Of a stretch of DNA of 64,000 nt, positions 1 to 64,000 are shown in pieces. The position numbers and the translations under genes are program-made. Each line of letters begins with the position of its first letter. The first letter of the stretch is position 1. Source of the stretch: Salegentibacter agarivorans (GTDB lineage: Bacteria > Bacteroidota > Bacteroidia > Flavobacteriales > Flavobacteriaceae). The DNA is taken from the NCBI RefSeq assembly GCF_900113135.1, contig NZ_FOOH01000003.1:1-64000 (forward strand), written 5' to 3'. The notes beneath the pieces were generated by a model. The model was not told the DNA's origin, searched no databases, and worked only from the letters and a program-made list of their open reading frames with translations.

Positions 1-166
1 TAACTTTCAATATTATAATTAGAGATACTTAAAGGTAGTGAATAGTGATTTAGCGATCTCTTGAAGCTACCTTTAGGTTTAGTTCAACAACGTATCCTAT
101 AAAAAACAGCGGTTTTGGTATTTAACATAAAGATAATCAATAAAATAAAGGTCTATTGACAAGTAC
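1..166. other. Non-coding flank left of intron fragment
   Basis: I see no gene in this stretch. It contains an 8-bp inverted repeat, aaaggtag at 31-38 and ctaccttt at 67-74. A 20-nt segment at 91-110 (cgtatcctataaaaaacagc) resembles, in inverted orientation, part of the palindrome at 4211-4266. The stretch may be exon-side DNA in front of a group II intron, but nothing identifies an interrupted gene. Confidence 0.4.
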
Positions 167-474
167 GTGCATAAAATCCGTTACGAGCCATATGTGTGCC
201 GAGAGTAACGACCGGCTGAAAGTCGTTACGCAACTGTCTACAAGATGGTGGAACCAACCCACCGGTGCTGTCCTGCAGGGGAGAGCACCAAACCAACATA
301 AGGTGCTTTGGTAAAGAGCCAAGGTATCGAGCGTTTTGGAAAAGGCTATGCCGAGAGCTAGTCAGGTATGGATAATGGAGACGAATGCAAATGAACCTCT
401 GATGAAGTGTCGAGAAAAAAATAGATTAACAGTGTTTCATATCCATTTAAAGTACGATTAGTCGGGGTGGCGGC
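167..474 (+). ncRNA. Group II intron 5' fragment (domain I region)
   Basis: The segment begins with GTGCA, close to the group II intron 5' consensus GUGYG. It continues with GC-rich paired segments unlike the AT-rich surroundings, such as gagtaacgaccggctgaaag, gatggtggaaccaacccacc and ggagacgaatgcaaatgaac, which I recognise as typical of bacterial group II intron domain I. No intron-encoded protein follows directly: the sequence runs into the 3' end of an integrase gene on the other strand at 481. The matching 3' end of an intron (maturase C-terminus, domains V and VI) lies at about 4.36-4.89 kb. Assignment rests on pattern recognition; the exact right edge is uncertain. Confidence 0.6.
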
Positions 475-480
475 AAATTA

Positions 481-1824
481 TCAAATAGATTTTTTCACTT
501 CTTCTTTTGCGTAGAAATCCGCAATTTGTTGAGCATAATCCATTGAAGATTTTCCGATGTAGCCAAGGAACATTTTTTCGGTACTGTGGGCTGTTATCTG
601 CATAATTAAAGGGGTTGGCAATTTTCCATAGGTATTTGTAGCGAAAGATCTCCTGCAAACGTGAGAAGTAATAAGTTCATATTTCGGAAAAGTACCAGAA
701 ATTTTTCTTTTAACTCCTTTCTTTTTTCTTTTGCCGTTTTTATCTTTAGGAATAACATTTCCCTTTTCATCAACCATTTCAATTTTTTTTGCCTCAATAA
801 GTTGATTTACTTTCGCTTCTTCACAAAGGAGTTTAATCTGATCATTAAATTTTTGAATGGATATTTTGTAAGGAAAACCTTCTTTAAGTATATTTTTTGT
901 TTTGGGTAAAACCGGAATGGTAACCTGCTTCCCTGTTTTTTGTTGTTTTAACTCTATAAGTTCTAATCCATTTCGAACGATAAAGTTTTCTTCTGTGAGA
1001 TTTAATAAATCACCTCCTCTTTGTCCAATATTACAACCTAATAATAGCCATTTTCGAGTATTTATAAGGGATTGATTTTGTAATTTTGTTTTTTCAATTT
1101 TTTCCAGCTCTTGGGGAGTTAGGTAGATTATATGCTCTGTTTTCGCTTTTCCTCCCTTTATTTTTCTGAGTTGATGACTAACTTGAATTCCATTGATTTC
1201 AGCATCAGTACAAACAGTTTTAAGGTCGTCAATTTTCTTTTTTGAATAGCCTTCAGAGTAGTTTTGTTTGTTTAACATCCAGTTTAAAAAAGATTTGCCA
1301 AATTTGATATCCACATCTTGAACTTTAAGAGACTTTTTTCCCTGATACACCTTAATGATTTTCAGTAAATTTTTATATGAATTCACGCGGCTCTTGGAAA
1401 GGCCTAAACCACCCTTAGAATTTTCTCTAATATTGGCAGTGTCAATAACGGTTTGTATGGCTTCTGTTAGTGAGTTTCCCTGTTTCCCTTGGTCCTCTTC
1501 TGGAATAAAGTTTCCATTAAAAATATCGATTTGTTTTTGAAGCCAATCGCCGCTAACTTCCCCAGGAGTGGCTTCATCATACATGTCTATTATGTAATTT
1601 TTAATATCCCGTAAATTTCGGTTAAGATTCTTCATTTCGGGTGAATTTCTTTTAACACCTTCTAATATTAAGCTCTTTTTACCGTTACCTGCTAAAATAC
1701 AATTGGAGAGATTTACAATTTTACCAGAGTTTTTGGTATAATCATGTTTTCTACCGTGAATAAAGCGCAGGTAAATTGTTCTAGGATCTTGTTTTCCTCT
1801 AATAAAAAGTTTCACTGTAGCCAT
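481..1824 (-). CDS. Tyrosine recombinase / integrase
   Basis: Site-specific tyrosine recombinase of the kind carried by Bacteroidetes integrative elements. The N-terminus (MATVKLFIRGKQDPRTIYLR) matches the usual start of Bacteroidetes integrases with an Arm-DNA-binding domain, followed by a SAM-like core-binding domain. The catalytic domain shows Arg in GCNIGQRGGDLL, HxxR in SHVCRRSF, a second His in TAHSTEKMF (usual TGH is TAH here) and the nucleophile Tyr in FLGYIG. A Lys/Arg-rich insertion precedes the HxxR box. A longer reading frame opens at 1875, but that ATG lies within 11-bp direct repeats (1854-1886), so I place the start at 1824. The gene ends about 7 bp from the intron 5' fragment, and a tRNA-3'-end-like site lies upstream at 1983-2002. 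It is probably active or recently active. Confidence 0.88.
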   Translation of the reverse strand: MATVKLFIRGKQDPRTIYLRFIHGRKHDYTKNSGKIVNLSNCILAGNGKKSLILEGVKRNSPEMKNLNRNLRDIKNYIIDMYDEATPGEVSGDWLQKQIDIFNGNFIPEEDQGKQGNSLTEAIQTVIDTANIRENSKGGLGLSKSRVNSYKNLLKIIKVYQGKKSLKVQDVDIKFGKSFLNWMLNKQNYSEGYSKKKIDDLKTVCTDAEINGIQVSHQLRKIKGGKAKTEHIIYLTPQELEKIEKTKLQNQSLINTRKWLLLGCNIGQRGGDLLNLTEENFIVRNGLELIELKQQKTGKQVTIPVLPKTKNILKEGFPYKISIQKFNDQIKLLCEEAKVNQLIEAKKIEMVDEKGNVIPKDKNGKRKKKGVKRKISGTFPKYELITSHVCRRSFATNTYGKLPTPLIMQITAHSTEKMFLGYIGKSSMDYAQQIADFYAKEEVKKSI

Positions 1825-1853
1825 GCTGAAAGTCTTTAAAGTAAAAATAAATC

Positions 1854-1886
1854 TTTTCCGACACTTTCCCGACATGTTCCCGACAT
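1854..1886. repeat. Three 11-bp direct repeats in front of the integrase
   Basis: Three adjacent 11-bp units are ttttccgacac (1854-1864), tttcccgacat (1865-1875) and gttcccgacat (1876-1886), sharing TTNCCGACAY. They sit just upstream of the chosen integrase start. Short direct repeats in this place are typical of arm-type integrase or excisionase binding sites. That role is an inference. Confidence 0.6.
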
Positions 1887-1982
1887 AATATGTTTTTAAA
1901 TGAATTCAATTACCATTAAAATTTATTAAAGCACTGATATATAGTAATATATAATAAAACGAAAATAATTTTGAATTGAATA

Positions 1983-2002
1983 TCAAGTCCCGTCCCGAGT
2001 AC
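1983..2002 (+). other. tRNA 3'-end-like remnant, candidate attachment site
   Basis: The segment tcaagtcccgtcccgagtac reads like the T-loop, T-stem 3' strand and acceptor 3' strand of a tRNA. No upstream tRNA body exists, because the 5' half of the T arm is missing. An intrinsic terminator follows at once, as after a real tRNA gene. It lies beside an integrase gene and its iterons. The likely reading is one att end of an element integrated into a tRNA 3' end, with the rest of the element to the left. The tRNA species cannot be named and the second att copy is not in the window. Confidence 0.35.
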
Positions 2003-2004
2003 TT

Positions 2005-2044
2005 AAAGCCTTGTTAATCATCTGATTTTCAAGGCTTTTTTGTT
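2005..2044 (+). terminator. Intrinsic terminator after tRNA-like remnant
   Basis: A 9-bp stem, aaagccttg (2005-2013) with caaggcttt (2030-2038), is followed by a T run. It would terminate rightward transcription; the A run on its left makes it potentially bidirectional. Confidence 0.7.
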
Positions 2045-2561
2045 TTTGAAAATTGTATTTGTACGTTAAATTGTACGCAAAATGTTAAAAAATATCAGAT
2101 TCACTATTTTAACTTTCTCCTGTAAGATTTTTCCGATATTATTGAATCAATCTAACATAAATTGCTTTACTACTTATAAAAACTCACAAATAACATTAAG
2201 TAACCACTAATAACAATAAATATTGAAGAATAACACTAAATAATATATTTTATCGATCAGTTATATTTTATGGGTGATTTTAAAAATGATTGGAAATAAC
2301 CTATATTTTTCTTCTCAATACTTTTAGTTGGTTTTTCTTTTTGGAGTTATATATTCCAGGTTCATTATCGAAGTTTATAAATTACGGAACAACTGAATTT
2401 TAAATATTGCGCATCGCGATACGTGATATAAATAATGATGTTTCAGTAGCTTTTTTAAGTTAATGAATTGCCATTAGATTGAAACTGGAATGACAATATT
2501 TAATATTGAGTGTGAATTGTATATAAAATTGCATCTTTATTCAAAATCTTTGAAATCTATT

Positions 2562-3824
2562 TTACGATAAGATTTTGAATTCTTTGGAGATTTTTTCTAC
2601 TACGTATTCTGGGATATTAAGTTCCTTTGTGAATACCGGCCAATTAGAAATCTGTTCCTGGACTTTCTCAATTATGCCTTTTGGATTTTTTATCGAAAAT
2701 TCTTCTGCTAACGTAAGCAAATCCTGTAACTGTATGTTCTCTCGCTTATTATTTAAGGAAAGTGCACGACTCACTTTATGATAATTAAAGTCTACGTTTA
2801 ATGGGTAGGTGAGGTCGTAAGCAGGAGCGAGGTTCCATTTGTCTGTTTTTTTGTCATATATAAAGGAATGATTTTTTAAGTGGTCATCAATATTGGCAAA
2901 GACCAAATTGAAAACCATTCGCTTAAAAAGTTCCTGAATCTCATTGTAAGGTACTTTTAAATCCAGAGCTAATTTGAAAAGGTTTTCATAAGATGAGTTC
3001 TCTGGTTTTTGAAAGTCCCATCCGGTCAGTCCGCTTGCGGTTAAAACGTGTTGTTTTGTTCCATTTTGCCTATCATATCTCAAGGTGGTGAAATGTTTAT
3101 CGTTAATCAGTTTAGAAGGCATCATTGTTATTCCTGCAGCGGTAGCCACCTTGTAGTAAGCATATTCTATTACTTCTTTATTATAACTATCTTCATATAG
3201 AGAAAGCTTTACCAGGTAATGCTTGTAATCTTTAGAGGAAACGATATCACCCGGAATAATCTCTCCTGTTTCAATGTTTTCGGAAATTAAAAGTTTAGGC
3301 CTGGCTCCACCAGCAGAGGTTCCCATTTTAAAAATATTTAATAAAGCAAGATTATCAAATTTCTTTTCTGAAGTTTGCTCTTTTTGATCTATAACTTGCT
3401 TTAATACACTAATAATTTCTTCAAGGTCAATTGCTGAAGTTTTTGGGATATTTTGTGCCGGTTCATATTCCAAAGCACCCATACCACGATTAGCTACATA
3501 GGTTAACTGCTCCAGTGGGGTGAGTTTAGTTTTATCTTTATTATTGGCTTTAAACCATTCCTTGAAAATGATATTTCCAAACATATCTGGAAGGGAATCA
3601 GCTATGGCCGGAGGAAGACCTTTAAAAGTATTTCCTTCAAACTCAGAGAATACCTGTACAGGTTTTATTCGTTTAATGATATATGGAAAAATGTTTCGCA
3701 ATTCATTGGTTTCTAAAAATTCAGGATTATACTGAAAGAAACTTTTTCGTTGATCCAAATCGTAACCTAACTTTCCAACCTCATAATCAAATAGCTTTAC
3801 ATTTAAGATAGTATTTTTAGCCAT
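2562..3824 (-). CDS. hipA: HipA-type serine/threonine kinase toxin
   Basis: Toxin of a type II HipBA module. HipA proteins phosphorylate a translation factor (GltX in E. coli) and cause growth arrest; the target here is unknown. The 420-residue protein has the N-terminal HipA domain, then a kinase domain with the Gly-rich loop GTSAGGARPK (168-177), the catalytic segment NIDDHLKNHSF (311-321) and the metal-binding APAYDLT (333-339). All key kinase residues look intact. It follows the HipB-like gene with only 5 nt between them, so the pair should be one transcript running leftward. It sits inside accessory DNA between intron fragments. Confidence 0.9.
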   Translation of the reverse strand: MAKNTILNVKLFDYEVGKLGYDLDQRKSFFQYNPEFLETNELRNIFPYIIKRIKPVQVFSEFEGNTFKGLPPAIADSLPDMFGNIIFKEWFKANNKDKTKLTPLEQLTYVANRGMGALEYEPAQNIPKTSAIDLEEIISVLKQVIDQKEQTSEKKFDNLALLNIFKMGTSAGGARPKLLISENIETGEIIPGDIVSSKDYKHYLVKLSLYEDSYNKEVIEYAYYKVATAAGITMMPSKLINDKHFTTLRYDRQNGTKQHVLTASGLTGWDFQKPENSSYENLFKLALDLKVPYNEIQELFKRMVFNLVFANIDDHLKNHSFIYDKKTDKWNLAPAYDLTYPLNVDFNYHKVSRALSLNNKRENIQLQDLLTLAEEFSIKNPKGIIEKVQEQISNWPVFTKELNIPEYVVEKISKEFKILS

Positions 3825-3829
3825 AATGG

Positions 3830-4093
3830 TTAATATAAGGAGCGATTAGTATTTTTTTCATTATAAGCTTTTACACCTTTATAAAACTTCTCCAAATCAT
3901 CGAAATGGTGGGCAATTTTTAAAATGGTATCAATTGTTGAGTTTTTACCACTTTCAAATTTTTGAATAGTATATCGGGATATTCCCAGTTGATCAGCCAA
4001 TTCTTGCTGGCTTAATTCAAAACGACCTCTCTGAAGTTTGCACCATTTACCTAGTTCTTCTTTGGTTTGCTTTATAGTGACGAGTTCGAGCAT
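3830..4093 (-). CDS. hipB: HipB-like XRE-family antitoxin
   Basis: An 87-residue DNA-binding antitoxin partner of the adjacent HipA kinase. It has a complete Cro/C1 helix-turn-helix (LSQQELADQLGISRYTIQKF) and a short charged C-terminus. The reading frame is open to an ATG at 4114. An exact Bacteroidetes -7 box (tatatttg, minus strand, 4112-4119) would start transcription near 4105, after that ATG, so the second ATG at 4093 (MLELVTIK) is chosen. Direct repeats 40 bp apart flank the promoter and are probably its operators, giving the autorepression usual for hipBA. Confidence 0.85.
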   Translation of the reverse strand: MLELVTIKQTKEELGKWCKLQRGRFELSQQELADQLGISRYTIQKFESGKNSTIDTILKIAHHFDDLEKFYKGVKAYNEKNTNRSLY

Positions 4094-4100
4094 AATGTAT

Positions 4101-4152
4101 GTTATAATAAACAAATATAGCTAAAAATCTTAATATGTGTATTATAATAAAC
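4101..4152 (-). promoter_or_regulatory. hipBA promoter with paired operator repeats
   Basis: The 11-mer ttataataaac occurs at 4102-4112 and again at 4142-4152, exactly 40 bp apart. The minus-strand -7 box tatatttg (4112-4119) lies between the two copies. The arrangement suits binding of HipB dimers around the promoter; the binding itself is inferred. Confidence 0.55.
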
Positions 4153-4208
4153 CCAGTAATTAGGTTTATTCTGTCTTTTGCCCCATATCTACCATAACCT
4201 TGCGCCGG

Positions 4209-4277
4209 ATCCTATGCTGTTTTTATAGTATACGGGAAGTTAAGCGTTAAGTAAAAACAGCATAGGTCGCATAGGAT
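4209..4277. repeat. Perfect 15-bp inverted repeat with extra arm copies
   Basis: cctatgctgttttta (4211-4225) and taaaaacagcatagg (4252-4266) are perfect inverses around a 26-nt spacer. An extra copy of the outer arm follows: gcataggat (4269-4277) is the inverse of atcctatgc (4209-4217). There is no T run, so it is not a simple terminator. It may be a recombination or protein-binding site of the mobile DNA. Confidence 0.6.
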
Positions 4278-4330
4278 TGTGGTTCTTTTATTTGATCTAT
4301 TTAACAGCATTAGCCGCAAACTAAGAATCA

Positions 4331-4786
4331 TTGTTCTTATTTATAAAAATCAGGATGTGTATCAGTAGACTCCGAGCCCATCCAACAAGTATCCGAAAAA
4401 TGAAACAGCGGTTAAAACAGCTTACATCAAGGAACAATGGATGGGGTGAAGACCAGAGAAAGGAAACACTCAACCACTACGTTAGAGGTTGGATGAACTA
4501 CTTTAAAATGGCAGATATAAAAAGCCTGCTGAGAAACATAGATCGCTGGTATCGTCGACGTCTAAGGATGTGTATCTGGAAACAATGGAAACGCATTCGC
4601 ACGAAAGAAAAGATGCTTATCAAGCTTGGCTTGAACAAGTGGAAAGCGTGGGAATATGCCAACACGAGGAGAAGTCACTGGCATATCGCCAACAGCTTTA
4701 TCCTCACAAGGACCATTACCACGCACAGACTGAGAAAGGCTGGCTACCCTTTTCTGCTGGATTATTATCTTAAAGTTAGAACGTAA
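4331..4786 (+). pseudogene. Truncated group II intron reverse transcriptase/maturase (C-terminal part)
   Basis: The reading frame encodes only the maturase-specific (X/GIIM) and C-terminal domains of a group II intron protein: HPTSIRKMKQRLKQLTSRN, LNHYVRGWMNYFKMAD, a basic RRRLRMCIWKQWKRIRT and KAWEYANTRRSHWHIANS. Recognisable similarity begins at about 4360. The whole reverse transcriptase (roughly 300 residues) is missing, and the nominal TTG start is not a real one. Intron domains V and VI follow directly. The missing part was probably lost when the DNA between 475 and about 4340 was inserted or rearranged. Confidence 0.85.
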
Positions 4787-4792
4787 ATTAGG

Positions 4793-4886
4793 GAACCGCT
4801 CAGTACGGATCCGTACGCTGAGTGGTGTGAGAGGACAGATAGGGAACAATAATCTTAATAAGATAATCCCTATCTTCCTACTCGAT
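4793..4886 (+). ncRNA. Group II intron domains V and VI, 3' intron end
   Basis: Starting at gaaccgctcagtacg, a hairpin forms with cgtacgctgagtgg, closed by a GATC tetraloop and carrying a two-nucleotide CG bulge on the 3' strand, as in domain V. Domain VI follows as gataggga (4838-4845) paired with tccctatc (4867-4874). The intron ends near cctactcgat (4877-4886), a usual 3' end. This is the 3' partner of the maturase fragment. Confidence 0.75.
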
Positions 4887-4903
4887 TTTGAATGCTGAGT
4901 ATT

Positions 4904-6670
4904 CTAAATAGATGTACTCGAACCTTCAGGTGGGTAACTGGATTTGTTTTTTAATGCGTCAATTTGTTCGCGGGTAAATTGCGGAAGTGGCATTTCTCTT
5001 TCTTTCTTCAAGTTTTCAACTACGGCTTCTGCTTCAGCAGTTTTTTCTTTAGAAAGTCCCTGGTCTTTTCCGAAGTAAATAGTTTGCGATGGGAAAGCGA
5101 AATCGGTACCACTACGGTCTACAACATCCATCATTCGTAGCATGAGATCTTCACGAATTTCCAGGAATCCATTATAATCCTTAGCTTCCAAATAGGCGAA
5201 AATTTCAATATCCAGTGAATGGGCTCCAAAACCAATAAACCTAATTCTAGCCGGTTCTTCATAGACCTTAGGGTGCGCATAAAGCACTTTTCTCAATTCG
5301 GTAAGTAAATAGCGTAGCTGATCTGGCGATGTTTCGTATCTAAAATTTAAAACACTTATAAATCTAAACCTGTCCCTGTGGGCATAATTCTCAATCGTGT
5401 CAGATGAAAATGCTCCATTGGGAATGGTAACTACGGTGCGGTCTAAAGTTCTAATTCTGGTAGATCGAATACCAATCTTTTCAATTGTTCCAGTGATTTG
5501 CCCCACCCGGCAAAAATCGCCAACACGAATGGGCCTGTCGGCAATTAGGGTCACACTTCCCACAAAATTTTCTATCGTTTTTTGAGCTCCCAGGGCAAGA
5601 GCAATACCACCAATTCCCAGGGCGGCCAAACCGGTAGTTACATCAATGCCAATTGCCCCTAAACTAAATATTATACCAAAAATAACAATTGCGATCTTAG
5701 CCGCCCGCTGCAGAAATAATACTATTGAAACTCCCGCCGGATTTCCGCGTAATAACATTTTTTCCTGACTAAATTTTCCTATAAAATCTGATAGTCGCCA
5801 GAGGAGAATAAGAACAGCTACAATACCAACTATAATGGTGATAGCACTAAATTTTTGACGCAAAATAATAGATAGTTCCAGGTTTCTTGAAAATGCAACA
5901 AAAATCCAGACGGCTACATATAATTTTAAGGGAAGTTTTACCGCGGTAATTATTCCTGAAATGGGTTCTTCTCTAATCCTTTTCCAAAGTTTTTTTAATA
6001 GAAAAATTATTGAAGAAATAATCAAAAAAGAAATAAGATAACTTAATCCAATAAGTAATAAGGCCACAATCCATTGTCCGGCAGGTACCCCACCCCAAAG
6101 ATATTTATTAAGAAATCCCGGAATTATTTGGTCTACAAAAGCCGAATTTTGAAGGCTAACCGAACTTATGGCTTCGACTGTTTCAGCTGAAAAAAGCCAG
6201 ATTCCATTTCCGGTTTCATCATCGTGCCGTTTTAGAAAAATCTCAATCAATTCATCGTCAGGGCTTACACTTCCTACTTTCTCCAGTTTTGGTTCAAAAT
6301 CATCATCGGTTTTTCCCTTGGGATCATCGCTTATTAGATAATAGGGGAGCATACTTCCCTTTTGGTCAAATAGGCGTTGCAAAACCAGGACCACCCGTTC
6401 TTTCTCTTCTTCAGAAGTAATATTTCCCGGGAAATTGAGGTATCTCGAGGCGCGATTATAATTTTGCCCGGCCACAGCATTTATAAACCCAGTTACCGTA
6501 CCACGTGGGGTTCTTCTGCCTAAAATATCTTCAGGAATTTCCTGGGCATCAGCTTCATTATTTTGACTATTCCCTAACGGAAACTGGGCGTTAGCAGGTA
6601 TACTGCTAATGAATAGGAAAGCGATTAAGAATATGAATTTTACATAAAAAGGCTTGAATTCTCTCTTCAT
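4904..6670 (-). CDS. MscS-family mechanosensitive ion channel
   Basis: Inner-membrane channel that opens under membrane tension. The 588-residue protein has a signal peptide ending near IPANAQ, a periplasmic N-terminal domain of about 170 residues, and five or so hydrophobic helices. The pore helix and beta domain signature follows (GLAALGIGGIALALGAQKTIENFVGS, then RPIRVGDFCRVGQITGTIEKIGIRSTRIRT). A C-terminal mixed domain ends in a charged Pro-rich tail. The N-terminal domain makes it one of the larger MscS relatives. It is transcribed alone, leftward, ending about 18 bp from the 3' end of the group II intron. Confidence 0.92.
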   Translation of the reverse strand: MKREFKPFYVKFIFLIAFLFISSIPANAQFPLGNSQNNEADAQEIPEDILGRRTPRGTVTGFINAVAGQNYNRASRYLNFPGNITSEEEKERVVLVLQRLFDQKGSMLPYYLISDDPKGKTDDDFEPKLEKVGSVSPDDELIEIFLKRHDDETGNGIWLFSAETVEAISSVSLQNSAFVDQIIPGFLNKYLWGGVPAGQWIVALLLIGLSYLISFLIISSIIFLLKKLWKRIREEPISGIITAVKLPLKLYVAVWIFVAFSRNLELSIILRQKFSAITIIVGIVAVLILLWRLSDFIGKFSQEKMLLRGNPAGVSIVLFLQRAAKIAIVIFGIIFSLGAIGIDVTTGLAALGIGGIALALGAQKTIENFVGSVTLIADRPIRVGDFCRVGQITGTIEKIGIRSTRIRTLDRTVVTIPNGAFSSDTIENYAHRDRFRFISVLNFRYETSPDQLRYLLTELRKVLYAHPKVYEEPARIRFIGFGAHSLDIEIFAYLEAKDYNGFLEIREDLMLRMMDVVDRSGTDFAFPSQTIYFGKDQGLSKEKTAEAEAVVENLKKEREMPLPQFTREQIDALKNKSSYPPEGSSTSI

Positions 6671-6825
6671 AACTGGGAAATTGGCTAAGTTAAACCGAAG
6701 ATACTAAATTGTAAAGATTATAAGGTTTTACAAACCTTACGGGTAATTAAATTCTTTAAAGTTTAAGAATATTTTCTGAAAAGTTGATTTCCAAATAACG
6801 CTCTTATTCGCTACATTCGGTTAAT

Positions 6826-7587
6826 ATGGTTTTCTTCGAAATTAATAACCCGGGGCTTTTCTTTATTTGTGTGCTTATCTTTTTTGCCGCGGTTTTTCTA
6901 AGATATTTAATTTCCGCGGGAATATTCTACTGGTATTATTATAGACTGAAAAGTGAAAAATTCAGCAATAAAAGGTTAAGTAAACGTGGTTTTAGAAAAG
7001 GGCAGTTAAAAAAGGAAATTTACTGGAGCATGTGGTCATCGGTGATTTTTGGCTTTTTTGGCGCGCTTACCTATTTTCTTTGGCAAAAAGGCTTTACTGC
7101 AATTTATTTGGAGCTAGATAAATTTGGATTATGGTATTTACCGGCCAGTTTTATTTTACTTTCTCTGCTTCACGAAACTTATTATTATTGGGTGCATCGC
7201 TGGATGCACAAGCCAAAAGTTTTTAGGAATATTCATAAAGTGCATCACGATAGTTTAGTGCCCAGCCCATGGACGGCTTTTTCCTTTCATCCGTGGGAAT
7301 CGCTGCTAGAAGCTATAGTAGTTCCGGTAATTCTACTCTTTCTGCCCGTTCATCCCATTGTGATTGGTGTTTATTTGATTTTTATGACGCTTAGCAGCGT
7401 GATAAATCATTTGGATATTGAAATTTATCCTAAAGCTTTTATGAATAGCCGCTTCGGAAAAATGTTTATTGGTGCCACGCACCATCATTTTCATCACGCC
7501 GAGTTTAAAACTAATTTCGGACTTTATTTCACTTTCTGGGACAGATGGATGAATACCGAAAGCAACTCAAAAATTTCTTCGGAATAA
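6826..7587 (+). CDS. Sterol desaturase / fatty acid hydroxylase family membrane protein
   Basis: Di-iron integral-membrane oxygenase family member of 253 residues. It has hydrophobic helices and the three His clusters of the superfamily: HETYYYWVHRWMH, HKVHH and a C-terminal HHHFHHAEFKTNFG. The closing FTFWDRWMNTE is typical of the FA_hydroxylase domain. The substrate is unknown; lipid or carotenoid hydroxylation are the usual roles. A second, unrelated-looking member of the superfamily is at 47.6-48.2 kb. It stands alone between a divergent MscS gene and a repeat element. Confidence 0.88.
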   Translation: MVFFEINNPGLFFICVLIFFAAVFLRYLISAGIFYWYYYRLKSEKFSNKRLSKRGFRKGQLKKEIYWSMWSSVIFGFFGALTYFLWQKGFTAIYLELDKFGLWYLPASFILLSLLHETYYYWVHRWMHKPKVFRNIHKVHHDSLVPSPWTAFSFHPWESLLEAIVVPVILLFLPVHPIVIGVYLIFMTLSSVINHLDIEIYPKAFMNSRFGKMFIGATHHHFHHAEFKTNFGLYFTFWDRWMNTESNSKISSE

Positions 7588-7606
7588 GGTGCTAAGAACT
7601 TTTCCC

Positions 7607-7685
7607 CGTCATCCTGAACTTGTTTCGGGATCTAAGTTATGGGTATTTTAGTCCTGTTAGAATTTGAAACATGTTCAGTTCAACG
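7607..7685. repeat. REP-like palindromic repeat, copy 1
   Basis: The unit starts cgtcatcctgaacttgtttc and ends with gttcagttcaacg, so its ends are imperfect inverses of each other and each arm holds a smaller hairpin. Related copies are at 22021-22082 and 42046-42138, with a partial one at 10304-10325. Confidence 0.65.
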
Positions 7686-7775
7686 GTTGATTTATTTATA
7701 AATAACAATTCTTCCTTTCCTATATTTCAAACATTTTCTCAGGTTTCCTTATCTTGAAGCCAAAATAAAAAATTC

Positions 7776-10229
7776 ATGATAAGAAAATTACCTATTCTGG
7801 GGTTGGCCGCAATACTTGCAACTGGCTGCGGAAGTGAGAAATCTGTTTTTAGTAGTAAAGAGAAGTCGGCTGAAAACACTTCAAAAAAATCTACAAGCAG
7901 ACTCAAATCCTACGATGAAGTCATCACTTCAGAAGCTGAATCTGATGAAGGACTTTTTACAACACATTTTGTAGATGATAAACTTTACTTTGAAATTCCT
8001 GTAGATTTACTGGAGAAAGATATGCTATTGGTAAGCCGTATCGCCGGTGTGCCCGATGGTTATGGCGGCGGTTATGTGAATGCCGGTTCTAAAGTTAACG
8101 AGCAGGTAGTGCGCTGGACGAAACGAAAAGGAAATATTGATGTAAAGGTGATTAGTTTTGAAAATATGAGCGATGAAGAATCGCCTATTTACAAATCGGT
8201 GCAGGCCAATAATTATTTCCCGATCCTCTTTAGTTCAGAAATTGAAACTTATAACGCAGATTCCACAAGTGTGGTAATTGAGGTAAGTGATTTGTTTGAA
8301 AACGAGGTGCAAGCTATTAATGGACTTTCTTCTTCTCTTCGGAAACGTTATAAAGTAAAGAAACTGGACCAGAGCAGGTCTTATATAGAGTCTGCCAGTT
8401 CTTACCCAAAAAACGTAGAGGTAAAACACGTAATGACTTACGAGGCTGAAGAGCCGCCAACACGCGACCAGGCTGGGACTATTTCTATGATGATGAATCA
8501 ATCTATGATCTTGTTGCCAGACGATAAAATGCAGCCAAGAATTGCAGATCATCGAGTGGGCTGGTTTACTATAGATAAATACGATTATAATTCAGAAGAA
8601 TTAAAAGCCGATGATTATGAACTGATTCGCCGTTGGGAATTAGTGCCTAAAGATATTGAAGCTTACAAACGTGGTGAACTGGTAGAGCCTGAAGAGCCTA
8701 TAGTTTATTATTTAGATCCTGCCACGCCTGAAAAATGGCGCCCTTATTTTAAACAGGGAATTGAAGACTGGAATGTGGCTTTTGAAGAAGCAGGATTTAA
8801 AAATGCGATTATCGCTAAAGATCCGCCAACCAAAGAAGAAGATCCCGAGTTTAGCCCTGAAGATGTGCGTTACTCGGTGGTGCGTTACGTAGCCAGTACT
8901 ACCAGGAATGCGGTGGGGCCTTCGGTAACCGATCCGCGAACCGGGGAGATTATTGAAAGTGACATTATTTGGTATCATAATCATTTGCGTTCTTACCGAA
9001 ACCGGTATATGATTGAAGCCGGAGCGCAAACCGAAGATGCCAGGACTTTAAATACCCCCGAAACTGAAATCGGAGAAATGATGCGTATGGTAATTGCTCA
9101 CGAAGTTGGCCACGCGCTTGGACTTCCGCATAATATGAAAGCGAGTTCTGCTTACCCAACAGATTCGTTAAGATCGGCTGAGTTTACCCAGAAATATGGT
9201 TTAACGCCATCTATCATGGATTATGCAAGGGTAAATTATGTTGCGCAACCGGAAGATGAAGGAGTGAGATATATTAGAATGATGGGACCTTATGATTTAT
9301 ATGCCATCAACTGGGGTTATAGATATTTGCCTGAAGCCGAGTCCGCCGAAGCGGAAAAAGAAAAATTAGATGAATGGATTTTAGAAAAAGCTGGAAATCC
9401 ATGGTATGAATTTGGAAATGGTTATGGCGGAGTAGATCCACAATCGCAGCGAGAAAGTTTGGGAGATGACCAGGTGAAAGCCAGTGAATACGGATTGGCG
9501 AATCTTAAAAGAGTAGTGCCAAACTTAATTGAGTGGACTTCTAAAGACGGTTACGGTTATGACGATCTTGAAGAAGTGTACAGAGAGTTAACTTATATGT
9601 GGAGAGGTTATGTATCTCACGTGGTCGCCAATGTTGGCGGGGTTTACGAAACTCGTAAAACCTCTAATCAGGATGGCGTGGTTTATGAAAATGTTCCGAA
9701 GGAAAAGCAGGAAGAAGCTGTGAACTTTTTAGTTAAAGAGGCTTTCACAACACCAGATTGGTTGCTTAACCAGGAAATTTTAAACCGAATTGAAGCTTCG
9801 GGAGCTATAGAACGAGTGCAGAATTTGCAGACTCGTACCTTAAGTAGTTTGCTGGATGAAGATCGTTTAAACAGAATGATCTCCAATGAAGAAGTAAATG
9901 GTGATAAAGCCTATTCCGCGGTGAATTTAATGAGCGATTTACGAAAAGGTATTTTCAGCGAACTTTATAATCGAAATAAGGTTGATGCTTACCGGAGAAA
10001 CCTTCAGCGTTCTTATGTAGATATTGCTTCAGAATATCTTAAAAAATTAAATGCTGAAGATAACGAAGCTTTATTGAAATCTGATATTTTACCTCTTATG
10101 CGCGGTGAAATGCAAACATTAAAGCGTGAGATAAATCGTAGAAAATCTGGAGTGAATCATTCATTGACTCAATATCACTGGGAAGATTTAATCGCCAGGA
10201 TAGATGCTGCCTTAGATGTAGAATCTTAA
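7776..10229 (+). CDS. Zinc-dependent metalloprotease lipoprotein (DUF5117/DUF5118 type)
   Basis: An 817-residue predicted lipoprotein: the N-terminus MIRKLPILGLAAILATGCGS carries a lipobox with Cys18. The middle region matches the large Bacteroidetes zinc-dependent metalloprotease family, with DUF5118/DUF5117 blocks before the catalytic segment. The zinc site HEVGHALGLPH (442-452) is the extended metzincin-like HExxHxxGxxH motif, and a Met-turn-like SIMDYARVNY follows. It should act in the periplasm or at the outer membrane. The substrate is unknown. A strong terminator follows at 10252-10290. Confidence 0.9.
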   Translation: MIRKLPILGLAAILATGCGSEKSVFSSKEKSAENTSKKSTSRLKSYDEVITSEAESDEGLFTTHFVDDKLYFEIPVDLLEKDMLLVSRIAGVPDGYGGGYVNAGSKVNEQVVRWTKRKGNIDVKVISFENMSDEESPIYKSVQANNYFPILFSSEIETYNADSTSVVIEVSDLFENEVQAINGLSSSLRKRYKVKKLDQSRSYIESASSYPKNVEVKHVMTYEAEEPPTRDQAGTISMMMNQSMILLPDDKMQPRIADHRVGWFTIDKYDYNSEELKADDYELIRRWELVPKDIEAYKRGELVEPEEPIVYYLDPATPEKWRPYFKQGIEDWNVAFEEAGFKNAIIAKDPPTKEEDPEFSPEDVRYSVVRYVASTTRNAVGPSVTDPRTGEIIESDIIWYHNHLRSYRNRYMIEAGAQTEDARTLNTPETEIGEMMRMVIAHEVGHALGLPHNMKASSAYPTDSLRSAEFTQKYGLTPSIMDYARVNYVAQPEDEGVRYIRMMGPYDLYAINWGYRYLPEAESAEAEKEKLDEWILEKAGNPWYEFGNGYGGVDPQSQRESLGDDQVKASEYGLANLKRVVPNLIEWTSKDGYGYDDLEEVYRELTYMWRGYVSHVVANVGGVYETRKTSNQDGVVYENVPKEKQEEAVNFLVKEAFTTPDWLLNQEILNRIEASGAIERVQNLQTRTLSSLLDEDRLNRMISNEEVNGDKAYSAVNLMSDLRKGIFSELYNRNKVDAYRRNLQRSYVDIASEYLKKLNAEDNEALLKSDILPLMRGEMQTLKREINRRKSGVNHSLTQYHWEDLIARIDAALDVES

Positions 10230-10251
10230 TTTTTAGCAGCAAAATCCATAG

Positions 10252-10290
10252 AAACCCCGAAAAGCGTAAACGTTTTTCGGGGTTTTATTT
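10252..10290 (+). terminator. Intrinsic terminator after metalloprotease
   Basis: The stem aaaccccgaaaa pairs with tttttcggggtttt around a short gcgtaaacg loop and is followed by T-rich sequence. Confidence 0.85.
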
Positions 10291-10303
10291 TTTGCTCAAT
10301 ATT

Positions 10304-10325
10304 CTGTCCCGACGCTTCGGGATCA
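10304..10325. repeat. Partial REP-like repeat
   Basis: ctgtcccgacgcttcgggat matches the inner module ctgtcccgatgcttcgggat of the repeat copy at 42053-42072, differing at one base. The module is itself a small hairpin. Confidence 0.5.
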
Positions 10326-10334
10326 TTTTAGAAT

Positions 10335-10733
10335 CTAAGTTGTTGCTTTCTGTGATGAGTTTATAAATTTCTGAATTTGTTCCATTTCTTTAATCGAATT
10401 GGTTGGAATATGTCTTGCTTTGCCGTTTTTAAGTTTTAGGCTTAAGCGTTTTCTTCCGAAGAAATTTTTTAGAATAGGATGCTGAATTTCATCTAAAGGA
10501 ATCACTTCTTTAGTGCTAAGATTAGTGAAATAATACAATGTAAAAAGCGACACGAGACCAATCGGAATCCAAAGCCAGGTGAGAAAATCCCAGTTGGCTA
10601 CCGGAGTTTTAAAAACCCGGAGTAACATTTGAAATATATTTGTAAACATCACGAATTTTAGCATCCAATAGGTGATTTTGATATTATCATCAATTTTTAG
10701 CTGCCTGTTCTCCTCGTCTAATTTTATCTTCAT
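10335..10733 (-). CDS. Hypothetical two-helix membrane protein, PH-like
   Basis: A 132-residue protein not assigned to a named family. It has a charged N-terminus, two hydrophobic helices (about 24-45 and 50-70), then a cytosolic part with IPLDEIQHPILKNFFGRKRLSLKLKNGKARHIPTN. That pattern resembles bacterial PH-like or YcxB-like domains that follow paired membrane helices. No catalytic motif is seen. It stands alone on the minus strand between the metalloprotease terminator and a divergent response regulator. Confidence 0.6.
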   Translation of the reverse strand: MKIKLDEENRQLKIDDNIKITYWMLKFVMFTNIFQMLLRVFKTPVANWDFLTWLWIPIGLVSLFTLYYFTNLSTKEVIPLDEIQHPILKNFFGRKRLSLKLKNGKARHIPTNSIKEMEQIQKFINSSQKATT

Positions 10734-10844
10734 TGATCCAACAAAAATTTTAGTGAAAATACTAAAATTTCATAATGAATTTTAATTTTATAGGATTACC
10801 AATTATTTTTCTTTGGTTAACCTCATAAATATTGCATTTTTCTT

Positions 10845-10875
10845 ATTGCGAAGGAAGCTTTACAGCGTATCTTTA
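10845..10875 (+). promoter_or_regulatory. Promoter overlapping the upstream ATG of the response regulator
   Basis: attg (10845-10848), a 19-bp spacer and tatcttta (10868-10875) fit the Bacteroidetes -33/-7 promoter with one mismatch in each box. The -7 box ends on the first base of the ATG at 10875, which argues for translation from the ATG at 10920. Confidence 0.45.
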
Positions 10876-10919
10876 TGGCGTTAAAGTTACCTATAAACTT
10901 TAGCTCCAAAAGCGAGCAT

Positions 10920-11378
10920 ATGCAGAAGCCCCCCAGGTATGAAATTTTACTAGCCGAAGACAATTCACTTATTTTAAAGTTAGAATTAAGAAGTTTAAAG
11001 AAATTAGTGAATTGCCCAATAAAAGGCTTCTGGCAGGGTGGCGAATTAATAGATCACCTAAAACAAACTGCAAACTCAGAGCATTTAAAACTTATTTTTT
11101 TAGATCTAAATATGCCACGGGTAAATGGCTGGGATGTTTTGGATTTTCTTGAAAATTTTAAATATAAAAATTCTATTTATGTAGTTATACTAAGTGCTTC
11201 TATGTATGAACCAGACCAAAATCGAGCTTTAAAATACAGTAGGGTTATTGGTTACTATGATAAATTTTTAGATACTCAGGAGCTTTCCGAAATTTTAGAC
11301 CAGGAGGTTTTAAGAAACACCTTTAATTTTGAATTTAAGGAAGAATTAGAAGAAGGTGAAAGACCTCATGCGATTTAA
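10920..11378 (+). CDS. Single-domain response regulator
   Basis: A CheY-like receiver with no output domain (about 153 residues). The acidic pocket is AED (12-14), the phosphoacceptor is Asp62 in FLDLNMPRVNGWD, the conserved Ser is in LSAS and the Lys in YYDKF. A short acidic tail follows. The frame is open from an ATG at 10875, but a probable promoter -7 box ends there, so the second ATG (MQKPPRYEILLAEDN) is preferred. No kinase is adjacent; the partner may be the five-PAS kinase 2 kb downstream or an orphan kinase elsewhere. Confidence 0.8.
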   Translation: MQKPPRYEILLAEDNSLILKLELRSLKKLVNCPIKGFWQGGELIDHLKQTANSEHLKLIFLDLNMPRVNGWDVLDFLENFKYKNSIYVVILSASMYEPDQNRALKYSRVIGYYDKFLDTQELSEILDQEVLRNTFNFEFKEELEEGERPHAI

Positions 11379-11402
11379 CTTAAGACTTAATCACCTAAAA
11401 AT

Positions 11403-12080
11403 CTATTGTACCGGAAAATCGAAATAAGTTTCAGGATATGGTTCATTTCTCAAGGTATAATGCCACCACTCTTCGGGATAGGGCCGAAAGCCATTTTTAA
11501 TCATTATTCGCTTCAATAACGAACGGTTAGCTCTTTGTTCTTTAGTGATTTTATTTGTGTTGTGGTGAGAAATATCTCCGAAGAAATCATAACCACTTCC
11601 CATATCTAACTCCTCTCCGGTTTGGATATTAATAATAGTAAGATCTACAGTGCTGCCTCGGGAATGCCCCGATTTAGTAGCGATGTAACCTAGCTGAAAC
11701 AGGTCTTTTTTGGCAACATTTGGATAGAATTTTTGTTTGGTAAGCGTGTCTGCAGGAATTCTAGCCCATTCAATGAAATGGTTAACCGCTGTTTGCGGAC
11801 GGTATGCATCAAATATTTTGAAACAATAACCTTCTGCCATTAAATCTTTTTGAGCTTTTTGCAGTGCAGTTGCAGCCGCTTCGGTTAAAATGGCTACCGG
11901 CTTTTGGTAGGCGTTTACCGGTTTTCCGATAAAATTATTACTTCCGGCATATCGAATGTCAAGCTTAATATCAGGTATTTTCTCTTTGAGGTAAATAAAG
12001 CCTTCCGGTAGCTTTTTATCCTGGGCCGTGACGAAATTAAAACTAATTAAAATTAATAAAAGGTAGGTTAAGCTTTTCAT
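11403..12080 (-). CDS. ddpX: D-alanyl-D-alanine dipeptidase, VanX/DdpX type
   Basis: Peptidase family M15D enzyme that cleaves D-Ala-D-Ala. The 225-residue protein has a signal peptide (FNFVTAQ), so it acts in the periplasm, unlike cytoplasmic VanX. Zinc and catalytic motifs are intact: SGHSRGSTVDLTI, DMGSGYDFFGDISHH and EEWWHYTL. FDAYRPQTA supplies the conserved Arg. No vanA or vanH neighbour exists, so a role in peptidoglycan turnover or dipeptide use is more likely than glycopeptide resistance. Confidence 0.9.
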   Translation of the reverse strand: MKSLTYLLLILISFNFVTAQDKKLPEGFIYLKEKIPDIKLDIRYAGSNNFIGKPVNAYQKPVAILTEAAATALQKAQKDLMAEGYCFKIFDAYRPQTAVNHFIEWARIPADTLTKQKFYPNVAKKDLFQLGYIATKSGHSRGSTVDLTIINIQTGEELDMGSGYDFFGDISHHNTNKITKEQRANRSLLKRIMIKNGFRPYPEEWWHYTLRNEPYPETYFDFPVQ

Positions 12081-12191
12081 TTGTATTCAATTTTAAGCCA
12101 AGTTACTTAAAATATTATTCCCTGATATTCCTCATATTATTTTGGTATTTAAAAGGCTAATTTTAAGCTGTTTAATTTAAATAATCAAGCC

Positions 12192-12938
12192 ATGGAATTA
12201 AAAGGTAAAGTAGCGCTCATAACTGGAGCAGCGTCGGGAATTGGAGAAAGTACAGCTTTGCTTTTTGCAAAGGAAGGTGCCCGGGTTTTTCTAACCGATA
12301 TAGATATTGAAAAAGGAGAGAAACTGGCGAAGAAAATTAATGAGGATGGTGGAGAAGCTGTATTTTTTAAGGCAGATATTTCTAAAGCCCAGGACTCTGA
12401 AAACAGTGTTATTCAGGCAGTAAAGAAATTCGGTAAATTAGATATTGCAGTGAATAATGCGGGAGTGGGAGGGCCACAACACCCCGTGGGCGAATATCCG
12501 GTTGAAGGCTGGGATAAGGTGATTGCTATAAATCTTTCGGGCGTTTTCTACGGGATGAGATATCAAATTCCAGAAATGCTTAAAAATGGTAAAGGTTCAA
12601 TTATAAATGTGGCTTCTATTTTGGGAAGCGTAGGTTTTGCGAATTCGGCAGCATATGTTGCGGCAAAACACGGGGTGGTAGGTTTAACAAAATCTGCAGC
12701 CCTGGAATATTCTGCCAAAGCTATAAGGGTAAATTCTGTTGGCCCTGCGTTTATAAATACCCCAATGTTAAAAGATTTAGATAATGATTTGTTATCGCAG
12801 TTGGTAAATGCACATCCAATTGGGAGATTGGGAGAGGCAGATGAAGTAGCCCAGTTATTTTTATGGCTGGCAAGCGAGAAGTCGTCTTTTGCTACTGGCG
12901 CTTACTATCCTATTGATGGTGGGTATTTAGCGCAATAA
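12192..12938 (+). CDS. Short-chain dehydrogenase/reductase (SDR)
   Basis: Classical SDR of 248 residues with the cofactor motif TGAASGIG near the N-terminus, NNAG, the catalytic Ser in NVASILGSVG and YVAAK as the Tyr/Lys pair. The Asp in FLTDIDIEKG after the second strand suggests preference for NAD(H). The substrate is not predictable; FabG-like and glucose or alcohol dehydrogenase functions are possible. It is monocistronic and closed by a terminator at 12962-12996. Confidence 0.88.
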   Translation: MELKGKVALITGAASGIGESTALLFAKEGARVFLTDIDIEKGEKLAKKINEDGGEAVFFKADISKAQDSENSVIQAVKKFGKLDIAVNNAGVGGPQHPVGEYPVEGWDKVIAINLSGVFYGMRYQIPEMLKNGKGSIINVASILGSVGFANSAAYVAAKHGVVGLTKSAALEYSAKAIRVNSVGPAFINTPMLKDLDNDLLSQLVNAHPIGRLGEADEVAQLFLWLASEKSSFATGAYYPIDGGYLAQ

Positions 12939-12961
12939 TTCTTTTTAAATTAATTGCTTAA

Positions 12962-12996
12962 GAACCGATGAAAAATTATTTTCGTCGGTTTTTTTA
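12962..12996 (+). terminator. Intrinsic terminator after SDR gene
   Basis: aaccgatgaaaa pairs imperfectly with ttttcgtcggtt and is followed by a run of seven T. Confidence 0.85.
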
Positions 12997-13132
12997 TTGA
13001 AGTTTGTTTCTCCTTTTTATGAGCTATAACTTTATGATTTTCATAAGAAATAGAAAAGGAAATTGCTGTTTTAAAATAGTAATTTAGTGGCTTTAATTTA
13101 GCACATTTAAACTGAAGATTTAGATAATATTT

Positions 13133-15784
13133 ATGGTAGAATCTGACACCTCTAAACTTCCTAAAGAGGAATTAGCCAATCTTAAAAATTATGCCAGCGG
13201 ATTACTTAAAACCGTTAGAGAACCACTATTGGTATTGACTGTAAACCAAAATGTAGTGGCATACAACGCTAATTTTGAGAAAAAATTTAAAATTAGTGAA
13301 AAAGAGGAAGGGGTTTCAGTTTTTAATTTTAATCAGAAACAATTAGATACTGCTGAATTTAGAGAAATTCTGAAAGAGCTTCAAAATGGAGAGAAATCTA
13401 TTTCTGATAGAATTGTAGCGCTACATTTTTCCGAAAATACAAAAAAGAAATTCTCTGTAAATGCTTCTTTACTTTCACTGCCAGCTACAAATCCGTTAAT
13501 TCTTATAAGTTTTAAAAGGCTTAAATCAACTGGCAGGTTATCCCGTCAGGAAAAAGTTTTTAATAGAATTGTAGACAATATTCTTTCTAATGCGCCAGCT
13601 GCAATTTGTATTCTTAGAGGGCCCGAGCATACTTTTGAGGTAGCAAATGAAAATTATCTTAAATTAATTGGTAACAGGAATATTATAGGGAAAACGGTAA
13701 AGGAAGCCCTGCCAGAGGTAGGGAATCAAGGTTTTATAGATCTTTTAGATACCGTATACTCAACAGGCGAACCATATATTGGTAACGAGCTTGCTATTAA
13801 TCTTCAGGACAAAAAGGGGGAATTTAAAAATTCATTTCTCAATTTTGTTTATGAACCCACCCGGAATAAAAAAGGTAAAATAGATGGTGTTTTTGTCCAT
13901 GCTATTGATGTGACCGAGCAGGTCCTGGCTCGTAAAAAGATTGAAGAAAATGAAGACCGGTTAAAAGAAGTTATTGATGCCGTTCCTGCAATTATTTGGA
14001 TTACCAATGATCAAGGAGAAAGTACCTTTTTAAATAAAAATTGGTATTCCTATACTGGTCAAAAAGTGGAAGCTGCAAAGGTTTTTGGTTGGTTGGAAAC
14101 AATTCATCCTGAAGATTATGATGGAGCTAAAACGAGTTTTCTTGAAGCGCAAAAAGAAAGAAAACCATACAGCTCTACCTTTAGGCTTCAAAGTGCAAAA
14201 GGGGATTACCGTTGGGTTATGGATAAAGGAAGCCCCAGGTTTGACGCGAACGGGGAATATGAGGGGATGATAGGTACGGTAATAGATGTGCACGACGAAA
14301 AAATAAAAGAAAACCTGGTGCGGGAAAAAGAACACCGCATGCAGGGAATTGTAAAAGAAGCTACGGTAGCAACCGCTATTTATACCGGGATAGACATGAA
14401 TATTGAGCTGGCTAACGATGCCATGCTTAAACTTTGGGGAAAAGATACTTCGGTTATAGGAAAACGCTTAGCCCAGGCTCTTCCCGAGTTAGACGGACAA
14501 CCTTTTTTAGAATTACTTAGAAATGTTTATAGAACCGGCGAAACCTATTGGGGAAAAGAAGATAAAGTAGATCTTCTTATAGATGGTGAAATGCAAACCG
14601 GTTTTTACAATTTTACTTACAAACCATTGCGGGATAAAAACGGGGAGATCTACGGGATTTTAAATATGGCAATAGATGTAACCGAATCTGTGAAGTCTAA
14701 AATGCTATTAAAGGAAAGTGAATTTCATTTTAGGCAAATGGCCGATTTAATGCCTGGAATGGTTTCAAAAACCGATGCCCGTGGAAATGATATTTATTTC
14801 AATAAAAACTGGTTAGATTTTACAGGGCAGGCAAGTGAAAGCCTTAAGAAAATTGGCTGGGTAGAATTTATTCATCCCGATGAAAAACAAACGTATTTAG
14901 AAGCCTGGGAAAATTGCCTTGACACCGGCTGCGATCTTGAAATGCAACTGCGTTTAAAAAATAAAGAAGGAAAATATATTTGGCATCTAAGCAGGTGTGA
15001 AGCGGTTAAGGAAGACGATGGCTCCATAAAAATGTGGATTGCCGCAAATACCGAAATCGATAAAATTAAGGAAGAGGAAAAACGTAAAGAAGAATTCCTT
15101 AAAATGGTTAGTCACGAGTTAAAAACCCCGGTTACCTCTATAAAAGGTTATGTACAATTATTATTAAGCTTACTTAAAAAACAGGGGGAAGCAGAAGCTT
15201 CTAACCTACCATTAAAACCTTCCTTAGAACGTATAAATCACCAGGTTTCAAGATTAACAAGATTAATTTCAGAAATACTGGATCTTTCCAGAATACGGGA
15301 AAATCAGTTGGAATTAAAGAAGGAAGAATTCAATTTAAATGAACTGGTTGCCGAGACTATTCAGGATATAAATTATACCAATACACAGCATAAAATAGAC
15401 CTGGAAAGTGAAGTGCAGGCTATGGTAGTGGCAGATAGGGATCGTATTGGGCAGGTAATTATTAATTTAATAATAAATGCCATAAAATATTCACCTGGCA
15501 GCCTCAATATTAACGTAAAGATCGTAAAGAAAGCCAGCGATAAAATAAAAGTAATTATAAAAGATTACGGTATTGGAATTAGTACCGAAAACCATAAAAA
15601 AATCTTTAAAAGATTTTATAGAGTGGGGGTTAAAAGTGAAGAGACTTATTCAGGTTTTGGTATAGGATTATATTTGGCGAATGAAATTATGGAAAGACAT
15701 AATGGAGAAATAGAAGTGAAAAGCAAATTAGGCGAAGGTTCAGAATTTTCATTCATTCTGGATGCTGCGCAAATTACCTCTTAA
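13133..15784 (+). CDS. Soluble multi-PAS sensor histidine kinase
   Basis: An 883-residue kinase with no membrane segment, hence cytoplasmic. I count five PAS-type sensor modules (about 11-130, 150-265, 277-395, 405-520 and 530-645); modules 3 and 5 carry the PAC-like HPEDY and HPDEK features. HisKA has His661 in FLKMVSHELKTPVTS. The ATPase has the N box INLIINAIKYS, G1 KDYGIGIS and G2 GFGIGLYLA. The next gene, 9 nt downstream, is a receiver-only regulator and is the obvious phosphotransfer partner. The signal is unknown. Confidence 0.92.
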   Translation: MVESDTSKLPKEELANLKNYASGLLKTVREPLLVLTVNQNVVAYNANFEKKFKISEKEEGVSVFNFNQKQLDTAEFREILKELQNGEKSISDRIVALHFSENTKKKFSVNASLLSLPATNPLILISFKRLKSTGRLSRQEKVFNRIVDNILSNAPAAICILRGPEHTFEVANENYLKLIGNRNIIGKTVKEALPEVGNQGFIDLLDTVYSTGEPYIGNELAINLQDKKGEFKNSFLNFVYEPTRNKKGKIDGVFVHAIDVTEQVLARKKIEENEDRLKEVIDAVPAIIWITNDQGESTFLNKNWYSYTGQKVEAAKVFGWLETIHPEDYDGAKTSFLEAQKERKPYSSTFRLQSAKGDYRWVMDKGSPRFDANGEYEGMIGTVIDVHDEKIKENLVREKEHRMQGIVKEATVATAIYTGIDMNIELANDAMLKLWGKDTSVIGKRLAQALPELDGQPFLELLRNVYRTGETYWGKEDKVDLLIDGEMQTGFYNFTYKPLRDKNGEIYGILNMAIDVTESVKSKMLLKESEFHFRQMADLMPGMVSKTDARGNDIYFNKNWLDFTGQASESLKKIGWVEFIHPDEKQTYLEAWENCLDTGCDLEMQLRLKNKEGKYIWHLSRCEAVKEDDGSIKMWIAANTEIDKIKEEEKRKEEFLKMVSHELKTPVTSIKGYVQLLLSLLKKQGEAEASNLPLKPSLERINHQVSRLTRLISEILDLSRIRENQLELKKEEFNLNELVAETIQDINYTNTQHKIDLESEVQAMVVADRDRIGQVIINLIINAIKYSPGSLNINVKIVKKASDKIKVIIKDYGIGISTENHKKIFKRFYRVGVKSEETYSGFGIGLYLANEIMERHNGEIEVKSKLGEGSEFSFILDAAQITS

Positions 15785-15793
15785 TATATAAAT

Positions 15794-16171
15794 ATGCAGA
15801 AAAATACAAAGATTCTGGTTGTAGATGATGATTCGGGAATTGGTGAAATGTTAAAAACATTACTGGAATTTTACGGTTATGAAGTAATTGTAACCGAAAA
15901 GCCATTATTGGCTGAAGAATTAATCCAGCGGGAAAATATAGATATCGTACTTTTAGATATGTTAATTTCTGGCGTTGATGGCACCGATGTTTGCGCCGGA
16001 ATAAGAAAAAATTCCGAGATTGAAAAAACTCCTGTTCTTATGATGTCGGCCTTGCACGATGCCGGTCCAAAATGTAAAGATGCAGGCGCTAACGATTTTA
16101 TTGCAAAACCTTTTGAAGTAGAAGACCTTACCGAAAAGATAGAAAAAATACTTGGCGCACAAAAAGAATAG
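15794..16171 (+). CDS. Receiver-only response regulator
   Basis: A 125-residue CheY-like receiver: acidic DDD (11-13), phosphoacceptor Asp55 in IVLLDMLISGVDG, Ser in LMMSALHD and Lys in FIAKPFE. There is no DNA-binding domain, so output must pass through protein contacts or a phosphorelay. It lies 9 nt after the five-PAS kinase and is surely co-transcribed with it. The next gene has its own palindromic promoter. Confidence 0.9.
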   Translation: MQKNTKILVVDDDSGIGEMLKTLLEFYGYEVIVTEKPLLAEELIQRENIDIVLLDMLISGVDGTDVCAGIRKNSEIEKTPVLMMSALHDAGPKCKDAGANDFIAKPFEVEDLTEKIEKILGAQKE

Positions 16172-16182
16172 AATACATTTCT

Positions 16183-16234
16183 TTTGTAGATATGGAATTT
16201 ATCCAATAAATTTGATTAATATTGGATAAATTCC
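16183..16234 (+). promoter_or_regulatory. Promoter inside a palindromic operator for the S24 repressor gene
   Basis: ggaatttatccaat (16194-16207) and attggataaattcc (16221-16234) are perfect 14-bp inverses with a 13-nt spacer. A -33 tttg (16183-16186), a 20-bp spacer and an exact -7 box taaatttg (16207-16214) form a Bacteroidetes promoter whose -7 box lies in the palindrome. A dimeric repressor bound here would block the promoter. The neighbouring HTH-S24 protein is the likely binder. Confidence 0.8.
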
Positions 16235-16249
16235 TAAACATTAGAAATT

Positions 16250-17023
16250 ATGGGCCAGCCTCCATCTATAGACATCAAACATTTTAAAGAAGTAAGGGAA
16301 GAAAATAACTTTACCCAATCTGAATTTGCCGAGCTTTTAGGGATAAAAAACTCAACAGCCGATATTGAACGCGGACGTACCAAACTTTCTGGAAAAGTGG
16401 TCGCCGAGCTTTTAAGTCAGTTTGGAATAAACCCTCTATGGCTATTTGGGCAGAGTGGTCAAAAGTATTTACAGTTAAGCAAAGGCGATGTGAGCCCTAA
16501 GGTTGTTACCGTAGATTCTTCAGATAATGAAAATATGGTAATGGTAAACCAAAAAGCGGCTGCCGGTTATCCTCATAACGTTCAGGATGTAGAATGGTAC
16601 CAGCAATTACCAGCATTTGATATTCCCCTGCCGGAATTTAGAAACGCCACCTATCGTGGGTTTCAAATTGAAGGAGATAGTATGTTGCCCAACTATTATC
16701 CCAAAGAATGGGTTTTGGCCAAAGCGGTACCAGATTTAGACCAGGCGAGTAATAATAAAATTTATGTGGTGGTTTTACAGGATTCTGTGCTGGTTAAAAA
16801 ACTTCAAAAACTGCCCGATGCTTCTAAAATCCTTTTAATTTCATTAAATGAAGAATATCTTCCTATAGAAGTAAATATTAATGAAGTACAGGAACTCTGG
16901 CAGGTAAATTCTAAACTTACCTTTAATTTAGACAACCCTTCTGAAAGCGGACTGTTTAGAGAATTAAAGCAATCTATGGAAGATCTTAAACGGGAACTAA
17001 AATCGTTTAAAAAGCAAGCATAA
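16250..17023 (+). CDS. LexA/CI-like repressor: XRE helix-turn-helix plus S24 peptidase
   Basis: A 257-residue repressor that can probably cut itself. The N-terminal HTH is FTQSEFAELLGIKNSTADIE. The C-terminal S24 domain has the nucleophile Ser144 in IEGDSMLPNYYP, a Lys at 183 or 184 in LVKKLQK and a cleavage-site-like Ala-Gly (105-106) in QKAAAGYPHN. The residue spacing matches LexA. The extreme C-terminus is a charged coiled-coil-like tail. A perfect palindrome covers its promoter, implying autoregulation. It may respond to DNA damage or another stress; it is not LexA itself, whose DNA-binding domain is a winged helix. Confidence 0.88.
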   Translation: MGQPPSIDIKHFKEVREENNFTQSEFAELLGIKNSTADIERGRTKLSGKVVAELLSQFGINPLWLFGQSGQKYLQLSKGDVSPKVVTVDSSDNENMVMVNQKAAAGYPHNVQDVEWYQQLPAFDIPLPEFRNATYRGFQIEGDSMLPNYYPKEWVLAKAVPDLDQASNNKIYVVVLQDSVLVKKLQKLPDASKILLISLNEEYLPIEVNINEVQELWQVNSKLTFNLDNPSESGLFRELKQSMEDLKRELKSFKKQA

Positions 17024-17060
17024 AAAAAATCCTTTTTGAATTTAATCAAAAAGGATTTTC
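17024..17060. terminator. Bidirectional intrinsic terminator
   Basis: aaaaatcctttttga pairs with tcaaaaaggatttt around a 6-nt loop. It closes the S24 repressor gene from the left and the small lipoprotein gene from the right. Confidence 0.85.
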
Positions 17061-17086
17061 TCTTTGGTTGGTTAATTTGTTAGATC

Positions 17087-17248
17087 CTACATGTCGTCTG
17101 TAGCATCTTCTACTTCATCTCCTACGTCTTCTGCAGCGTCTTCAACATCGTCTGCAGCTTGTTCCACACCAGATTTTTCTTCTCTACAAGAAGTAAAAAC
17201 CGCAGCGGTACTAAAGGTAATAGCGAGCATTAAAATTAATTTTTTCAT
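17087..17248 (-). CDS. Tiny acidic lipoprotein (53 residues)
   Basis: This short gene is easy to miss. It encodes MKKLILMLAITFSTAAVFTSC, a lipoprotein signal with Cys21, then about 32 residues rich in Asp, Glu and Ala (VEDAAEDVGDEVEDATDDM). Signal, TSCRE junction and tail resemble those of the two lipoprotein genes just upstream on the same strand, so it is the shortest member of a tandem family. It should be anchored in the periplasm or outer membrane. The function is unknown; the highly charged low-complexity tail has no catalytic motif. The terminator at 17024-17060 follows it. Confidence 0.75.
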   Translation of the reverse strand: MKKLILMLAITFSTAAVFTSCREEKSGVEQAADDVEDAAEDVGDEVEDATDDM

Positions 17249-17278
17249 AGTTCTAAGTTTAGTTAATTATTAATAGAA

Positions 17279-17590
17279 TTAATAGTCGTCGTTACCTTCA
17301 ACTTCATCCTCAACTTCGTTGGCAGCATCTTCCACTACTTCACCGGTTTCATTAGCTGCATCTTCAACAGCGTCTCCGGCATCGTTAGCGGCATCTTCAA
17401 TGTCATCTCCAACATTATCCAAATCATCCTCCATCTCGTTCATTTCGCCTTCCATTTCTCTTTCCATTTCTCTTTCCATTTCTTCACCCTCCATTTCCAT
17501 TTCGTTCTCTTCTTCATTAACCTCACGGCAGGAAGTAAAAGCTGTACTAAGGGTAAAAAACATAGCGAGCATTAAAATTGATCGTTTCAT
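17279..17590 (-). CDS. Small acidic, Met/Glu-repeat lipoprotein
   Basis: A 103-residue predicted lipoprotein with signal MKRSILMLAMFFTLSTAFTSC and the same TSCRE junction as its neighbours. The mature part begins with a Glu/Met/Arg low-complexity tract (EMEREMEREMEGEMNEME) and ends with Asp/Ala repeats (DDIEDAANDAGDAVEDAAN) that resemble the tail of the 53-residue paralogue. The tract is encoded by 12-bp DNA repeats at 17451-17486. It probably forms a charged helix. The function is unknown. Confidence 0.8.
   Translation of the reverse strand: MKRSILMLAMFFTLSTAFTSCREVNEEENEMEMEGEEMEREMEREMEGEMNEMEDDLDNVGDDIEDAANDAGDAVEDAANETGEVVEDAANEVEDEVEGNDDY
17451..17486. repeat. 12-bp tandem repeat within a lipoprotein gene
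   Basis: tccatttctctt occurs twice in full (17451-17462 and 17463-17474) with a third imperfect copy (17475-17486). It encodes a Met-Glu-Arg-Glu period in the minus-strand lipoprotein. Repeat number could vary between strains without shifting the frame. Confidence 0.7.
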
Positions 17591-17719
17591 AAATTTGGTT
17601 GTTTCTAGTTTATTAAAGCAAAATTAGAAATGTAAAAGTGGATTTTAACAGAAACAATATTAAAATTTTCATAAAAAATAACGAAAACACTTCCTTTAAA
17701 CCTGTTTTATTGTTTTTGT

Positions 17720-17953
17720 TTAATTATCGTCAATTTTATCTAACTCTTCGTCTATTTCTTCATTTACTTTGCCGTCTACTTTTTCGCCTGCACGTTCCAG
17801 GATTCCTTTACGTTCTTCTTCAGGCTCTGCTGCTTCCTCTTTTTCAACTTCAACTTCCCTAACCACGGTTTCTTTTTCTGTAGTTTCACGGCAGGAGGTA
17901 AAGCTCACAGCGGTAAACAGTAAAATTACTCCAGTAATAAGTACTCGTTTCAT
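17720..17953 (-). CDS. Small acidic lipoprotein (77 residues)
   Basis: First gene of the tandem lipoprotein family on the minus strand. Its signal MKRVLITGVILLFTAVSFTSC ends with the shared TSCRE junction. The mature part is a charged tract (TVVREVEVEKEEAAEPEEERKG) and an amphipathic tail (ILERAGEKVDGKVNEEIDEELDK) likely to be helical. It is 130 nt from the next member, so each may have its own promoter. The function is unknown. Confidence 0.78.
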   Translation of the reverse strand: MKRVLITGVILLFTAVSFTSCRETTEKETVVREVEVEKEEAAEPEEERKGILERAGEKVDGKVNEEIDEELDKIDDN

Positions 17954-18025
17954 AATGTTTAGTTTATTAATTTATATGTCGAAATTACAATATAAATGTT
18001 AGCTGTATTTATTTTTTAGGAAACT

Positions 18026-19273
18026 TTAGCTAAACCCGGGTAAACGCTTTAGGTAATTAATTACGGTTTGGGTAGCCCCGGTATTACTATTAATAAAGTG
18101 TCCGGCAATCATTCCGGTTTTTTCTCTGTAGTCTTTATTAGCAACTAACTTTACTAATACCTCGTTAAATTCTGAAGAATTTTCTACTGAAAATAAACCG
18201 GCAAGCTGCCGTAACCGAATAGCTTCCGGGAAGTTTTTATAATTCTTCCCTATAATAACAGGAATTCCGAAGGTTGCGGGTTCTAAAATATTATGAAGTC
18301 CCGAAGTTCCCGCAGCGCCGCCTACATACGCAATACTGGCATAACTGTAAACCTTGCCCAATAAACCTATGGTGTCTAAAATTAATACCTCAAAATTTGC
18401 CAGGTCGTGGTTCTCCTTTTTTGAATATCGAATAGTTCTCTTCTTAATTTTTTGCTCCAGCACCTTTATTTTTTCTTCCTTAATCTCGTGAGGTGCGATT
18501 ATTATCTTTATTTCTGCTGAGGTTTTATTGATAAATGGAAGCAAGATTTCTTCGTCTTCAGGCCAGGTACTTCCAGCAACGAGACAGGTTTCATTATTTA
18601 TAAATTCTTCGGCAAAATCGAGCTTATTATCATATTGTATTTGCCTTGATACGCGATCAAATCGCGTGTCACCGCTTAGGGTAATATTATTAAAACCAAT
18701 AGATTTAAGTAATTCTACTGAAGCTTCATTTTGCACAAAAAAATGATCAAATCTTGAGAGGGCTTTCCGCATAAGTCCGCCATAAGGTTTAAAATATATT
18801 TGGTTTTCTCTAAAAGCTCCCGAAACCAATAAACTTTTAATATTTCGGTTATCCAATTCGGTTAAGAAATTTGGCCAGATCTCATATTTAATAAAAAATG
18901 CAATTTTTGGCTTAACTAGCTCAAGAAATCGATTTGCGTTGCCCGGGGTGTCCAGCGGCAGATAGGTAATTACATCTGCCAGCGGATGGTTTTTCTTGTT
19001 TTCGTAACCCGAAGGAGAAAAAAAAGTAATCAATACTTTATACTTGGGAAATTCCTTTTTTACCTCTTCAATAATGGGCAAAGCCTGTTCAAATTCGCCC
19101 AGGGAAGCCGCATGAAACCATAAGTATTGAGAAGCAGGATCTATTTCAGCCTCTAATTTATCAAAAACCGATTTTCTGCCCTCGGTAAACAATTTGAGTT
19201 TATGATTAAACCTGCCTACCAGCGGTAATGCTTTTCCGGCAATTTTCGTAGCTAAGTTGTAAAGTGACTTCAA
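18026..19273 (-). CDS. waaA: 3-deoxy-D-manno-octulosonic acid (Kdo) transferase
   Basis: Membrane-associated glycosyltransferase (family GT30) that adds Kdo to lipid IV-A in lipopolysaccharide synthesis. The 415-residue length is normal. Diagnostic segments are LWFHAASLGEFEQALPI with the catalytic Glu, KYKVLITFFSPSGYE, IKYEIWPNFL, CLVAGSTWPEDEEILLP and the C-terminal AGTSGLHNILEPATFGIPVIIGKNYKNFPEA. It is divergent from the aminotransferase gene, sharing about 190 bp of promoter region. Confidence 0.95.
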   Translation of the reverse strand: MKSLYNLATKIAGKALPLVGRFNHKLKLFTEGRKSVFDKLEAEIDPASQYLWFHAASLGEFEQALPIIEEVKKEFPKYKVLITFFSPSGYENKKNHPLADVITYLPLDTPGNANRFLELVKPKIAFFIKYEIWPNFLTELDNRNIKSLLVSGAFRENQIYFKPYGGLMRKALSRFDHFFVQNEASVELLKSIGFNNITLSGDTRFDRVSRQIQYDNKLDFAEEFINNETCLVAGSTWPEDEEILLPFINKTSAEIKIIIAPHEIKEEKIKVLEQKIKKRTIRYSKKENHDLANFEVLILDTIGLLGKVYSYASIAYVGGAAGTSGLHNILEPATFGIPVIIGKNYKNFPEAIRLRQLAGLFSVENSSEFNEVLVKLVANKDYREKTGMIAGHFINSNTGATQTVINYLKRLPGFS

Positions 19274-19462
19274 AATAACTTGTTTCTTATGCGAAAATAG
19301 GCCTTTAATTAAAATTGATTGGCAATAGGGAGCTTATTTCGTATTTTCGTGACTCTAAAAAAACACATGAAACCGGCATTATGCGGGTCCCAAATAATGG
19401 CAGTAAATGAACAGAATCATTAGTCCCTGCTAATTTAAATTGGGAAGAAAAAATATAGATAG

Positions 19463-20596
19463 ATGAGAAAGATACAGATGGTTGACCTTAAAGGTCAATA
19501 TGATGGAATAAAAGATCAGGTAAATTCTTCTTTTCAGGAAGTTATAGAAAATGCGGCATTTATTAATGGTCCTGAAGTTCAGCAATTTCAAAAAGATTTA
19601 GAAGAATATCTCCAGGTTAAGCACGTAATTCCCTGTGCCAATGGGACCGATGCTCTACAGATAGCGATGATGGGTCTTGATCTAAAACCGGGAGACGAAG
19701 TAATTACTGCCGATTTCACTTTTGCGGCTACCGTTGAGGTGATAGCGCTTCTTCAGTTAACCCCTGTGCTTGTAGATGTTGAACCCGATAGTTTTAATAT
19801 AGACCCCGAAGCCATAAAAAAGGCAATCACGCCAAAAACCAAGGCCATTGTTCCTGTTCATCTTTTTGGTCAGGCTGCCAATATGGATGCGATTATGGAA
19901 ATTGCCAAAGAGCACAATCTTTATGTAATTGAAGATAATGCACAGGCCATTGGAGGGAATTATCATTTTAAAAACGGCGAAACTCAAAAAACTGGTGCAA
20001 TTGGCCATATTGGTGCTACTTCTTTTTTTCCTTCTAAAAATTTAGGGTGTTACGGTGACGGTGGTGCTATTTTTACCAATGATGATGATTTGGCGCACAC
20101 TATTCGAGGAATTGTAAATCACGGTATGTACGAGCGTTATCATCACGATGTAGTGGGAGTTAATTCCCGGTTAGATAGTTTGCAGGCGGCAGTTTTACGA
20201 GCCAAACTTCCAAAATTAGATTCGTATAATGAAGCCAGAAGAAAATCTGCCAATAAATATTCTGAAGCTTTTAAAGGCCAGGAAGATATAATTACACCGG
20301 TACTACTAGACAAAGAAGATACTCACGTTTATCACCAATATACCTTGAAAATTAAAAACGGAAAACGTGATGCCCTGGCAAAGCACCTGCAGGAGAAGGG
20401 AATTCCATTCGGAATTTATTATCCAATTCCCCTACATAAGCAAAAAGCCTACACAGATTCAAGATATAATGAAGCCGATTTCCCGGTGACCAATCAATTG
20501 GTTCAGGAAGTACTTTCCTTACCAATGCATACCGAATTGGATGATGAACAAATTGAGTATATTACCGCTACCATCAAGAATTTTTTAGACACTTAA
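19463..20596 (+). CDS. DegT/DnrJ/EryC1/StrS aminotransferase
   Basis: PLP-dependent sugar aminotransferase, 377 residues, of the nucleotide-sugar type. The PLP-binding Lys192 is in FFPSKNLGCYGDGG; ANGTDAL (59-65), TFAATVEVI and VIEDNAQAIGG are the usual cofactor-site segments. Its place beside waaA suggests a role in making an amino sugar for lipopolysaccharide or a surface glycan, but the keto-sugar substrate cannot be read from the sequence. It is followed 9 nt later by an amidohydrolase gene, probably in the same transcript. Confidence 0.9.
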   Translation: MRKIQMVDLKGQYDGIKDQVNSSFQEVIENAAFINGPEVQQFQKDLEEYLQVKHVIPCANGTDALQIAMMGLDLKPGDEVITADFTFAATVEVIALLQLTPVLVDVEPDSFNIDPEAIKKAITPKTKAIVPVHLFGQAANMDAIMEIAKEHNLYVIEDNAQAIGGNYHFKNGETQKTGAIGHIGATSFFPSKNLGCYGDGGAIFTNDDDLAHTIRGIVNHGMYERYHHDVVGVNSRLDSLQAAVLRAKLPKLDSYNEARRKSANKYSEAFKGQEDIITPVLLDKEDTHVYHQYTLKIKNGKRDALAKHLQEKGIPFGIYYPIPLHKQKAYTDSRYNEADFPVTNQLVQEVLSLPMHTELDDEQIEYITATIKNFLDT

Positions 20597-20605
20597 ATTT
20601 TTAAT

Positions 20606-21886
20606 ATGAAAAAACTTTTAATTTTTTGCTTCGGAATATTCTTATCTGCAGGGCTTCAGGCACAGGATTTCTACATACAGGCCGGGAAATTGGTAGATAC
20701 AAAATCAGGAAAAGTACTAACTGAAAAAACAATAATTGTTTCTGAAAAAAGGATTAAAAGTATAGAAAACGGATTTGTAAATCCGGAAAGTGAAAATGAT
20801 TCACTAATAGATCTACGTGATAAAACCGTGCTTCCGGGGCTAACCGATATGCATGTGCATCTGGAAAGTGAAACAAATCCGCAAAAATATATGGAGCGTT
20901 TTATAAACGATCCAGAAGATGCGGCATTTAACTCGGTTGGTTTTGCTAAAACCACGCTATTGGCCGGTTTTACTACAGTTAGGGAATTAGGCGGAAGCGG
21001 GGTAAATATTGCCCTTCGCGATGCTATAAATAAAGGAAAAATTGACGGTCCTAGAATTTTTACCGCCGGAAAATCTTTAGCAACTACAGGAGGTCACGCC
21101 GATCCAAGCAACGGAATGAATAAGGAATTAACCGGAGACCCCGGGCCAAAGGAGGGTGTGGTTAACGGTCCTGAAGATGCTGCAAAAGCAGTTCGGCAAC
21201 GTTATAAAAATGGTGCCGATTTAATTAAAATTACAGCTACCGGCGGAGTTCTAAGTGTAGCTAAAAGCAGTTCTAATCCGCAGTTTACCGAAGACGAAAT
21301 AAGAACAATCGTAGAAACTGCAAATGATTATGATTTTCACGTGGCAGCGCACGCTCACGGCGATGAGGGGATGCAGCGCGCCATTAGAGCCGGTGTAAAA
21401 ACCATTGAGCATGGTACAAAGATGAGCAAAGAAACAATGGATTTAATGAAAGAACACGATGCTTACCTGGTACCAACAATTACAGCCGGGAAAGAGGTGA
21501 CTCAAAATGCCGAAATTGAAAATTACTATCCTGAGCTTGTAGTACCAAAGGCAAAGGAAATTGGACCTCAAATTCAGGATATGTTTGCGCGCGCCTATAA
21601 AAGGGGAGTAGGTATTGCTTTTGGTACTGATGCCGGAGTTTTTAAGCACGGTGAAAATGCGCGGGAGTTTGTTTATATGACAGAAGCCGGAATGCCGGCA
21701 ATAGAAGCAATTCAAAGTGCTACAATTACGGCAGCTAAAATTTTAAAAATGGAGGATGAAATTGGTCAGATTGCCGAAGGCTTTTATGCCGATATTATTG
21801 CAGTAGACGAAGATCCAACCGAAAATATTGAGACTTTAAAAGAAGTGAAATTCGTAATGAAAGAAGGAAAGATTTATAAAAAATAA
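20606..21886 (+). CDS. Secreted metal-dependent amidohydrolase
   Basis: A 426-residue amidohydrolase-superfamily protein with a signal peptide ending LQAQD, so periplasmic. Metal ligands are DMHVHLE (HxH), the probably carboxylated Lys in ADLIKITATGGV, His in HAHGDEG and TIEHGTKM, and Asp in AFGTDAGVFKHGE. The fold and motifs resemble Xaa-Pro dipeptidases and imidazolonepropionase-like enzymes; the substrate is unknown. It sits 9 nt after the aminotransferase gene and ends before a terminator at 21943-21978. Confidence 0.88.
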   Translation: MKKLLIFCFGIFLSAGLQAQDFYIQAGKLVDTKSGKVLTEKTIIVSEKRIKSIENGFVNPESENDSLIDLRDKTVLPGLTDMHVHLESETNPQKYMERFINDPEDAAFNSVGFAKTTLLAGFTTVRELGGSGVNIALRDAINKGKIDGPRIFTAGKSLATTGGHADPSNGMNKELTGDPGPKEGVVNGPEDAAKAVRQRYKNGADLIKITATGGVLSVAKSSSNPQFTEDEIRTIVETANDYDFHVAAHAHGDEGMQRAIRAGVKTIEHGTKMSKETMDLMKEHDAYLVPTITAGKEVTQNAEIENYYPELVVPKAKEIGPQIQDMFARAYKRGVGIAFGTDAGVFKHGENAREFVYMTEAGMPAIEAIQSATITAAKILKMEDEIGQIAEGFYADIIAVDEDPTENIETLKEVKFVMKEGKIYKK

Positions 21887-21942
21887 ATTCCTTTATCACT
21901 TCCAGCGGAGTTGTGAAGTTTTTTCTGTAAACAGATAGAAAT

Positions 21943-21978
21943 AAAAAATCCTGAAGTTCACAACTTCAGGATTTTTTA
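21943..21978 (+). terminator. Intrinsic terminator after amidohydrolase
   Basis: The stem atcctgaagtt (21948-21958) with aacttcaggat (21962-21972), a 3-nt loop and flanking A and T runs would work in both directions. Confidence 0.9.
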
Positions 21979-22020
21979 CTTTCAGGAATTTCTTCTGTCT
22001 CTTGGAATCCAAGTTTCTAC

Positions 22021-22082
22021 CGTCACGCTGAATTTATTTCAGGATCTAACGTATTAGAAGCTGAAACGCGTTCAGCTTGACG
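22021..22082. repeat. REP-like palindromic repeat, copy 2
   Basis: The unit runs from cgtcacgctgaatttatttc to acgcgttcagcttgacg. Its two ends are inverses at about 17 of 22 positions and each arm contains a ctgaa/ttcag mini-hairpin. It lies between convergent genes. Confidence 0.7.
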
Positions 22083-22128
22083 AAAGATTGTTATTCAGAA
22101 AGCCTACTTTAATTCTGATTTTTCAGTC

Positions 22129-23010
22129 CTAGATAGAAGCCGAAGCGGTTTCCATTTGTCGGTCTATTTTTTTAACTAACCCCTGTAAAACTTTTCCGGG
22201 GCCTACTTCGGTAAAATTAGTAGCACCGTCCTTAATCATATTTTGAACACTTTGTGTCCATTTCACTGGGGCGGTTAATTGAAAAACCAGGTTTTTCTTA
22301 ATCTCTTCTGGGTCGGTTACAGCAAAAGTGCTCACGTTCTGATAGATTGGACAGGTTGGGGTATTAAATGTTGTGTTTTCTATTGCAGCAGCAAGTTCTT
22401 TTCGGGCTGGTTCCATTAATGGCGAGTGGAAAGCACCGCCTACAGGTAAGATCATTGCTCTTTTGGCACCGCGTTCTTTTAAAGTTTCACAAGCAGCTTC
22501 AACCGCTTTTATATCTCCAGAAATCACTAATTGCCCCGGGCAGTTATAATTGGCAGCTACTACAATTCCATCTGTTTCGGCGCAAACAGCTTCAACAACT
22601 TCATCTTCCAGGCCTAAAACAGCGGCCATAGTAGAAGGTTCTAATTCGCAGGCTTCCTGCATTGCCATAGCACGTTTATAAACCAGCTTTAATCCGTCTT
22701 CAAAAGAAAGGGTGTTATTGGCCACGAGTGCAGAAAGTTCACCCAGAGAATGTCCGGCAACCATATCTGGTTTAAAATCTTCGCCTAAAACCTTGCTTAA
22801 AATAACCGAGTGTAAAAATACGGCTGGTTGTGTAACTTTGGTTTGCTTTAGGTCTTCAGCAGTACCTTCAAACATAATATCGGTAATTGAAAAACCTAAA
22901 ATTGCGTTGGCTTTTTTAAATAGATCCTGTGCTTTAGTAGATTTTTCAAAAAGGTCTAATCCCATTCCTGAAAACTGGGCTCCCTGACCGGGAAAAATAT
23001 ATGCGTTCAT
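22129..23010 (-). CDS. fabD: Malonyl CoA-acyl carrier protein transacylase
   Basis: Cytoplasmic enzyme that loads malonyl groups on acyl carrier protein in fatty-acid synthesis. It has IFPGQGAQFSGMG at the N-terminus, the nucleophile Ser88 in GHSLGELSALVA, Arg in YKRAMAMQEA and the catalytic His in GGAFHSPLM. The length of 293 residues is normal. The start at 23010 (MNAYIFPGQG) is used; an in-frame upstream TTG is not needed. No other fab gene is adjacent. Confidence 0.95.
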   Translation of the reverse strand: MNAYIFPGQGAQFSGMGLDLFEKSTKAQDLFKKANAILGFSITDIMFEGTAEDLKQTKVTQPAVFLHSVILSKVLGEDFKPDMVAGHSLGELSALVANNTLSFEDGLKLVYKRAMAMQEACELEPSTMAAVLGLEDEVVEAVCAETDGIVVAANYNCPGQLVISGDIKAVEAACETLKERGAKRAMILPVGGAFHSPLMEPARKELAAAIENTTFNTPTCPIYQNVSTFAVTDPEEIKKNLVFQLTAPVKWTQSVQNMIKDGATNFTEVGPGKVLQGLVKKIDRQMETASASI

Positions 23011-23049
23011 AATATTCAATTTAGATTCGGCTAAAATAGAAATAATAAA

Positions 23050-23086
23050 AAAGACCTCATAACAAATGCGCTGTTACGAGGTCTTT
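23050..23086. terminator. Intrinsic terminator between fabD and the stress protein gene
   Basis: aaagacctc (23050-23058) pairs with gaggtcttt (23078-23086). On the minus strand it ends in a T-rich tract, so it terminates the stress-protein gene. Confidence 0.75.
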
Positions 23087-23104
23087 CCTTGAGAATTTCT
23101 AAAT

Positions 23105-23608
23105 CTAAAGATTCAATTTTCCTTTTTCTCCAATATCTCCTTTTTTGTCACCGGTTACTGCTGCCGCTCCTATTTTTAAAAAGGTTACAAATTTATTTTG
23201 CTTGTTATCCCAAAAATAAGCTTCTTTTGGAACTACTTTTATTGCGGTTAAATTAGGATCATCTACCCCATTAAACCAGGCATCATCCATTTTTCCGTAG
23301 AATTCTTCTAAAACATTTTTATTGGTTTCTATAGTAGCTTTCCCGTAAATGCTTATAAATTCCATATCTGAGGTATCACTATATAGAAGTTGAACATCAT
23401 TATCTTTGGCGATATCTCCATTATGGTCGCTATCCAGCCTGCTAAAGAACCAGATATTTCCTTCTTTATCTACCTCTTTGGTAGTCATTGGTACGGCACT
23501 TAAGGGTTTGTTGCCAAAATCTGTAACAAACATACAGGTTTTAATGTCTTTTACCATTGACTTCATTTTATCTAAAGCCTCGTCTTTATTCAAATTTTCA
23601 GTACTCAT
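23105..23608 (-). CDS. Pyridoxamine 5'-phosphate oxidase-like general stress protein
   Basis: A 167-residue flavin-binding split-barrel protein of the general stress protein 26 type. Typical segments are CMFVTDFGNKPLSAVPMTTKEVDKEGNIWFF, DVQLLYSDTSDMEFISIYGKATI and EAYFWDNKQNKFVTFLKI. Family members bind FMN or FAD. A role in stress response is assumed from the family; the substrate is unknown. It is monocistronic with a terminator at 23050-23086. Confidence 0.85.
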   Translation of the reverse strand: MSTENLNKDEALDKMKSMVKDIKTCMFVTDFGNKPLSAVPMTTKEVDKEGNIWFFSRLDSDHNGDIAKDNDVQLLYSDTSDMEFISIYGKATIETNKNVLEEFYGKMDDAWFNGVDDPNLTAIKVVPKEAYFWDNKQNKFVTFLKIGAAAVTGDKKGDIGEKGKLNL

Positions 23609-23711
23609 TTTTTTTAAGTTTAAGTTGGAAGTTTGAATTTAATGAGTATCCACGCCTATCTGCGCTAATAAACTCCTAAAAGAATAAAGTGTCCTGTTAA
23701 GAATTGTGAAA

Positions 23712-24563
23712 TTAGCTGAATTGCTTAATAATACTGGTAACCTGAGCTTTATATCCGGCACCAAAAAGATTAAGATGAACCAATAAATAGTAAAGTTGCC
23801 AAAGCCGAATTCGTTCTTCGAAACCCGATACTAAAGGAAAATCCTTTTTGTAGCTATTAAATAATTCCTTATCAAATCCGCCAAAAAGTTGCATCATTGA
23901 AAGGTCCATTTCACGTGGAGCAAAAGCTGTGGCAGGATCTATAAGGCAGGGATCGCCATTTCCATTAACCAGATAATTACCACCCCAAAGATCACCGTGA
24001 ATTAGCGAGGGTTTTTCATCTGGAATTATTGCTGAAATATTGCTGAAAAACGATCTAGTGACACCAAGGTCATAACCTCTATCTTTCGCTATCTTTAGTT
24101 GAGGTTCCAGTCGTTCAGAAATATAGAAGTTGGCTGCTGAGGCTGCAGCATTGTTTTGTTGCGGAAGACTACCAATATAATTATCCTGGTGAAATCCGAA
24201 TTCCTCTGAAGTGGTTCTATGCAAAGCGGCCATTTGCTTTCCAAAATCTTCCCAGAAAGTGGAGGATTTGGCGGTACTCTCTTTGTATTCCAAAAGTAAA
24301 TATGAAGTATTTTCAATTTTACCAATTCCCAGAATATTGGGAACATCAATTACTTTTGGTTTTTGAAGAGCTTCCAGGCCGGCTTTTTCGGCTTCAAACA
24401 TTCCCGGGAACTTTTCAGCATTATTTATTTTTACTACCTGCTTTTTCTCTTCCGAAGTAATTAGGAAAACATCATTGATATCTCCACCGGTTAGTCGGTT
24501 AAATTTTGCGTTGTTTAGGTTATGTTCTTCAGCTATTTTATTTAGAATGTTATTTTCTAACAT
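23712..24563 (-). CDS. Fructosamine/ketosamine-3-kinase family protein
   Basis: Aminoglycoside-phosphotransferase-like kinase of 283 residues that phosphorylates sugar adducts on amines (deglycation). Signature segments are LTGGDINDVFLI (N-lobe), FGFHQDNYIGSLPQ, the catalytic SLIHGDLWGGNYL and the metal-binding CLIDPATAFAPREMDLSMMQLFGG. The 5' end overlaps folA by 14 nt, so the two are translationally linked within a 2TM-folA-kinase operon. Confidence 0.9.
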   Translation of the reverse strand: MLENNILNKIAEEHNLNNAKFNRLTGGDINDVFLITSEEKKQVVKINNAEKFPGMFEAEKAGLEALQKPKVIDVPNILGIGKIENTSYLLLEYKESTAKSSTFWEDFGKQMAALHRTTSEEFGFHQDNYIGSLPQQNNAAASAANFYISERLEPQLKIAKDRGYDLGVTRSFFSNISAIIPDEKPSLIHGDLWGGNYLVNGNGDPCLIDPATAFAPREMDLSMMQLFGGFDKELFNSYKKDFPLVSGFEERIRLWQLYYLLVHLNLFGAGYKAQVTSIIKQFS

Positions 24564-25032
24564 AGGTAAGGTAAGTAAAGGCGTAATCGTGTTTTTCGTC
24601 TTTCGGGTGAAAGTCTTCGGCTATTAACTTCCATTTTTCTTCATCTATTTCCGGAAAAAAAGTATCGGCTTCAAAAGTACCGTGCACTCTTGTTAGTTCA
24701 ATTTTATCGGCCACGTCCATTCCTAATTCATAAATTTCACCGCCACCAATTATAAAAGGCTGTTCATCTTTTCTGGCAAATTCCAGCCCTTTTTCTAAAG
24801 AAGAAACCACGGTGGCATCTTTGTGCAGATAATTATCTTTTCGGGTAATTACAATATGGGTGCGATTTGGAAGTGGTTTCGGGAAAGTTTCAAAAGTTTT
24901 TCTTCCCATAATAATGTGATGCCCGGTAGTAAGTCTTTTAAAACGCTTAAAATCGTCTGGCAGGTGCCACACTAAATCCTGATCTTTTCCCAGCGCATTA
25001 TTTTCCGCGGCAGCGGCAATCATTGTTATCAT
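24550..25032 (-). CDS. folA: Dihydrofolate reductase
   Basis: NADPH-dependent reduction of dihydrofolate to tetrahydrofolate, 160 residues. It has the classic ITMIAAAAENNALGKDQDLVWHLPDDFKRFK with the catalytic Asp, HHIIMGRKTFETFPKPLPNRTHIVITR and the second NADPH loop FIIGGGEIYELGMD. It follows the 2TM gene by 3 nt and overlaps the fructosamine-kinase gene. thyA, which regenerates dihydrofolate, lies 5 kb away on the same strand. Confidence 0.96.
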   Translation of the reverse strand: MITMIAAAAENNALGKDQDLVWHLPDDFKRFKRLTTGHHIIMGRKTFETFPKPLPNRTHIVITRKDNYLHKDATVVSSLEKGLEFARKDEQPFIIGGGEIYELGMDVADKIELTRVHGTFEADTFFPEIDEEKWKLIAEDFHPKDEKHDYAFTYLTYVRK

Positions 25033-25035
25033 ATT

Positions 25036-25533
25036 TTAAGTATTGTATGGTTGATCTGGCTTTTCGGGATCGTTAGTCTTTGGTTTAAAACGCTCGTTTC
25101 CGCTTTTTAATTCCGGCGTATTTTCTGGTTTTTGGGTAGTTTCTTTTTGCGGCGGATTTGCAGGAAAATCTTTCTCAACCTGCGTTTGCATTTTCGCAAT
25201 TTTTTCTTTTTGTTTCTGTACTAATTTTGCCATTTGCTTATCCTGCCATTCTTTACCCAGGAATTTATTGGTGATAAAAACATTAAATACGTGAACCAAA
25301 AAGATAAACGCCCAAAGTAAAATGGCCCATACAAACCAGTTATAGCCCAATGGCATAAAATTCTCCTGATAGCCAATAACCACATTTAAAACGATGAGAA
25401 ATACGGCCCCGATTAGAAATATTATAAAATGCTGAAATAATCTCTTTTTTTGCAGGGTGCGTTTACGTGCGTGTTCATAGAGTTCACGCTGTTCTGCATC
25501 GAGTTTGGAAGTGTTTTTCTTTTTAGAAAACAT
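25036..25533 (-). CDS. 2TM-domain membrane protein
   Basis: A 165-residue protein with the Bacteroidetes 2TM domain: a basic stretch (EHARKRTLQKKRLFQHF), two hydrophobic helices (FIIFLIGAVFLIVLNVVIG and WFVWAILLWAFIFLVHVF), then KFLGKEWQDKQMAKLVQKQKEK. A Pro/Glu/Thr-rich tail of about 45 residues follows. Its function is unknown. In other contexts the domain accompanies LytTR or histidine-kinase proteins. It leads the folA operon; an exact -7 box lies 27-34 bp upstream. Confidence 0.85.
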   Translation of the reverse strand: MFSKKKNTSKLDAEQRELYEHARKRTLQKKRLFQHFIIFLIGAVFLIVLNVVIGYQENFMPLGYNWFVWAILLWAFIFLVHVFNVFITNKFLGKEWQDKQMAKLVQKQKEKIAKMQTQVEKDFPANPPQKETTQKPENTPELKSGNERFKPKTNDPEKPDQPYNT

Positions 25534-25559
25534 AATTAGAATTACTTTAGTGTCTATTC

Positions 25560-25567
25560 CAAATTTA
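25560..25567 (-). promoter_or_regulatory. -7 box of the 2TM-folA operon
   Basis: Minus-strand taaatttg is an exact Bacteroidetes -7 box about 27 bp before the ATG at 25533. No good -33 element is seen at the standard spacing. Confidence 0.45.
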
Positions 25568-25596
25568 CAGTTTTTGTTAACAATTCGTAGAGGAAA

Positions 25597-26682
25597 ATGG
25601 AGAATTTAAGAAAAGGCTTTCCGGTTTTAGAACAATATACCTATTTAAATACCGCGGCTTCGGGATTATTGCCGGAAGCGGTTTGGGAATTCAGGCAAAA
25701 TCACGATTTAGATTTTCTTCTTGGAGCAAGCGTTTTTAAAGAGAAGCAAGCCGGGATTTTAAGCAAAACCCGGGAGCTTGTTGGCGAAACTTTTGTATGC
25801 CCACATACACAGGTGGCTTTAGTGCCCAATTTCTCTTACGGATTTAATACTTTGCTGGAAGGGCTTGAAAAACCTCAAAAAGCACTACTGGTTAAAAATG
25901 ATTATCCGTCGCTAAACTGGGCCGTAGAATCCAGGGATTTTGAAATATCTTATGCTGAAATTAATGAAAGTCTAGAGAAAAATATCGCTGAAGCTTTCGA
26001 GAAACAGCAACCCGATTTCTTTGCTTTTAGCGTCGTACAATACATTAACGGAATTAAAATAGACCTGGAATTTCTTCAAAATCTAAAAAAGGAATATCCT
26101 GAAACATTATTTATAGCCGATGGAACCCAGTTTTGCGGCACTGAAGCTTATAATTTTAATGAGAGTGCTATTGATATTCTAATTTGCAGCACCTATAAAT
26201 GGCTAAACGCCGGGTATGGAAATGCATTTATGCTCTTTAAAAAAGAAGTGGAAGGAAAGATTGCTCCAAAAGCTTTAGGTTTTGGTTCTTTACAGGGAAA
26301 ATACAAAGCTCACGAGGGAAATTTTATAGGAAAGTTTGAGCCCGGCCACCAGGATACGCTGAATTATGGAAGTTTGGCCGAAGCTTTAAAACTGATTAAA
26401 AAGATAGGAATAGGTGAAATTTCATCGAGAATTAAGGCTTTAAGCAGGAAAGCTAAATCTGAATTTACCAAAATGAATCTCCTGGAAGAAAGCGTGGTAA
26501 ATCGCGCTGAACATTCTTCTATCTTTAATATAAAAGGCAACAATAAATTGTTTGAATACCTAAGAAGCAAACAAATTATTACATCACAACGCGGAGAAGG
26601 AATACGCGTGAGTTTTCATTATTTTAATACTGAAAAGGAGCTGAATTTGCTTTTAAAGGAATTGAGGAATTTTGGGATCTGA
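25597..26682 (+). CDS. Class V aminotransferase-fold PLP enzyme, candidate EgtE-like
   Basis: A 361-residue fold-type I PLP enzyme of the class V (NifS-like) family. The PLP Lys is in CSTYKWLNAGYGNAF, the cofactor Asp in FIADGTQFCG; FEPGHQDTLNYGSLAEAL and GIRVSFHYFNTEKEL are typical of the subgroup. There is no NifS-type active-site Cys loop that I can recognise. It converges on egtD with 5 nt between the stop codons. Because mycobacterial EgtE, the lyase of the last ergothioneine step, has this fold, a role in ergothioneine synthesis is possible. That is an inference from position and fold. Confidence 0.82.
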   Translation: MENLRKGFPVLEQYTYLNTAASGLLPEAVWEFRQNHDLDFLLGASVFKEKQAGILSKTRELVGETFVCPHTQVALVPNFSYGFNTLLEGLEKPQKALLVKNDYPSLNWAVESRDFEISYAEINESLEKNIAEAFEKQQPDFFAFSVVQYINGIKIDLEFLQNLKKEYPETLFIADGTQFCGTEAYNFNESAIDILICSTYKWLNAGYGNAFMLFKKEVEGKIAPKALGFGSLQGKYKAHEGNFIGKFEPGHQDTLNYGSLAEALKLIKKIGIGEISSRIKALSRKAKSEFTKMNLLEESVVNRAEHSSIFNIKGNNKLFEYLRSKQIITSQRGEGIRVSFHYFNTEKELNLLLKELRNFGI

Positions 26683-26687
26683 ATTTT

Positions 26688-27656
26688 TTATACTTTTTTC
26701 CTGAAAATATAATTTTTATAATATTTATTACTATCCTCAAAACTGGTTTGGATTTCTAATCCGGCTTCTTTTGCCAGCCACTCGACCACTGCATCATCGT
26801 ATTTTTGTGAAATTTCGGTATGAATACTTTCCCAGGCATCAAAACTTACTTCTAAATCCAGTTTATTTATAGCCACTTTTTGATTCTCCTTGCTAACCAG
26901 GTAGCTTTTTGCAGTACCACTTTCAGGATCGTAAGTTTCCCAGTGAATAAAATTATCAGGATTAAAATTTGCATCTAATTCTTTATTGATTCGGTTCAAT
27001 AAATTTTTATTAAAAGCTTCCGTAATTCCGGCTGCGTCGTTATAAGCATCTAATATTTTCTGAGGGTCTTTTTTCTGATCAAAGCCCATAAAAAGCATAT
27101 CTTCTGATGACATTGCTTCCTGAATATTCCGAAGAAATTCAATGGCGTTTTCGTGTAAAAGATTACCAATATTAGAGCCTAAAACTAAAATTATCTTCCT
27201 GCGGCTACTATAATCGGCCAGGTTTTCCAGGGTTTTAAAATAGGTGCCCTGTTGGATTTTAACACTCACTTCTGGTATTTCGTTTTTTAAAGAGTTTTCC
27301 AGCTCCTTCAAAACACTTTGGCTAATATCAATAGGTAAATAATTAAAATCGTATTCCTTGTCTACCAGTTCTTTCAATAAAACTTTGGTTTTCTTGCCGT
27401 CTCCGGCGCCGAGTTCAATAAGGTCAAATCCGCCTTTTTTATTGATGATTTCAGCAATAGCCGACTTATGTTTTTTCAGAATATTTAACTCGCAATTAGT
27501 GAGATAATATTCTGGCATTGCCATTATTTGCTGAAAAAGTTTATCTCCTTTTTCATCATAAATATATTTTGAAAGTAAATATTTTGGAAAGCTGGTTAGG
27601 CCTTTGTACACGTCTTCTTCAAAAGCCGACTGAAATGTGGTTGGTGTGGTTTTCAT
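26688..27656 (-). CDS. egtD: L-histidine N-alpha-methyltransferase
   Basis: First enzyme of ergothioneine synthesis, making hercynine by three SAM-dependent methylations of histidine. The 322-residue protein has the EgtD family pattern: YDEKGDKLFQQIMAMPEYYLTNCE, FDLIELGAGDGKKTKVLL (SAM site), IILVLGSNIGNL and FIHWETYDPESGTAKSYLVS. It lies 13 nt after egtB in the same direction. The gene converges closely with the class V PLP enzyme gene. Confidence 0.94.
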   Translation of the reverse strand: MKTTPTTFQSAFEEDVYKGLTSFPKYLLSKYIYDEKGDKLFQQIMAMPEYYLTNCELNILKKHKSAIAEIINKKGGFDLIELGAGDGKKTKVLLKELVDKEYDFNYLPIDISQSVLKELENSLKNEIPEVSVKIQQGTYFKTLENLADYSSRRKIILVLGSNIGNLLHENAIEFLRNIQEAMSSEDMLFMGFDQKKDPQKILDAYNDAAGITEAFNKNLLNRINKELDANFNPDNFIHWETYDPESGTAKSYLVSKENQKVAINKLDLEVSFDAWESIHTEISQKYDDAVVEWLAKEAGLEIQTSFEDSNKYYKNYIFRKKV

Positions 27657-27669
27657 TTAAATTTGTTGG

Positions 27670-28833
27670 TTATTTAGCCAATCTTAAGCCGGTGAATTGC
27701 CAGCGTAAATGTGGATGAAAAAAATTGCGATAAGTAGGGCGGGAATGATTTGGTGATGTGGCAACTGAAGAACCGCGAAGCACTTTTTGGCTTACCATGA
27801 ATTTACCATTGTATTCGCCAAGTGCACCTTTGGGTTTAGTGTAATTAGGGTAGGGGGAATAAGCGCTCTCTGTCCATTCCCAGCGGGTGCCCCAGTTAAA
27901 ATATTGCTGTGCGGTTTCCCATTCAAATTCGGTTGGTAATCTTAAATTTTTCCATTGGGCAAATGCAAAAGCTTCAAAATATGAAATGTGACTTAGTGGG
28001 GCTTCAGGCACCAGTTTTGTAAGTCCGTTTAATGTATATTGATGCCACTCTCCATCTATTTTATGCCAGTAAAATGGCGCTTCAATATTGTTATTGTTTA
28101 CCCAATCCCAACCTTCGGCGTGCCAAAGCAAAACATCTTTATAAGCTCCGGCTTCTATAAATTCTATAAACTCGGCATTGGTAACCAATTTGTTCGAAAT
28201 CTGGTAATCGTTTAAATAAACCTTGTGAACGCCCTGTTCATTGTCGTAGCAGAAATCATCGGTTTTATGGCCAACTTCGTAAACGCCTTCAGAAATCGAA
28301 ATCCATTCTTGTTTAAAATCCTGGATAGGATTCTCTTTAAATTGATCGTTATATTCAGGAAATAATGGATTATTCCCGAGGATATATTTAATATCGGTTA
28401 ATAAAAGTTCCTGGTGTTGTTTTTCGTGGTGGCAACCAATTTCTACTACCCCGCAAAGTTCTTCTGAAATTTTCTCTTCTTTTAAAAATTTCTGCATTGC
28501 CTTTGATACATAGTTTCGGTACTCATAAACCCAGGCAACGGTGGGACGTGATAAATTTCCCCGATTGGTACGAATTACCTTATCGCCAACACTTTCGTAA
28601 TAACTATTAAAAACGTAGGCTGAATTCTTATCAAAAAGTTTATAATTCTTAACATTGGGTTTTAAAACAAATTCTTCAAAAAACCATGTGGTATGGCCAA
28701 GGTGCCATTTGGGGGGAGAAACATCTTCTATAGGTTGTACCACATAATCTTCGGTTTCCAGAAAGGAACAAATCAATTCAGAATGTGCCCTGGTTTTCTT
28801 AAAAAAATCGAGTAATTGTTCTTGTGACAGCAT
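27670..28833 (-). CDS. egtB: Hercynine oxygenase (ergothioneine sulfoxide synthase)
   Basis: Non-heme iron enzyme that joins a thiol donor to hercynine with O2. It has an N-terminal DinB-like iron domain with His47 in HLGHTTWFF and His136/His140 in GCHHEKQHQE, then an FGE-sulfatase domain (SEGVYEVGHKTDDFCYDNEQ to RWQFTGLRL). No egtA or egtC lies nearby, so cysteine rather than gamma-glutamylcysteine may be the donor (inference). The ATG at 28833 (MLSQEQLLDF) is chosen over 28863, because the longer form would translate through a terminator-like hairpin next to a -7 box. Confidence 0.93.
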   Translation of the reverse strand: MLSQEQLLDFFKKTRAHSELICSFLETEDYVVQPIEDVSPPKWHLGHTTWFFEEFVLKPNVKNYKLFDKNSAYVFNSYYESVGDKVIRTNRGNLSRPTVAWVYEYRNYVSKAMQKFLKEEKISEELCGVVEIGCHHEKQHQELLLTDIKYILGNNPLFPEYNDQFKENPIQDFKQEWISISEGVYEVGHKTDDFCYDNEQGVHKVYLNDYQISNKLVTNAEFIEFIEAGAYKDVLLWHAEGWDWVNNNNIEAPFYWHKIDGEWHQYTLNGLTKLVPEAPLSHISYFEAFAFAQWKNLRLPTEFEWETAQQYFNWGTRWEWTESAYSPYPNYTKPKGALGEYNGKFMVSQKVLRGSSVATSPNHSRPTYRNFFHPHLRWQFTGLRLAK

Positions 28834-28872
28834 AAAAAAGAGTGGTACTTTTTTGGGTACCACTCAAATTTA
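28831..28872 (-). promoter_or_regulatory. egtB promoter abutting a terminator hairpin that ends at the start codon
   Basis: On the minus strand an exact -7 box taaatttg (28865-28872) runs directly into the stem gagtggtac (28857-28865) and gtaccactc (28840-28848). Six T follow and then the egtB ATG. The hairpin can terminate the upstream TonB-C-like gene. A transcript from the -7 box would begin inside its first arm. Confidence 0.6.
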
Positions 28873-28935
28873 CAATTTTTTCTTTCGGTCTGAAACCAAC
28901 GCTAGTTAAGGCCAAGTTAAAGTATAACTTGCTTA

Positions 28936-29346
28936 CTATAGATTTAATGGAAGGGTGTAACTTATTTTTGTAGGTTTTCCTCCACGGGTTCCCGGTTTCA
29001 TTTCGGGAATCTTTTTCAGCATATTTTCTACAGCTGCGATTACCGGTTTTTGATCACCTTTTACAGAATTTACCACCGTTTTCCCTTCTTCGTCTACGTG
29101 CATTTTTACTACAACCTTTCCTCTTATAAATTCCCCTTTATCATTTCTTGGGTATTTATAATTGTTTTTAACGTGTTCCATTAATTTTTGGTTGAAACAG
29201 TTTTTTAGGTCTTCACTGCTTTCACACCCAGGCCATACCGGTGCTTTTTCTCGTACGGTAACCGTATTTCCTTCTACATTTACATCGTCTTGAGCAAATG
29301 CAAAACTGCCGGTTAAAAGAAAGAAGCAAAACATTAATTTTTTCAT
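28936..29346 (-). CDS. Secreted TonB-C-like protein, tandem copy 2
   Basis: A 136-residue protein with a signal peptide (GSFAFAQD) and a domain like the C-terminal domain of TonB: APVWPGCESSEDLKNCFNQKLMEHVKNNYKYP, then FIRGKVVVKMHVDEEGKTVVNSVKG and IPEMKPGTRGGKPTKISYTLPLNL. It lacks the membrane anchor and Pro-rich spacer of energy transducers. Two conserved Cys (GCE and NCF) could form a disulfide. It is a clear paralogue of the next upstream gene. The function is unknown. Confidence 0.82.
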   Translation of the reverse strand: MKKLMFCFFLLTGSFAFAQDDVNVEGNTVTVREKAPVWPGCESSEDLKNCFNQKLMEHVKNNYKYPRNDKGEFIRGKVVVKMHVDEEGKTVVNSVKGDQKPVIAAVENMLKKIPEMKPGTRGGKPTKISYTLPLNL

Positions 29347-29379
29347 AGCTTGGGGGATGTGGGTTTCCTTACTGTTTTT

Positions 29380-29757
29380 CTAGAAATTAAAAGGAACGGT
29401 AAAATTGCGGTCGTCTGGTTCGCCCTGTAAAGTTCCCGGTTCCATATCAGGAATTTTTTCTATCATTTTCTTAGCGGCAGCGTTTACTTTAGGTTCAGGA
29501 CCGTCAACCGAATTTACTACTGCTTTACCTTCTTCAGTAATTGTAAAAGAGATCTTTACTTTTCCGCGAATATAATCACCGTCCTCGGTTTGCGGGTATT
29601 CGTAATTTTCTCTCACGTGTTGTGATAGTTTTTGATTAAAACAGGCTTTTACGTCTTCGGCGTCTTCACAACCGGGCCAAACCGGCGAAGTTTGTTGTGC
29701 CTGGGCACTGGTTAAGCCTCCAATTACAAAACATGCGATAAGCATTAACTTTTTCAT
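29380..29757 (-). CDS. Secreted TonB-C-like protein, tandem copy 1
   Basis: A 125-residue paralogue of the downstream neighbour with the same plan: signal peptide ending SAQAQQ, PVWPGCEDAEDVKACFNQKLSQHVRENYEYP, YIRGKVKISFTITEEGKAVVNSVDG and IPDMEPGTLQGEPDDRNFTVPFNF. The two genes are 33 nt apart and arose by tandem duplication. The domain occurs in proteins that contact TonB-dependent systems, but these short soluble forms have no assigned role. Confidence 0.82.
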   Translation of the reverse strand: MKKLMLIACFVIGGLTSAQAQQTSPVWPGCEDAEDVKACFNQKLSQHVRENYEYPQTEDGDYIRGKVKISFTITEEGKAVVNSVDGPEPKVNAAAKKMIEKIPDMEPGTLQGEPDDRNFTVPFNF

Positions 29758-29789
29758 AAACTTTAAAATTTTAATTAAATTATTTTGGG

Positions 29790-30614
29790 TTATACCGCCA
29801 CCTTTGCTTTTATGCCAGGATGCGGATTATAATCTTCTAATTTAAAATCTTTATAGTCGAAATCAAAAATATTTTTTATTTCAGGATTTATTTTCATTGT
29901 TGGTAAGGCTCTTGGCTCCCTGGAAAGCTGCAATTTTACCTGATCCATATGATTGCTGTAAATATGAACATCCCCAAAGGTGTGAATAAAATCGCCTGCT
30001 TCATAACCGCAAACCTGCGCCATCATCATTGTTAAAAGCGCGTAAGAAGCTATATTGAAAGGTACCCCAAGGAAAACATCGGCGCTTCTTTGATAAAGCT
30101 GAAGGGATAATTTTCCATCTGCTACATAAAACTGGAAAAACGCGTGGCAGGGCGGAAGTGCTGCTTTTCCGTTAACTACATTTTCTGAAAAAGATTTTGA
30201 AGAATCTGGCAGTACAGAAGGATTCCAGGCAGAAACCAACATTCTCCTGCTATTGGGATTCTTTTTCAGGGTTTCAATAATTTCTTTAATCTGGTCTATT
30301 TCTTCGCCATTCCAATTACGCCATTGCTTACCGTAAACAGGGCCTAAATCACCATTTTCATCGGCCCATTCATTCCAAATTCTAACGCCGTTTTCCTGCA
30401 AATACTCAACGTTGGTATCGCCTTTTAAAAACCACAGTAATTCATAAATAATAGATTTAAGATGTAGTTTTTTGGTGGTAACCATTGGGAAACCTTCGCC
30501 AAGGTCAAACCTTAATTGATGACCAAAAATACTCCTTGTGCCCGTGCCGGTTCTATCGCCTTTATCGGTTCCGTTATCTAAAATATGTTGTAAAAGCTCG
30601 TGATATTGTTTCAT
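29790..30614 (-). CDS. thyA: Thymidylate synthase
   Basis: Methylates dUMP to dTMP using methylene-tetrahydrofolate. The 274-residue protein has [22 protein letters not shown], the catalytic Cys156 in [47 protein letters not shown] and the C-terminal [11 protein letters not shown]. It lies 80 nt after the nucleoside transporter gene. A 7-bp inverted repeat (30638-30656) lies in the gap. Confidence 0.97.
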
Positions 30615-30693
30615 AAGTTTAGGGTGCAGAAGATTAGTTTTGCTAAAATAGCAAAAGCTTCTTAAATAAAATTCTGAAAGGTATTTTTATAAA

Positions 30694-32406
30694 TTATCCA
30701 ATAATCATTCCGGCGATTGTTGCCGAAAGTAGCGATGCAATAGTTCCGCCAATTAAAGCTTTCATCCCAAATTCAGATAAAGTTTTTCTTTGCCCCGGTG
30801 CCAGCGAGCCAATCCCTCCAATTTGGATTCCTATTGATGCAAAGTTTGCAAATCCGCATAGCATATATGTCGCCATAATTACCGATTTTTCGTAGGTAAG
30901 GCTAAGCGCGTTTGCGGTATTTTTAAGATCGGCCAGTTGAACGTAGCCTACAAATTCACTTGCTGCCAGTTTAATTCCCAGCAATTGCCCCATAAGCATC
31001 ATATCTTCTTTTGCAACGCCAATAAGCCACATTAAAGGAGCGAAAATAGTTCCTAAAATAGCTTCCAGGGAAAACCCTGAATATGGGGTGTTTTCAGCTA
31101 AAAATGCATTTATACCCGTCCAGGAACCTGTCCAGTTCAGTATATAATTAATCATTGCGATAAATGCAATAAATACTAAAAGCATTGCTGCTACATTGGC
31201 GGCAAGTTTTAAACCTTCTGTAGTTCCATTGGCAATGGCATCAAGAATATTGGAGCCAATTTTATCTGAAGAAACATCAACGTTAGTATTAATTTTATTC
31301 TGTTGCGGGTATAATATTTTGGAAACTACAATCGCTCCCGGCGCCGCCATTACTGATGCTGCCAATAGGTGTTTTGCAAATTGAAGTCTAAGTTCGGGAT
31401 CGTCACCACCTAGAAAACCAATATACGCGGCGAGTACACCACCGGCAACTGTTGCCATACCACCAATCATTACCAGCAAAATTTCAGAACGGTTCATTCG
31501 TTCCAGGTAAGCTTTAATCATAAGTGGTGCTTCGGTTTGTCCCAGGAAGATATTCCCGGCCACACTTAAACTTTCGGCTCCCGAAATTCCTAATAATCGG
31601 GTAAGGATCATCGCCATTCCCTTTACTACAATCTGGATAACGCCCAGGTAAAATAGCACCGAGGTTAATGCTGAAAAGAAAATAATGGTGGGTAAAACCT
31701 GGAAAAGGAAAATAAAGCCGAAACTATCAACATCCATCATTCCCCCGAGAAGAAATTCACTTCCTGCCGCGGTAAAATCAAGGATTAGCACGAAGATATT
31801 TCCTACGAATTCAAATATATTCTGGATAAAAGTAATTTTTAGAACTCCAATTGCTAATAATAATTGGGCTCCAAGACCAATACCAATCGTTTTCCAGTTT
31901 ATGGCTTTACGATTATTACTGAATAAAAAAGCGATAATAAGCAAGGTGAGCATTCCTAAAGCTCCACGGGCAATACTGCTAACTGAAAGTCCCGCACTGG
32001 GAATCATTTCTTTTACCATTGGTGCCGGAATTACCTCTTTTGGATCATTAAATGAGGTATCCTTAAAATGAAATTCTTTATTGGCGTGGTTAATTGCCAG
32101 GCTAGAATCTGTAAGAGTAGAAACACGATAATTTACAATACTATCCTTAGGAGTGTTGTAAAATAATACGAGCAGTTTATTTTGAAAAATATAATTTCCC
32201 CTGGCAAGCGTATCATCGGTTTTAATGATGCTAAATATTCCCTCGTCTAAGTTTAAGGTGTTGCCATTAATAAAGTTTTCCTGTGCAGATTCCTGCTGGT
32301 CCTGGTCTAAAGTCCAGGTTTTTGAAATGTCTTGAGAAAAAGTGCTGGTCACACTAAATAGAACTAAAATCAGGCAAAACCAGGTTTTATTCATAAAGTC
32401 GGGCAT
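30694..32406 (-). CDS. CNT-family nucleoside transporter with an N-terminal extracytoplasmic domain
   Basis: Concentrative nucleoside transporter (NupC type) of 570 residues. NupC-like helices start at about residue 145; characteristic segments are GMMDVDSFGFIFLFQVLPTIIFFSAL, GQTEAPLMIKAYLERMNRSE and CGFANFASIGIQIGGIGSLAP. Unlike plain NupC it begins with a signal peptide and about 100 residues with a lipocalin-like repeat (SKTWTLDQDQQ, NFINGNTLNLDEGIFSII, ARGNYIFQNKLLVLFYNT). Its ATG overlaps the stop of the nuclease gene (TAATG), so translation is coupled; an ATG four codons later is an alternative. Salvage transport fits thyA next door. Confidence 0.9.
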   Translation of the reverse strand: MPDFMNKTWFCLILVLFSVTSTFSQDISKTWTLDQDQQESAQENFINGNTLNLDEGIFSIIKTDDTLARGNYIFQNKLLVLFYNTPKDSIVNYRVSTLTDSSLAINHANKEFHFKDTSFNDPKEVIPAPMVKEMIPSAGLSVSSIARGALGMLTLLIIAFLFSNNRKAINWKTIGIGLGAQLLLAIGVLKITFIQNIFEFVGNIFVLILDFTAAGSEFLLGGMMDVDSFGFIFLFQVLPTIIFFSALTSVLFYLGVIQIVVKGMAMILTRLLGISGAESLSVAGNIFLGQTEAPLMIKAYLERMNRSEILLVMIGGMATVAGGVLAAYIGFLGGDDPELRLQFAKHLLAASVMAAPGAIVVSKILYPQQNKINTNVDVSSDKIGSNILDAIANGTTEGLKLAANVAAMLLVFIAFIAMINYILNWTGSWTGINAFLAENTPYSGFSLEAILGTIFAPLMWLIGVAKEDMMLMGQLLGIKLAASEFVGYVQLADLKNTANALSLTYEKSVIMATYMLCGFANFASIGIQIGGIGSLAPGQRKTLSEFGMKALIGGTIASLLSATIAGMIIG

Positions 32407-33029
32407 TATTTGCGTTTGGAGATTTCGTCCCGTATACGTGCCGCTTTTTCGTAATCTTCATTATTTACGGCCTGGGAGAGCAAAGTTTTTAGTTCGTCTA
32501 AAGATAATTTTTTGTAATTGGTGTCGTCAGATTTTATATCAATATCATCTGGAAGTAATTCTTCTGAAATTATTTCTTCTTCCTGCTTTTCGGCGGCTTC
32601 CTGTTCTGCTTCATCTCCTTTCAGGAAGATTCCAGCTTTATCAAGAATGTTTTTATAAGTAAAAATAGGAGCATCAAACCTTAGCGCTAAAGCAATAGCA
32701 TCGCTGGTACGCGCATCAATAATTTCTTCAATCTTATCGCGTTCGCAAATAAGGCTGGAGTAAAAAACTCCATCTACCAGTTTATGAATAATTACCTGTT
32801 TAACGGTGATCTCAAACCTGTCGGCAAAATTTTTAAAAAGGTCGTGGGTTAAGGGGCGGGGAGGTTTAATCTCTTTTTCCAGGGCAATCGCGATAGATTG
32901 CGCTTCAAAAGCTCCAATAACAATGGGGAGTTTACGTTCTCCCTCTACCTCGCTTAAGATTAAAGCGTAAGCTCCGTTCTGGGTTTGACTATAAGAAATT
33001 CCTTTTATATTAAGGCGCACTAAACTCAT
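32406..33029 (-). CDS. Bifunctional nuclease family protein with UVR motif
   Basis: A 207-residue member of the BFN/DUF151 family: GAYALILSEVEGERKLPIVIGAFEAQSIAIALE, RPLTHDLFKNFADRF, DGVFYSSLICER and DARTSDAIALALRFDAPIFTYKNIL. The C-terminus carries a UvrB/UvrC-like helical hairpin (LDELKTLLSQAVNNEDYEKAARIRDEI) after an acidic linker. Plant members have RNase and DNase activity; bacterial function is uncertain. It is first in the nuclease-transporter-thyA operon, with a terminator from the etf genes just upstream. Confidence 0.9.
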   Translation of the reverse strand: MSLVRLNIKGISYSQTQNGAYALILSEVEGERKLPIVIGAFEAQSIAIALEKEIKPPRPLTHDLFKNFADRFEITVKQVIIHKLVDGVFYSSLICERDKIEEIIDARTSDAIALALRFDAPIFTYKNILDKAGIFLKGDEAEQEAAEKQEEEIISEELLPDDIDIKSDDTNYKKLSLDELKTLLSQAVNNEDYEKAARIRDEISKRK

Positions 33030-33040
33030 ATATCATCAAT

Positions 33041-33091
33041 TAAAAAAGGCTGTCTAAAGCAGGACTTTCACCGTATTTAGACAGCCCTTTT
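33041..33091 (-). terminator. Terminator after etfA
   Basis: ggctgtctaaa (33048-33058) pairs with tttagacagcc (33076-33086). The A run on its left gives a T run on the minus strand, ending the etfBA transcript. Confidence 0.85.
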
Positions 33092-33112
33092 AAGGGGTGC
33101 AAGTTATAAAAA

Positions 33113-34075
33113 TTATGCGTTTTTCGCTTTAAATTCCTTTAGTTTTTCGTTTAGCTTAGGTACGATCTCAAAAGCATCACCAACTACCCCGTAATCTGCG
33201 GCCTTAAAGAAAGGTGCTTCAGGATCGTTGTTAATCACTACTTTAGTCTTGGCAGCGTTAATTCCGGCTAAATGTTGAATAGCGCCAGAAATTCCCACAG
33301 CAATATAAAGGTTAGAAGCTACAGGTTTTCCTGTTTGCCCAACGTGTTCGCTGTGCGGTCTCCAACCCATATCACTAACAGGTTTAGAACAAGCGGTAGC
33401 TGCGCCAAGAATATCGGCCATTTCTTCTATCATTCCCCAGTTTTCCGGACCTTTAAGTCCGCGGCCACCAGAAACTACGATCTCCGCATCGGCAATTGTT
33501 ACCTTGTCTTTTGCTTTATCTACCGATTCTACATTTACAGTAAAGTCACCTTCTTTTAATTCTGGTGAAAAATCTTCAACAGTAGCATCTCCTGCATTTT
33601 CTTTTAAGCCGAAAGCATTTTGAGATAATCCCACGATCTTAATATCTGTAGTGATTTTGGTAAAGTTGAAAGCTTTATTGGTAAAAGCACTTCTTTTTAC
33701 TGTAAAAGGATCTGTGCTTTCTGGTGCTGCCATTACGTTAGAAGCATAACCAGCTTCTAAATGCACGGCTAAAAGTGGAGCCACATATTTGCTGTTCGCG
33801 CTTTGGCTTACCACAACTATTTTGCTTCCTTCTTTCTTTGCGGCTTGTGTCAAGGCATCAGCATAAGCTTCAGCATTGAATTTGCTTAATTTATCGTTTT
33901 GGATGTTAAGCACTTTGCTAACACCATATTTTCCAAGTTCAGAAGCATCAGTAGCGTTAAAACTTACTGCAACTACTTCATCACCGCCGGCTACTTCTTT
34001 TGCGTAAGAAGCAACTTCAAAAGCAGCTTTTTTAAACTTGCCATCTTCGGTTTCTGTATATACTAAAACTGACAT
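33113..34075 (-). CDS. etfA: Electron transfer flavoprotein alpha subunit
   Basis: FAD-carrying subunit of the heterodimer that takes electrons from acyl-CoA dehydrogenases. The 320 residues include the FAD domain IVVSGGRGLKGPENWGMIEEMADILGAATACSKPVSDMGWRPHSEHVGQTGKPVASNLYIAVGISGAIQHLAG, which is diagnostic. It follows etfB with a 96-nt gap that contains a repeat. An acyl-CoA dehydrogenase gene that would use it lies at 60.6-62.0 kb. Confidence 0.96.
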   Translation of the reverse strand: MSVLVYTETEDGKFKKAAFEVASYAKEVAGGDEVVAVSFNATDASELGKYGVSKVLNIQNDKLSKFNAEAYADALTQAAKKEGSKIVVVSQSANSKYVAPLLAVHLEAGYASNVMAAPESTDPFTVKRSAFTNKAFNFTKITTDIKIVGLSQNAFGLKENAGDATVEDFSPELKEGDFTVNVESVDKAKDKVTIADAEIVVSGGRGLKGPENWGMIEEMADILGAATACSKPVSDMGWRPHSEHVGQTGKPVASNLYIAVGISGAIQHLAGINAAKTKVVINNDPEAPFFKAADYGVVGDAFEIVPKLNEKLKEFKAKNA

Positions 34076-34090
34076 ATTATTTATTTTTTT

Positions 34091-34160
34091 GTCATTCCCA
34101 CGCAGGCGGAAATCTATTTTATACTCCTTTCCACATTTATTTCAGTAAAGGCGGAAATCT
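34091..34160. repeat. Intergenic repeat with aggcggaaatct copies
   Basis: gtcattcccacgcaggcgga begins the unit at 34091, and aggcggaaatct occurs at 34104-34115 and 34149-34160, 45 bp apart. A related start, gtcatttccgcggaggcgga, is at the very end of the window (63981-64000). It is a second class of dispersed repeat. Confidence 0.5.
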
Positions 34161-34171
34161 TATTTTCTAAT

Positions 34172-34918
34172 TTATATCGCTTTGGCTTCGTTGTGAAGTA
34201 AATCTATCAATTCATCAAGATTTTCAGGATCTACCAGTTTTACATCTCCTTTTGGAGCTGGTTTTTCAAACTTCACAGCTTCGGTGTGAGTAGTTGCCTC
34301 ATCGGGTTCTACAACATTAAGCGGCTTTTTACGGGCCTGCATAATTCCACGCATATTTGGAATCTTAAGATCGCTCTCTTCAACCAAACCTTTTTGTCCT
34401 CCAATTACTAATGGAAGGGAAGCGGTTAAGGTTTCTTTACCACCATCTATTTCTCTAATTGCTGTAGCTTTATCACCTTCAACTTCCAAACTTATACAGG
34501 TATTAATGAAGTTAGCGTCAAGAATTGCAGCAAGCATTCCCGGTACCATTCCACCATTATAGTCAATAGATTCGCGGCCGGCGATTATAAGATCGTAACC
34601 ACCTTCTTTAGCAACTTTTGCCAATTGTTTTGCTACCTGAAAACCATCGGTTGCAGGAGTATTTACTCTTATAGCATTATCGGCTCCAATAGCCAGGGCT
34701 TTTCTTAAAGTTGGTTCAGTTTCAGCGCCACCTACATTTACTACATCTACACTTGCGCCTTGTTTTTCTTTAAACCACATGGCACGGGTAAGTCCGAATT
34801 CATCATTTGGGTTAATTACAAAATTCACTCCGTTGGTATCGAATTTTGAATCGCCTTCGGTAAAATTGATTTTTGAGGTAGTATCAGGAACATGACTAAT
34901 ACATACTAATATTTTCAT
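34172..34918 (-). CDS. etfB: Electron transfer flavoprotein beta subunit
   Basis: Partner of EtfA, binding AMP and docking the dehydrogenase. The 248-residue protein has ILVCISHVPDTTSKINF, VINPNDEFGLTRAMWFKEKQGA, DLIIAGRESIDYNGGMVPGMLA and PNMRGIMQARKKPLNVVEPDE, all family-typical. It is the first gene of the etfBA unit and divergent from pdhB across 309 bp. Confidence 0.96.
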   Translation of the reverse strand: MKILVCISHVPDTTSKINFTEGDSKFDTNGVNFVINPNDEFGLTRAMWFKEKQGASVDVVNVGGAETEPTLRKALAIGADNAIRVNTPATDGFQVAKQLAKVAKEGGYDLIIAGRESIDYNGGMVPGMLAAILDANFINTCISLEVEGDKATAIREIDGGKETLTASLPLVIGGQKGLVEESDLKIPNMRGIMQARKKPLNVVEPDEATTHTEAVKFEKPAPKGDVKLVDPENLDELIDLLHNEAKAI

Positions 34919-35227
34919 TATAGCGAGTTTTTAAAATTTATAACGATTTCGTTTACGAAGTTACATAATTTAATTCAGAAAATGCTATGCACGCATAATA
35001 AATTTCAGGAATTTTAGTTCTTTAAATTTTATTGAATTCTTAAATAAACAGCAAATAATATAATTTAACAGCATAAAATAATAGTAAAATTCCTTATTTA
35101 TTAATTGAAAGGCGTGTATTTTTAATTGATATAGCCTGTTTGCAAATTTTTGTGGATTATTAGTGGTGAAAACTTTATTGAATTACTATTTTTGTTCTTT
35201 CAAGATATATAAATAGTATAGCATATA
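34919..35227. other. Divergent promoter region etfB / pdhB
   Basis: No ORF is visible in these 309 AT-rich bases. Toward pdhB there is an exact -7 box, tattttttg-like tatttttg at 35187-35194. Toward etfB there is a one-mismatch box (minus-strand taacttcg, 34957-34964). A small palindrome tatgcacgcata is near 34986. No riboswitch-like structure was recognised. Confidence 0.5.
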
Positions 35228-36208
35228 ATGAAGACAATTCAATTTAGGGAAGCCGTTCAGCAAGCGATGAGCGAAGAGATGCGAAAAGACGAGTCTATTT
35301 ATTTAATGGGCGAGGAAGTAGCAGAATATAATGGTGCTTACAAAGCCTCTAAAGGTATGTTGGACGAGTTTGGCCCTGAGCGCGTGATAGATACCCCAAT
35401 TGCTGAACTTGGATTTTCGGGAATTGGAGTAGGTTCAGCAATGAATGGTAACAGACCAATCATTGAATTTATGACCTTTAACTTCTCTTTAGTTGGAATT
35501 GACCAGATAATAAACAATGCGGCCAAAATGCGCCAAATGAGTGGTGGGCAGTTTAATATTCCTATTGTTTTTAGGGGACCAACTGCTTCTGCAGGACAAT
35601 TGGGTGCAACGCACTCCCAGGCTTTTGAAAGCTGGTTTGCTAATTGTCCGGGTTTAAAAGTTATTGTTCCTTCAAACCCTTACGATGCTAAAGGTTTGCT
35701 AAAAGCCGCAATTAGAGATGACGATCCTGTGATCTTTATGGAAAGTGAGCAAATGTATGGCGATAAAGGGGAGGTGCCGGAAGAAGAATATGTTATCGAA
35801 ATTGGGAAAGCCGATATTAAAAGGGAAGGTAGTGATGTAACTATTGTTTCTTTCGGAAAAATTATAAAAGAAGCCTACAAGGCAGCTGATAAATTGGCTG
35901 AAGACGATATTTCTTGCGAGATTATAGATCTTAGAACAATTCGCCCAATGGATCACGAGACCATTTTAGAGTCGGTTAAGAAAACCAATCGTTTGGTGAT
36001 TTTAGAAGAAGCCTGGCCTTTTGGAAATATTGCTACTGAAATTACTTACCAGGTGCAATCCAAAGCTTTTGATTATTTAGATGCGCCAATTGTAAAAATT
36101 AACACTGCCGATACCCCGGCACCTTATTCTCCTGTATTGCTTAAAGAATGGTTGCCAAACAGCGACGATGTAATTAAAGCAGTGAAACAGGTTATGTATA
36201 TTGACTAA
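35228..36208 (+). CDS. pdhB: Pyruvate dehydrogenase E1 component, beta subunit
   Basis: Thiamine-diphosphate-dependent 2-oxoacid dehydrogenase E1 beta subunit, 326 residues. Diagnostic segments are LMGEEVAEYNGAYKASKGMLDEFGPERVIDTPIAE, MTFNFSLVGIDQIINNAAK, GPTASAGQLGATHSQ and EEAWPFGNIATEI. The alpha subunit and E2 genes are not in the window; separate pdhB is common in Flavobacteriia. The alpha/beta pattern and ending (PYSPVLLKEWLPNSDDV) suit pyruvate rather than branched-chain substrates, though this is not certain. A terminator follows at 36327-36362. Confidence 0.93.
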   Translation: MKTIQFREAVQQAMSEEMRKDESIYLMGEEVAEYNGAYKASKGMLDEFGPERVIDTPIAELGFSGIGVGSAMNGNRPIIEFMTFNFSLVGIDQIINNAAKMRQMSGGQFNIPIVFRGPTASAGQLGATHSQAFESWFANCPGLKVIVPSNPYDAKGLLKAAIRDDDPVIFMESEQMYGDKGEVPEEEYVIEIGKADIKREGSDVTIVSFGKIIKEAYKAADKLAEDDISCEIIDLRTIRPMDHETILESVKKTNRLVILEEAWPFGNIATEITYQVQSKAFDYLDAPIVKINTADTPAPYSPVLLKEWLPNSDDVIKAVKQVMYID

Positions 36209-36318
36209 ACCAGCATGATGCTGGACGCAAAAATTAGTAATAAACAGTCATTTAATTATAAGTCTGTGAGTAATTCCATTTTTGGAACAAACTTACAAAT
36301 AGATAGAAAATCCTTATA

Positions 36319-36362
36319 AATTTGAAACTTCATCGGATGCTGATTCGGTGAAGTTTTTTTTT
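36319..36362 (+). promoter_or_regulatory. -7 box abutting the pdhB terminator, in front of the DUF5686 gene
   Basis: An exact -7 box taaatttg (36319-36326) is followed immediately by a hairpin aaacttcatcgg / tcggtgaagttt with eight or more T, ending 10 bp before the next ATG. The hairpin terminates pdhB transcripts; a transcript started from the -7 box would begin within its left arm. The same arrangement is found at egtB. Confidence 0.55.
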
Positions 36363-36372
36363 GCCCTGAAGA

Positions 36373-38874
36373 ATGAAGATGACGAAAGCAAATTTTCTTT
36401 CCCTATTCTTATTAATGTGCTGTACCATGCTTATGGCACAAACCAAAGTTGGCGGCGTGGTTAAAGACCAAAACGGCGAAGCACTTCCATTTGTAAATGT
36501 GATCTTTAATAATTCTTCGGAAGGAACAACTTCTGGTGAAAACGGGAAGTTCTATTTACAAAGTGAAAATAACCACACCGAACTCAAAATTTCTTTTATC
36601 GGTTATAAAACCGAAATAATCCCGCTTCAGCAAAAAACCAATCTGTCTCTTGAAATTGAATTACAGGAAGAGGCTTCCAGTCTTGCAGAGGTTAAAATTG
36701 TCAGGGGAAAAACTTCAAAAAAGAATAATCCCGCTATAGATATTTTAAAAAAGATATGGGAAAATAAACGCGATAATGGGGTTTCTGCTTTTAAACAATA
36801 TGAGTATAAAAAATACGAAAAACTGGAATTCGATTTAGACGGGATTGATAGCTCTGTAGTGAAAAACCCGGTTTTTAATGGTATGGAATTCATTTTTGAC
36901 TATTCTGATACCAATAGAATTTCGGGAAAAACCATTCTTCCAGTTTTTATTAACGAATCGGTTTCTAAGGTTTATGGCGATAATATTGAAAATGAAGAAC
37001 GCGAAGATCTCTTGGGAAATAAGAATTCTGGTTTTGAGCAAAATCAAAACCTAATTGCTGCGGTAAAAGATGTGTATGATGAATATAATGTCTACAACAA
37101 CTATATCAAGGTTTTTGATAAAAGTTTTGTAAGTCCGCTTTCTACAACAGGCATCAACAACTACAATTATGTATTGAGCGATAGTACGTATATAGAAGAT
37201 AAATGGTGTTACAATATAATTTATTATCCGCGTCGTGAGAACGAATTAACTTTTAAAGGAGATTTTTGGGTAAACGATACTACCTGGGCGGTGAAGAAAA
37301 TAAATCTTGAAGCTTCCCGCGATGCCAATATAAACTGGGTAAAGGAGCTGTATATAGAGCAGGAATTTGAGGTGCTTAACGATTCGGTTTTTCTGATTTC
37401 TAAAGATTATTTCCAGGCTAATTTCTCATTAACCAAAAAAGAAAGTTCAAAAGGAGTTTACGCAAAACGCACCCGGGTTTTTGAAGAGTATCAATTCAAC
37501 ATAAAGAAAGCAGAAGATTTTTACGATAAACGAGCTTATAAATTTAACGAAGAGGTCTATAAACGGGATCAGAAATTTTGGAAAGAAAACCGTTTGGAAG
37601 AGCTAAATAAGGAAGAGGAAGATATTTATGTGATGCTGGATAGCTTAACCAATGTCCCCGCCTTTAATAGAATTTACGATATCGCAACCATCGCAGAATC
37701 TGGTTATGTAGAATTTAACGGTTGGGATTTTGGCCCTGTGTATTCTTTGTTCGACTATAATCAGGTAGAAGGATTTAGAACCCGTGTGGGCGGTAGAACT
37801 TATTTTGGGCAGCACGATCCCTGGCGAATTGAAGGTTATTTAGCCTATGGTTTTAAAGATGATAAATTTAAATATGGAATTTCAGGGAAATGGCTTTTAG
37901 ATTCCAGGTCGCGTTTAATTATTTCTGGCGGAAAAAGAAGGGATATAGAACAACTGGGCGCAAGTTTAACCAATAATACTACAGATGTTTTGGGGCGTAG
38001 CTTAGCATCATCTGGTTTGGTAAGCGTGGGCGATAATAATAAATTGAGTAATATAGATTTAAGTACCGTAAATCTTGAAATTGAGCCATGGTATAATTTT
38101 AATGTTCGGTTTGGTGCTTCTTACCGCGAGTTAAGTTCGGCCTCCCCGGCGTTTAGTTTAGATTATTATACTAATGAAGCTCGAACCGAAACTGCTTCAA
38201 CCATAAAACAAACCGAAATTTCTACCATTTTCACTTATACTCCCGGCAGGCAAACTTCTGGATTTGGAGTTGAACGAAATGTAGTGAACGAAGAAGAATT
38301 TCCTACCTTTTTCCTTAATTACACCCTGGGTTTAAAAAACGTATTAAATAGCGATTTTAATTACAAGAAGGTGCAGTTTTTTTACGATCAGCCACTTAAA
38401 ATTGGCGGATTTGGAAGGGCAAATGCCAGTTTAGAAGCCGGAAAAACCTTTGGGGAAGTTCCATTGGGACTTTTAAACGTGGTGCCGGGAAACCAAACTT
38501 ATTTCGCTATGTATAATTCATTTCCGGTGCTTAATTTCTATGAATTTGTAACCGATACTTATATTTCAGCGCATTTTGATCATAATTTCAATGGACGATT
38601 ATTTGCCCGAATTCCGCTTTTACGAGAATTAAATTTACGGGAATTGGTAGGCGCCAGAGCTGTTTGGGGAGAGATTTCAGAAGAAAATAAAGCTTTAAAT
38701 GCGTCCGGAATTCCGCTGAGAGCACCAAGTAAAGCACCATATTACGAGTATAGTGTAGGAGTAGGAAATATTCTTAAATTTCTAAGTATTGAAGCCCATT
38801 TTAGAGGAAATTATTTTGATGTTCCAGAGTCGCGGTCTTTTGCGGTAACAGCTTCCTTTGGTTTTCACTTCTAA
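36373..38874 (+). CDS. DUF5686 outer-membrane protein with carboxypeptidase-like regulatory domain
   Basis: An 833-residue Bacteroidetes protein. After a signal peptide (CCTMLMAQTK) comes a carboxypeptidase D-regulatory-like domain (VGGVVKDQNGEALPFVNVIFNNSSEGTTSGENGKFYL, with IGYKTEIIPL), as in SusC-type proteins. The DUF5686 region follows (VNDTTWAVKKINLEASRDANINWVKELYIEQEF), and beta-strand-rich sequence to a C-terminal Phe (VTASFGFHF) suggests an outer-membrane barrel. No TonB plug domain is evident. The function is unknown. It lies 10 bp after the pdhB terminator. Confidence 0.9.
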   Translation: MKMTKANFLSLFLLMCCTMLMAQTKVGGVVKDQNGEALPFVNVIFNNSSEGTTSGENGKFYLQSENNHTELKISFIGYKTEIIPLQQKTNLSLEIELQEEASSLAEVKIVRGKTSKKNNPAIDILKKIWENKRDNGVSAFKQYEYKKYEKLEFDLDGIDSSVVKNPVFNGMEFIFDYSDTNRISGKTILPVFINESVSKVYGDNIENEEREDLLGNKNSGFEQNQNLIAAVKDVYDEYNVYNNYIKVFDKSFVSPLSTTGINNYNYVLSDSTYIEDKWCYNIIYYPRRENELTFKGDFWVNDTTWAVKKINLEASRDANINWVKELYIEQEFEVLNDSVFLISKDYFQANFSLTKKESSKGVYAKRTRVFEEYQFNIKKAEDFYDKRAYKFNEEVYKRDQKFWKENRLEELNKEEEDIYVMLDSLTNVPAFNRIYDIATIAESGYVEFNGWDFGPVYSLFDYNQVEGFRTRVGGRTYFGQHDPWRIEGYLAYGFKDDKFKYGISGKWLLDSRSRLIISGGKRRDIEQLGASLTNNTTDVLGRSLASSGLVSVGDNNKLSNIDLSTVNLEIEPWYNFNVRFGASYRELSSASPAFSLDYYTNEARTETASTIKQTEISTIFTYTPGRQTSGFGVERNVVNEEEFPTFFLNYTLGLKNVLNSDFNYKKVQFFYDQPLKIGGFGRANASLEAGKTFGEVPLGLLNVVPGNQTYFAMYNSFPVLNFYEFVTDTYISAHFDHNFNGRLFARIPLLRELNLRELVGARAVWGEISEENKALNASGIPLRAPSKAPYYEYSVGVGNILKFLSIEAHFRGNYFDVPESRSFAVTASFGFHF

Positions 38875-38901
38875 ATACGCCGAATTAATATTGATTTTCA
38901 C

Positions 38902-38909
38902 TATATTTG
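38902..38909 (+). promoter_or_regulatory. -7 box of the soluble pyrophosphatase gene
   Basis: tatatttg is an exact Bacteroidetes -7 box. Transcription would start near 38916, which rules out the in-frame ATG at 38907 and supports the ATG at 38940. Confidence 0.55.
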
Positions 38910-38939
38910 CCGCCCTTAAATGAGAAAAAAGAAAGAAAA

Positions 38940-39458
38940 ATGTCAGAAAGTTTTGATGTATTAATAGAGATCCCAAAGGGGAGTAGAAACAAATATGAGT
39001 ACGATTTTGAGCTAAAGAAAGTCCGTTACGACAGGATGATCTTTTCTTCTATGATGTACCCGGCCGATTACGGTTTTATACCAAACACCCTTGCGCAGGA
39101 TAGTGATCCATTAGACGTCCTGGTGTTGGTTAGTGAACCAACTTTCCCAGGAGTAGTAATGGAAGTTAAGCCAATTGGTGTTTTCCATATGGCCGATGAA
39201 AAAGGACCCGATGAGAAAATTATTTGTGTACCGGTTTCAGATCCTATTTGGAATAGATTGAATGATCTAAATGAATTGAACGGTCACATGGTTAAAGAAA
39301 TTGAACATTTCTTTAAAGTTTATAAAGATCTTGAGAAGAAAAAAGTAGATGTTGGTGGTTGGGGAGATGCAAAAGAAGCTCGAGAAATTATAAAACAATG
39401 TGTAGAGCGCTTTGAGAATTTTGATGGTGATAAAGGTCAGTTTGGAATACAACCTTAA
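38940..39458 (+). CDS. ppa: Soluble inorganic pyrophosphatase (family I)
   Basis: Cytoplasmic Mg-dependent hydrolysis of pyrophosphate. The 172-residue protein has IEIPKGSRNKYEYDFELKKVRYDR, the signature DSDPLDVLVL and DEKIICVPVSDP, with the family-typical acidic residues. The start at 38940 (MSESFDVLIE) fits the family N-terminus and the promoter. A terminator at 39485-39518 separates it from the membrane pyrophosphatase gene. Confidence 0.95.
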   Translation: MSESFDVLIEIPKGSRNKYEYDFELKKVRYDRMIFSSMMYPADYGFIPNTLAQDSDPLDVLVLVSEPTFPGVVMEVKPIGVFHMADEKGPDEKIICVPVSDPIWNRLNDLNELNGHMVKEIEHFFKVYKDLEKKKVDVGGWGDAKEAREIIKQCVERFENFDGDKGQFGIQP

Positions 39459-39484
39459 TTTCAGTCATATAATTTTGATGATTT

Positions 39485-39518
39485 AAAAGCAATAACCTTA
39501 AAAAGTTATTGCTTTTTT
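39485..39518 (+). terminator. Intrinsic terminator after ppa
   Basis: aaaagcaataac pairs with gttattgctttttt around a short loop and ends in six T. Confidence 0.9.
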
Positions 39519-39571
39519 AATTATCATTGATTTACTACATTAGCCATATTAACTAAAACTTAACAATTAAT

Positions 39572-41995
39572 ATGGAATCAATGATGATTTATATGCCTGC
39601 AATACTTGCAGTCGTTGGCCTCGTTTTTATGTGGGCCAAACGTTCCTGGGTATTAAAACAGGATGCCGGAGACGGCAAGATGAAAGATATTTCTTCACAC
39701 ATCTACGAAGGGGCGCTCGCCTTTTTAAATGCAGAATATAAATTACTTAGTTTTTTTGTAGTAGGAGCCAGTATTGCACTAGCTGCTATTGCTTATGTAG
39801 TGCCAACCACGCATTACCTGATTATCGTTGCTTTTATTTTTGGTGCGTTTTTCTCTGCCCTTGCCGGAAACATGGGAATGAAAATCGCTACCAAAACTAA
39901 TGTTAGAACCACCCAGGCGGCCAGAACAAGTCTACCGCAAGCATTAAAAGTTTCTTTTGGTGGCGGTACCGTTATGGGGCTTGGCGTTGCCGGTCTCGCC
40001 GTATTGGGACTTACCGGTTTTTTTATTCTTTTCTTTCATTATTTCATGGGGGGCGAATGGACAGATACTACACAAATGACGGTAGTCCTGGAAACTCTTG
40101 CCGGTTTCTCTTTGGGTGCCGAATCTATAGCCTTATTTGCCCGTGTGGGTGGCGGAATTTACACTAAAGCGGCCGATGTTGGTGCCGATTTAGTAGGTAA
40201 AGTTGAAGCAGGAATTCCTGAAGACGATCCTCGAAATCCAGCCACCATTGCTGATAATGTAGGTGATAACGTTGGGGATGTAGCCGGAATGGGTGCCGAT
40301 CTCTTTGGAAGTTATGTAGCTACCGTTCTTGCGGCGATGGTTTTAGGAAACTATATTATTGAAGATATGGGCGGAAATATCGTTGATTCCGGATTTGGTG
40401 GAATTGGCCCTATTTTACTGCCTATGGCTATTGCCGGTGCCGGAATTATCATTTCTATAATCGGAACTTTATTAGTGAAAATTAGCAGTAACTCGGCTAA
40501 AGAAGCTGAGGTTCAAAAAGCATTAAATATTGGGAACTGGACAGCTATAATTCTTGTAGCTGTGGCCAGTTATTTTCTGGTAACCTGGATGCTTCCTGAA
40601 GAAACCCTAACTATGGGCTTTTTTGTTGGCGGGGCCGAAGGTTTTGAATATATGGATATCTCATCTATCAGGGTGTTTTACGCTTGTTTAGTAGGAATTG
40701 TTGTTGGGGGTGTGATTTCAGCAGTAACCGAATATTATACAGGTCTTGGTAAAAAACCGGTGCTTTCTATCGTACAAAACTCAAGTACGGGTGCCGGAAC
40801 CAATATTATTGCCGGTTTAGCTACCGGGATGATCTCAACATTTCTTTCCGTATTATTATTTGCAATTGCAATTTGGGCATCTTACGCTTTTGCAGGCTTC
40901 TACGGTGTTGCGCTAGCAGCTTCAGCAATGATGGCCACTACGGCAATGCAGTTGGCAATTGATGCTTTTGGCCCTATTGCCGATAATGCCGGTGGAATTG
41001 CTGAAATGAGTGAACTTCCGGCTGAGGTTAGAGAACGTACAGATATCCTGGATTCCGTAGGAAACACTACCGCGGCTACAGGGAAAGGTTTTGCGATTGC
41101 TTCAGCAGCGCTTACTTCTCTGGCGCTTTTTGCCGCGTATGTAACTTTTACCGGAATTGACGGAATCAATATTTTTAAGGCTCCTGTTTTAGCGATGTTG
41201 TTTATTGGCGGTATGGTGCCGGTCGTATTTTCCGCATTAGCAATGAAATCTGTTGGGAAAGCAGCGATGAAAATGGTAGAAGAAGTTAGACGACAGTTTA
41301 AAAGTATTCCCGGGATTATGGAAGGAACCGCGAAACCTGAATATGATAAATGTGTGGCGATTTCTACTGAAGCGGCTTTAAAAGAAATGTTGTTGCCGGG
41401 AGTTTTAACCATTGGTTTCCCTATCGCGATCGCCCTTATCCCGATGCTTTTTGGATATGAAAATGTATTGATTGCTGAAATGCTTGGAGGTTATATGGCC
41501 GGAGTGACGGTAAGCGGAGTGCTTTGGGCAATTTTTCAGAATAACGCAGGTGGTGCCTGGGATAATGCTAAAAAATCTTTTGAAGCAGGAGTAATGATTA
41601 ATGGAGAAATGACGTACAAAGGTTCTGAGGCACATAAAGCGGCAGTAACCGGAGATACCGTTGGTGATCCTTTTAAAGATACTTCAGGACCTTCGATGAA
41701 TATTCTAATAAAATTAACCTGTTTAATTGGTTTGGTAATCGCCCCCATTCTTGGAGGCCATACCGAAGGCGATATTCCTAACGAAGGGGCTTCTATAGAA
41801 ATGGAAGAAAGTATAAATGCTGAAGATCTTTCAGAAGAAATTCAAGTAAATATGACTTCGGAAGGAAATAAAACCATCGCTAAAGTAAGAATCACCACTA
41901 CCAAAAAAGGGAAAACCACAGTTCAGCAAAAAACCTTTACAGGTACTAAAGCTGAAGTTGAAAAACAAGTACAGGATTTAAAAGATAAAGCCTAG
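39572..41995 (+). CDS. hppA: Membrane-bound, ion-pumping pyrophosphatase
   Basis: Multi-helix pump that couples pyrophosphate hydrolysis to Na+ or H+ export. The active-site motifs are present: [46 protein letters not shown] and [35 protein letters not shown] has Ala where K+-independent enzymes have Lys, so this is the K+-dependent class, which includes Na+ pumps. After the last helix ([12 protein letters not shown]) comes an unusual hydrophilic tail of about 77 residues (731-807) ending in [13 protein letters not shown]. It follows the soluble pyrophosphatase gene but has its own unit. Confidence 0.95.
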
Positions 41996-42021
41996 TATTT
42001 TAAGGTTTTTAGAAAATAAAA

Positions 42022-42162
42022 AGGCTGTTTGATTTTTTCTGTTTTCGTCAAGCTGTCCCGATGCTTCGGGATTGTTTCAGCTTCTAACATGAAATAAATT
42101 ATAATCATGTTAGATCCTGAAATAAATTCAGGATGACGTTTTAATAGGATGTCAAACAGCCT
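42022..42162. terminator. Terminator stem enclosing a REP-like element
   Basis: aggctgtttga (42022-42032) is the perfect inverse of tcaaacagcct (42152-42162), with A/T runs outside, as in a bidirectional terminator between hppA and the convergent DUF892 gene. The expected short loop is replaced by about 119 bp that include a complete REP-like palindrome. Confidence 0.65.
42046..42138. repeat. REP-like palindromic repeat, copy 3
   Basis: The unit runs from cgtcaagctgtcccgatgct to aaattcaggatgacg, with cgtca and tgacg at its ends and an inner inverted pair ctaacatg / catgttag. It carries an extra tcccgatgcttcggga module also seen at 10304-10325. Confidence 0.7.
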
Positions 42163-42182
42163 CTTTTCTTTAAAATACAGAC

Positions 42183-42665
42183 TTATTTAGCCTTTTTATT
42201 TACGCGTTTTTCAGCGAGTTTATTTAGGTCTTCATCTGCGGTGTATTCCTCATCAAGAGTTTTCTGCAATGTTTTTGCTGCATCCTTATGGCCTAATTCT
42301 TTGGCATATCTCACCAAAGTACCGTATCCGGAAATTTCATAGTGTTCCACCCGCTGGGCATCTGCAATAAGACCGGCATCCCTTACATCATCTTCTGCAT
42401 CTTCTTTTAGAAATGACTCTGCTTCTTCAATAAGGCCTTTCATCGCTTTGCATTCTTCACCGGTAGGTTTAAACCCTAAGTCTTTACTTACTTCTTCCAA
42501 ACGTTTTTTGTGCTCTTTAGTTTCTTCCAAATGGTCTTCAAAAGCTTTCTTCAGTTTTTCATCGTTCGCAGCTTTTGCCATTTTTGGTAAGGCTTTTACT
42601 AACTGGCTTTCGGCACTATAAAGGTCCTTTAATTGGTGTTCGAATAGATCTTCTAACTTTTTCAT
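42183..42665 (-). CDS. DUF892 ferritin-like protein (YciE/YciF family)
   Basis: A 160-residue four-helix protein: LEDLFEHQLKDLYSAESQLVKALPKMAKAA, FEDHLEETKEHKKRLEEV, EDDVRDAGLIADAQRVEHYEISGYGTLVRYAKELG and a Lys-rich end. YciF-type proteins have a ferritin-like fold and are induced by general or osmotic stress. It is divergent from the SAP-like gene, Ku and LigD, which suggests a shared stress theme. Confidence 0.9.
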   Translation of the reverse strand: MKKLEDLFEHQLKDLYSAESQLVKALPKMAKAANDEKLKKAFEDHLEETKEHKKRLEEVSKDLGFKPTGEECKAMKGLIEEAESFLKEDAEDDVRDAGLIADAQRVEHYEISGYGTLVRYAKELGHKDAAKTLQKTLDEEYTADEDLNKLAEKRVNKKAK

Positions 42666-42876
42666 AATTAAATATTTAATGGTTAAAATTGTTAGATAAA
42701 ATTATAAGCAAACTGAACTAAAGCAAGTTAAATGAGTGATAAAGCTTTGTTGTTTATTCCTTAAAATTTTTTAAGCGGAAGTTTACCTTTTTAATTTTAA
42801 CAAAGCTACAACTAAGCTTCCGCAGTAATTCCCTTAATTTTAATTAGAAACTTTTTATTAACCAAAATTGAATGTT

Positions 42877-43125
42877 ATGGCTAAAGATCACGGACCATCA
42901 ATTAAGAATGATGAACAGTATGAGGAACTTCGCGATAAAGGAATGAGTAAATCTAAAGCCGCGAGAATTGCAAACGATTCTAAGTCTGGTGAAAAAGGCG
43001 GAAAAGCCGATAAATATGAAGAACGCTCTAAAGAAGAACTCTATGAGAAAGCCCAGGAGGTTGGTATTGAAGGCCGAAGCGATATGACCAAGGATGAGTT
43101 AATTAAAGCTCTTAGAAACCACTAG
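42877..43125 (+). CDS. Small SAP/Rho-N-like DNA-associated protein
   Basis: An 82-residue charged protein. The N-terminus (MAKDHGPSIKNDEQYEELRDKGMSKSKAARIANDS) is the pattern of short DUF7218-type proteins. The C-terminal KSKEELYEKAQEVGIEGRSDMTKDELIKALRNH-like segment (written in parts: SKEELYEKAQEVGIEG, MTKDELIKALR) is a SAP or Rho-N helix-extended-helix module that often binds nucleic acid. It is 1 nt from the Ku gene, so it is surely in the same operon and may assist end joining. The start at 42877 is preferred to the upstream TTG. Confidence 0.8.
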   Translation: MAKDHGPSIKNDEQYEELRDKGMSKSKAARIANDSKSGEKGGKADKYEERSKEELYEKAQEVGIEGRSDMTKDELIKALRNH

Positions 43126-43126
43126 A

Positions 43127-43903
43127 ATGAGATCTATCTGGAACGGCTCTATTAGCTTCGGACTGGTTTCCATACCGGTAAAATTATATTCTGCTTCAGA
43201 AAGTAGAAAACTCGATTTAGATATGCTTGATAAGCACGATAATGCCCGAATAAGGTATAAACGTGTGAATGAAGATACCGGGAAAGAAGTGGAGTGGAAA
43301 GATATTGTAAAGGGTTTTAAAAAGGATGAAGATTATATTGTGCTCGAGAAAGAGGATTTTGAAAATGCAAACCTTAAAAAGAGTAAAACCATAGATATTG
43401 AAGAATTTGTGGCCGAAGATGATGTGGCCGAGGTGCTTTATAAAAAACCCTACTTTCTCGAACCACAAAAAGAAGGAGGAAAATCTTATAATCTACTCCG
43501 AGATGCATTAAAAAAAACCGGGAAACTGGGTGTGGCTACTTTTGTGATGCGCCAAAAAGAGCATTTAAGCCTGGTTGGCGTTTATGATAAAGCCCTGGTA
43601 CTTCATGTAATAAGGTTTTCAGATGAAATCAGGGAAACCAAAGACCTGAAATTGCCAAAAACAAAAGTCGCCAAAAAAGAGGTAGATATGGCTATTTCTC
43701 TTATAGAACAATACACTACAGAGTTTGATCCAGATAAGTTTAAAGATGTTTATAACGATCAATTAATGAAGATCATTGAATCTAAGAGCACCGGTAAAAA
43801 GCCGAAGCCGCAAAAATTTAAAGATGAACCTACCCAGGCCAAAGATCTTATGGCTAAACTAAAAGCCAGTTTAGATAAAAAGAAAAAATCTAAAGCATCC
43901 TAA
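43127..43903 (+). CDS. ku: Ku protein (non-homologous end joining)
   Basis: Bacterial Ku homodimer subunit that binds double-strand DNA ends and recruits LigD. The 258-residue protein opens with MRSIWNGSISFGLVSIPVKLYSA, the diagnostic Ku start, and contains RIRYKRVNEDTGKEV, YIVLEKEDFE, KPYFLEPQKEGGKSYNLLRDAL and the basic C-terminal tail (LMAKLKASLDKKKKSK) that in other bacteria helps DNA binding. LigD starts 3 nt after its stop. Confidence 0.96.
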   Translation: MRSIWNGSISFGLVSIPVKLYSASESRKLDLDMLDKHDNARIRYKRVNEDTGKEVEWKDIVKGFKKDEDYIVLEKEDFENANLKKSKTIDIEEFVAEDDVAEVLYKKPYFLEPQKEGGKSYNLLRDALKKTGKLGVATFVMRQKEHLSLVGVYDKALVLHVIRFSDEIRETKDLKLPKTKVAKKEVDMAISLIEQYTTEFDPDKFKDVYNDQLMKIIESKSTGKKPKPQKFKDEPTQAKDLMAKLKASLDKKKKSKAS

Positions 43904-43906
43904 GCG

Positions 43907-46366
43907 ATGGGTTTAGAAGATTATAAAAAGAAACGTAACTTTAATAACACACCAGAACCCGGTGCCGATTTTTCTACCGAAAACCGGGGAAGGTTTGTTA
44001 TTCAGCGGCACGAGGCTACGCGCCTGCACTACGATCTACGCCTGGAAATGGAAGGCGTTTTAAAAAGTTGGGCTGTTCCTAAAGGTCCCTCCATGAATCC
44101 TAAAGACAAACGTCTTGCCATAGAAACCGAAGATCACCCCGTAAAATATTTACATTTTGAAGGTACAATTCCTAAAGGAAATTATGGTGCAGGGGAGATG
44201 CAAATTTGGGATAAAGGCACGTTTAAAGCTGCGGCAAAAACCAATGATAATCTTGAAGAACAATGGGAAGATGGTAACCTGAAAATCGTCTTTAGTGGCA
44301 GCAAAATTAAAGGTGAATTTGCGTTAGTGAAAACTAAGCGAGGTGATAAAAAGAACCAGTGGTTGTTGATTAAAAAGAAAGACGATTTTTCTACCGATCT
44401 GGATTACGATGCGGAAGTTTTTACTGAAAAATCTTCTAAAAGCAAGGATTCCGATAAATCTAAAGGAAAAGTCAGGAAAATAAAACCTTCAGAATTTATA
44501 AAGCCCATGCTCGCTACCACGGGCAAAAGAATATTTAACGATCCCGATTGGATTTACGAGTTAAAATGGGACGGTTACCGCGCGCTGGCCAATATTGAAG
44601 ACGGCAAAGTAGATCTTTATTCCCGCAATGGGATTTCCTTTAATTCTAAGTTTTCAAAATTGGTTAAAGATTTAGAACAGATTGAGCACGATGTGATTTT
44701 AGATGGTGAAATCGTGGTATTGAATAAAGAGGGAATTCCGCAGTTCCAGGCTTTGCAAAATTATAATGAAAACACGCCGGGAGCCTTGCGTTTTTATGTT
44801 TTTGATATGCTTTTTCTCAATGGCCATTCTATGCTGGATTTACCACTTTTAGAACGCAAAAGTTTAATCCCTGAAGTTTTGGAAGATCTGGACATGGTTC
44901 AATATTGCGATCATATAGAAGGAATGGGCACCGCATTTTATAATAAAGCCATAGACCTTGGATTGGAAGGGGTGATCGCCAAAAAAGCCGATGCTACCTA
45001 TTCTCCCGGGTATAGAACTGAAAAATGGCTAAAGTTAAAAGGTGAAAACACCCGGGAAGTGCTTATTTGCGGTTACACCACTTCAGAAGGTGCTGTTTTT
45101 GGTTCCTTAATTATGGGCGCTTATGAAGATGAAGATTTAAAATATATTGGAAATTGCGGCACCGGTTTTTCGAACGACGAACAGAAAGCATTGCTAAAAA
45201 AGTTTAAAAGTCGTGAGCGTAAAACCTCTCCTTTTTCAGAAAAAATAAATTTAAAAGGAAGAGAACCGGTTTGGATGCGCCCCGATTTGATTGCTGAAGT
45301 AAAGTTTTCAGAAATTACAAAAACCGGTAAATTAAGGCATCCGGTTTTTAAGGCTTTGCGAAAAGATAAAGAACCGGAAGAAATTTTAGCCGAAGACATT
45401 GTTGAAAATAAAGTTTCCGAAGAAAAGAAATCAACAAAATCATCTTCTATAAGGAAGTCAGGAGAAAGCCTGGAAATAGATGGGATAGATGTTCCGTTTA
45501 CTAATCTGGACAAAGTATACTGGCCTGATTCCGGGTTCAGGAAATACGATTTAATAGATTATTACATCCAGGTTTCAGAAGTGATGTTACCCTACTTAAA
45601 AGATCGTCCCCAAAATTTACATCGGCATCCTAACGGCATTAAAAAACAGGGATTTTACCAGAAAGACAACGAAGGAAATTTACCCGATTGGATAGCAACC
45701 ACAGAAATTTATTCGGAATCTTCTGAAAAGGATATTGAGTATTTGCTTTGCCAAAATGAACCCACGCTTTTATATATGGCTAATTTGGGTTGTATAGAGA
45801 TCAATCCGTGGAATTCCCGGGTGAAGAATCTTGATTCACCAGATTATACGGTAATAGATTTAGACCCTTCAGATAAAAATACTTTTGAAGAGGTTATTGA
45901 AGTTGCCCAGGCTGCAAAAGAAGTGATGGATTTGGCTAAAATTGAGGGTTATTGCAAGACTTCAGGTTCAAGTGGACTTCATATTTATATTCCGCTGGGC
46001 GGAAATTATTCGTATGATGAAGCACGGGATTTTACCAAATTGCTGTGTTATTATATCGCAGATAAAGTTCCAAAATTAACCAGTATGGATCGTGCTAAAA
46101 AGAAGCGAAAAGACAAGATCTACCTGGATTATTTACAAAACCGAAGAGGCCAAACTTTAGCTTCTGCCTATTGTGCACGCCCAAAACCCGGTGCGCCTGT
46201 TTCCGCTCCTTTAGAATGGAAAGAAGTGAAAAGCGGACTTAAAATTCTCGATTTTACCATTACAGATATGCCGCAGCGAATTCAGAAAAAAGGAGATCTA
46301 TTTACCAAAGTACTGGAAGAGGGGATTGATATGGAGAAGGCCATGCAAAACCTGGAATCTTCCTAA
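43907..46366 (+). CDS. ligD: Multifunctional DNA ligase D
   Basis: End-joining enzyme of 819 residues with three domains in the order phosphoesterase, ligase, polymerase. The 3'-phosphoesterase covers about 1-165 (FVIQRHEATRLHYDLRLEMEGVLKSWAVPKGPS). The ATP-dependent ligase covers about 200-500 with the adenylated Lys220 in YELKWDGYRA. The primase-like polymerase covers about 530-815 (FTNLDKVYWPDSGFRKYDLIDYY, the metal motif DLDPSD and SGSSGLHIYIPL). A Ser/Lys-rich linker joins ligase and polymerase. It is co-transcribed with ku. Confidence 0.97.
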   Translation: MGLEDYKKKRNFNNTPEPGADFSTENRGRFVIQRHEATRLHYDLRLEMEGVLKSWAVPKGPSMNPKDKRLAIETEDHPVKYLHFEGTIPKGNYGAGEMQIWDKGTFKAAAKTNDNLEEQWEDGNLKIVFSGSKIKGEFALVKTKRGDKKNQWLLIKKKDDFSTDLDYDAEVFTEKSSKSKDSDKSKGKVRKIKPSEFIKPMLATTGKRIFNDPDWIYELKWDGYRALANIEDGKVDLYSRNGISFNSKFSKLVKDLEQIEHDVILDGEIVVLNKEGIPQFQALQNYNENTPGALRFYVFDMLFLNGHSMLDLPLLERKSLIPEVLEDLDMVQYCDHIEGMGTAFYNKAIDLGLEGVIAKKADATYSPGYRTEKWLKLKGENTREVLICGYTTSEGAVFGSLIMGAYEDEDLKYIGNCGTGFSNDEQKALLKKFKSRERKTSPFSEKINLKGREPVWMRPDLIAEVKFSEITKTGKLRHPVFKALRKDKEPEEILAEDIVENKVSEEKKSTKSSSIRKSGESLEIDGIDVPFTNLDKVYWPDSGFRKYDLIDYYIQVSEVMLPYLKDRPQNLHRHPNGIKKQGFYQKDNEGNLPDWIATTEIYSESSEKDIEYLLCQNEPTLLYMANLGCIEINPWNSRVKNLDSPDYTVIDLDPSDKNTFEEVIEVAQAAKEVMDLAKIEGYCKTSGSSGLHIYIPLGGNYSYDEARDFTKLLCYYIADKVPKLTSMDRAKKKRKDKIYLDYLQNRRGQTLASAYCARPKPGAPVSAPLEWKEVKSGLKILDFTITDMPQRIQKKGDLFTKVLEEGIDMEKAMQNLESS

Positions 46367-46413
46367 AGTTTATTTAAAAGCAGGGCCAGGCTTCTTTATA
46401 ATTTTTAAATTGA

Positions 46414-46460
46414 CTGGATAATCGAGTCTTGATAGCTCCAGGTTTACCTCGAAATTTAAA
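46414..46460. repeat. Dispersed ataatcgag-type repeat, copy A
   Basis: Copy A, ctggataatcgag followed by gctcc and ctcgaaattt, resembles copy B at 52887-52935 (ctcgataatcgag, gctcc, ctctaaaattt) with the same order and spacing. Both lie in intergenic DNA. Confidence 0.5.
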
Positions 46461-46523
46461 TATATTTTCTATAAATACTCCCTTGAGCTTGCTCGGGGGG
46501 TAATTTATGTAAAGTGCAAATTA

Positions 46524-47558
46524 ATGAAGAAAAGATTACGCAAACTTGCTGGCCGGTATAAGCTTATAGACCAGGTTTTAATTACGCCCTATAGAAGCTA
46601 TGGAACCCATTCACACCTTTATATAAAAGGGCGCGTGTTGGATAATGAACCCTTAAAAATCACCCAGGATGCGAATATTTTTAAAACGATAAAAACCACT
46701 TATAAACAATTTGATACGTTTGAAATTCCTGATGCGCAGGTAGATTTAAGTCTTCCGGGAAAAGTACAGGCCACCACACAAACTGATGACGAAGGTTTCT
46801 TTTTATTTGATAATACAATAGAACAAAACCTGGCAGAACACGCCGACGAAGAGGGCTGGCTGGATTATGATATTTTTTATAAAGGTCCGTTAGGAAAAAA
46901 GACAGAATTGTTGGAAGATCCTTTTAAGGGAGATTTTTTAATTCCCGATCCAAATGCTGAATATGGAGTAATTAGCGATATAGACGATACTATTTTGCAC
47001 ACCGGCGTAACTTCATTTTTAAAACTGCGGTTGCTGAAAAATTCACTGCTTACCAATGCTTATAATAGAATCCCACTAAAGGGTGCAGCTGAATTTTACC
47101 AAAAACTGCACACCGGTAGAGATGGTACGCCTAATAATCCTATTTTTTATTTAAGTAACAGTCCGTGGAATTTATACGAATATCTCAAACTATTTTTAGA
47201 TCACAATGCTTTCCCGAAAGGGCCAATTTTGCTTCGAAAATTCAGAACGCCTTTTGATGGGAGTATAAAACCTGAAAAACCGCACAAACAAAAAGAGATC
47301 GCAAATATTTTAAAGACTTATCCTGAAATGAATTTTATTCTTATTGGTGATAGTGGCGAGCACGATGCATCTATTTACACGGAAATCGCTGCCCAGTATC
47401 CAGATAGAATTCTGGCAATTTATTTAAGAAGCGTAAAGCATAAAAAACAAATGAGCCGCGTGCGCAGTATCATAGATAATTTTGAAACCACGCCTGTACT
47501 AATGGTTGAGACCTCTCAAGAAGCCGTAGAACATGCCAGGGAACACGGTTTTATTTAG
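46524..47558 (+). CDS. App1-like phosphatidate phosphatase domain protein (DUF2183)
   Basis: A 344-residue protein with the App1/DUF2183 HAD-type catalytic domain: GVISDIDDTILHTGVTSF, PIFYLSNSPWNLYEYLKLFL, GPILLRKF and FILIGDSGEHDASIYTEIAAQYP. The N-terminal 130 residues form a beta-rich domain (TPYRSYGTHSHLYIKGRVL). Yeast App1 is a phosphatidate phosphatase; bacterial substrates are unproven. It follows ligD by 157 bp and is probably a separate unit. Confidence 0.9.
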   Translation: MKKRLRKLAGRYKLIDQVLITPYRSYGTHSHLYIKGRVLDNEPLKITQDANIFKTIKTTYKQFDTFEIPDAQVDLSLPGKVQATTQTDDEGFFLFDNTIEQNLAEHADEEGWLDYDIFYKGPLGKKTELLEDPFKGDFLIPDPNAEYGVISDIDDTILHTGVTSFLKLRLLKNSLLTNAYNRIPLKGAAEFYQKLHTGRDGTPNNPIFYLSNSPWNLYEYLKLFLDHNAFPKGPILLRKFRTPFDGSIKPEKPHKQKEIANILKTYPEMNFILIGDSGEHDASIYTEIAAQYPDRILAIYLRSVKHKKQMSRVRSIIDNFETTPVLMVETSQEAVEHAREHGFI

Positions 47559-47570
47559 AAAACTAAAAAT

Positions 47571-48236
47571 TTAATCGTCTATACTTTGCCCAACTGCTGT
47601 TTTTCTACTTGCAGGCGCTTTTCTTGGCATTGTTCTAAATATATGATCCCATAACGGAGAGGAAACCCCAAAGGCCCTGTCTGATTCGCGATAATGGTGA
47701 ATACTGTGATGGTGCCATAAAGTTTTCAGGAAATTATTGGGCACTTTAAAAGCGTGTACCGAATAATGCACAGCCAGGTAACCCGCGTATCCTATTAAAA
47801 ATCCGGCTAAAAATCCGAATACATAATCGCCTAAAACTGCCCGGTAAATTATAAAAAGTACTGTAGCGATTATAAGGCTTAAAACCGGAGGCATTGCCAA
47901 TCGTGATTTATCTTTAGGATAATCGTGGTGCACCCCGTGCATAGTATAAGAAATTTTCTTTTTACGTTCACTAGTTGCGGGAATATGATACAAATACCGG
48001 TGCATTATATATTCTACAAAAGTGAAAAAGAAAAGTCCGGCTACGAAGAGGCCTACCATTATTGGTGTTTCAAACCCTTTTTCGATAATTCCGTAGTAAA
48101 TTAATGCCACTGCAATTACTCCAAAAATAATCAACGGAAAAGAAATATGCGTGTGCGTAAGTTTTTCTAAAATTGGGTTGTCAAATAACTTTGGAGAACC
48201 CTTATGTTTTGGTCTTTTAAGTTTTGTTGATTCCAT
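47571..48236 (-). CDS. Fatty acid hydroxylase superfamily membrane protein
   Basis: A 221-residue membrane protein with the His pattern of FA2H-like hydroxylases: HRYLYHIP, MHGVHHDYPKDKSRLAMPP, VHYSVHAF and HHSIHHYRESDRAFGVSSPLWDHIFRT. Four hydrophobic helices are evident. By family it may hydroxylate the 2-position of sphingolipid or other acyl chains, which would suit sphingolipid-making Bacteroidetes; this is inference. It converges with the App1 gene (12 nt apart) and follows the kinase gene by 11 nt. Confidence 0.88.
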   Translation of the reverse strand: MESTKLKRPKHKGSPKLFDNPILEKLTHTHISFPLIIFGVIAVALIYYGIIEKGFETPIMVGLFVAGLFFFTFVEYIMHRYLYHIPATSERKKKISYTMHGVHHDYPKDKSRLAMPPVLSLIIATVLFIIYRAVLGDYVFGFLAGFLIGYAGYLAVHYSVHAFKVPNNFLKTLWHHHSIHHYRESDRAFGVSSPLWDHIFRTMPRKAPASRKTAVGQSIDD

Positions 48237-48247
48237 TTTTATTAGAT

Positions 48248-48862
48248 TTAAAATAAACCATGAATTTCAGCGTCAATACGGTTGATAATATCTCCCAAAT
48301 CTTCGGGGTTATCTACAAAATTAATATTGTCTACGTCTATTATTAACAAATTTCCTTTGATATAATTGTGTACCCAGGCTTCATATCTTTCATTTAACCT
48401 GCTTAAATAATCTATTGAAATCGAGTTTTCGTAGTCCCGACCTCGTTTATGTATCTGCGACACCAAATTAGGAATACTACTTCTTAAATAAATAAGAAGA
48501 TCGGGTCCCTGCACCACGCTTTCCATAAGGTCAAAAAGCGAACTGTAATTTTTAAAATCCCTATTGGTCATTAAACCCATTGCATGTAGGTTTGGTGCAA
48601 AAATATGGGCATCCTCATAAATAGTTCTGTCCTGTATTATCTTTTTTCCGCTTTCACGAATTTGTAAGATTTGCCTAAACCTGCTATTTAAAAAATAGAT
48701 CTGCAGGTTAAAAGACCAGCGTTCCATTTTATTATAAAAATCTTCGAGATAGGGATTCTCCAATACATCTTCATACTGCGCTTCCCAGTTGTAATGTTTT
48801 GCCAATAATTTAGTAAGCGTGGTTTTACCTGCTCCTATATTCCCTGCAATCGCTACGTGCAT
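48248..48862 (-). CDS. Deoxynucleoside kinase
   Basis: A 204-residue dCK/dGK-type kinase of nucleoside salvage. The P-loop is AIAGNIGAGKTTLTKLLAKHY; IIQDRTIYEDAHIFA holds the ERS-like catalytic segment, and LIYLRSSIPNLVSQIHKRGRDYENSISIDYL is the LID region. It precedes the fatty-acid hydroxylase gene with an 11-nt gap, so the two probably share a transcript. Confidence 0.93.
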   Translation of the reverse strand: MHVAIAGNIGAGKTTLTKLLAKHYNWEAQYEDVLENPYLEDFYNKMERWSFNLQIYFLNSRFRQILQIRESGKKIIQDRTIYEDAHIFAPNLHAMGLMTNRDFKNYSSLFDLMESVVQGPDLLIYLRSSIPNLVSQIHKRGRDYENSISIDYLSRLNERYEAWVHNYIKGNLLIIDVDNINFVDNPEDLGDIINRIDAEIHGLF

Positions 48863-49004
48863 AAATTCATTAAATTAGATAGTTATTTGGGGCGCTAAAA
48901 AAGCGCGGGTGTAAAGATACAAGAATTAAGGCGGCCTGTATTTTACACCCTGTCAAAATACTCATAAATCTTGAAAAGCTAAAGGATTTGAATCTATATC
49001 TCCC

Positions 49005-49012
49005 TAAATTTG
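49005..49012 (+). promoter_or_regulatory. -7 box of the DUF302 gene
   Basis: taaatttg is an exact -7 box. It overlaps the first codon (TTG) of the longest frame, so translation must begin later, at 49040 or 49049. Confidence 0.5.
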
Positions 49013-49039
49013 ATTAAATTAAAACAAGAATTACGGCTT

Positions 49040-49933
49040 ATGACATCAATGTTAAAATTTATTTTCTTTTTATTTTTCTTCGGAATTTTTATCGGTTCGG
49101 CGCAGGAAAAGCAAAACGACCATCTTATGATTACTGAAAGTAAGTATGGTTTTGAAAGTACCGTATCAAGATTAGAATCGGTGGTGAAGCAAAATGAAGC
49201 CCTTTCACTTTTTGCTAAAATAGATCATTCTGCAAATGCCGAAAATGCGAATTTAGAACTTAACAAAGCCAGTGTTCTAATTTTTGGAAACCCTAAGCAG
49301 GGAAGTTTACTTATACAGAAAGATCAGCTTGCCGGTTTGGATCTTCCGCTTAAAATGTTGGTGTATAATAATGCTGATATAACCGAAGTAACATACTGCA
49401 GTATAAATTACCTGAAATCAAGGTTTGAATTTAAAGGAGTCAGGAATCTATCTAAGGTGAAAAAAGGGCTTAAAGATATGGCTTCAAAAGCTTCAGGCGG
49501 AAAGGTTAAGAAATCGGGAAAATTTAAAGTAGATACCCATGAAGGCATTATTTCAGAAATAAGCGAATTTGATTTTAAAACTACTTACGACCGACTGATC
49601 ACTGCTATTGAAGAAAATCCTAATCTAAAAATTTTTTCAGAAATAGATCATTTTAAAAATGCAGAGCAGGTGGGTGTGGGATTGCGTTCTACCAGGTTAA
49701 TCATTTTTGGCAATCCTAAAGTTGGTACACCAATTATGCAGGAGAACTCCAGAATTGCCCTGGAGTTTCCGGTTAAATTTCTGGTTTGGCGGGACGAGGC
49801 CGGGATAGTAAAGATTTCTTATAACGATCCTGCTTTTTTAGCCAAAAGGTTTAAACTAACCCAAAATATTTCGCAGTTGGAAACTATGAAAAATGCTTTA
49901 GAGAATTTGAGTAAAAATGCAGCGAAATATTAA
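49040..49933 (+). CDS. Secreted protein with two DUF302 domains
   Basis: About 297 residues: a signal peptide (LKFIFFLFFFGIFIGSAQ) and two tandem DUF302 domains. The first has YGFESTVSRLESVVKQNEALSLFAKIDH and VLIFGNPKQGSLLIQ; the second has FDFKTTYDRLITAIEENPNLKIFSEIDH and LIIFGNPKVGTPIMQ. The repeats are clearly internal duplicates. DUF302 proteins occur near redox and metal-stress genes but have no defined activity. The 3' end overlaps the convergent AraC gene by 4 nt. Confidence 0.87.
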   Translation: MTSMLKFIFFLFFFGIFIGSAQEKQNDHLMITESKYGFESTVSRLESVVKQNEALSLFAKIDHSANAENANLELNKASVLIFGNPKQGSLLIQKDQLAGLDLPLKMLVYNNADITEVTYCSINYLKSRFEFKGVRNLSKVKKGLKDMASKASGGKVKKSGKFKVDTHEGIISEISEFDFKTTYDRLITAIEENPNLKIFSEIDHFKNAEQVGVGLRSTRLIIFGNPKVGTPIMQENSRIALEFPVKFLVWRDEAGIVKISYNDPAFLAKRFKLTQNISQLETMKNALENLSKNAAKY

Positions 49934-50847
49934 GTGAGATTATCTTTAACCAGTTTTCTGTATTGATTTGGAGTTATTTTCTCGAAACGTTTAAATTGAC
50001 GGTTAAAATAGCTGGTATTGTTAAATCCGCTCTTATAAGCGATATCGGCAAACTTGCTATTTGTTCTTTGGATTAGTTTCTTCGCAAATTTAATTCGTTC
50101 CCCGTTTAGATAATCTATAGGACTTTCACCAAGCGTATTTTTAAAACTTCGGTAAAAATTTGAAGTACTCATGCAGGCTTTATCTGCCAGTTTATCTACC
50201 TGAATGTTTTCGGTAAGATGTTCCCGCATATATTTTACGATAAACGCCATTCTATTATTATCAAAAAGCGTTTCATTATCCAGCAGCATTACTTTTGCTT
50301 TAGTTTGAAGTAACCTGATAATAAGTTCCTTTACCATTAAATCTAACAACGCATCTTTAGCTTTACCATCTTCCAGGAAAGTGCTAAAAATGCGGTCTAG
50401 CACAAATTGAACCTGATGATTATTAGCTAAATGAACAGCGCTGGCATCAAAGCTATGATGATCATTTTCGAAATCTATTCGAGTATTTTCATTAAAGATT
50501 TCTACGGTTTCTTTTATTTTATCGGGATCAATTCCCAGGGCGAGGCAACGTGTAGGATTTTTTGAATTGGCAAGGGGAAAATCTATTAGCATTTTTTTAT
50601 CTGAAGGTAACACCACCGATTCTCCCGGGAAAAAATCAAAAGATTTCATTCCTTCCAGGTGCATTATTTTTTTGCCCGTAAGCATACTCGCAATAATCGG
50701 AAAACCAAACTGAAGGTTTACACTTTCTGCTACCTGCCGGGTTTCAAAAACATTTAATTCAGCATAATCAGCACTGTAGATCGTCCTGTTTTCAATAGAA
50801 GTATTCAGCTTTAAATTGCGATTATAGTTTGATATATTGGTATTCAA
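49930..50847 (-). CDS. AraC-family transcriptional regulator
   Basis: A 305-residue regulator. The C-terminal two-helix-turn-helix domain (NRMAFIVKYMREHLTENIQVDKLADKACMSTSNFYRSFKNTLGESPIDYLNGERIKFAKKLI) is complete and ends KRFEKITPNQYRKL. The N-terminal 190 residues are the AraC-type ligand domain seen in aldehyde or alcohol regulators. It is divergent from the aldehyde dehydrogenase gene with a 111-bp intergenic space and most likely controls it. Confidence 0.9.
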   Translation of the reverse strand: MNTNISNYNRNLKLNTSIENRTIYSADYAELNVFETRQVAESVNLQFGFPIIASMLTGKKIMHLEGMKSFDFFPGESVVLPSDKKMLIDFPLANSKNPTRCLALGIDPDKIKETVEIFNENTRIDFENDHHSFDASAVHLANNHQVQFVLDRIFSTFLEDGKAKDALLDLMVKELIIRLLQTKAKVMLLDNETLFDNNRMAFIVKYMREHLTENIQVDKLADKACMSTSNFYRSFKNTLGESPIDYLNGERIKFAKKLIQRTNSKFADIAYKSGFNNTSYFNRQFKRFEKITPNQYRKLVKDNLT

Positions 50848-50958
50848 AACCCGTTTAATTTAATAAGTTAATAGTAATGTAATACTTATTTGTAGAAAAG
50901 TTCAATTATTTACTCTTAAAATTAGGGATATTAGGAATGTAATTTAAAAAATATTTCT

Positions 50959-52458
50959 ATGAGCTATTCAGCACCAAAATTTAAAGAAAAATATGGCAAT
51001 TTTATTAACGGGAAATTTCAGGATCCCATAGATGGGAAATACTTTGAGAACCATTCGCCGGTAGATAATAAATTACTAGCCAAATATCCAAGATCTAACG
51101 ATAAGGATGTAAAAAGCGCGATAGAAGCTGCTAACAATGCTAAAGATGAATGGGTCAAAACTTCGGCCTCAGAACGGGCTGCGATTTTGCATAAAATAGC
51201 CGATGTGATACAGGAAAACCTGGAAACTTTCGCGCAAATGGAAACCGCCGATAACGGGAAGTCTATACGCGAAACAATGAATGCTGATGTTCCCCTGGCG
51301 GTAGATCATTTTAGATATTTTGCTTCAGCTATTAGAGCAGAAGAAGGATCGGCTACAGAACTTAACGAAAATACCCTTTCCTTAATTATCAACGAGCCAC
51401 TTGGCGTGGTTGCTCAAATTATTCCCTGGAATTTTCCACTATTAATGCTTGCCTGGAAAGTGGCACCCGCATTAGCTTCTGGAAACTGCGTAGTTTTAAA
51501 ACCTGCAGAACAAACGCCTGCTTCTGCAACATTTTTAGCTGAAAAAATTGCAGATCTTTTACCTCCGGGAGTTTTTAATGTTATTCACGGTTTTGGTCCT
51601 GAAGCAGGGAAACCTTTGGCTTCCAGCCCAAATGTAGATAAAGTGGCCTTTACAGGAGAAACCACTACCGGGCAGTTAATTATGCAATATGCTTCAAAAA
51701 ACCTGCACCCGGTAACCATGGAGCTTGGAGGGAAATCGCCTAATGTCTTTTTCAATAGTATTATGGATCACGACGATGCTTTCCTTGATAAATGTATTGA
51801 AGGCGCTGTGCTTTTCGCGTTTAACCAGGGTGAAGTTTGTACCGCACCATCCAGGATTTTAATCCAGGAAGATATTTATGATGAATTCATTAAAAGGGTG
51901 ATAGAGCGCACCAAAGCTATAAAAATGGGTAATCCGTTTGAGGAGTCTACGATGATGGGCGCACAGGCTTCCAGTGATCAGCATCAGAAAATCCTGGAAT
52001 ATATTAAAATAGGAAAGGATGAAGGCGCTGAGGTTTTAGCCGGTGGTGATGCAGCAAAACTTGAGGGAAATTTAGCCAACGGATTTTATATTCAGCCGAC
52101 TATTTTAAAAGGCCATAATAAAATGAGGGTTTTTCAGGAAGAAATTTTTGGACCTGTGGTAGCGGTTTGCACCTTTAAAGATGAAGCCGAAGCCATTGAA
52201 ATTGCAAATGATACGATGTATGGTTTGGGTGCCGGAGTTTGGACGCGAGATGCGCATCAATTATATCAAATTCCACGTGCAATAAAAGCCGGGCGGGTTT
52301 GGGTAAATTGCTATCACGATTATCCTGCACACGCGCCATTTGGAGGTTACAAAAAATCTGGTTTCGGAAGGGAAAATCACTTAATGATGCTGAATCATTA
52401 TAGACAAAGCAAAAATATGCTAATTTCTTATGATAAGAATAAATTAGGATTCTTTTAG
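50959..52458 (+). CDS. NAD(P)-dependent aldehyde dehydrogenase
   Basis: A 499-residue aldehyde dehydrogenase of the acetaldehyde/ExaC-like type. It has [45 protein letters not shown], the catalytic Glu in [11 protein letters not shown] and nucleophile Cys294 in [13 protein letters not shown]. The ending [20 protein letters not shown] is typical. A DUF779 gene follows by 2 nt, the usual partner of this ALDH subgroup. The divergent AraC gene is its probable regulator. Confidence 0.93.
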
Positions 52459-52460
52459 AA

Positions 52461-52820
52461 ATGGACTATAAAAGAGTAGAAATAACTCCTGAAGCAGAAA
52501 AACTACTGCAAGAACTTAAGCAACAGCACGGTGAGGTGATTTTTCACCAAAGCGGTGGCTGTTGCGACGGGTCTTCACCTATGTTACTGCCAAAAGAGGA
52601 TTTTTATATTGATGATAATGATTTTCTACTGGGGGAAGTTGGCGGTGTAAATTTTTATATGAGCCACGACCAATTTGAATATTGGAAACATACCCATTTA
52701 ACTGTAGATATTGTAAAAGGTAGAGGTGGCAGTTTTTCGCTTGATATTCCTACCGGTTATCGTTTTCTAATAAAATCAAGAATGCTGAATGATGAAGAAA
52801 ACAAGAATTTAAACCCTTAA
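52461..52820 (+). CDS. DUF779 protein, aldehyde dehydrogenase partner
   Basis: A 119-residue protein: ITPEAEKLLQELKQQHGEVIFHQSGGCCDGSSPMLLP, then FWKHTHLTVDIVKGRGGSFSLD-like sequence (as YWKHTHLTVDIVKGRGGSFS) and PTGYRFLIKSRML. The GGCCDGS motif could bind a metal. DUF779 genes commonly follow ExaC-type aldehyde dehydrogenases, as here with a 2-nt gap. The function is unproven. A terminator follows at 52839-52885. Confidence 0.9.
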   Translation: MDYKRVEITPEAEKLLQELKQQHGEVIFHQSGGCCDGSSPMLLPKEDFYIDDNDFLLGEVGGVNFYMSHDQFEYWKHTHLTVDIVKGRGGSFSLDIPTGYRFLIKSRMLNDEENKNLNP

Positions 52821-52838
52821 ATTGTTGCTTAAGCAATG

Positions 52839-52885
52839 CCTGAAAACTGTTTATACCCTAAATATTCAGTTTTTCAGGTTTTTTT
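52839..52885 (+). terminator. Terminator after the ALDH-DUF779 operon
   Basis: cctgaaaactg (52839-52849) pairs with cagtttttcagg (52867-52878), with one looped base, and is followed by seven T. Confidence 0.85.
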
Positions 52886-52886
52886 A

Positions 52887-52935
52887 CTCGATAATCGAGA
52901 TTTAATGCTCCGAGGCTTGACTCTAAAATTTGATG
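52887..52935. repeat. Dispersed ataatcgag-type repeat, copy B
   Basis: ctcgataatcgag is a small palindrome, followed by gctccgaggcttgactc and aaaattt. See copy A at 46414-46460. Confidence 0.5.
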
Positions 52936-52955
52936 TCTTAATTTTTCTGAAAAAT

Positions 52956-53324
52956 TTAATTAAACCACTTATAAATTTCAGAAGAAGTATAGCATTCATT
53001 GCATTTAGAAAACATCCACAGGCAGTCTATAAAATCGGTAAGCATATGAAAGAGCAAACCGATGAATATTAACTTCAGAAGCTTATTTTTAATAAAAAGA
53101 ACCCCTAAAACATAGCCGATAATTGCAAAATGAGAATGTAAAGGATGATAGCCAATTCCACAGCGCATGGGGTCAAATAGAGGATTGGCAAAAACATGGT
53201 CCAGATCTACGGCCATAGTGGCGAGTAAGATAAGCCAGTTCCTTTTCCAGTTCTTTTTGTCGTAAAACCAGGCAATAGCGGCAATAGCTATAAAATGAAG
53301 AAAATAATGGGTGAATGTTTGCAA
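52956..53324 (-). CDS. DUF6122 family membrane protein
   Basis: A 122-residue integral-membrane protein with about four helices. Conserved-looking polar segments in the membrane region are FTHYFLHFIAI, MAVDLDHVFANPLFDPMRCGIGYHPLHSH and HMLTDFIDCLWMF. The DLDH and HPLHSH pattern recalls metal-dependent membrane hydrolases of the YdjM/LexA-regulated type, but no function is known. It stands alone between convergent transcription units. Confidence 0.82.
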   Translation of the reverse strand: MQTFTHYFLHFIAIAAIAWFYDKKNWKRNWLILLATMAVDLDHVFANPLFDPMRCGIGYHPLHSHFAIIGYVLGVLFIKNKLLKLIFIGLLFHMLTDFIDCLWMFSKCNECYTSSEIYKWFN

Positions 53325-53387
53325 TTGAAGTTTTTAAAAAATTGAAGCTTCTAAAAAAATATCAAACCCTGGACCTCAGTAAAATTA

Positions 53388-53729
53388 TTAATTATTTTCA
53401 GGCTCTTCTTCCTCTTCAGCTGAAGACTCTATTTTGCCCTTTAAAAGATCCTTCATCTTATTTTTTAGTACGATGAATCGCCATATACCGATAGTAAGAA
53501 ACAATACAGAAATGACCAGGGCCAGATAGCCAATATAATGCATCTCTTCGTATTCCTTTAGCTGAATTAATGCCAAACCACCCAAAAGAAAATACATAGC
53601 CGCTTGGGTATAGGATAACAACGTACGTTCATTGGCAAGCTTAGTTCTTTCCAGCGCCAGATGTTCGCGAATGATGCTTTCATCTATCTTTCTGTGAGTG
53701 AAAAGCTTTCCAAATTTAACCCTTCTCAT
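53388..53729 (-). CDS. DUF202 family membrane protein
   Basis: A 113-residue protein with the DUF202 signature LALERTKLANERTLLSYTQAAM, then two or three membrane helices (FLLGGLALIQL, YLALVISVLFLTIGIWRFIVL) and an acidic C-terminal tail. Related domains (VTC4/YidH) have no settled bacterial role. A long inverted repeat (53752-53829) lies just upstream. Confidence 0.87.
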   Translation of the reverse strand: MRRVKFGKLFTHRKIDESIIREHLALERTKLANERTLLSYTQAAMYFLLGGLALIQLKEYEEMHYIGYLALVISVLFLTIGIWRFIVLKNKMKDLLKGKIESSAEEEEEPENN

Positions 53730-53751
53730 AAAATTTCATATTTCAGCATAG

Positions 53752-53829
53752 AAACTGGATAGTTAATTTGCTTTAAAAGTTACCAAATTCGGTTTGTTTA
53801 AGCAAGACTTAAATTTAACTATCCAGTTT
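53752..53829. repeat. Long inverted repeat between amidohydrolase and DUF202 genes
   Basis: aaactggatagttaa (53752-53766) and ttaactatccagttt (53815-53829) are perfect 15-bp inverses. The 48-nt spacer has a further partial match (ttgcttta / tttaagcaa). There is no strong T run on either side. Confidence 0.65.
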
Positions 53830-53844
53830 GTGTTTTTTGGTTTT

Positions 53845-56800
53845 TTAATTAGTCAACCTATGGCAAGTACAACCGGGAGCGGTAAAGCTCTGGGTGCTTT
53901 CGTGCCACGGGAAAGCTGCATTGTATTTGTTGTCTTCCCAATAGAATTCACCGCGTTCTTTCGGGTTATTTCCAATTTCGTTCATCGTTTCAGCATCATA
54001 TAATCTGCCGTTTACCATCGTGTAAATAACCGATTCAGAATTACGAATATCTTCTAATGGGTTTTCTTCCAAAACAATCAGGTCCGCTAGTTTTCCTTCT
54101 TCTAAAGATCCAATTTCGCTACCCATTCCAATATATTCGGCACCGTTAATTGTAGCTGCCTGTAAAGCTTCCATATTGGTCATTCCGCCCATTTGCAGTA
54201 ACCAAAGTTCCCAGTGAGCGCCAAGTCCCTGTAGCTGTCCGTGTGCACCAAGGTTTACCTTTACGCCAATATCAGAAAGTTCTTTGGCGGTTTCTGAAAC
54301 CAAAATAGGTCCGTTTTTATATTCTTCTTCAGGAAGTTTGGTACGATGTCTTGATCTGGAATCTACAATTTGTCGCGGTGTGAAATTGAGCAAACGTTCA
54401 TTTTCCCAAACGTTATCTTTTTGATAGAAGTAATACTCACCGTTTATTCCGCCATAATTTACAATCAGTGTTGGCGTATAGCCAGTATTGCTGTTTCCCC
54501 AAAGCGTTTTTACATCTTTATAAACCGGAACCACGGGAATATTATGTTCTATCCCGGTATGCCCGTCTACAATCATATTCATATTATGTAAGAAGGTGCT
54601 TCCGCCTTCGGGAACCACATTCATCTCCAGTTCTTTTGCCGCCTGCATTATTTGCTGGCGCTGTTCACGGCGAGGCTGGTTATAACTTTTTACCGAAGTC
54701 GCACCAAAGGCTTTCGTTCTCCTTAAAGCCGATTTAGCATCTTCCAGGCTATTAATTACTGCTTTAAAATCGCCTTCAGCACCGTAAAGAATAATTCCTG
54801 TTGAATAAATTCGTGGGCCTACCATTTCACCGGCTTTTACCATTTCAGCCATACTAAAAATGCTTTCACTTAAAGCCGAAGGATCGTGCACGGTGGTAAC
54901 TCCAAATGCCATATTTGCATATAAAGGCCAGTGCTTTTCTGGCGTTAAGCCATATCTAAAAGCGCCAATATGCGCGTGGGCATCAACAATTCCAGGCATT
55001 ATTGTTTTTCCTTCCAGGTCATAAACTTTCGCATTATTCGGAATATTTACTTCAGAAGTTTCACCTACAGAAACAATTTTATTTTCTTTAATTACAATGC
55101 TTCCATTTTCAATAACCTTATCACCATTCATAGTAATAATCCTGGCGTTGGTAAAAGCAATTTGCCCTTCCGGAATATCGGTTTTTAGTTTAAGTCCGAT
55201 TTTGGTTCCTTCCTCGGTAATATCAGGAATAGAATCAGGAGAACTCTCCAGGAAAGTAAAACGCTCTGAAACTTTATTAGTGAAATATTCGTCACCTAAA
55301 GTCCAGTGTACATTTTGGCTGTTGTTCGACCAGTGCAGGTTCATCCCCGCATCTTTAGTGATTTGTGTTACCGGGATAGTTTTGGTGTTATTGTCTAAAT
55401 CCAATGGTCGCCCCGTCATAGTAAGCGGTGCCAAATAAGCCTGGTGCAAATGACTAAAAACAACCCATTTATTATCTGGGCTTGGCACTAATCTATTGGC
55501 GTGTTTTGAATTGATATGCGTACGCTCGTCGTTTCCGCTTAGATCAATACTTTTTAAACTTTTTTCCAGACTGCCCATAAGCGCGCCACCGGTTTGAAAG
55601 AAAATTCGGGAATCGTCTTTACTGAATATTGGGAAATCTCCGGAATCATAGATCTTCTTTTTATTTTCTCCGGAAGCACTAATCGTATAAATACCCGGTT
55701 CTTTACTAAAAGTTTGTCCCTGGTCACTGTTACCGCGCTCCTTTACAAAAACGATTTGTTCGCCATCGTTGGAAAAAGCAGGGTTTCTATAAATACCTTT
55801 TTCTGAAGTGAGTTTTTGCGGATTTCTACCACTCAAACCTACTTTCATTAAAGCGCCCATTTTGGAGTCACTCCAGGTAACGTAAACGATCTCTTTTCCG
55901 TCAGGAGAAAAAGCGGGCTCAAATTCAAAATTTTCGCCGTTGGTGATTCGCTGAGGTTTTCCGTTTGGTAAGGATTTTTTCCATAAATAACCTACCGCGT
56001 TAAAAACAAGGGTTTTCCCATCTGGCGAAGTTACCGCGTGACGAATCACTTTAGGATTAAATTCTTCCGAAAATACCTGGTGTTCGCTTCTATGGGTTTC
56101 TGCAATCTCTATGGTGTTTTCAACTTCAAAAGGAATAATTTCAGAGGAATAATCTTCAATATTTACTTTATTGATCTTTCCTTCACTCCAAAAAACGATT
56201 TCTTCTCCCGAAGGCATCCAGCTAAATCCGGGATAAACCCCGAAAATCGCCCAGGCCTCCTGTTGGTCTTTACTCAATTTATCATAAACCGGCCATTCTT
56301 CGCCGGTTTCCAGGTCGTGAATAAATAAAACCGATTTTGTTCTCACTCTTTTTATAAAAGCAAGCTTCTTCCCATCAGGTGAAACTTGTGGTCTTGCTGC
56401 TCCGCCGGGACCACCTGTAATAGTAGTGTTTTCACCGGTTTCAAAATCGTATCTTTTTATAACATAGATTTGCTTGTTAGGATCTTTATTGTACTGAAAC
56501 ATTCCGCCAGGGTACATATCTTCGCTGTAATAAAGGTAGCGCCCATCTGGAGAAATGCTGGGTTCGTTTACATCCTGTTGGTCGTTTTTACGTTCGGTAA
56601 GTTGTAAACCTCCTTCGCCACCAATGTGGTATAGCCACATTTCTCCGGCCCCAAGAGAACGGCCAGAAGTAAAATGTTTCCTGGCTACAATGGCATTTCC
56701 GTCTGGAGTCCAAACCGCATTGTTTAGCAATCTAAAATTTTCTTTAGTAAGTTGGCTGGCATTTTCTCCATCGGCATCCATAATCCAAATGTTATCGCCT

Positions 56801-57138
56801 CCACCGGCATCGCTGGTAAAAGAGATCTTAGAACCATTTGGGCTAAATCGCGGCTGAACTTCATAAGCCATTCCGCTTCTTAAAAGTGTTGCTTTTCCAC
56901 CACTAACTGGCATTTTATAGATATCACCTAAAAGATCGAAAACTATGGTTTTTCCGTCGGGAGAGACATCAAGATTCATCCAGGTGCCTTCATCAGTTTT
57001 AAGCGGAACTTCTTTAATGTTCCAGTCATCAGAATAAGGATCATTTACGTCCCATTTCTTTTCTTCTTCTTTTTCTTGTGAAAATAGGTTTGGAGCAGCC
57101 AATAAAATAAATAAGGCCGGGAGGAATTTTTTAAACAT
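53845..57138 (-). CDS. Secreted TolB-like beta-propeller and amidohydrolase fusion
   Basis: A 1097-residue protein with a signal peptide (AAPNLFSQE). Residues about 50-640 are PD40/WD40-like repeats of the TolB type (SPDGKTIVFDLLGDIYKM, SPNGSKISFTSDAGGGDNIWIMDADG, SPDGRYLYYSEDMYPGG and more). Residues about 660-1075 are an amidohydrolase (MPGIVDAHAHIGAF with HxH, VEHN-like IEHNIPV, NLGAHGQLQGLGAHWEL, GSLEEGKLADLIVLEENP). The usual Asp of the metal site is not in an obvious GTD motif. It is probably a periplasmic peptidase or cyclic-amide hydrolase. Confidence 0.9.
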   Translation of the reverse strand: MFKKFLPALFILLAAPNLFSQEKEEEKKWDVNDPYSDDWNIKEVPLKTDEGTWMNLDVSPDGKTIVFDLLGDIYKMPVSGGKATLLRSGMAYEVQPRFSPNGSKISFTSDAGGGDNIWIMDADGENASQLTKENFRLLNNAVWTPDGNAIVARKHFTSGRSLGAGEMWLYHIGGEGGLQLTERKNDQQDVNEPSISPDGRYLYYSEDMYPGGMFQYNKDPNKQIYVIKRYDFETGENTTITGGPGGAARPQVSPDGKKLAFIKRVRTKSVLFIHDLETGEEWPVYDKLSKDQQEAWAIFGVYPGFSWMPSGEEIVFWSEGKINKVNIEDYSSEIIPFEVENTIEIAETHRSEHQVFSEEFNPKVIRHAVTSPDGKTLVFNAVGYLWKKSLPNGKPQRITNGENFEFEPAFSPDGKEIVYVTWSDSKMGALMKVGLSGRNPQKLTSEKGIYRNPAFSNDGEQIVFVKERGNSDQGQTFSKEPGIYTISASGENKKKIYDSGDFPIFSKDDSRIFFQTGGALMGSLEKSLKSIDLSGNDERTHINSKHANRLVPSPDNKWVVFSHLHQAYLAPLTMTGRPLDLDNNTKTIPVTQITKDAGMNLHWSNNSQNVHWTLGDEYFTNKVSERFTFLESSPDSIPDITEEGTKIGLKLKTDIPEGQIAFTNARIITMNGDKVIENGSIVIKENKIVSVGETSEVNIPNNAKVYDLEGKTIMPGIVDAHAHIGAFRYGLTPEKHWPLYANMAFGVTTVHDPSALSESIFSMAEMVKAGEMVGPRIYSTGIILYGAEGDFKAVINSLEDAKSALRRTKAFGATSVKSYNQPRREQRQQIMQAAKELEMNVVPEGGSTFLHNMNMIVDGHTGIEHNIPVVPVYKDVKTLWGNSNTGYTPTLIVNYGGINGEYYFYQKDNVWENERLLNFTPRQIVDSRSRHRTKLPEEEYKNGPILVSETAKELSDIGVKVNLGAHGQLQGLGAHWELWLLQMGGMTNMEALQAATINGAEYIGMGSEIGSLEEGKLADLIVLEENPLEDIRNSESVIYTMVNGRLYDAETMNEIGNNPKERGEFYWEDNKYNAAFPWHESTQSFTAPGCTCHRLTN

Positions 57139-57246
57139 AGTGTGATTTTTTAACGAGGCTAAATATACTATGAAAAGCTCAAAAGCTCTAATTGCATTAA
57201 GGGATTTAATATTTGGAGATTATTTTATCTAATTCCGTCTTTTAAG

Positions 57247-57254
57247 TAAGTTTG
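57247..57254 (+). promoter_or_regulatory. -7 box of the DinB-family gene
   Basis: taagtttg is an exact -7 box 33 bp before the ATG at 57288, giving a leader of about 27 nt. Confidence 0.45.
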
Positions 57255-57287
57255 ATTTAAGATTTTCTAAACTTTAATTCTTGAAAA

Positions 57288-57815
57288 ATGAATAAAAATA
57301 GACCTGAAGTGTGGTTACGGGGAAAAATTCCTGATGTTCCAGATTTACTACAACCTGCTGCGCACGCTCTCTTGCAATCGGCGGAAGAAGTGGAGAAATA
57401 TATGATCGGTTTTCCTGAAGAATTGCTTTGGAAAAAGCCTGCAGGAAGAGCTTCGGTTGGATTTCATTTACAGCATTTAACAGGAGTAACCGATAGAATG
57501 CTAACCTATGCTAAAGCCAAAAAATTATCTGAATCTCAATTTCGGTATTTAAAAGATGAAGGAAAACCAAATGACGATATTTCTGTAGAATTTCTTGTTC
57601 AGAAATTTCAGGAAAAAGTAAATGAAGCAATCGATTTTCTTAAAAATACACCTGAAAATATTTTAACCGAATATAGACCGGTAGGAAGAAAGGAACTGCC
57701 TTCAACGATAATCGGATTGCTTTTTCACGCTGCAGAACATAGTCAGCGACACGTGGGGCAACTTTTGGTAACGGTGAGTGTTTTGAAAGATAGTTCAGAT
57801 TCGTTACAGTCCTAA
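57288..57815 (+). CDS. DinB-family metal-dependent protein
   Basis: A 175-residue four-helix protein of the DinB/YfiT type. Metal-ligand candidates are His in VGFHLQHLTGVTDRML and the pair in LLFHAAEHSQRHVGQLL. The family includes thiol-dependent transferases such as bacillithiol S-transferases; the substrate here is unknown. It is a single-gene unit with its own promoter. Confidence 0.87.
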   Translation: MNKNRPEVWLRGKIPDVPDLLQPAAHALLQSAEEVEKYMIGFPEELLWKKPAGRASVGFHLQHLTGVTDRMLTYAKAKKLSESQFRYLKDEGKPNDDISVEFLVQKFQEKVNEAIDFLKNTPENILTEYRPVGRKELPSTIIGLLFHAAEHSQRHVGQLLVTVSVLKDSSDSLQS

Positions 57816-58140
57816 ATAATATATACTTGTTCTTTTTCCATTGATAAAAAAGAACCAAAAAATCTAGGCTTACGAAACTGTATCTAAATTTATCGTTCGT
57901 CACCTAAATTTTAGGAACTCGCAAGAGGAATTAAAGTAAATTAAGGAATTCATTTAGCTCAAACAGCCTAAAATTTTACGGTGCCATCACTTCAAATTTC
58001 ACGATAAATTTTCGGTATGCCGCTATTGATTCGGCATTTTAATTTTCTACAAGGTTTAGCAAGCCTTGTAGGTCTTTGGTTAATTAGAAATTATACCTGC
58101 GATGTATAAAAAACTCGCAGAAAAAGCAATTCAATGATGA
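57816..58140. other. Intergenic region, 325 bp
   Basis: No ORF is credible here. Three small hairpins are visible: gttcttttt / aaaaaagaac (57829-57855), atgccg / cggcat followed by TTTT (58017-58041), and ctacaagg / ccttgtag (58047-58071). The second may be a weak rightward terminator. No RNA gene was recognised. Confidence 0.5.
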
Positions 58141-59079
58141 TTAAAAAGGCAAATTACTTAAATCTACATTCCCACCGGAGATAATAATTCCAACTTTTTT
58201 ATTTCGAAATTTCTCTTTTTCGCGTAAAATCGCAGCAAAAGCCACCGCACTGGAAGGTTCTACTACAATTTTCATACGTTCCCAGATGAGTTTCATAGCA
58301 TTGATAATTTCCTCCTCTTCAACTCGTATAATTTCAGAAACAAACTTTTGAATTATAGGGAAATTCTTATCTCCAAGCTGGGTTTTTAATCCATCGGCAA
58401 TTGTATTGGTGCTGGAATTGGTTTCGATTTTTCCAGTTTTCAGAGATCGATAAGCATCGTCAACTTCAAAAGGTTCGGCACCAATGGTTTTGCATTTTTT
58501 AGTATAAAAATCTACTGCCAGCGCGGTTCCGGCTATAAGTCCACCGCCACCAACGGGTGTAATAATTATATCCAGATCAGGGAAATCTTCAAGGAGTTCT
58601 TTTGCCCCGGTTCCCTGGCCATAAATTACATTCAGGTCATTTGAAGGATGGAGAAAAGTAGCACCGGTTTCTTTTTGAATCTTTTCGGCCGCGGTTTCGC
58701 GAGCTTTTATGTTGGGTTCACACTCGGTAATCTGGCCGCCGTAAGTTTTTACCGCATCTTTTTTAACCTGTGGAGCCGAAGAAGGCATCACGATATAAGC
58801 CGGGATTCCCAAATTTTTAGCCGATAACGAAACTGCCTGCGCAAAGTTACCAGACGAATGTGTTACCACGCCTTTCGCTCGTTCCTTTTTGCTTAAAGCC
58901 AGGATTGCAGCGGTTGCACCTCGCATTTTAAAAGCACCCATTTTCTGAAAATTCTCACACTTAAAGTAAATTTCAGTTTTGGCTAATTTGTTTAATAAAT
59001 CTGAAGTTAATACCGGGGTGCGGTGTGTGTATGGTGAAATTTCTAAATGTAGTTTGGTAAAATCTTCTTTACTGATCAT
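58141..59079 (-). CDS. Threonine dehydratase / serine racemase-like PLP enzyme
   Basis: A 312-residue fold-type II PLP enzyme. The PLP Lys51 is in CENFQKMGAFKMRGA, with THSSGNFAQAVSLSA and the phosphate-binding GGGGLIAGTAL; the C-terminal SGGNVDLSNL is typical. It lacks the ACT regulatory domain of biosynthetic IlvA, so catabolic threonine dehydratase or serine racemase/dehydratase is more likely. It stands alone. Confidence 0.9.
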   Translation of the reverse strand: MISKEDFTKLHLEISPYTHRTPVLTSDLLNKLAKTEIYFKCENFQKMGAFKMRGATAAILALSKKERAKGVVTHSSGNFAQAVSLSAKNLGIPAYIVMPSSAPQVKKDAVKTYGGQITECEPNIKARETAAEKIQKETGATFLHPSNDLNVIYGQGTGAKELLEDFPDLDIIITPVGGGGLIAGTALAVDFYTKKCKTIGAEPFEVDDAYRSLKTGKIETNSSTNTIADGLKTQLGDKNFPIIQKFVSEIIRVEEEEIINAMKLIWERMKIVVEPSSAVAFAAILREKEKFRNKKVGIIISGGNVDLSNLPF

Positions 59080-59220
59080 TGTGACTTATTTCAATCAATA
59101 AAATTAAAAGAAATTAATTCAGTAAAAAAGTATAATCCAGCTGAGTAATCTATCCTGAAGTGATTTAATAAAAAATTTAGTGCTTAATTTCAGAAGCAAG
59201 ATTTTGAATTATAGAGAAAA

Positions 59221-59673
59221 TTATTTTTCTTCTTCAATAGGAATGGACAGCACAGGGATTTCGGCATTTTTAAACAATTCTACCGAAACACTTTCGGCAA
59301 AAAGATTATAGAAGAAACTGTGTTTGTGGGTACCTACAATTAGAATATCGGCTTTAAGCTTTTTGGCTTCCTGCAATACGGTTTCCACAGTAGAGCCCTG
59401 AATTAAAAGCGCATCAGATTCTATATTTTTATCAATAAACATATCGCGAATTTGCTGTAATTCTTTGTGCTCGTCTCTTAATTCATCGGCTCGCATATCT
59501 CTAATATATTGCGGGCCGGCATCAAAACCGGCAAAATCGGGATCTGGGGCGGCTACGTGAACCACCCAGATCTTAGCCCCGAATTTTTCTGCTATACTTT
59601 CAGCGTATGCCATAAGTTCTCCAACGGCATCATTAAAATCTACTGCAACCAAAATGTTTTTGAAAGTTTTCAT
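59221..59673 (-). CDS. Universal stress protein (UspA family)
   Basis: A 150-residue single Usp domain: NILVAVDFNDAVGELMAYAESIAEKFGAKIWVVHV at the start and ADILIVGTHKHSFFYNLFAESVSVELFKNAEIPVLSI at the end. The ATP-binding G-2x-G-9x-G(S/T) motif is degenerate (GTHKHSFFYNLFAES), so nucleotide binding is doubtful. It follows the hydroxyacid dehydrogenase gene by 15 nt. Confidence 0.9.
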   Translation of the reverse strand: MKTFKNILVAVDFNDAVGELMAYAESIAEKFGAKIWVVHVAAPDPDFAGFDAGPQYIRDMRADELRDEHKELQQIRDMFIDKNIESDALLIQGSTVETVLQEAKKLKADILIVGTHKHSFFYNLFAESVSVELFKNAEIPVLSIPIEEEK

Positions 59674-59688
59674 ACGCTGATATTTTAA

Positions 59689-60618
59689 TTAATAACCTCT
59701 ATCTCGTTCTACCACGTTCTTAAGTTCTTCTTCATCCTGCAATCTTTCATAATTCTCAATAATTTGCGGCACTACAGAGTTTGGATGAGTAACGCTGGCA
59801 ATATGCGGTGTTATCCTTATTTTTGGATGTTTCCAAAATGGATGCTCGTCTCTTATTGGCTCTTCCCAAAATACATCTAATGCCGCACCAGAAAGATGGC
59901 CATCGTCTACTTTTGCCAGTAAATCCTGCTCCACTAAATGTTCACCACGGGCAACATTAATTACGTATGCGCCTTTGGGTAATTTTTCGAATAATTCTTT
60001 ATTGAGTATTTTTTCGGTATCGGGAGTTAAAGGAAGCATATTTACCAGGATATCAGACTGCTCCAAAAACTCATCAAATTCATCTTCTCCGGCAAAGCTT
60101 TCTACGTTTTCAAATTCTTTTTTATGCCTGGAAAATCCTATTACCTGGAAGCCATTTTTTAATAAATTATTGGCCACGCTTTGTCCAAGGTTACCTATCC
60201 CCAAGATCCCAACTTTTACATCGTTATTGCGAGTATAAGAAACAGGTTCCCATTTTTCGTTTATTTGGCTTTCCCTGTAATGGAGTAAATTTCTTTGGTG
60301 CGCAAGAATAAGGGTAAGTACAAAGGTTCCCATATCTTGTTCCAGCCGATCGTCTACCACTTTAGTGATTTTTATATTTTCGGGAAGTTCCTGATCGCTG
60401 GTAATATGATCTACCCCGGCGCCCATAGAAGCAACGACTTTTAAATTGGGATAATTTTGAAAGATTCCACGGGGATGATTCCAGGTTAAGGCAAATTCTA
60501 CCTCTTCTTTATCGTGATCTTCTGGATACACGTAAATATTTAAACCCGGATGTTGATTTTTTAAAGCTTCAACCCAAGCTTTCGGGTCTTTACCCGGACT
60601 AACAATTAATAATGACAT
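59689..60618 (-). CDS. D-2-hydroxyacid dehydrogenase (GhrA-like)
   Basis: A 309-residue NAD(P)-dependent dehydrogenase like glyoxylate/hydroxypyruvate reductase A. The nucleotide site is VGILGIGNLGQSVANNLL; the catalytic Arg is in INVARGEHLVEQDLL, Glu in DVFWEEPIRDEHPFWKHP and His in RITPHIASVTHP. SRHKKEF after the second strand has Arg/His, favouring NADPH. It is 29 nt after the acyl-CoA dehydrogenase gene and 15 nt before the Usp gene, in one probable operon. Confidence 0.92.
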   Translation of the reverse strand: MSLLIVSPGKDPKAWVEALKNQHPGLNIYVYPEDHDKEEVEFALTWNHPRGIFQNYPNLKVVASMGAGVDHITSDQELPENIKITKVVDDRLEQDMGTFVLTLILAHQRNLLHYRESQINEKWEPVSYTRNNDVKVGILGIGNLGQSVANNLLKNGFQVIGFSRHKKEFENVESFAGEDEFDEFLEQSDILVNMLPLTPDTEKILNKELFEKLPKGAYVINVARGEHLVEQDLLAKVDDGHLSGAALDVFWEEPIRDEHPFWKHPKIRITPHIASVTHPNSVVPQIIENYERLQDEEELKNVVERDRGY

Positions 60619-60647
60619 TCTATTCTTTATTTTTGAATGGTTAATAT

Positions 60648-62012
60648 TTAACTTACAAAAGCACTGTATCCCGTAATGGCACGGCCTACAATTAGCGAAT
60701 TAATTTCTTTTGTTCCTTCGTAACTATAAATGGCTTCGGCATCGGCTACAAAACGGGCAACATCGTGTTCTAGTAGAATACCATTGCCGCCCATAACTTC
60801 GCGGGCACGGCTTACCACATCCCTGGTACGCATACTACAAAAAACCTTCGCCAAAGATGCGTGTTCATCTGTTAGTAAGTCGGCATCCTGCATTTCAGAA
60901 AGCCTAAAAACCAGTGTTTGCATTGCGGTAAGATTGGAAACCATTTCTACTAAATGATTTTGAATTAACTGGTAAGAAGCAATTGGTCTCCCAAACTGTT
61001 CTCTTTTCCTGGTGTATTTTAAAGCGCTTTCATACGCGCCCCGGGCGCAACCAACCGCCTGCCAGGCTACTCCAGCACGAGTCATTCTAAGTACTTTTGC
61101 AGTATCTTTAAAGGAATCTGCTTTTTGTAACCTGTCACTTTCGGGTATTACACAATCGGTTAAAGTTATAATGGCATTCTGCACAATTCGCAAGGCCATT
61201 TTATCTTCCATTTTTTCTGCTTTATAACCAGGATTTCCTTTTCTTACCAGGAATCCTTTAACCTGGTTGCTGTCTACATCCCGCGCCCAAATAATAATTA
61301 CATCAGCAAAAGTGGCGTTCCCAATCCATTTTTTCTGTCCGTTTAAAATCCAGTTTTCACCGTCAAACTTGCATGTAGTTTCAAGTCCGCCGGCCACACC
61401 AGAGCCAACATTGGGTTCTGTTAATCCAAAGGCACCAATAGCATCTAATTTTTGCATCTTCGGAAGCCATTCCTGCTTTTGTTCTTCACTTCCGCATAGG
61501 TAGATAGATCCCATTGCCAGGCCGCTATGTACGCCGAAAAAAGTTGAAATAGAAACATCTACACGTGCAATTTCCTGTGCTATAATACCTTCCATTAAAA
61601 AAGGAAGATTTGGGCAGCCATAACCTTCGTAAGGCACACCGGTAATATTTAGTTTCTTGAATTTCTCAATAATTTCGTGAGGAAATTTAGCACGATTCCA
61701 ATGGTCGTTTACCAACGGCCTAACTTCATCTTCCATAAAATTTCGCACCTCCATTTGGAGCTTGCGCTGCTCCTCGGTAAGTTTAAGGTCTAAATTGTAA
61801 AAATCGCCGGTAATGGGAGGAAGGTCACTCTGGCCTTTTTTCTGCTTGGTTTTTAACATTTTCATCAAACCCTTGAGTTGACGCTCATCTAACTGGCCTA
61901 AACTTTTCATCGCTTCTGAAAGGTCTATCTGCTTATTAATTTTCGCTAATTGATCCATATCAACCGACTTTAATAGGTTGATGGTGTTTCTTACTTTTCT
62001 AAAAACGGACAT
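60648..62012 (-). CDS. Acyl-CoA dehydrogenase (glutaryl-CoA dehydrogenase-like)
   Basis: A 454-residue FAD enzyme that passes electrons to ETF. The fold segments are complete: AFGLTEPNVGSGVAGGLETTCKFDGENWILNGQKKWIGNATFADV, REQFGRPIASYQLIQNHLVEM, ARFVADAEAIYSYEGTKEINSLIVGRAITG with the catalytic Glu in YEGT. This ending is closest to glutaryl-CoA dehydrogenase. An extra N-terminal stretch of about 55 residues (LAKINKQIDLSEAMKSLGQLDERQLKGLMKML) is unusual. The etfAB genes are 26 kb away. Confidence 0.92.
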   Translation of the reverse strand: MSVFRKVRNTINLLKSVDMDQLAKINKQIDLSEAMKSLGQLDERQLKGLMKMLKTKQKKGQSDLPPITGDFYNLDLKLTEEQRKLQMEVRNFMEDEVRPLVNDHWNRAKFPHEIIEKFKKLNITGVPYEGYGCPNLPFLMEGIIAQEIARVDVSISTFFGVHSGLAMGSIYLCGSEEQKQEWLPKMQKLDAIGAFGLTEPNVGSGVAGGLETTCKFDGENWILNGQKKWIGNATFADVIIIWARDVDSNQVKGFLVRKGNPGYKAEKMEDKMALRIVQNAIITLTDCVIPESDRLQKADSFKDTAKVLRMTRAGVAWQAVGCARGAYESALKYTRKREQFGRPIASYQLIQNHLVEMVSNLTAMQTLVFRLSEMQDADLLTDEHASLAKVFCSMRTRDVVSRAREVMGGNGILLEHDVARFVADAEAIYSYEGTKEINSLIVGRAITGYSAFVS

Positions 62013-62091
62013 AAGGTGTTTGATTGGTGGAATTCTAAAATTAGGAATTAAAACTGCGTCCGGTTGTTAAAGCTTTCCGAAGAAAACGTCA

Positions 62092-62122
62092 AAAAAAAAT
62101 ACCGCTGAATGCAGCGGTATTT
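62092..62122 (-). terminator. metK terminator
   Basis: aaataccgctg and cagcggtattt pair around a very short loop. The eight to nine A on the left give a T run on the minus strand, ending the metK message. Confidence 0.88.
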
Positions 62123-62145
62123 AAGTAATAATTATGGCTTAGAAT

Positions 62146-63402
62146 TTAGAGACTAAAGGCTTCCTTCACCTTGTCTACATAATCCAGTTTTTCCCAGGTA
62201 AAAAGTTCTACTTCCTTTTTTACTTCCCCAGAATATGGACTTTTAAAGATTTTAGTGACCGTTCTTGGTTCTTTCCCCATATGCCCGTAAGCAGCAGTTT
62301 CACGATAGATAGGACTCCTAAGTTTTAGACGATTTTCTATGGCCCAGGGGCGCATATCAAATATCTGGGCTACTTTTTTTGCAATTTCCCCATCCTTCAT
62401 ATCCACTTTGGAAGTACCATAAGTTTCTACTGAAATTGAAGTAGGTTCTACCACCCCAATCGCATAAGAAACCTGTACTAAAACTTCGTCTGCAAGCCCG
62501 GCGGCAACCAGGTTTTTGGCAACGTGACGCGATGCATAAGCAGCCGATCGGTCGACTTTACTTGGGTCTTTTCCCGAGAATGCACCACCACCGTGCGCGC
62601 CTTTTCCGCCGTAGGTGTCTACAATAATTTTTCTTCCGGTAAGTCCCGCGTCCCCGTGAGGCCCCCCAATAACAAACTTTCCGGTAGGATTTATATGATA
62701 AGTAATATCATCATTAAAAAGTTTCTGAACATAATCTGGTAATTGTTGTTTTACCCGCGGAATAAGAATTTCAAGAATATCTTTCTTGATCTTTTTCAAC
62801 ATAGCATCATCATCTTCATCAAAATCGTCGTGCTGGGTAGAAACCACAATAGCCACAATTTTTTGCGGCACATTATCGTCACTATATTCTATAGTAACCT
62901 GGCTTTTAGAATCGGGACGTAAGTAGGGGATATCTTTGCCTTCGCGTCTTAATTTTGCCAGCTCAATAAGTATTTTGTGAGAAATATCTAAAGCCAGCGG
63001 CATATAGTTTTCGGTTTCGTTGGTGGCGTAACCAAACATCATTCCCTGGTCTCCGGCGCCCTGTTCCTCCTTATTTTCACGATCTACACCCTGGTAAATT
63101 TCCTGGGATTGTTCGTGGATTAAAGAGATTACGCCACAAGAATCACCACTAAATTTGTATGCTCCTTTAGTATAACCAATATCATTAATTACTTCCCGGG
63201 CAATGTTTTGAACGTCTAAATAAGTGTCGCTTCTTACTTCACCGGCAAGCACCACCTGGCCGGTAGTTACTAAAGTTTCGCAGGCGACTTTAGAATTTTC
63301 ATCAAAAGCAAGGAAATTATCGAGTAAGGTATCGCTAATCTGATCGGCGATTTTATCGGGGTGTCCTTCAGAAACACTTTCTGAAGTAAATAAATAAGCC
63401 AT
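62146..63402 (-). CDS. metK: S-adenosylmethionine synthetase
   Basis: Makes SAM from methionine and ATP; 418 residues. It has [111 protein letters not shown] and GREPRTV-like [12 protein letters not shown], all family-typical. The leader, about 138 nt from an exact -7 box, contains a SAM-II-like pseudoknot, so expression is probably reduced when SAM is plentiful. Confidence 0.97.
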
Positions 63403-63463
63403 ATTTTTAATTTATTTTAAAAAATACGGGTTGAATTTGACGAAAAGCTAAGGGAGTAGTGAT

Positions 63464-63532
63464 ACTGCTTTAGCATTTTTCTTATACTTTAAAAAGCATA
63501 AAAGGGTTGCAATCAGTCAAATCCTTCCCTTT
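63464..63532 (-). ncRNA. SAM-II-like riboswitch in the metK leader
   Basis: Reading the minus strand, the RNA has P1 AAAGGG (63527-63532) pairing with CCCTTT (63501-63506). The 20-nt loop contains GATTTG, ACTG and ATTGC. After an A-rich joining stretch comes GCTAAA (63469-63474) and CAGT (63464-63467). ACTG (63514-63517) pairs with CAGT, and TTGC pairs with GC(T)AA, forming an H-type pseudoknot. The GATTT, ATTGC and GCTAAA elements and their order match the SAM-II consensus. The aptamer starts within 10 nt of the predicted transcription start. Confidence 0.72.
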
Positions 63533-63545
63533 AATAATTCGGTTA

Positions 63546-63553
63546 CAAATGTA
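63546..63553 (-). promoter_or_regulatory. metK -7 box
   Basis: Minus-strand tacatttg is an exact Bacteroidetes -7 box. Transcription would begin near 63539, just before the riboswitch P1 stem. Confidence 0.5.
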
Positions 63554-63788
63554 TAAAAATAACCCAAACTCATACTTTCTTTAACTTTCTTTTTTATAGG
63601 GTTGAAGACTTTAAAATTTCGACTTCAATTTATAGCGTATAAAATTATAGTTTTATACTTCTGAAATATAGCTAATTAGGTTTGTGTTTTAGATAAAAAT
63701 AGATAATAAATAATTTTACAGCCATTAAATTATTGATTAATCAGTTTAAAGGAATAAAAATTTATTTTTCGTAAAAGTGAAGTTTGGA

Positions 63789-63821
63789 TTTGGTTATTAA
63801 AAATTTCTGCCCTTATCTTTG
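63789..63821 (+). promoter_or_regulatory. Promoter of the methionine leader transcript
   Basis: A -33 tttg (63789-63792), a 21-bp spacer and an exact -7 box tatctttg (63814-63821) give a full Bacteroidetes promoter. Transcription would begin near 63828, about 13 nt before the leader ATG. Confidence 0.65.
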
Positions 63822-63840
63822 TAACCAACAAAACAACGAA

Positions 63841-63912
63841 ATGTACCAGATAATTTGCAATATGATGCGTATGATGATGTGGAAAACTTCCGCAGCGCGC
63901 TCAATTGCTTAA
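63841..63912 (+). CDS. Met-rich leader peptide (23 residues)
   Basis: This short ORF encodes 23 residues, MYQIICNMMRMMMWKTSAAR followed by SIA. Six are Met, with tandem MM (codons 8-9) and MMM (codons 11-13). It has its own promoter and is followed 23 nt later by an intrinsic terminator, the layout of ribosome-mediated attenuation leaders. It precedes an unseen rightward gene beyond the window, likely for methionine biosynthesis or uptake (inference), and is divergent from metK. Confidence 0.75.
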   Translation: MYQIICNMMRMMMWKTSAARSIA

Positions 63913-63935
63913 TTCTGAAAAGAGATAAATTGCAA

Positions 63936-63968
63936 AAAGCCGCTGCCAATCGCAGCGGCTTTTTTTTT
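63936..63968 (+). terminator. Attenuator terminator after the Met-rich leader
   Basis: aaagccgctgc (63936-63946) and gcagcggcttt (63952-63962) are perfect inverses with a 5-nt loop, followed by a T run to 63968. The left arm segment cgctgc (63941-63946) can instead pair with gcagcg (63892-63897) inside the leader ORF, giving an antiterminator. Confidence 0.85.
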
Positions 63969-63980
63969 ATTTAAAACTTA

Positions 63981-64000
63981 GTCATTTCCGCGGAGGCGGA
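63981..64000. repeat. Start of a dispersed repeat, cut by window end
   Basis: gtcatttccgcggaggcgga resembles gtcattcccacgcaggcgga at 34091. Only the beginning of the unit is visible. Confidence 0.4.

Follow-up and report, generated by a model that had tools for sequence, protein, structure and literature searches.

The right end of the stretch of DNA analysed here raises the question whether a methionine operon can be controlled by a leader peptide which is itself rich in methionine. Methionine is a hard case for attenuation since every protein begins with it, and to our knowledge no leader-peptide attenuator has been described for it. The classical amino-acid attenuators of Proteobacteria are those of trp, his and leu, and the trp plan consists of the pairings 1:2, 2:3 and 3:4. 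We are confident that two ribosome-dependent transcription attenuators stand in series before the metY operon of Salegentibacter agarivorans and that the one found in the window is the first of them. The open reading frames, the terminators, the alternative pairings with their covariation, the gene context and the conservation were computed in this analysis; ribosome stalling, the sensing of uncharged tRNA, read-through and the logic of the series are what we infer.

Gene context

The window, that is, the whole analysed stretch of 64,000 nucleotides, comprises bases 1–64000 of contig G000:C22. It was extended past its right end as locus L006, where the contig position equals the L006 position plus 62,999. 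Unit 1, reckoned from promoter to terminator T1, occupies 63789–63968 on the plus strand between metK and unit 2. To its left metK is encoded divergently, on the minus strand, and is preceded by a SAM-II riboswitch (RF01726, 60.4 bits, window 63460–63536, minus strand) which is back to back with the methionine attenuators. Unit 2 (contig 64069–64227, with the leader at 64069–64164 and the terminator at 64188–64227) is situated between unit 1 and metY, already beyond the window. The gene right of position 64000 is a methionine gene, as the original prediction would have it: metY, coding for O-acetylhomoserine sulfhydrylase (contig 64325–65617), is the first large gene beyond the right border of the window and is followed by metX-like, homoserine dehydrogenase-like, metB-like, Rrf2, cysH-like and sulfite-reductase-like genes. 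Among the seven proteins scanned only those of metY and metK exceed the NCBIfam cut-offs, and the other gene names in the cluster are best matches below the cut-off or Pfam domains. The closest named relatives of metY are from Salegentibacter, with S. salinarum at 99%.

Anatomy of the first unit

The predicted promoter (63789–63821, plus strand) has TTTG at 63789–63792 and TATCTTTG at 63814–63821 with 21 nt in between, and we take it to be of the Bacteroidota type. The sigma-A box of Flavobacterium psychrophilum is given as TAnnTTTG in the accessible text of PMC9723704. Of the 54 unit-1 leaders, 39 have such a box in the 60 nt before them, mostly 26–30 nt from the ATG, as compared to 33 of 648 control windows, which lie further upstream and are partly coding. 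The promoter that had been proposed is predicted here as well, and its box recurs in the relatives.

The 23-codon reading frame, MYQIICNMMRMMMWKTSAARSIA, was found as originally described. It runs on the plus strand from 63841 to 63912 including the stop, and its control codons M8 M9 R10 M11 M12 M13 (63862–63879, the last Met codon being 63877–63879) comprise MM at codons 8–9 and MMM at codons 11–13. The segments 1:2, TGTGGAA AAC TTCCGCA at 63878–63894, are predicted to fold into a protector hairpin. Segment 2 of the antiterminator, GCAGCG at 63892–63897, can pair with segment 3, CGCTGC at 63941–63946, and this is the alternative pairing suggested at the outset. The intrinsic terminator T1 (segments 3:4 and the T run, 63934–63968) has its arms at 63934–63946 and 63952–63964. 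It had been described as a perfect 11-bp stem with a T run; the terminator and the T run are there, but the stem has 13 pairs, eight pairs GCCGCTGC/GCAGCGGC and five A-U pairs, and nine T follow the eight-pair core. The RNA from 63819 to 63970 folds with −44.5 kcal/mol compared to a shuffled mean of −29.2 (z −4.12), and none of 200 shuffles was as good.

Taken by itself the Met run of leader 1 is possibly due to chance, since two of the 329 ATG reading frames of 15–45 codons in the window, leader 1 included, have at least five internal Met. It is conservation which, on the evidence of the aligned sequences, raises unit 1 above chance, with 53 aligned units and the enrichment of the promoter box.

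Conservation and covariation of the first unit

The relatives retain both units, with covarying terminators and antiterminators. We found 54 copies of unit 1; the doubtful L157 was excluded and the other 53 form the alignment A1. The leader search asked for at least two internal Met, and two leaders were added by eye; the conservation of the Met codons and the Met percentages are therefore partly selected. Within this Met-filtered and hence partly chosen set the Met codons are conserved as had been expected: none of the 53 A1 rows departs from TGATG in the control codons, and MM is found in 52 of 54 unit-1 and 54 of 55 unit-2 leaders. Likewise for these filtered leaders, Met accounts in frame for 20% of the residues in unit 1 and for 25% in unit 2, and for less than 1% in the other two frames. 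The distance from the last Met codon to the antiterminator core is 12 nt in 43 of 53 unit-1 rows.

Compensatory changes, which the original prediction regarded as telling, were found in both stems. Terminator 1 is paired in 99.6% of the cells and has changes on both sides at five of nine pairs. Antiterminator 1 (segments 2:3) is paired in 96.5% of the cells, whereas slid controls are paired in 27–75%. Its covariation is 0.238 versus 0.083 for shuffled alignments, a value which none of 500 shuffles attained. The fifth pair is CG in 27 rows, AU in 22, GC in two and GU in two, and in none of the 53 rows is it unpaired. A natural variant of the two segments, GCAGAG with CTCTGC, occurs in Flavobacterium. 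The protector is paired in 86.5% of the cells, with a modest excess of covariation (0.226 versus 0.179; three of 500 shuffles as high). A hairpin at this site, in varying register, belongs to the predicted fold of all 53 rows and reaches p ≤ 0.05 against shuffles in 26 of them.

We also compared the best duplex of leader tail and left terminator arm with 200 mononucleotide shuffles of the leader tail. The natural tail is better at p ≤ 0.05 in 44 of 54 unit-1 and 37 of 55 unit-2 cases; in the other 10 and 18, respectively, which are mostly from Flavobacterium, the duplex is no better than with shuffled tails. Of the 53 unit-1 rows, 45 share the frame of the antiterminator core and eight have the core in a different one; in unit 2 the 55 rows are split 52, 2 and 1. 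As the frame of the core shifts while the preceding Met codons stay in frame, it is the RNA pairing that is kept and not the end of the peptide.

Unit 1 appears to have the anatomy of a classical attenuator at every point at which sequence allows a test, the protector being modestly supported. The plan of amino-acid attenuation originally put forward would fit as 1:2, 2:3 and 3:4. Two elements go beyond it, namely the protector hairpin, which would complete the plan of unit 1, and a second unit with Met and Cys codons before metY.

The second unit

Leader 2 (contig 64069–64164), MMIKAINKMMMRTMMMCMCMQHMNCYCQNRM, has Met as well as Cys codons, and an in-frame upstream ATG would add seven codons. 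Near its end is GCTATTGCCAA, whose pairing partner is TTGGTAATAGC in terminator 2. In the alignment A2 (55 unit-2 rows, 54 of them distinct) terminator 2 is paired in 99.7% of the cells and has many two-sided changes. Antiterminator 2 is paired in 82.4% of the cells, and its covariation is moderate, 0.084 versus 0.043 shuffled with none of 500 shuffles as high; its 11 two-sided cells are only a little more than the nine and seven of two slid controls. On these alignments antiterminator 2 is weaker than antiterminator 1 and partly lineage-specific. In L074, L076 and L094 the duplex test for unit 2 gives p of about 0.97, though a TCCAAAAG pairing is visible at the stop. We searched unit 2 for a protector hairpin as well, and with p ≤ 0.05 in only two of 55 rows it is unsupported. 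Cys makes up 15% of the unit-2 and 8% of the unit-1 residues, and part of the Cys in unit 2 stems from the pairing segment itself. At most of the points open to such a test unit 2 appears to share the classical anatomy. Of the 42 inter-unit stretches only one has a TAnnTTTG box. This near-absence favours, but does not prove, a single promoter with two gates in series.

Exchange with SAM riboswitches

The SAM-I riboswitch senses S-adenosylmethionine by an aptamer. It serves the same pathway as the units and is found at metY in unit-free regions; no match is present at the units here. We collected 156 regions upstream of metY (155 distinct in the last 400 nt) from 110 loci and 46 further regions; two G037 rows and 43 of 120 genomes, those with no match at the cut-off, were left out of this set. 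A first regular expression for SAM-I recovered only 19 of 30 Rfam positives and was replaced by a wider one, which recovers 27 of 30 and none of 16 negatives; the remaining loci were settled with Rfam.

Units are present in 67 of the 156 regions, and none of the 67 has the SAM-I pattern. Fourteen of them were scanned with Rfam, and no SAM riboswitch was found upstream of metY on its strand. The 89 unit-free regions have SAM-I in 77 cases, SAM-II in nine and neither in three. SAM-I lies at most 800 nt upstream of metY (70 by pattern and seven more by Rfam). SAM-II is on the same strand in all nine, near metY in two and about 1.3 kb upstream in seven, counted regardless of what lies in between. 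The three regions with neither a SAM riboswitch nor units are L027, L149, for which a further scan likewise gave no match, and L010. The contig of L010 starts 383 nt before metY, and in the genome concerned, G007, a different contig has both units at its end. Counted the other way, in a manner independent of the Met filter, 70 of the 156 regions have no SAM riboswitch that we found, and 67 of these 70 have units.

On a FastTree tree of 110 metY rows the distribution of the attenuator and of SAM-I requires a minimum of four changes of state, a rough count as 26 of 105 inner branches are starred. An exception to the mutual exclusion is seen at metX of G143 (L173), whose leader has a unit 1 and, behind it, a SAM-I riboswitch (73.4 bits), two different methionine sensors in tandem.

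Spread of the units

Covariance models of unit 1 (R1) and unit 2 (R2) were run on 249 genomes of the family and 395 of the class. In its own genome the top R1 match has 128.7 bits and the next 37.8. Among the matches listed for the 249 family genomes, 20 R1 matches have at least 52 bits, of which 17 are before metY, two before metX and one at a contig end. Of R2, 14 of the matches listed exceed 50 bits: ten before metY, one before metX, one before a gene without an assigned name, one at a contig end and one, L213, which is false as it falls inside a sir coding region. The scans of family and class also gave many weak matches. Among those inspected, L190, L191, L192, L236, L237 and L248 turned out to be ordinary terminators or repeats in coding sequence, located within unrelated genes or behind them. 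We therefore relied on strong matches and admitted weak ones where a Met/Cys leader could be seen.

In 80 named loci R1 reaches at least 79 bits in 53 and R2 at least 72 bits in 53, but 42 and 51 of these matches, respectively, served as training rows of the models. The remaining eleven R1 matches belong to loci of the Flavobacterium type, where unit 2 follows only some 3.2 kb downstream, and each precedes a reading frame of 948 aa, which comes to lie between unit 1 and the unit 2-metY part (L075, L080, L083, L087, L090, L092, L097, L098, L099, L100 and L115). One of these reading frames was checked and codes for a TonB-dependent receptor (PF00593 and PF07715), which may import a sulfur source.

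In the scan of 395 class genomes (E up to 1e-5) units that look real were found outside the family before metY in G436 (tandem) and G297 and before sir in G559 (two), G465, G579 and G257. A further such unit, in G507, stands before an OsmC-like gene (named by eye) with metB behind. The matches in G330, G402 and G445 are false.

In Flavobacterium a second, diverged pair of units is located before metX (L085 at 7896–8214, L095, L098, L099, L088, L071 and L086). These units hold few Met codons, and several of the second leaders end in Cys, for example with CVCVC. Similarly, an R1 match in G466 (L234) has kept the plan of the attenuator and has few Met codons. In three Flavobacterium loci (L097, L098 and L112) unit 2 is separated from metY by a small unassigned reading frame, which lies about 250 nt ahead of that gene and starts with MKTLNSIAVEYLLRND in L097. 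In L238 a leader resembling unit 1, MMLFVCNMCCMMWKNPQSISIA, precedes an unknown gene and a gene resembling cysteine synthase (by eye), and a SAM-II riboswitch is on the same contig. L078, on a contig titled Bifidobacterium breve MAG, has a Flavobacterium-type metY with both units and is probably misbinned.

Proposed mechanism

We suggest that control proceeds in the following steps. RNA polymerase would start behind the promoter at 63789–63821, with a ribosome following on leader 1. When elongator Met-tRNA is scarce, the ribosome would wait at MM(M) and cover segment 1, TGTGGAA. Segment 2, GCAGCG, would then be free to pair with segment 3, CGCTGC, and since this pairing prevents the terminator 3:4 from forming, transcription could continue. 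With plentiful methionine the ribosome would run to the stop and cover segment 2, and T1 could form. Past T1 the polymerase would meet unit 2, where Met and Cys codons may have a like role and GCTATTGCCAA would pair with TTGGTAATAGC. Transcription of metY and the genes co-transcribed with it would need both gates to be open. As a shortage of methionine also hampers initiation, and an untranslated unit 1 would fold 1:2 and terminate, the working range of the device is perhaps narrow.

A wider reading, towards which we lean with some reserve, joins a dual-input gate for sulfur amino acids with the riboswitch exchange and a regulon of Bacteroidota. Unit 1 would report the charging of Met-tRNA and unit 2 that of both Met-tRNA and Cys-tRNA on one transcript. 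In the course of evolution this gate and SAM riboswitches would have taken each other's place several times, with the result that one and the same operon responds in some genomes to SAM, the end product, and in others to the demand of translation for Met and Cys. The related Met/Cys leaders, single or paired, which precede metX and sir, and in one genome the tandem of unit and SAM-I before metX, would make the gate a regulon, which must function although methionine starvation also slows initiation.

Alternative explanations

The leaders could code for small functional peptides rich in Met and Cys, for instance metal binders, the terminators being ordinary. Some copper-binding peptides are indeed rich in both residues, and the unit-2 leaders consist of Met to 25% and of Cys to 15%. 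However, the end of the peptide is read in a different frame in 8 of 53 unit-1 and 3 of 55 unit-2 rows, and yet the RNA segment complementary to the terminator is preserved. With the left terminator arms covarying with the leader and the strong matches located before metY, metX and sir, we consider such peptides highly improbable. Scarcely any more weight than a few chances in a hundred should be given to a metabolite riboswitch of unknown class within which the reading frame is incidental. Relatives do have SAM-I or SAM-II at the same operon, but no Rfam family reaches the gathering score at the units of the window, of L006 and of the 14 attenuator loci scanned, and in the same set an aptamer of RF00162 or RF01726 upstream of metY is absent. 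A T-box is absent as well from an all-family Rfam 15 scan of the window (at gathering score) and of L006 (E up to 1). Outside the terminator, conservation concerns the Met codons read in frame and the segment complementary to the terminator, and unit 2 has no significant upstream fold.

Translation of the leader might also act by the general position of the ribosome, by Rho or by initiation, that is, by the supply of fMet-tRNA, and not by stalling at internal Met. Methionine starvation lowers initiation too, a unit 2 which has no protector could be open by default if untranslated, and diverged units with few Met codons do exist before metX. On the other hand internal Met codons are retained, with a spacing of 12 nt to the antiterminator core in 43 of 53 rows, and the intrinsic terminators are conserved, for which reasons we regard this explanation as unlikely. 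Stalling at the internal Met codons of two attenuators in series is the reading we prefer.

Relation to known systems

With trp, his and leu the units share a leader with cognate codons, an intrinsic terminator, an antiterminator and, in unit 1, a predicted protector, all before a cognate operon. They differ in the use of Met and Cys codons, the two units in series, the host from Bacteroidota and a unit 2 with no clear protector. What is surprising is the choice of amino acid, the tandem of a Met and a Met plus Cys unit, the phylum in which it occurs and the fact that SAM riboswitches have repeatedly been exchanged with it. A conserved Met (and Met plus Cys) system would make the paradox of initiation testable and would add a sensing logic beside the SAM riboswitches to methionine control; it would also supply well-defined natural cases in which one operon has exchanged one type of RNA sensor for another.

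According to the accessible text of PMC1262725, cys operons of Mycobacterium and Propionibacterium are preceded by leader peptides with cysteine runs. These resemble the units as short reading frames which precede sulfur genes and in which codons for sulfur amino acids form runs, but a conserved terminator hairpin was not found there and Rho was proposed; for the methionine operons of Actinobacteria the same portion of text reports no conserved RNA structure upstream. The tandem attenuators of Salmonella mgtCBR, in the section available of PMC3641672, likewise have two short reading frames with stem–loops in a single leader, but differ in gene set and signal. The hisS switches (PMC2965389, partial text) are comparable in that the sensor is exchanged and attenuation is kept, but here the exchange is between a SAM riboswitch and Met/Cys leaders and takes place in Bacteroidota. 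Their authors stated in 2010 that before their own finding in Firmicutes no leader-peptide system was known outside Proteobacteria and Actinobacteria (same partial text).

For F. psychrophilum, of the same family as our host, strong indications are reported of attenuation by leader peptides ahead of operons for the biosynthesis of amino acids. The amino acids are unnamed and the word methionine does not occur in the main text as available (PMC9723704), and these attenuators may overlap with the finding here. A methionine mechanism of Xanthomonas was considered as a precedent and set aside, since its 5′ UTR, in the available text of PMC6230763, is partly like a SAM-I riboswitch and not a leader peptide. 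The available portions of PMC2864571, PMC9373788 and PMC7366714 contain nothing on a Met leader. More generally, no methionine leader-peptide attenuator was found in the open-access literature as far as its texts were available, and novelty is claimed within that scope.

Further elements of the region

Between the cysH-like and sir-like genes a weaker Met/Cys leader, MKKEQSYTEMYRSKMCIRCT, is seen by eye at contig 70536–70598, and a terminator, also recognised by eye, follows at about 70626–70663. Directly behind both terminators of the two units there are repeats of the form GTCATTTCCGCG..GCGGAAATCC (window 63981–64000 onward and contig 64223–64260), and copies resembling them are present on contigs C30 and C19. 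The window further contains a match to the group II intron D1D4-2 (RF01999, 95.1 bits, 247–367). A SAM-I riboswitch of 85 bits is located at contig 78188–78298 (L006 15189–15299), before a homocysteine methyltransferase/metH-like pair of genes named by eye; with the other elements beside it, three kinds of methionine-related RNA are assembled in one cluster.
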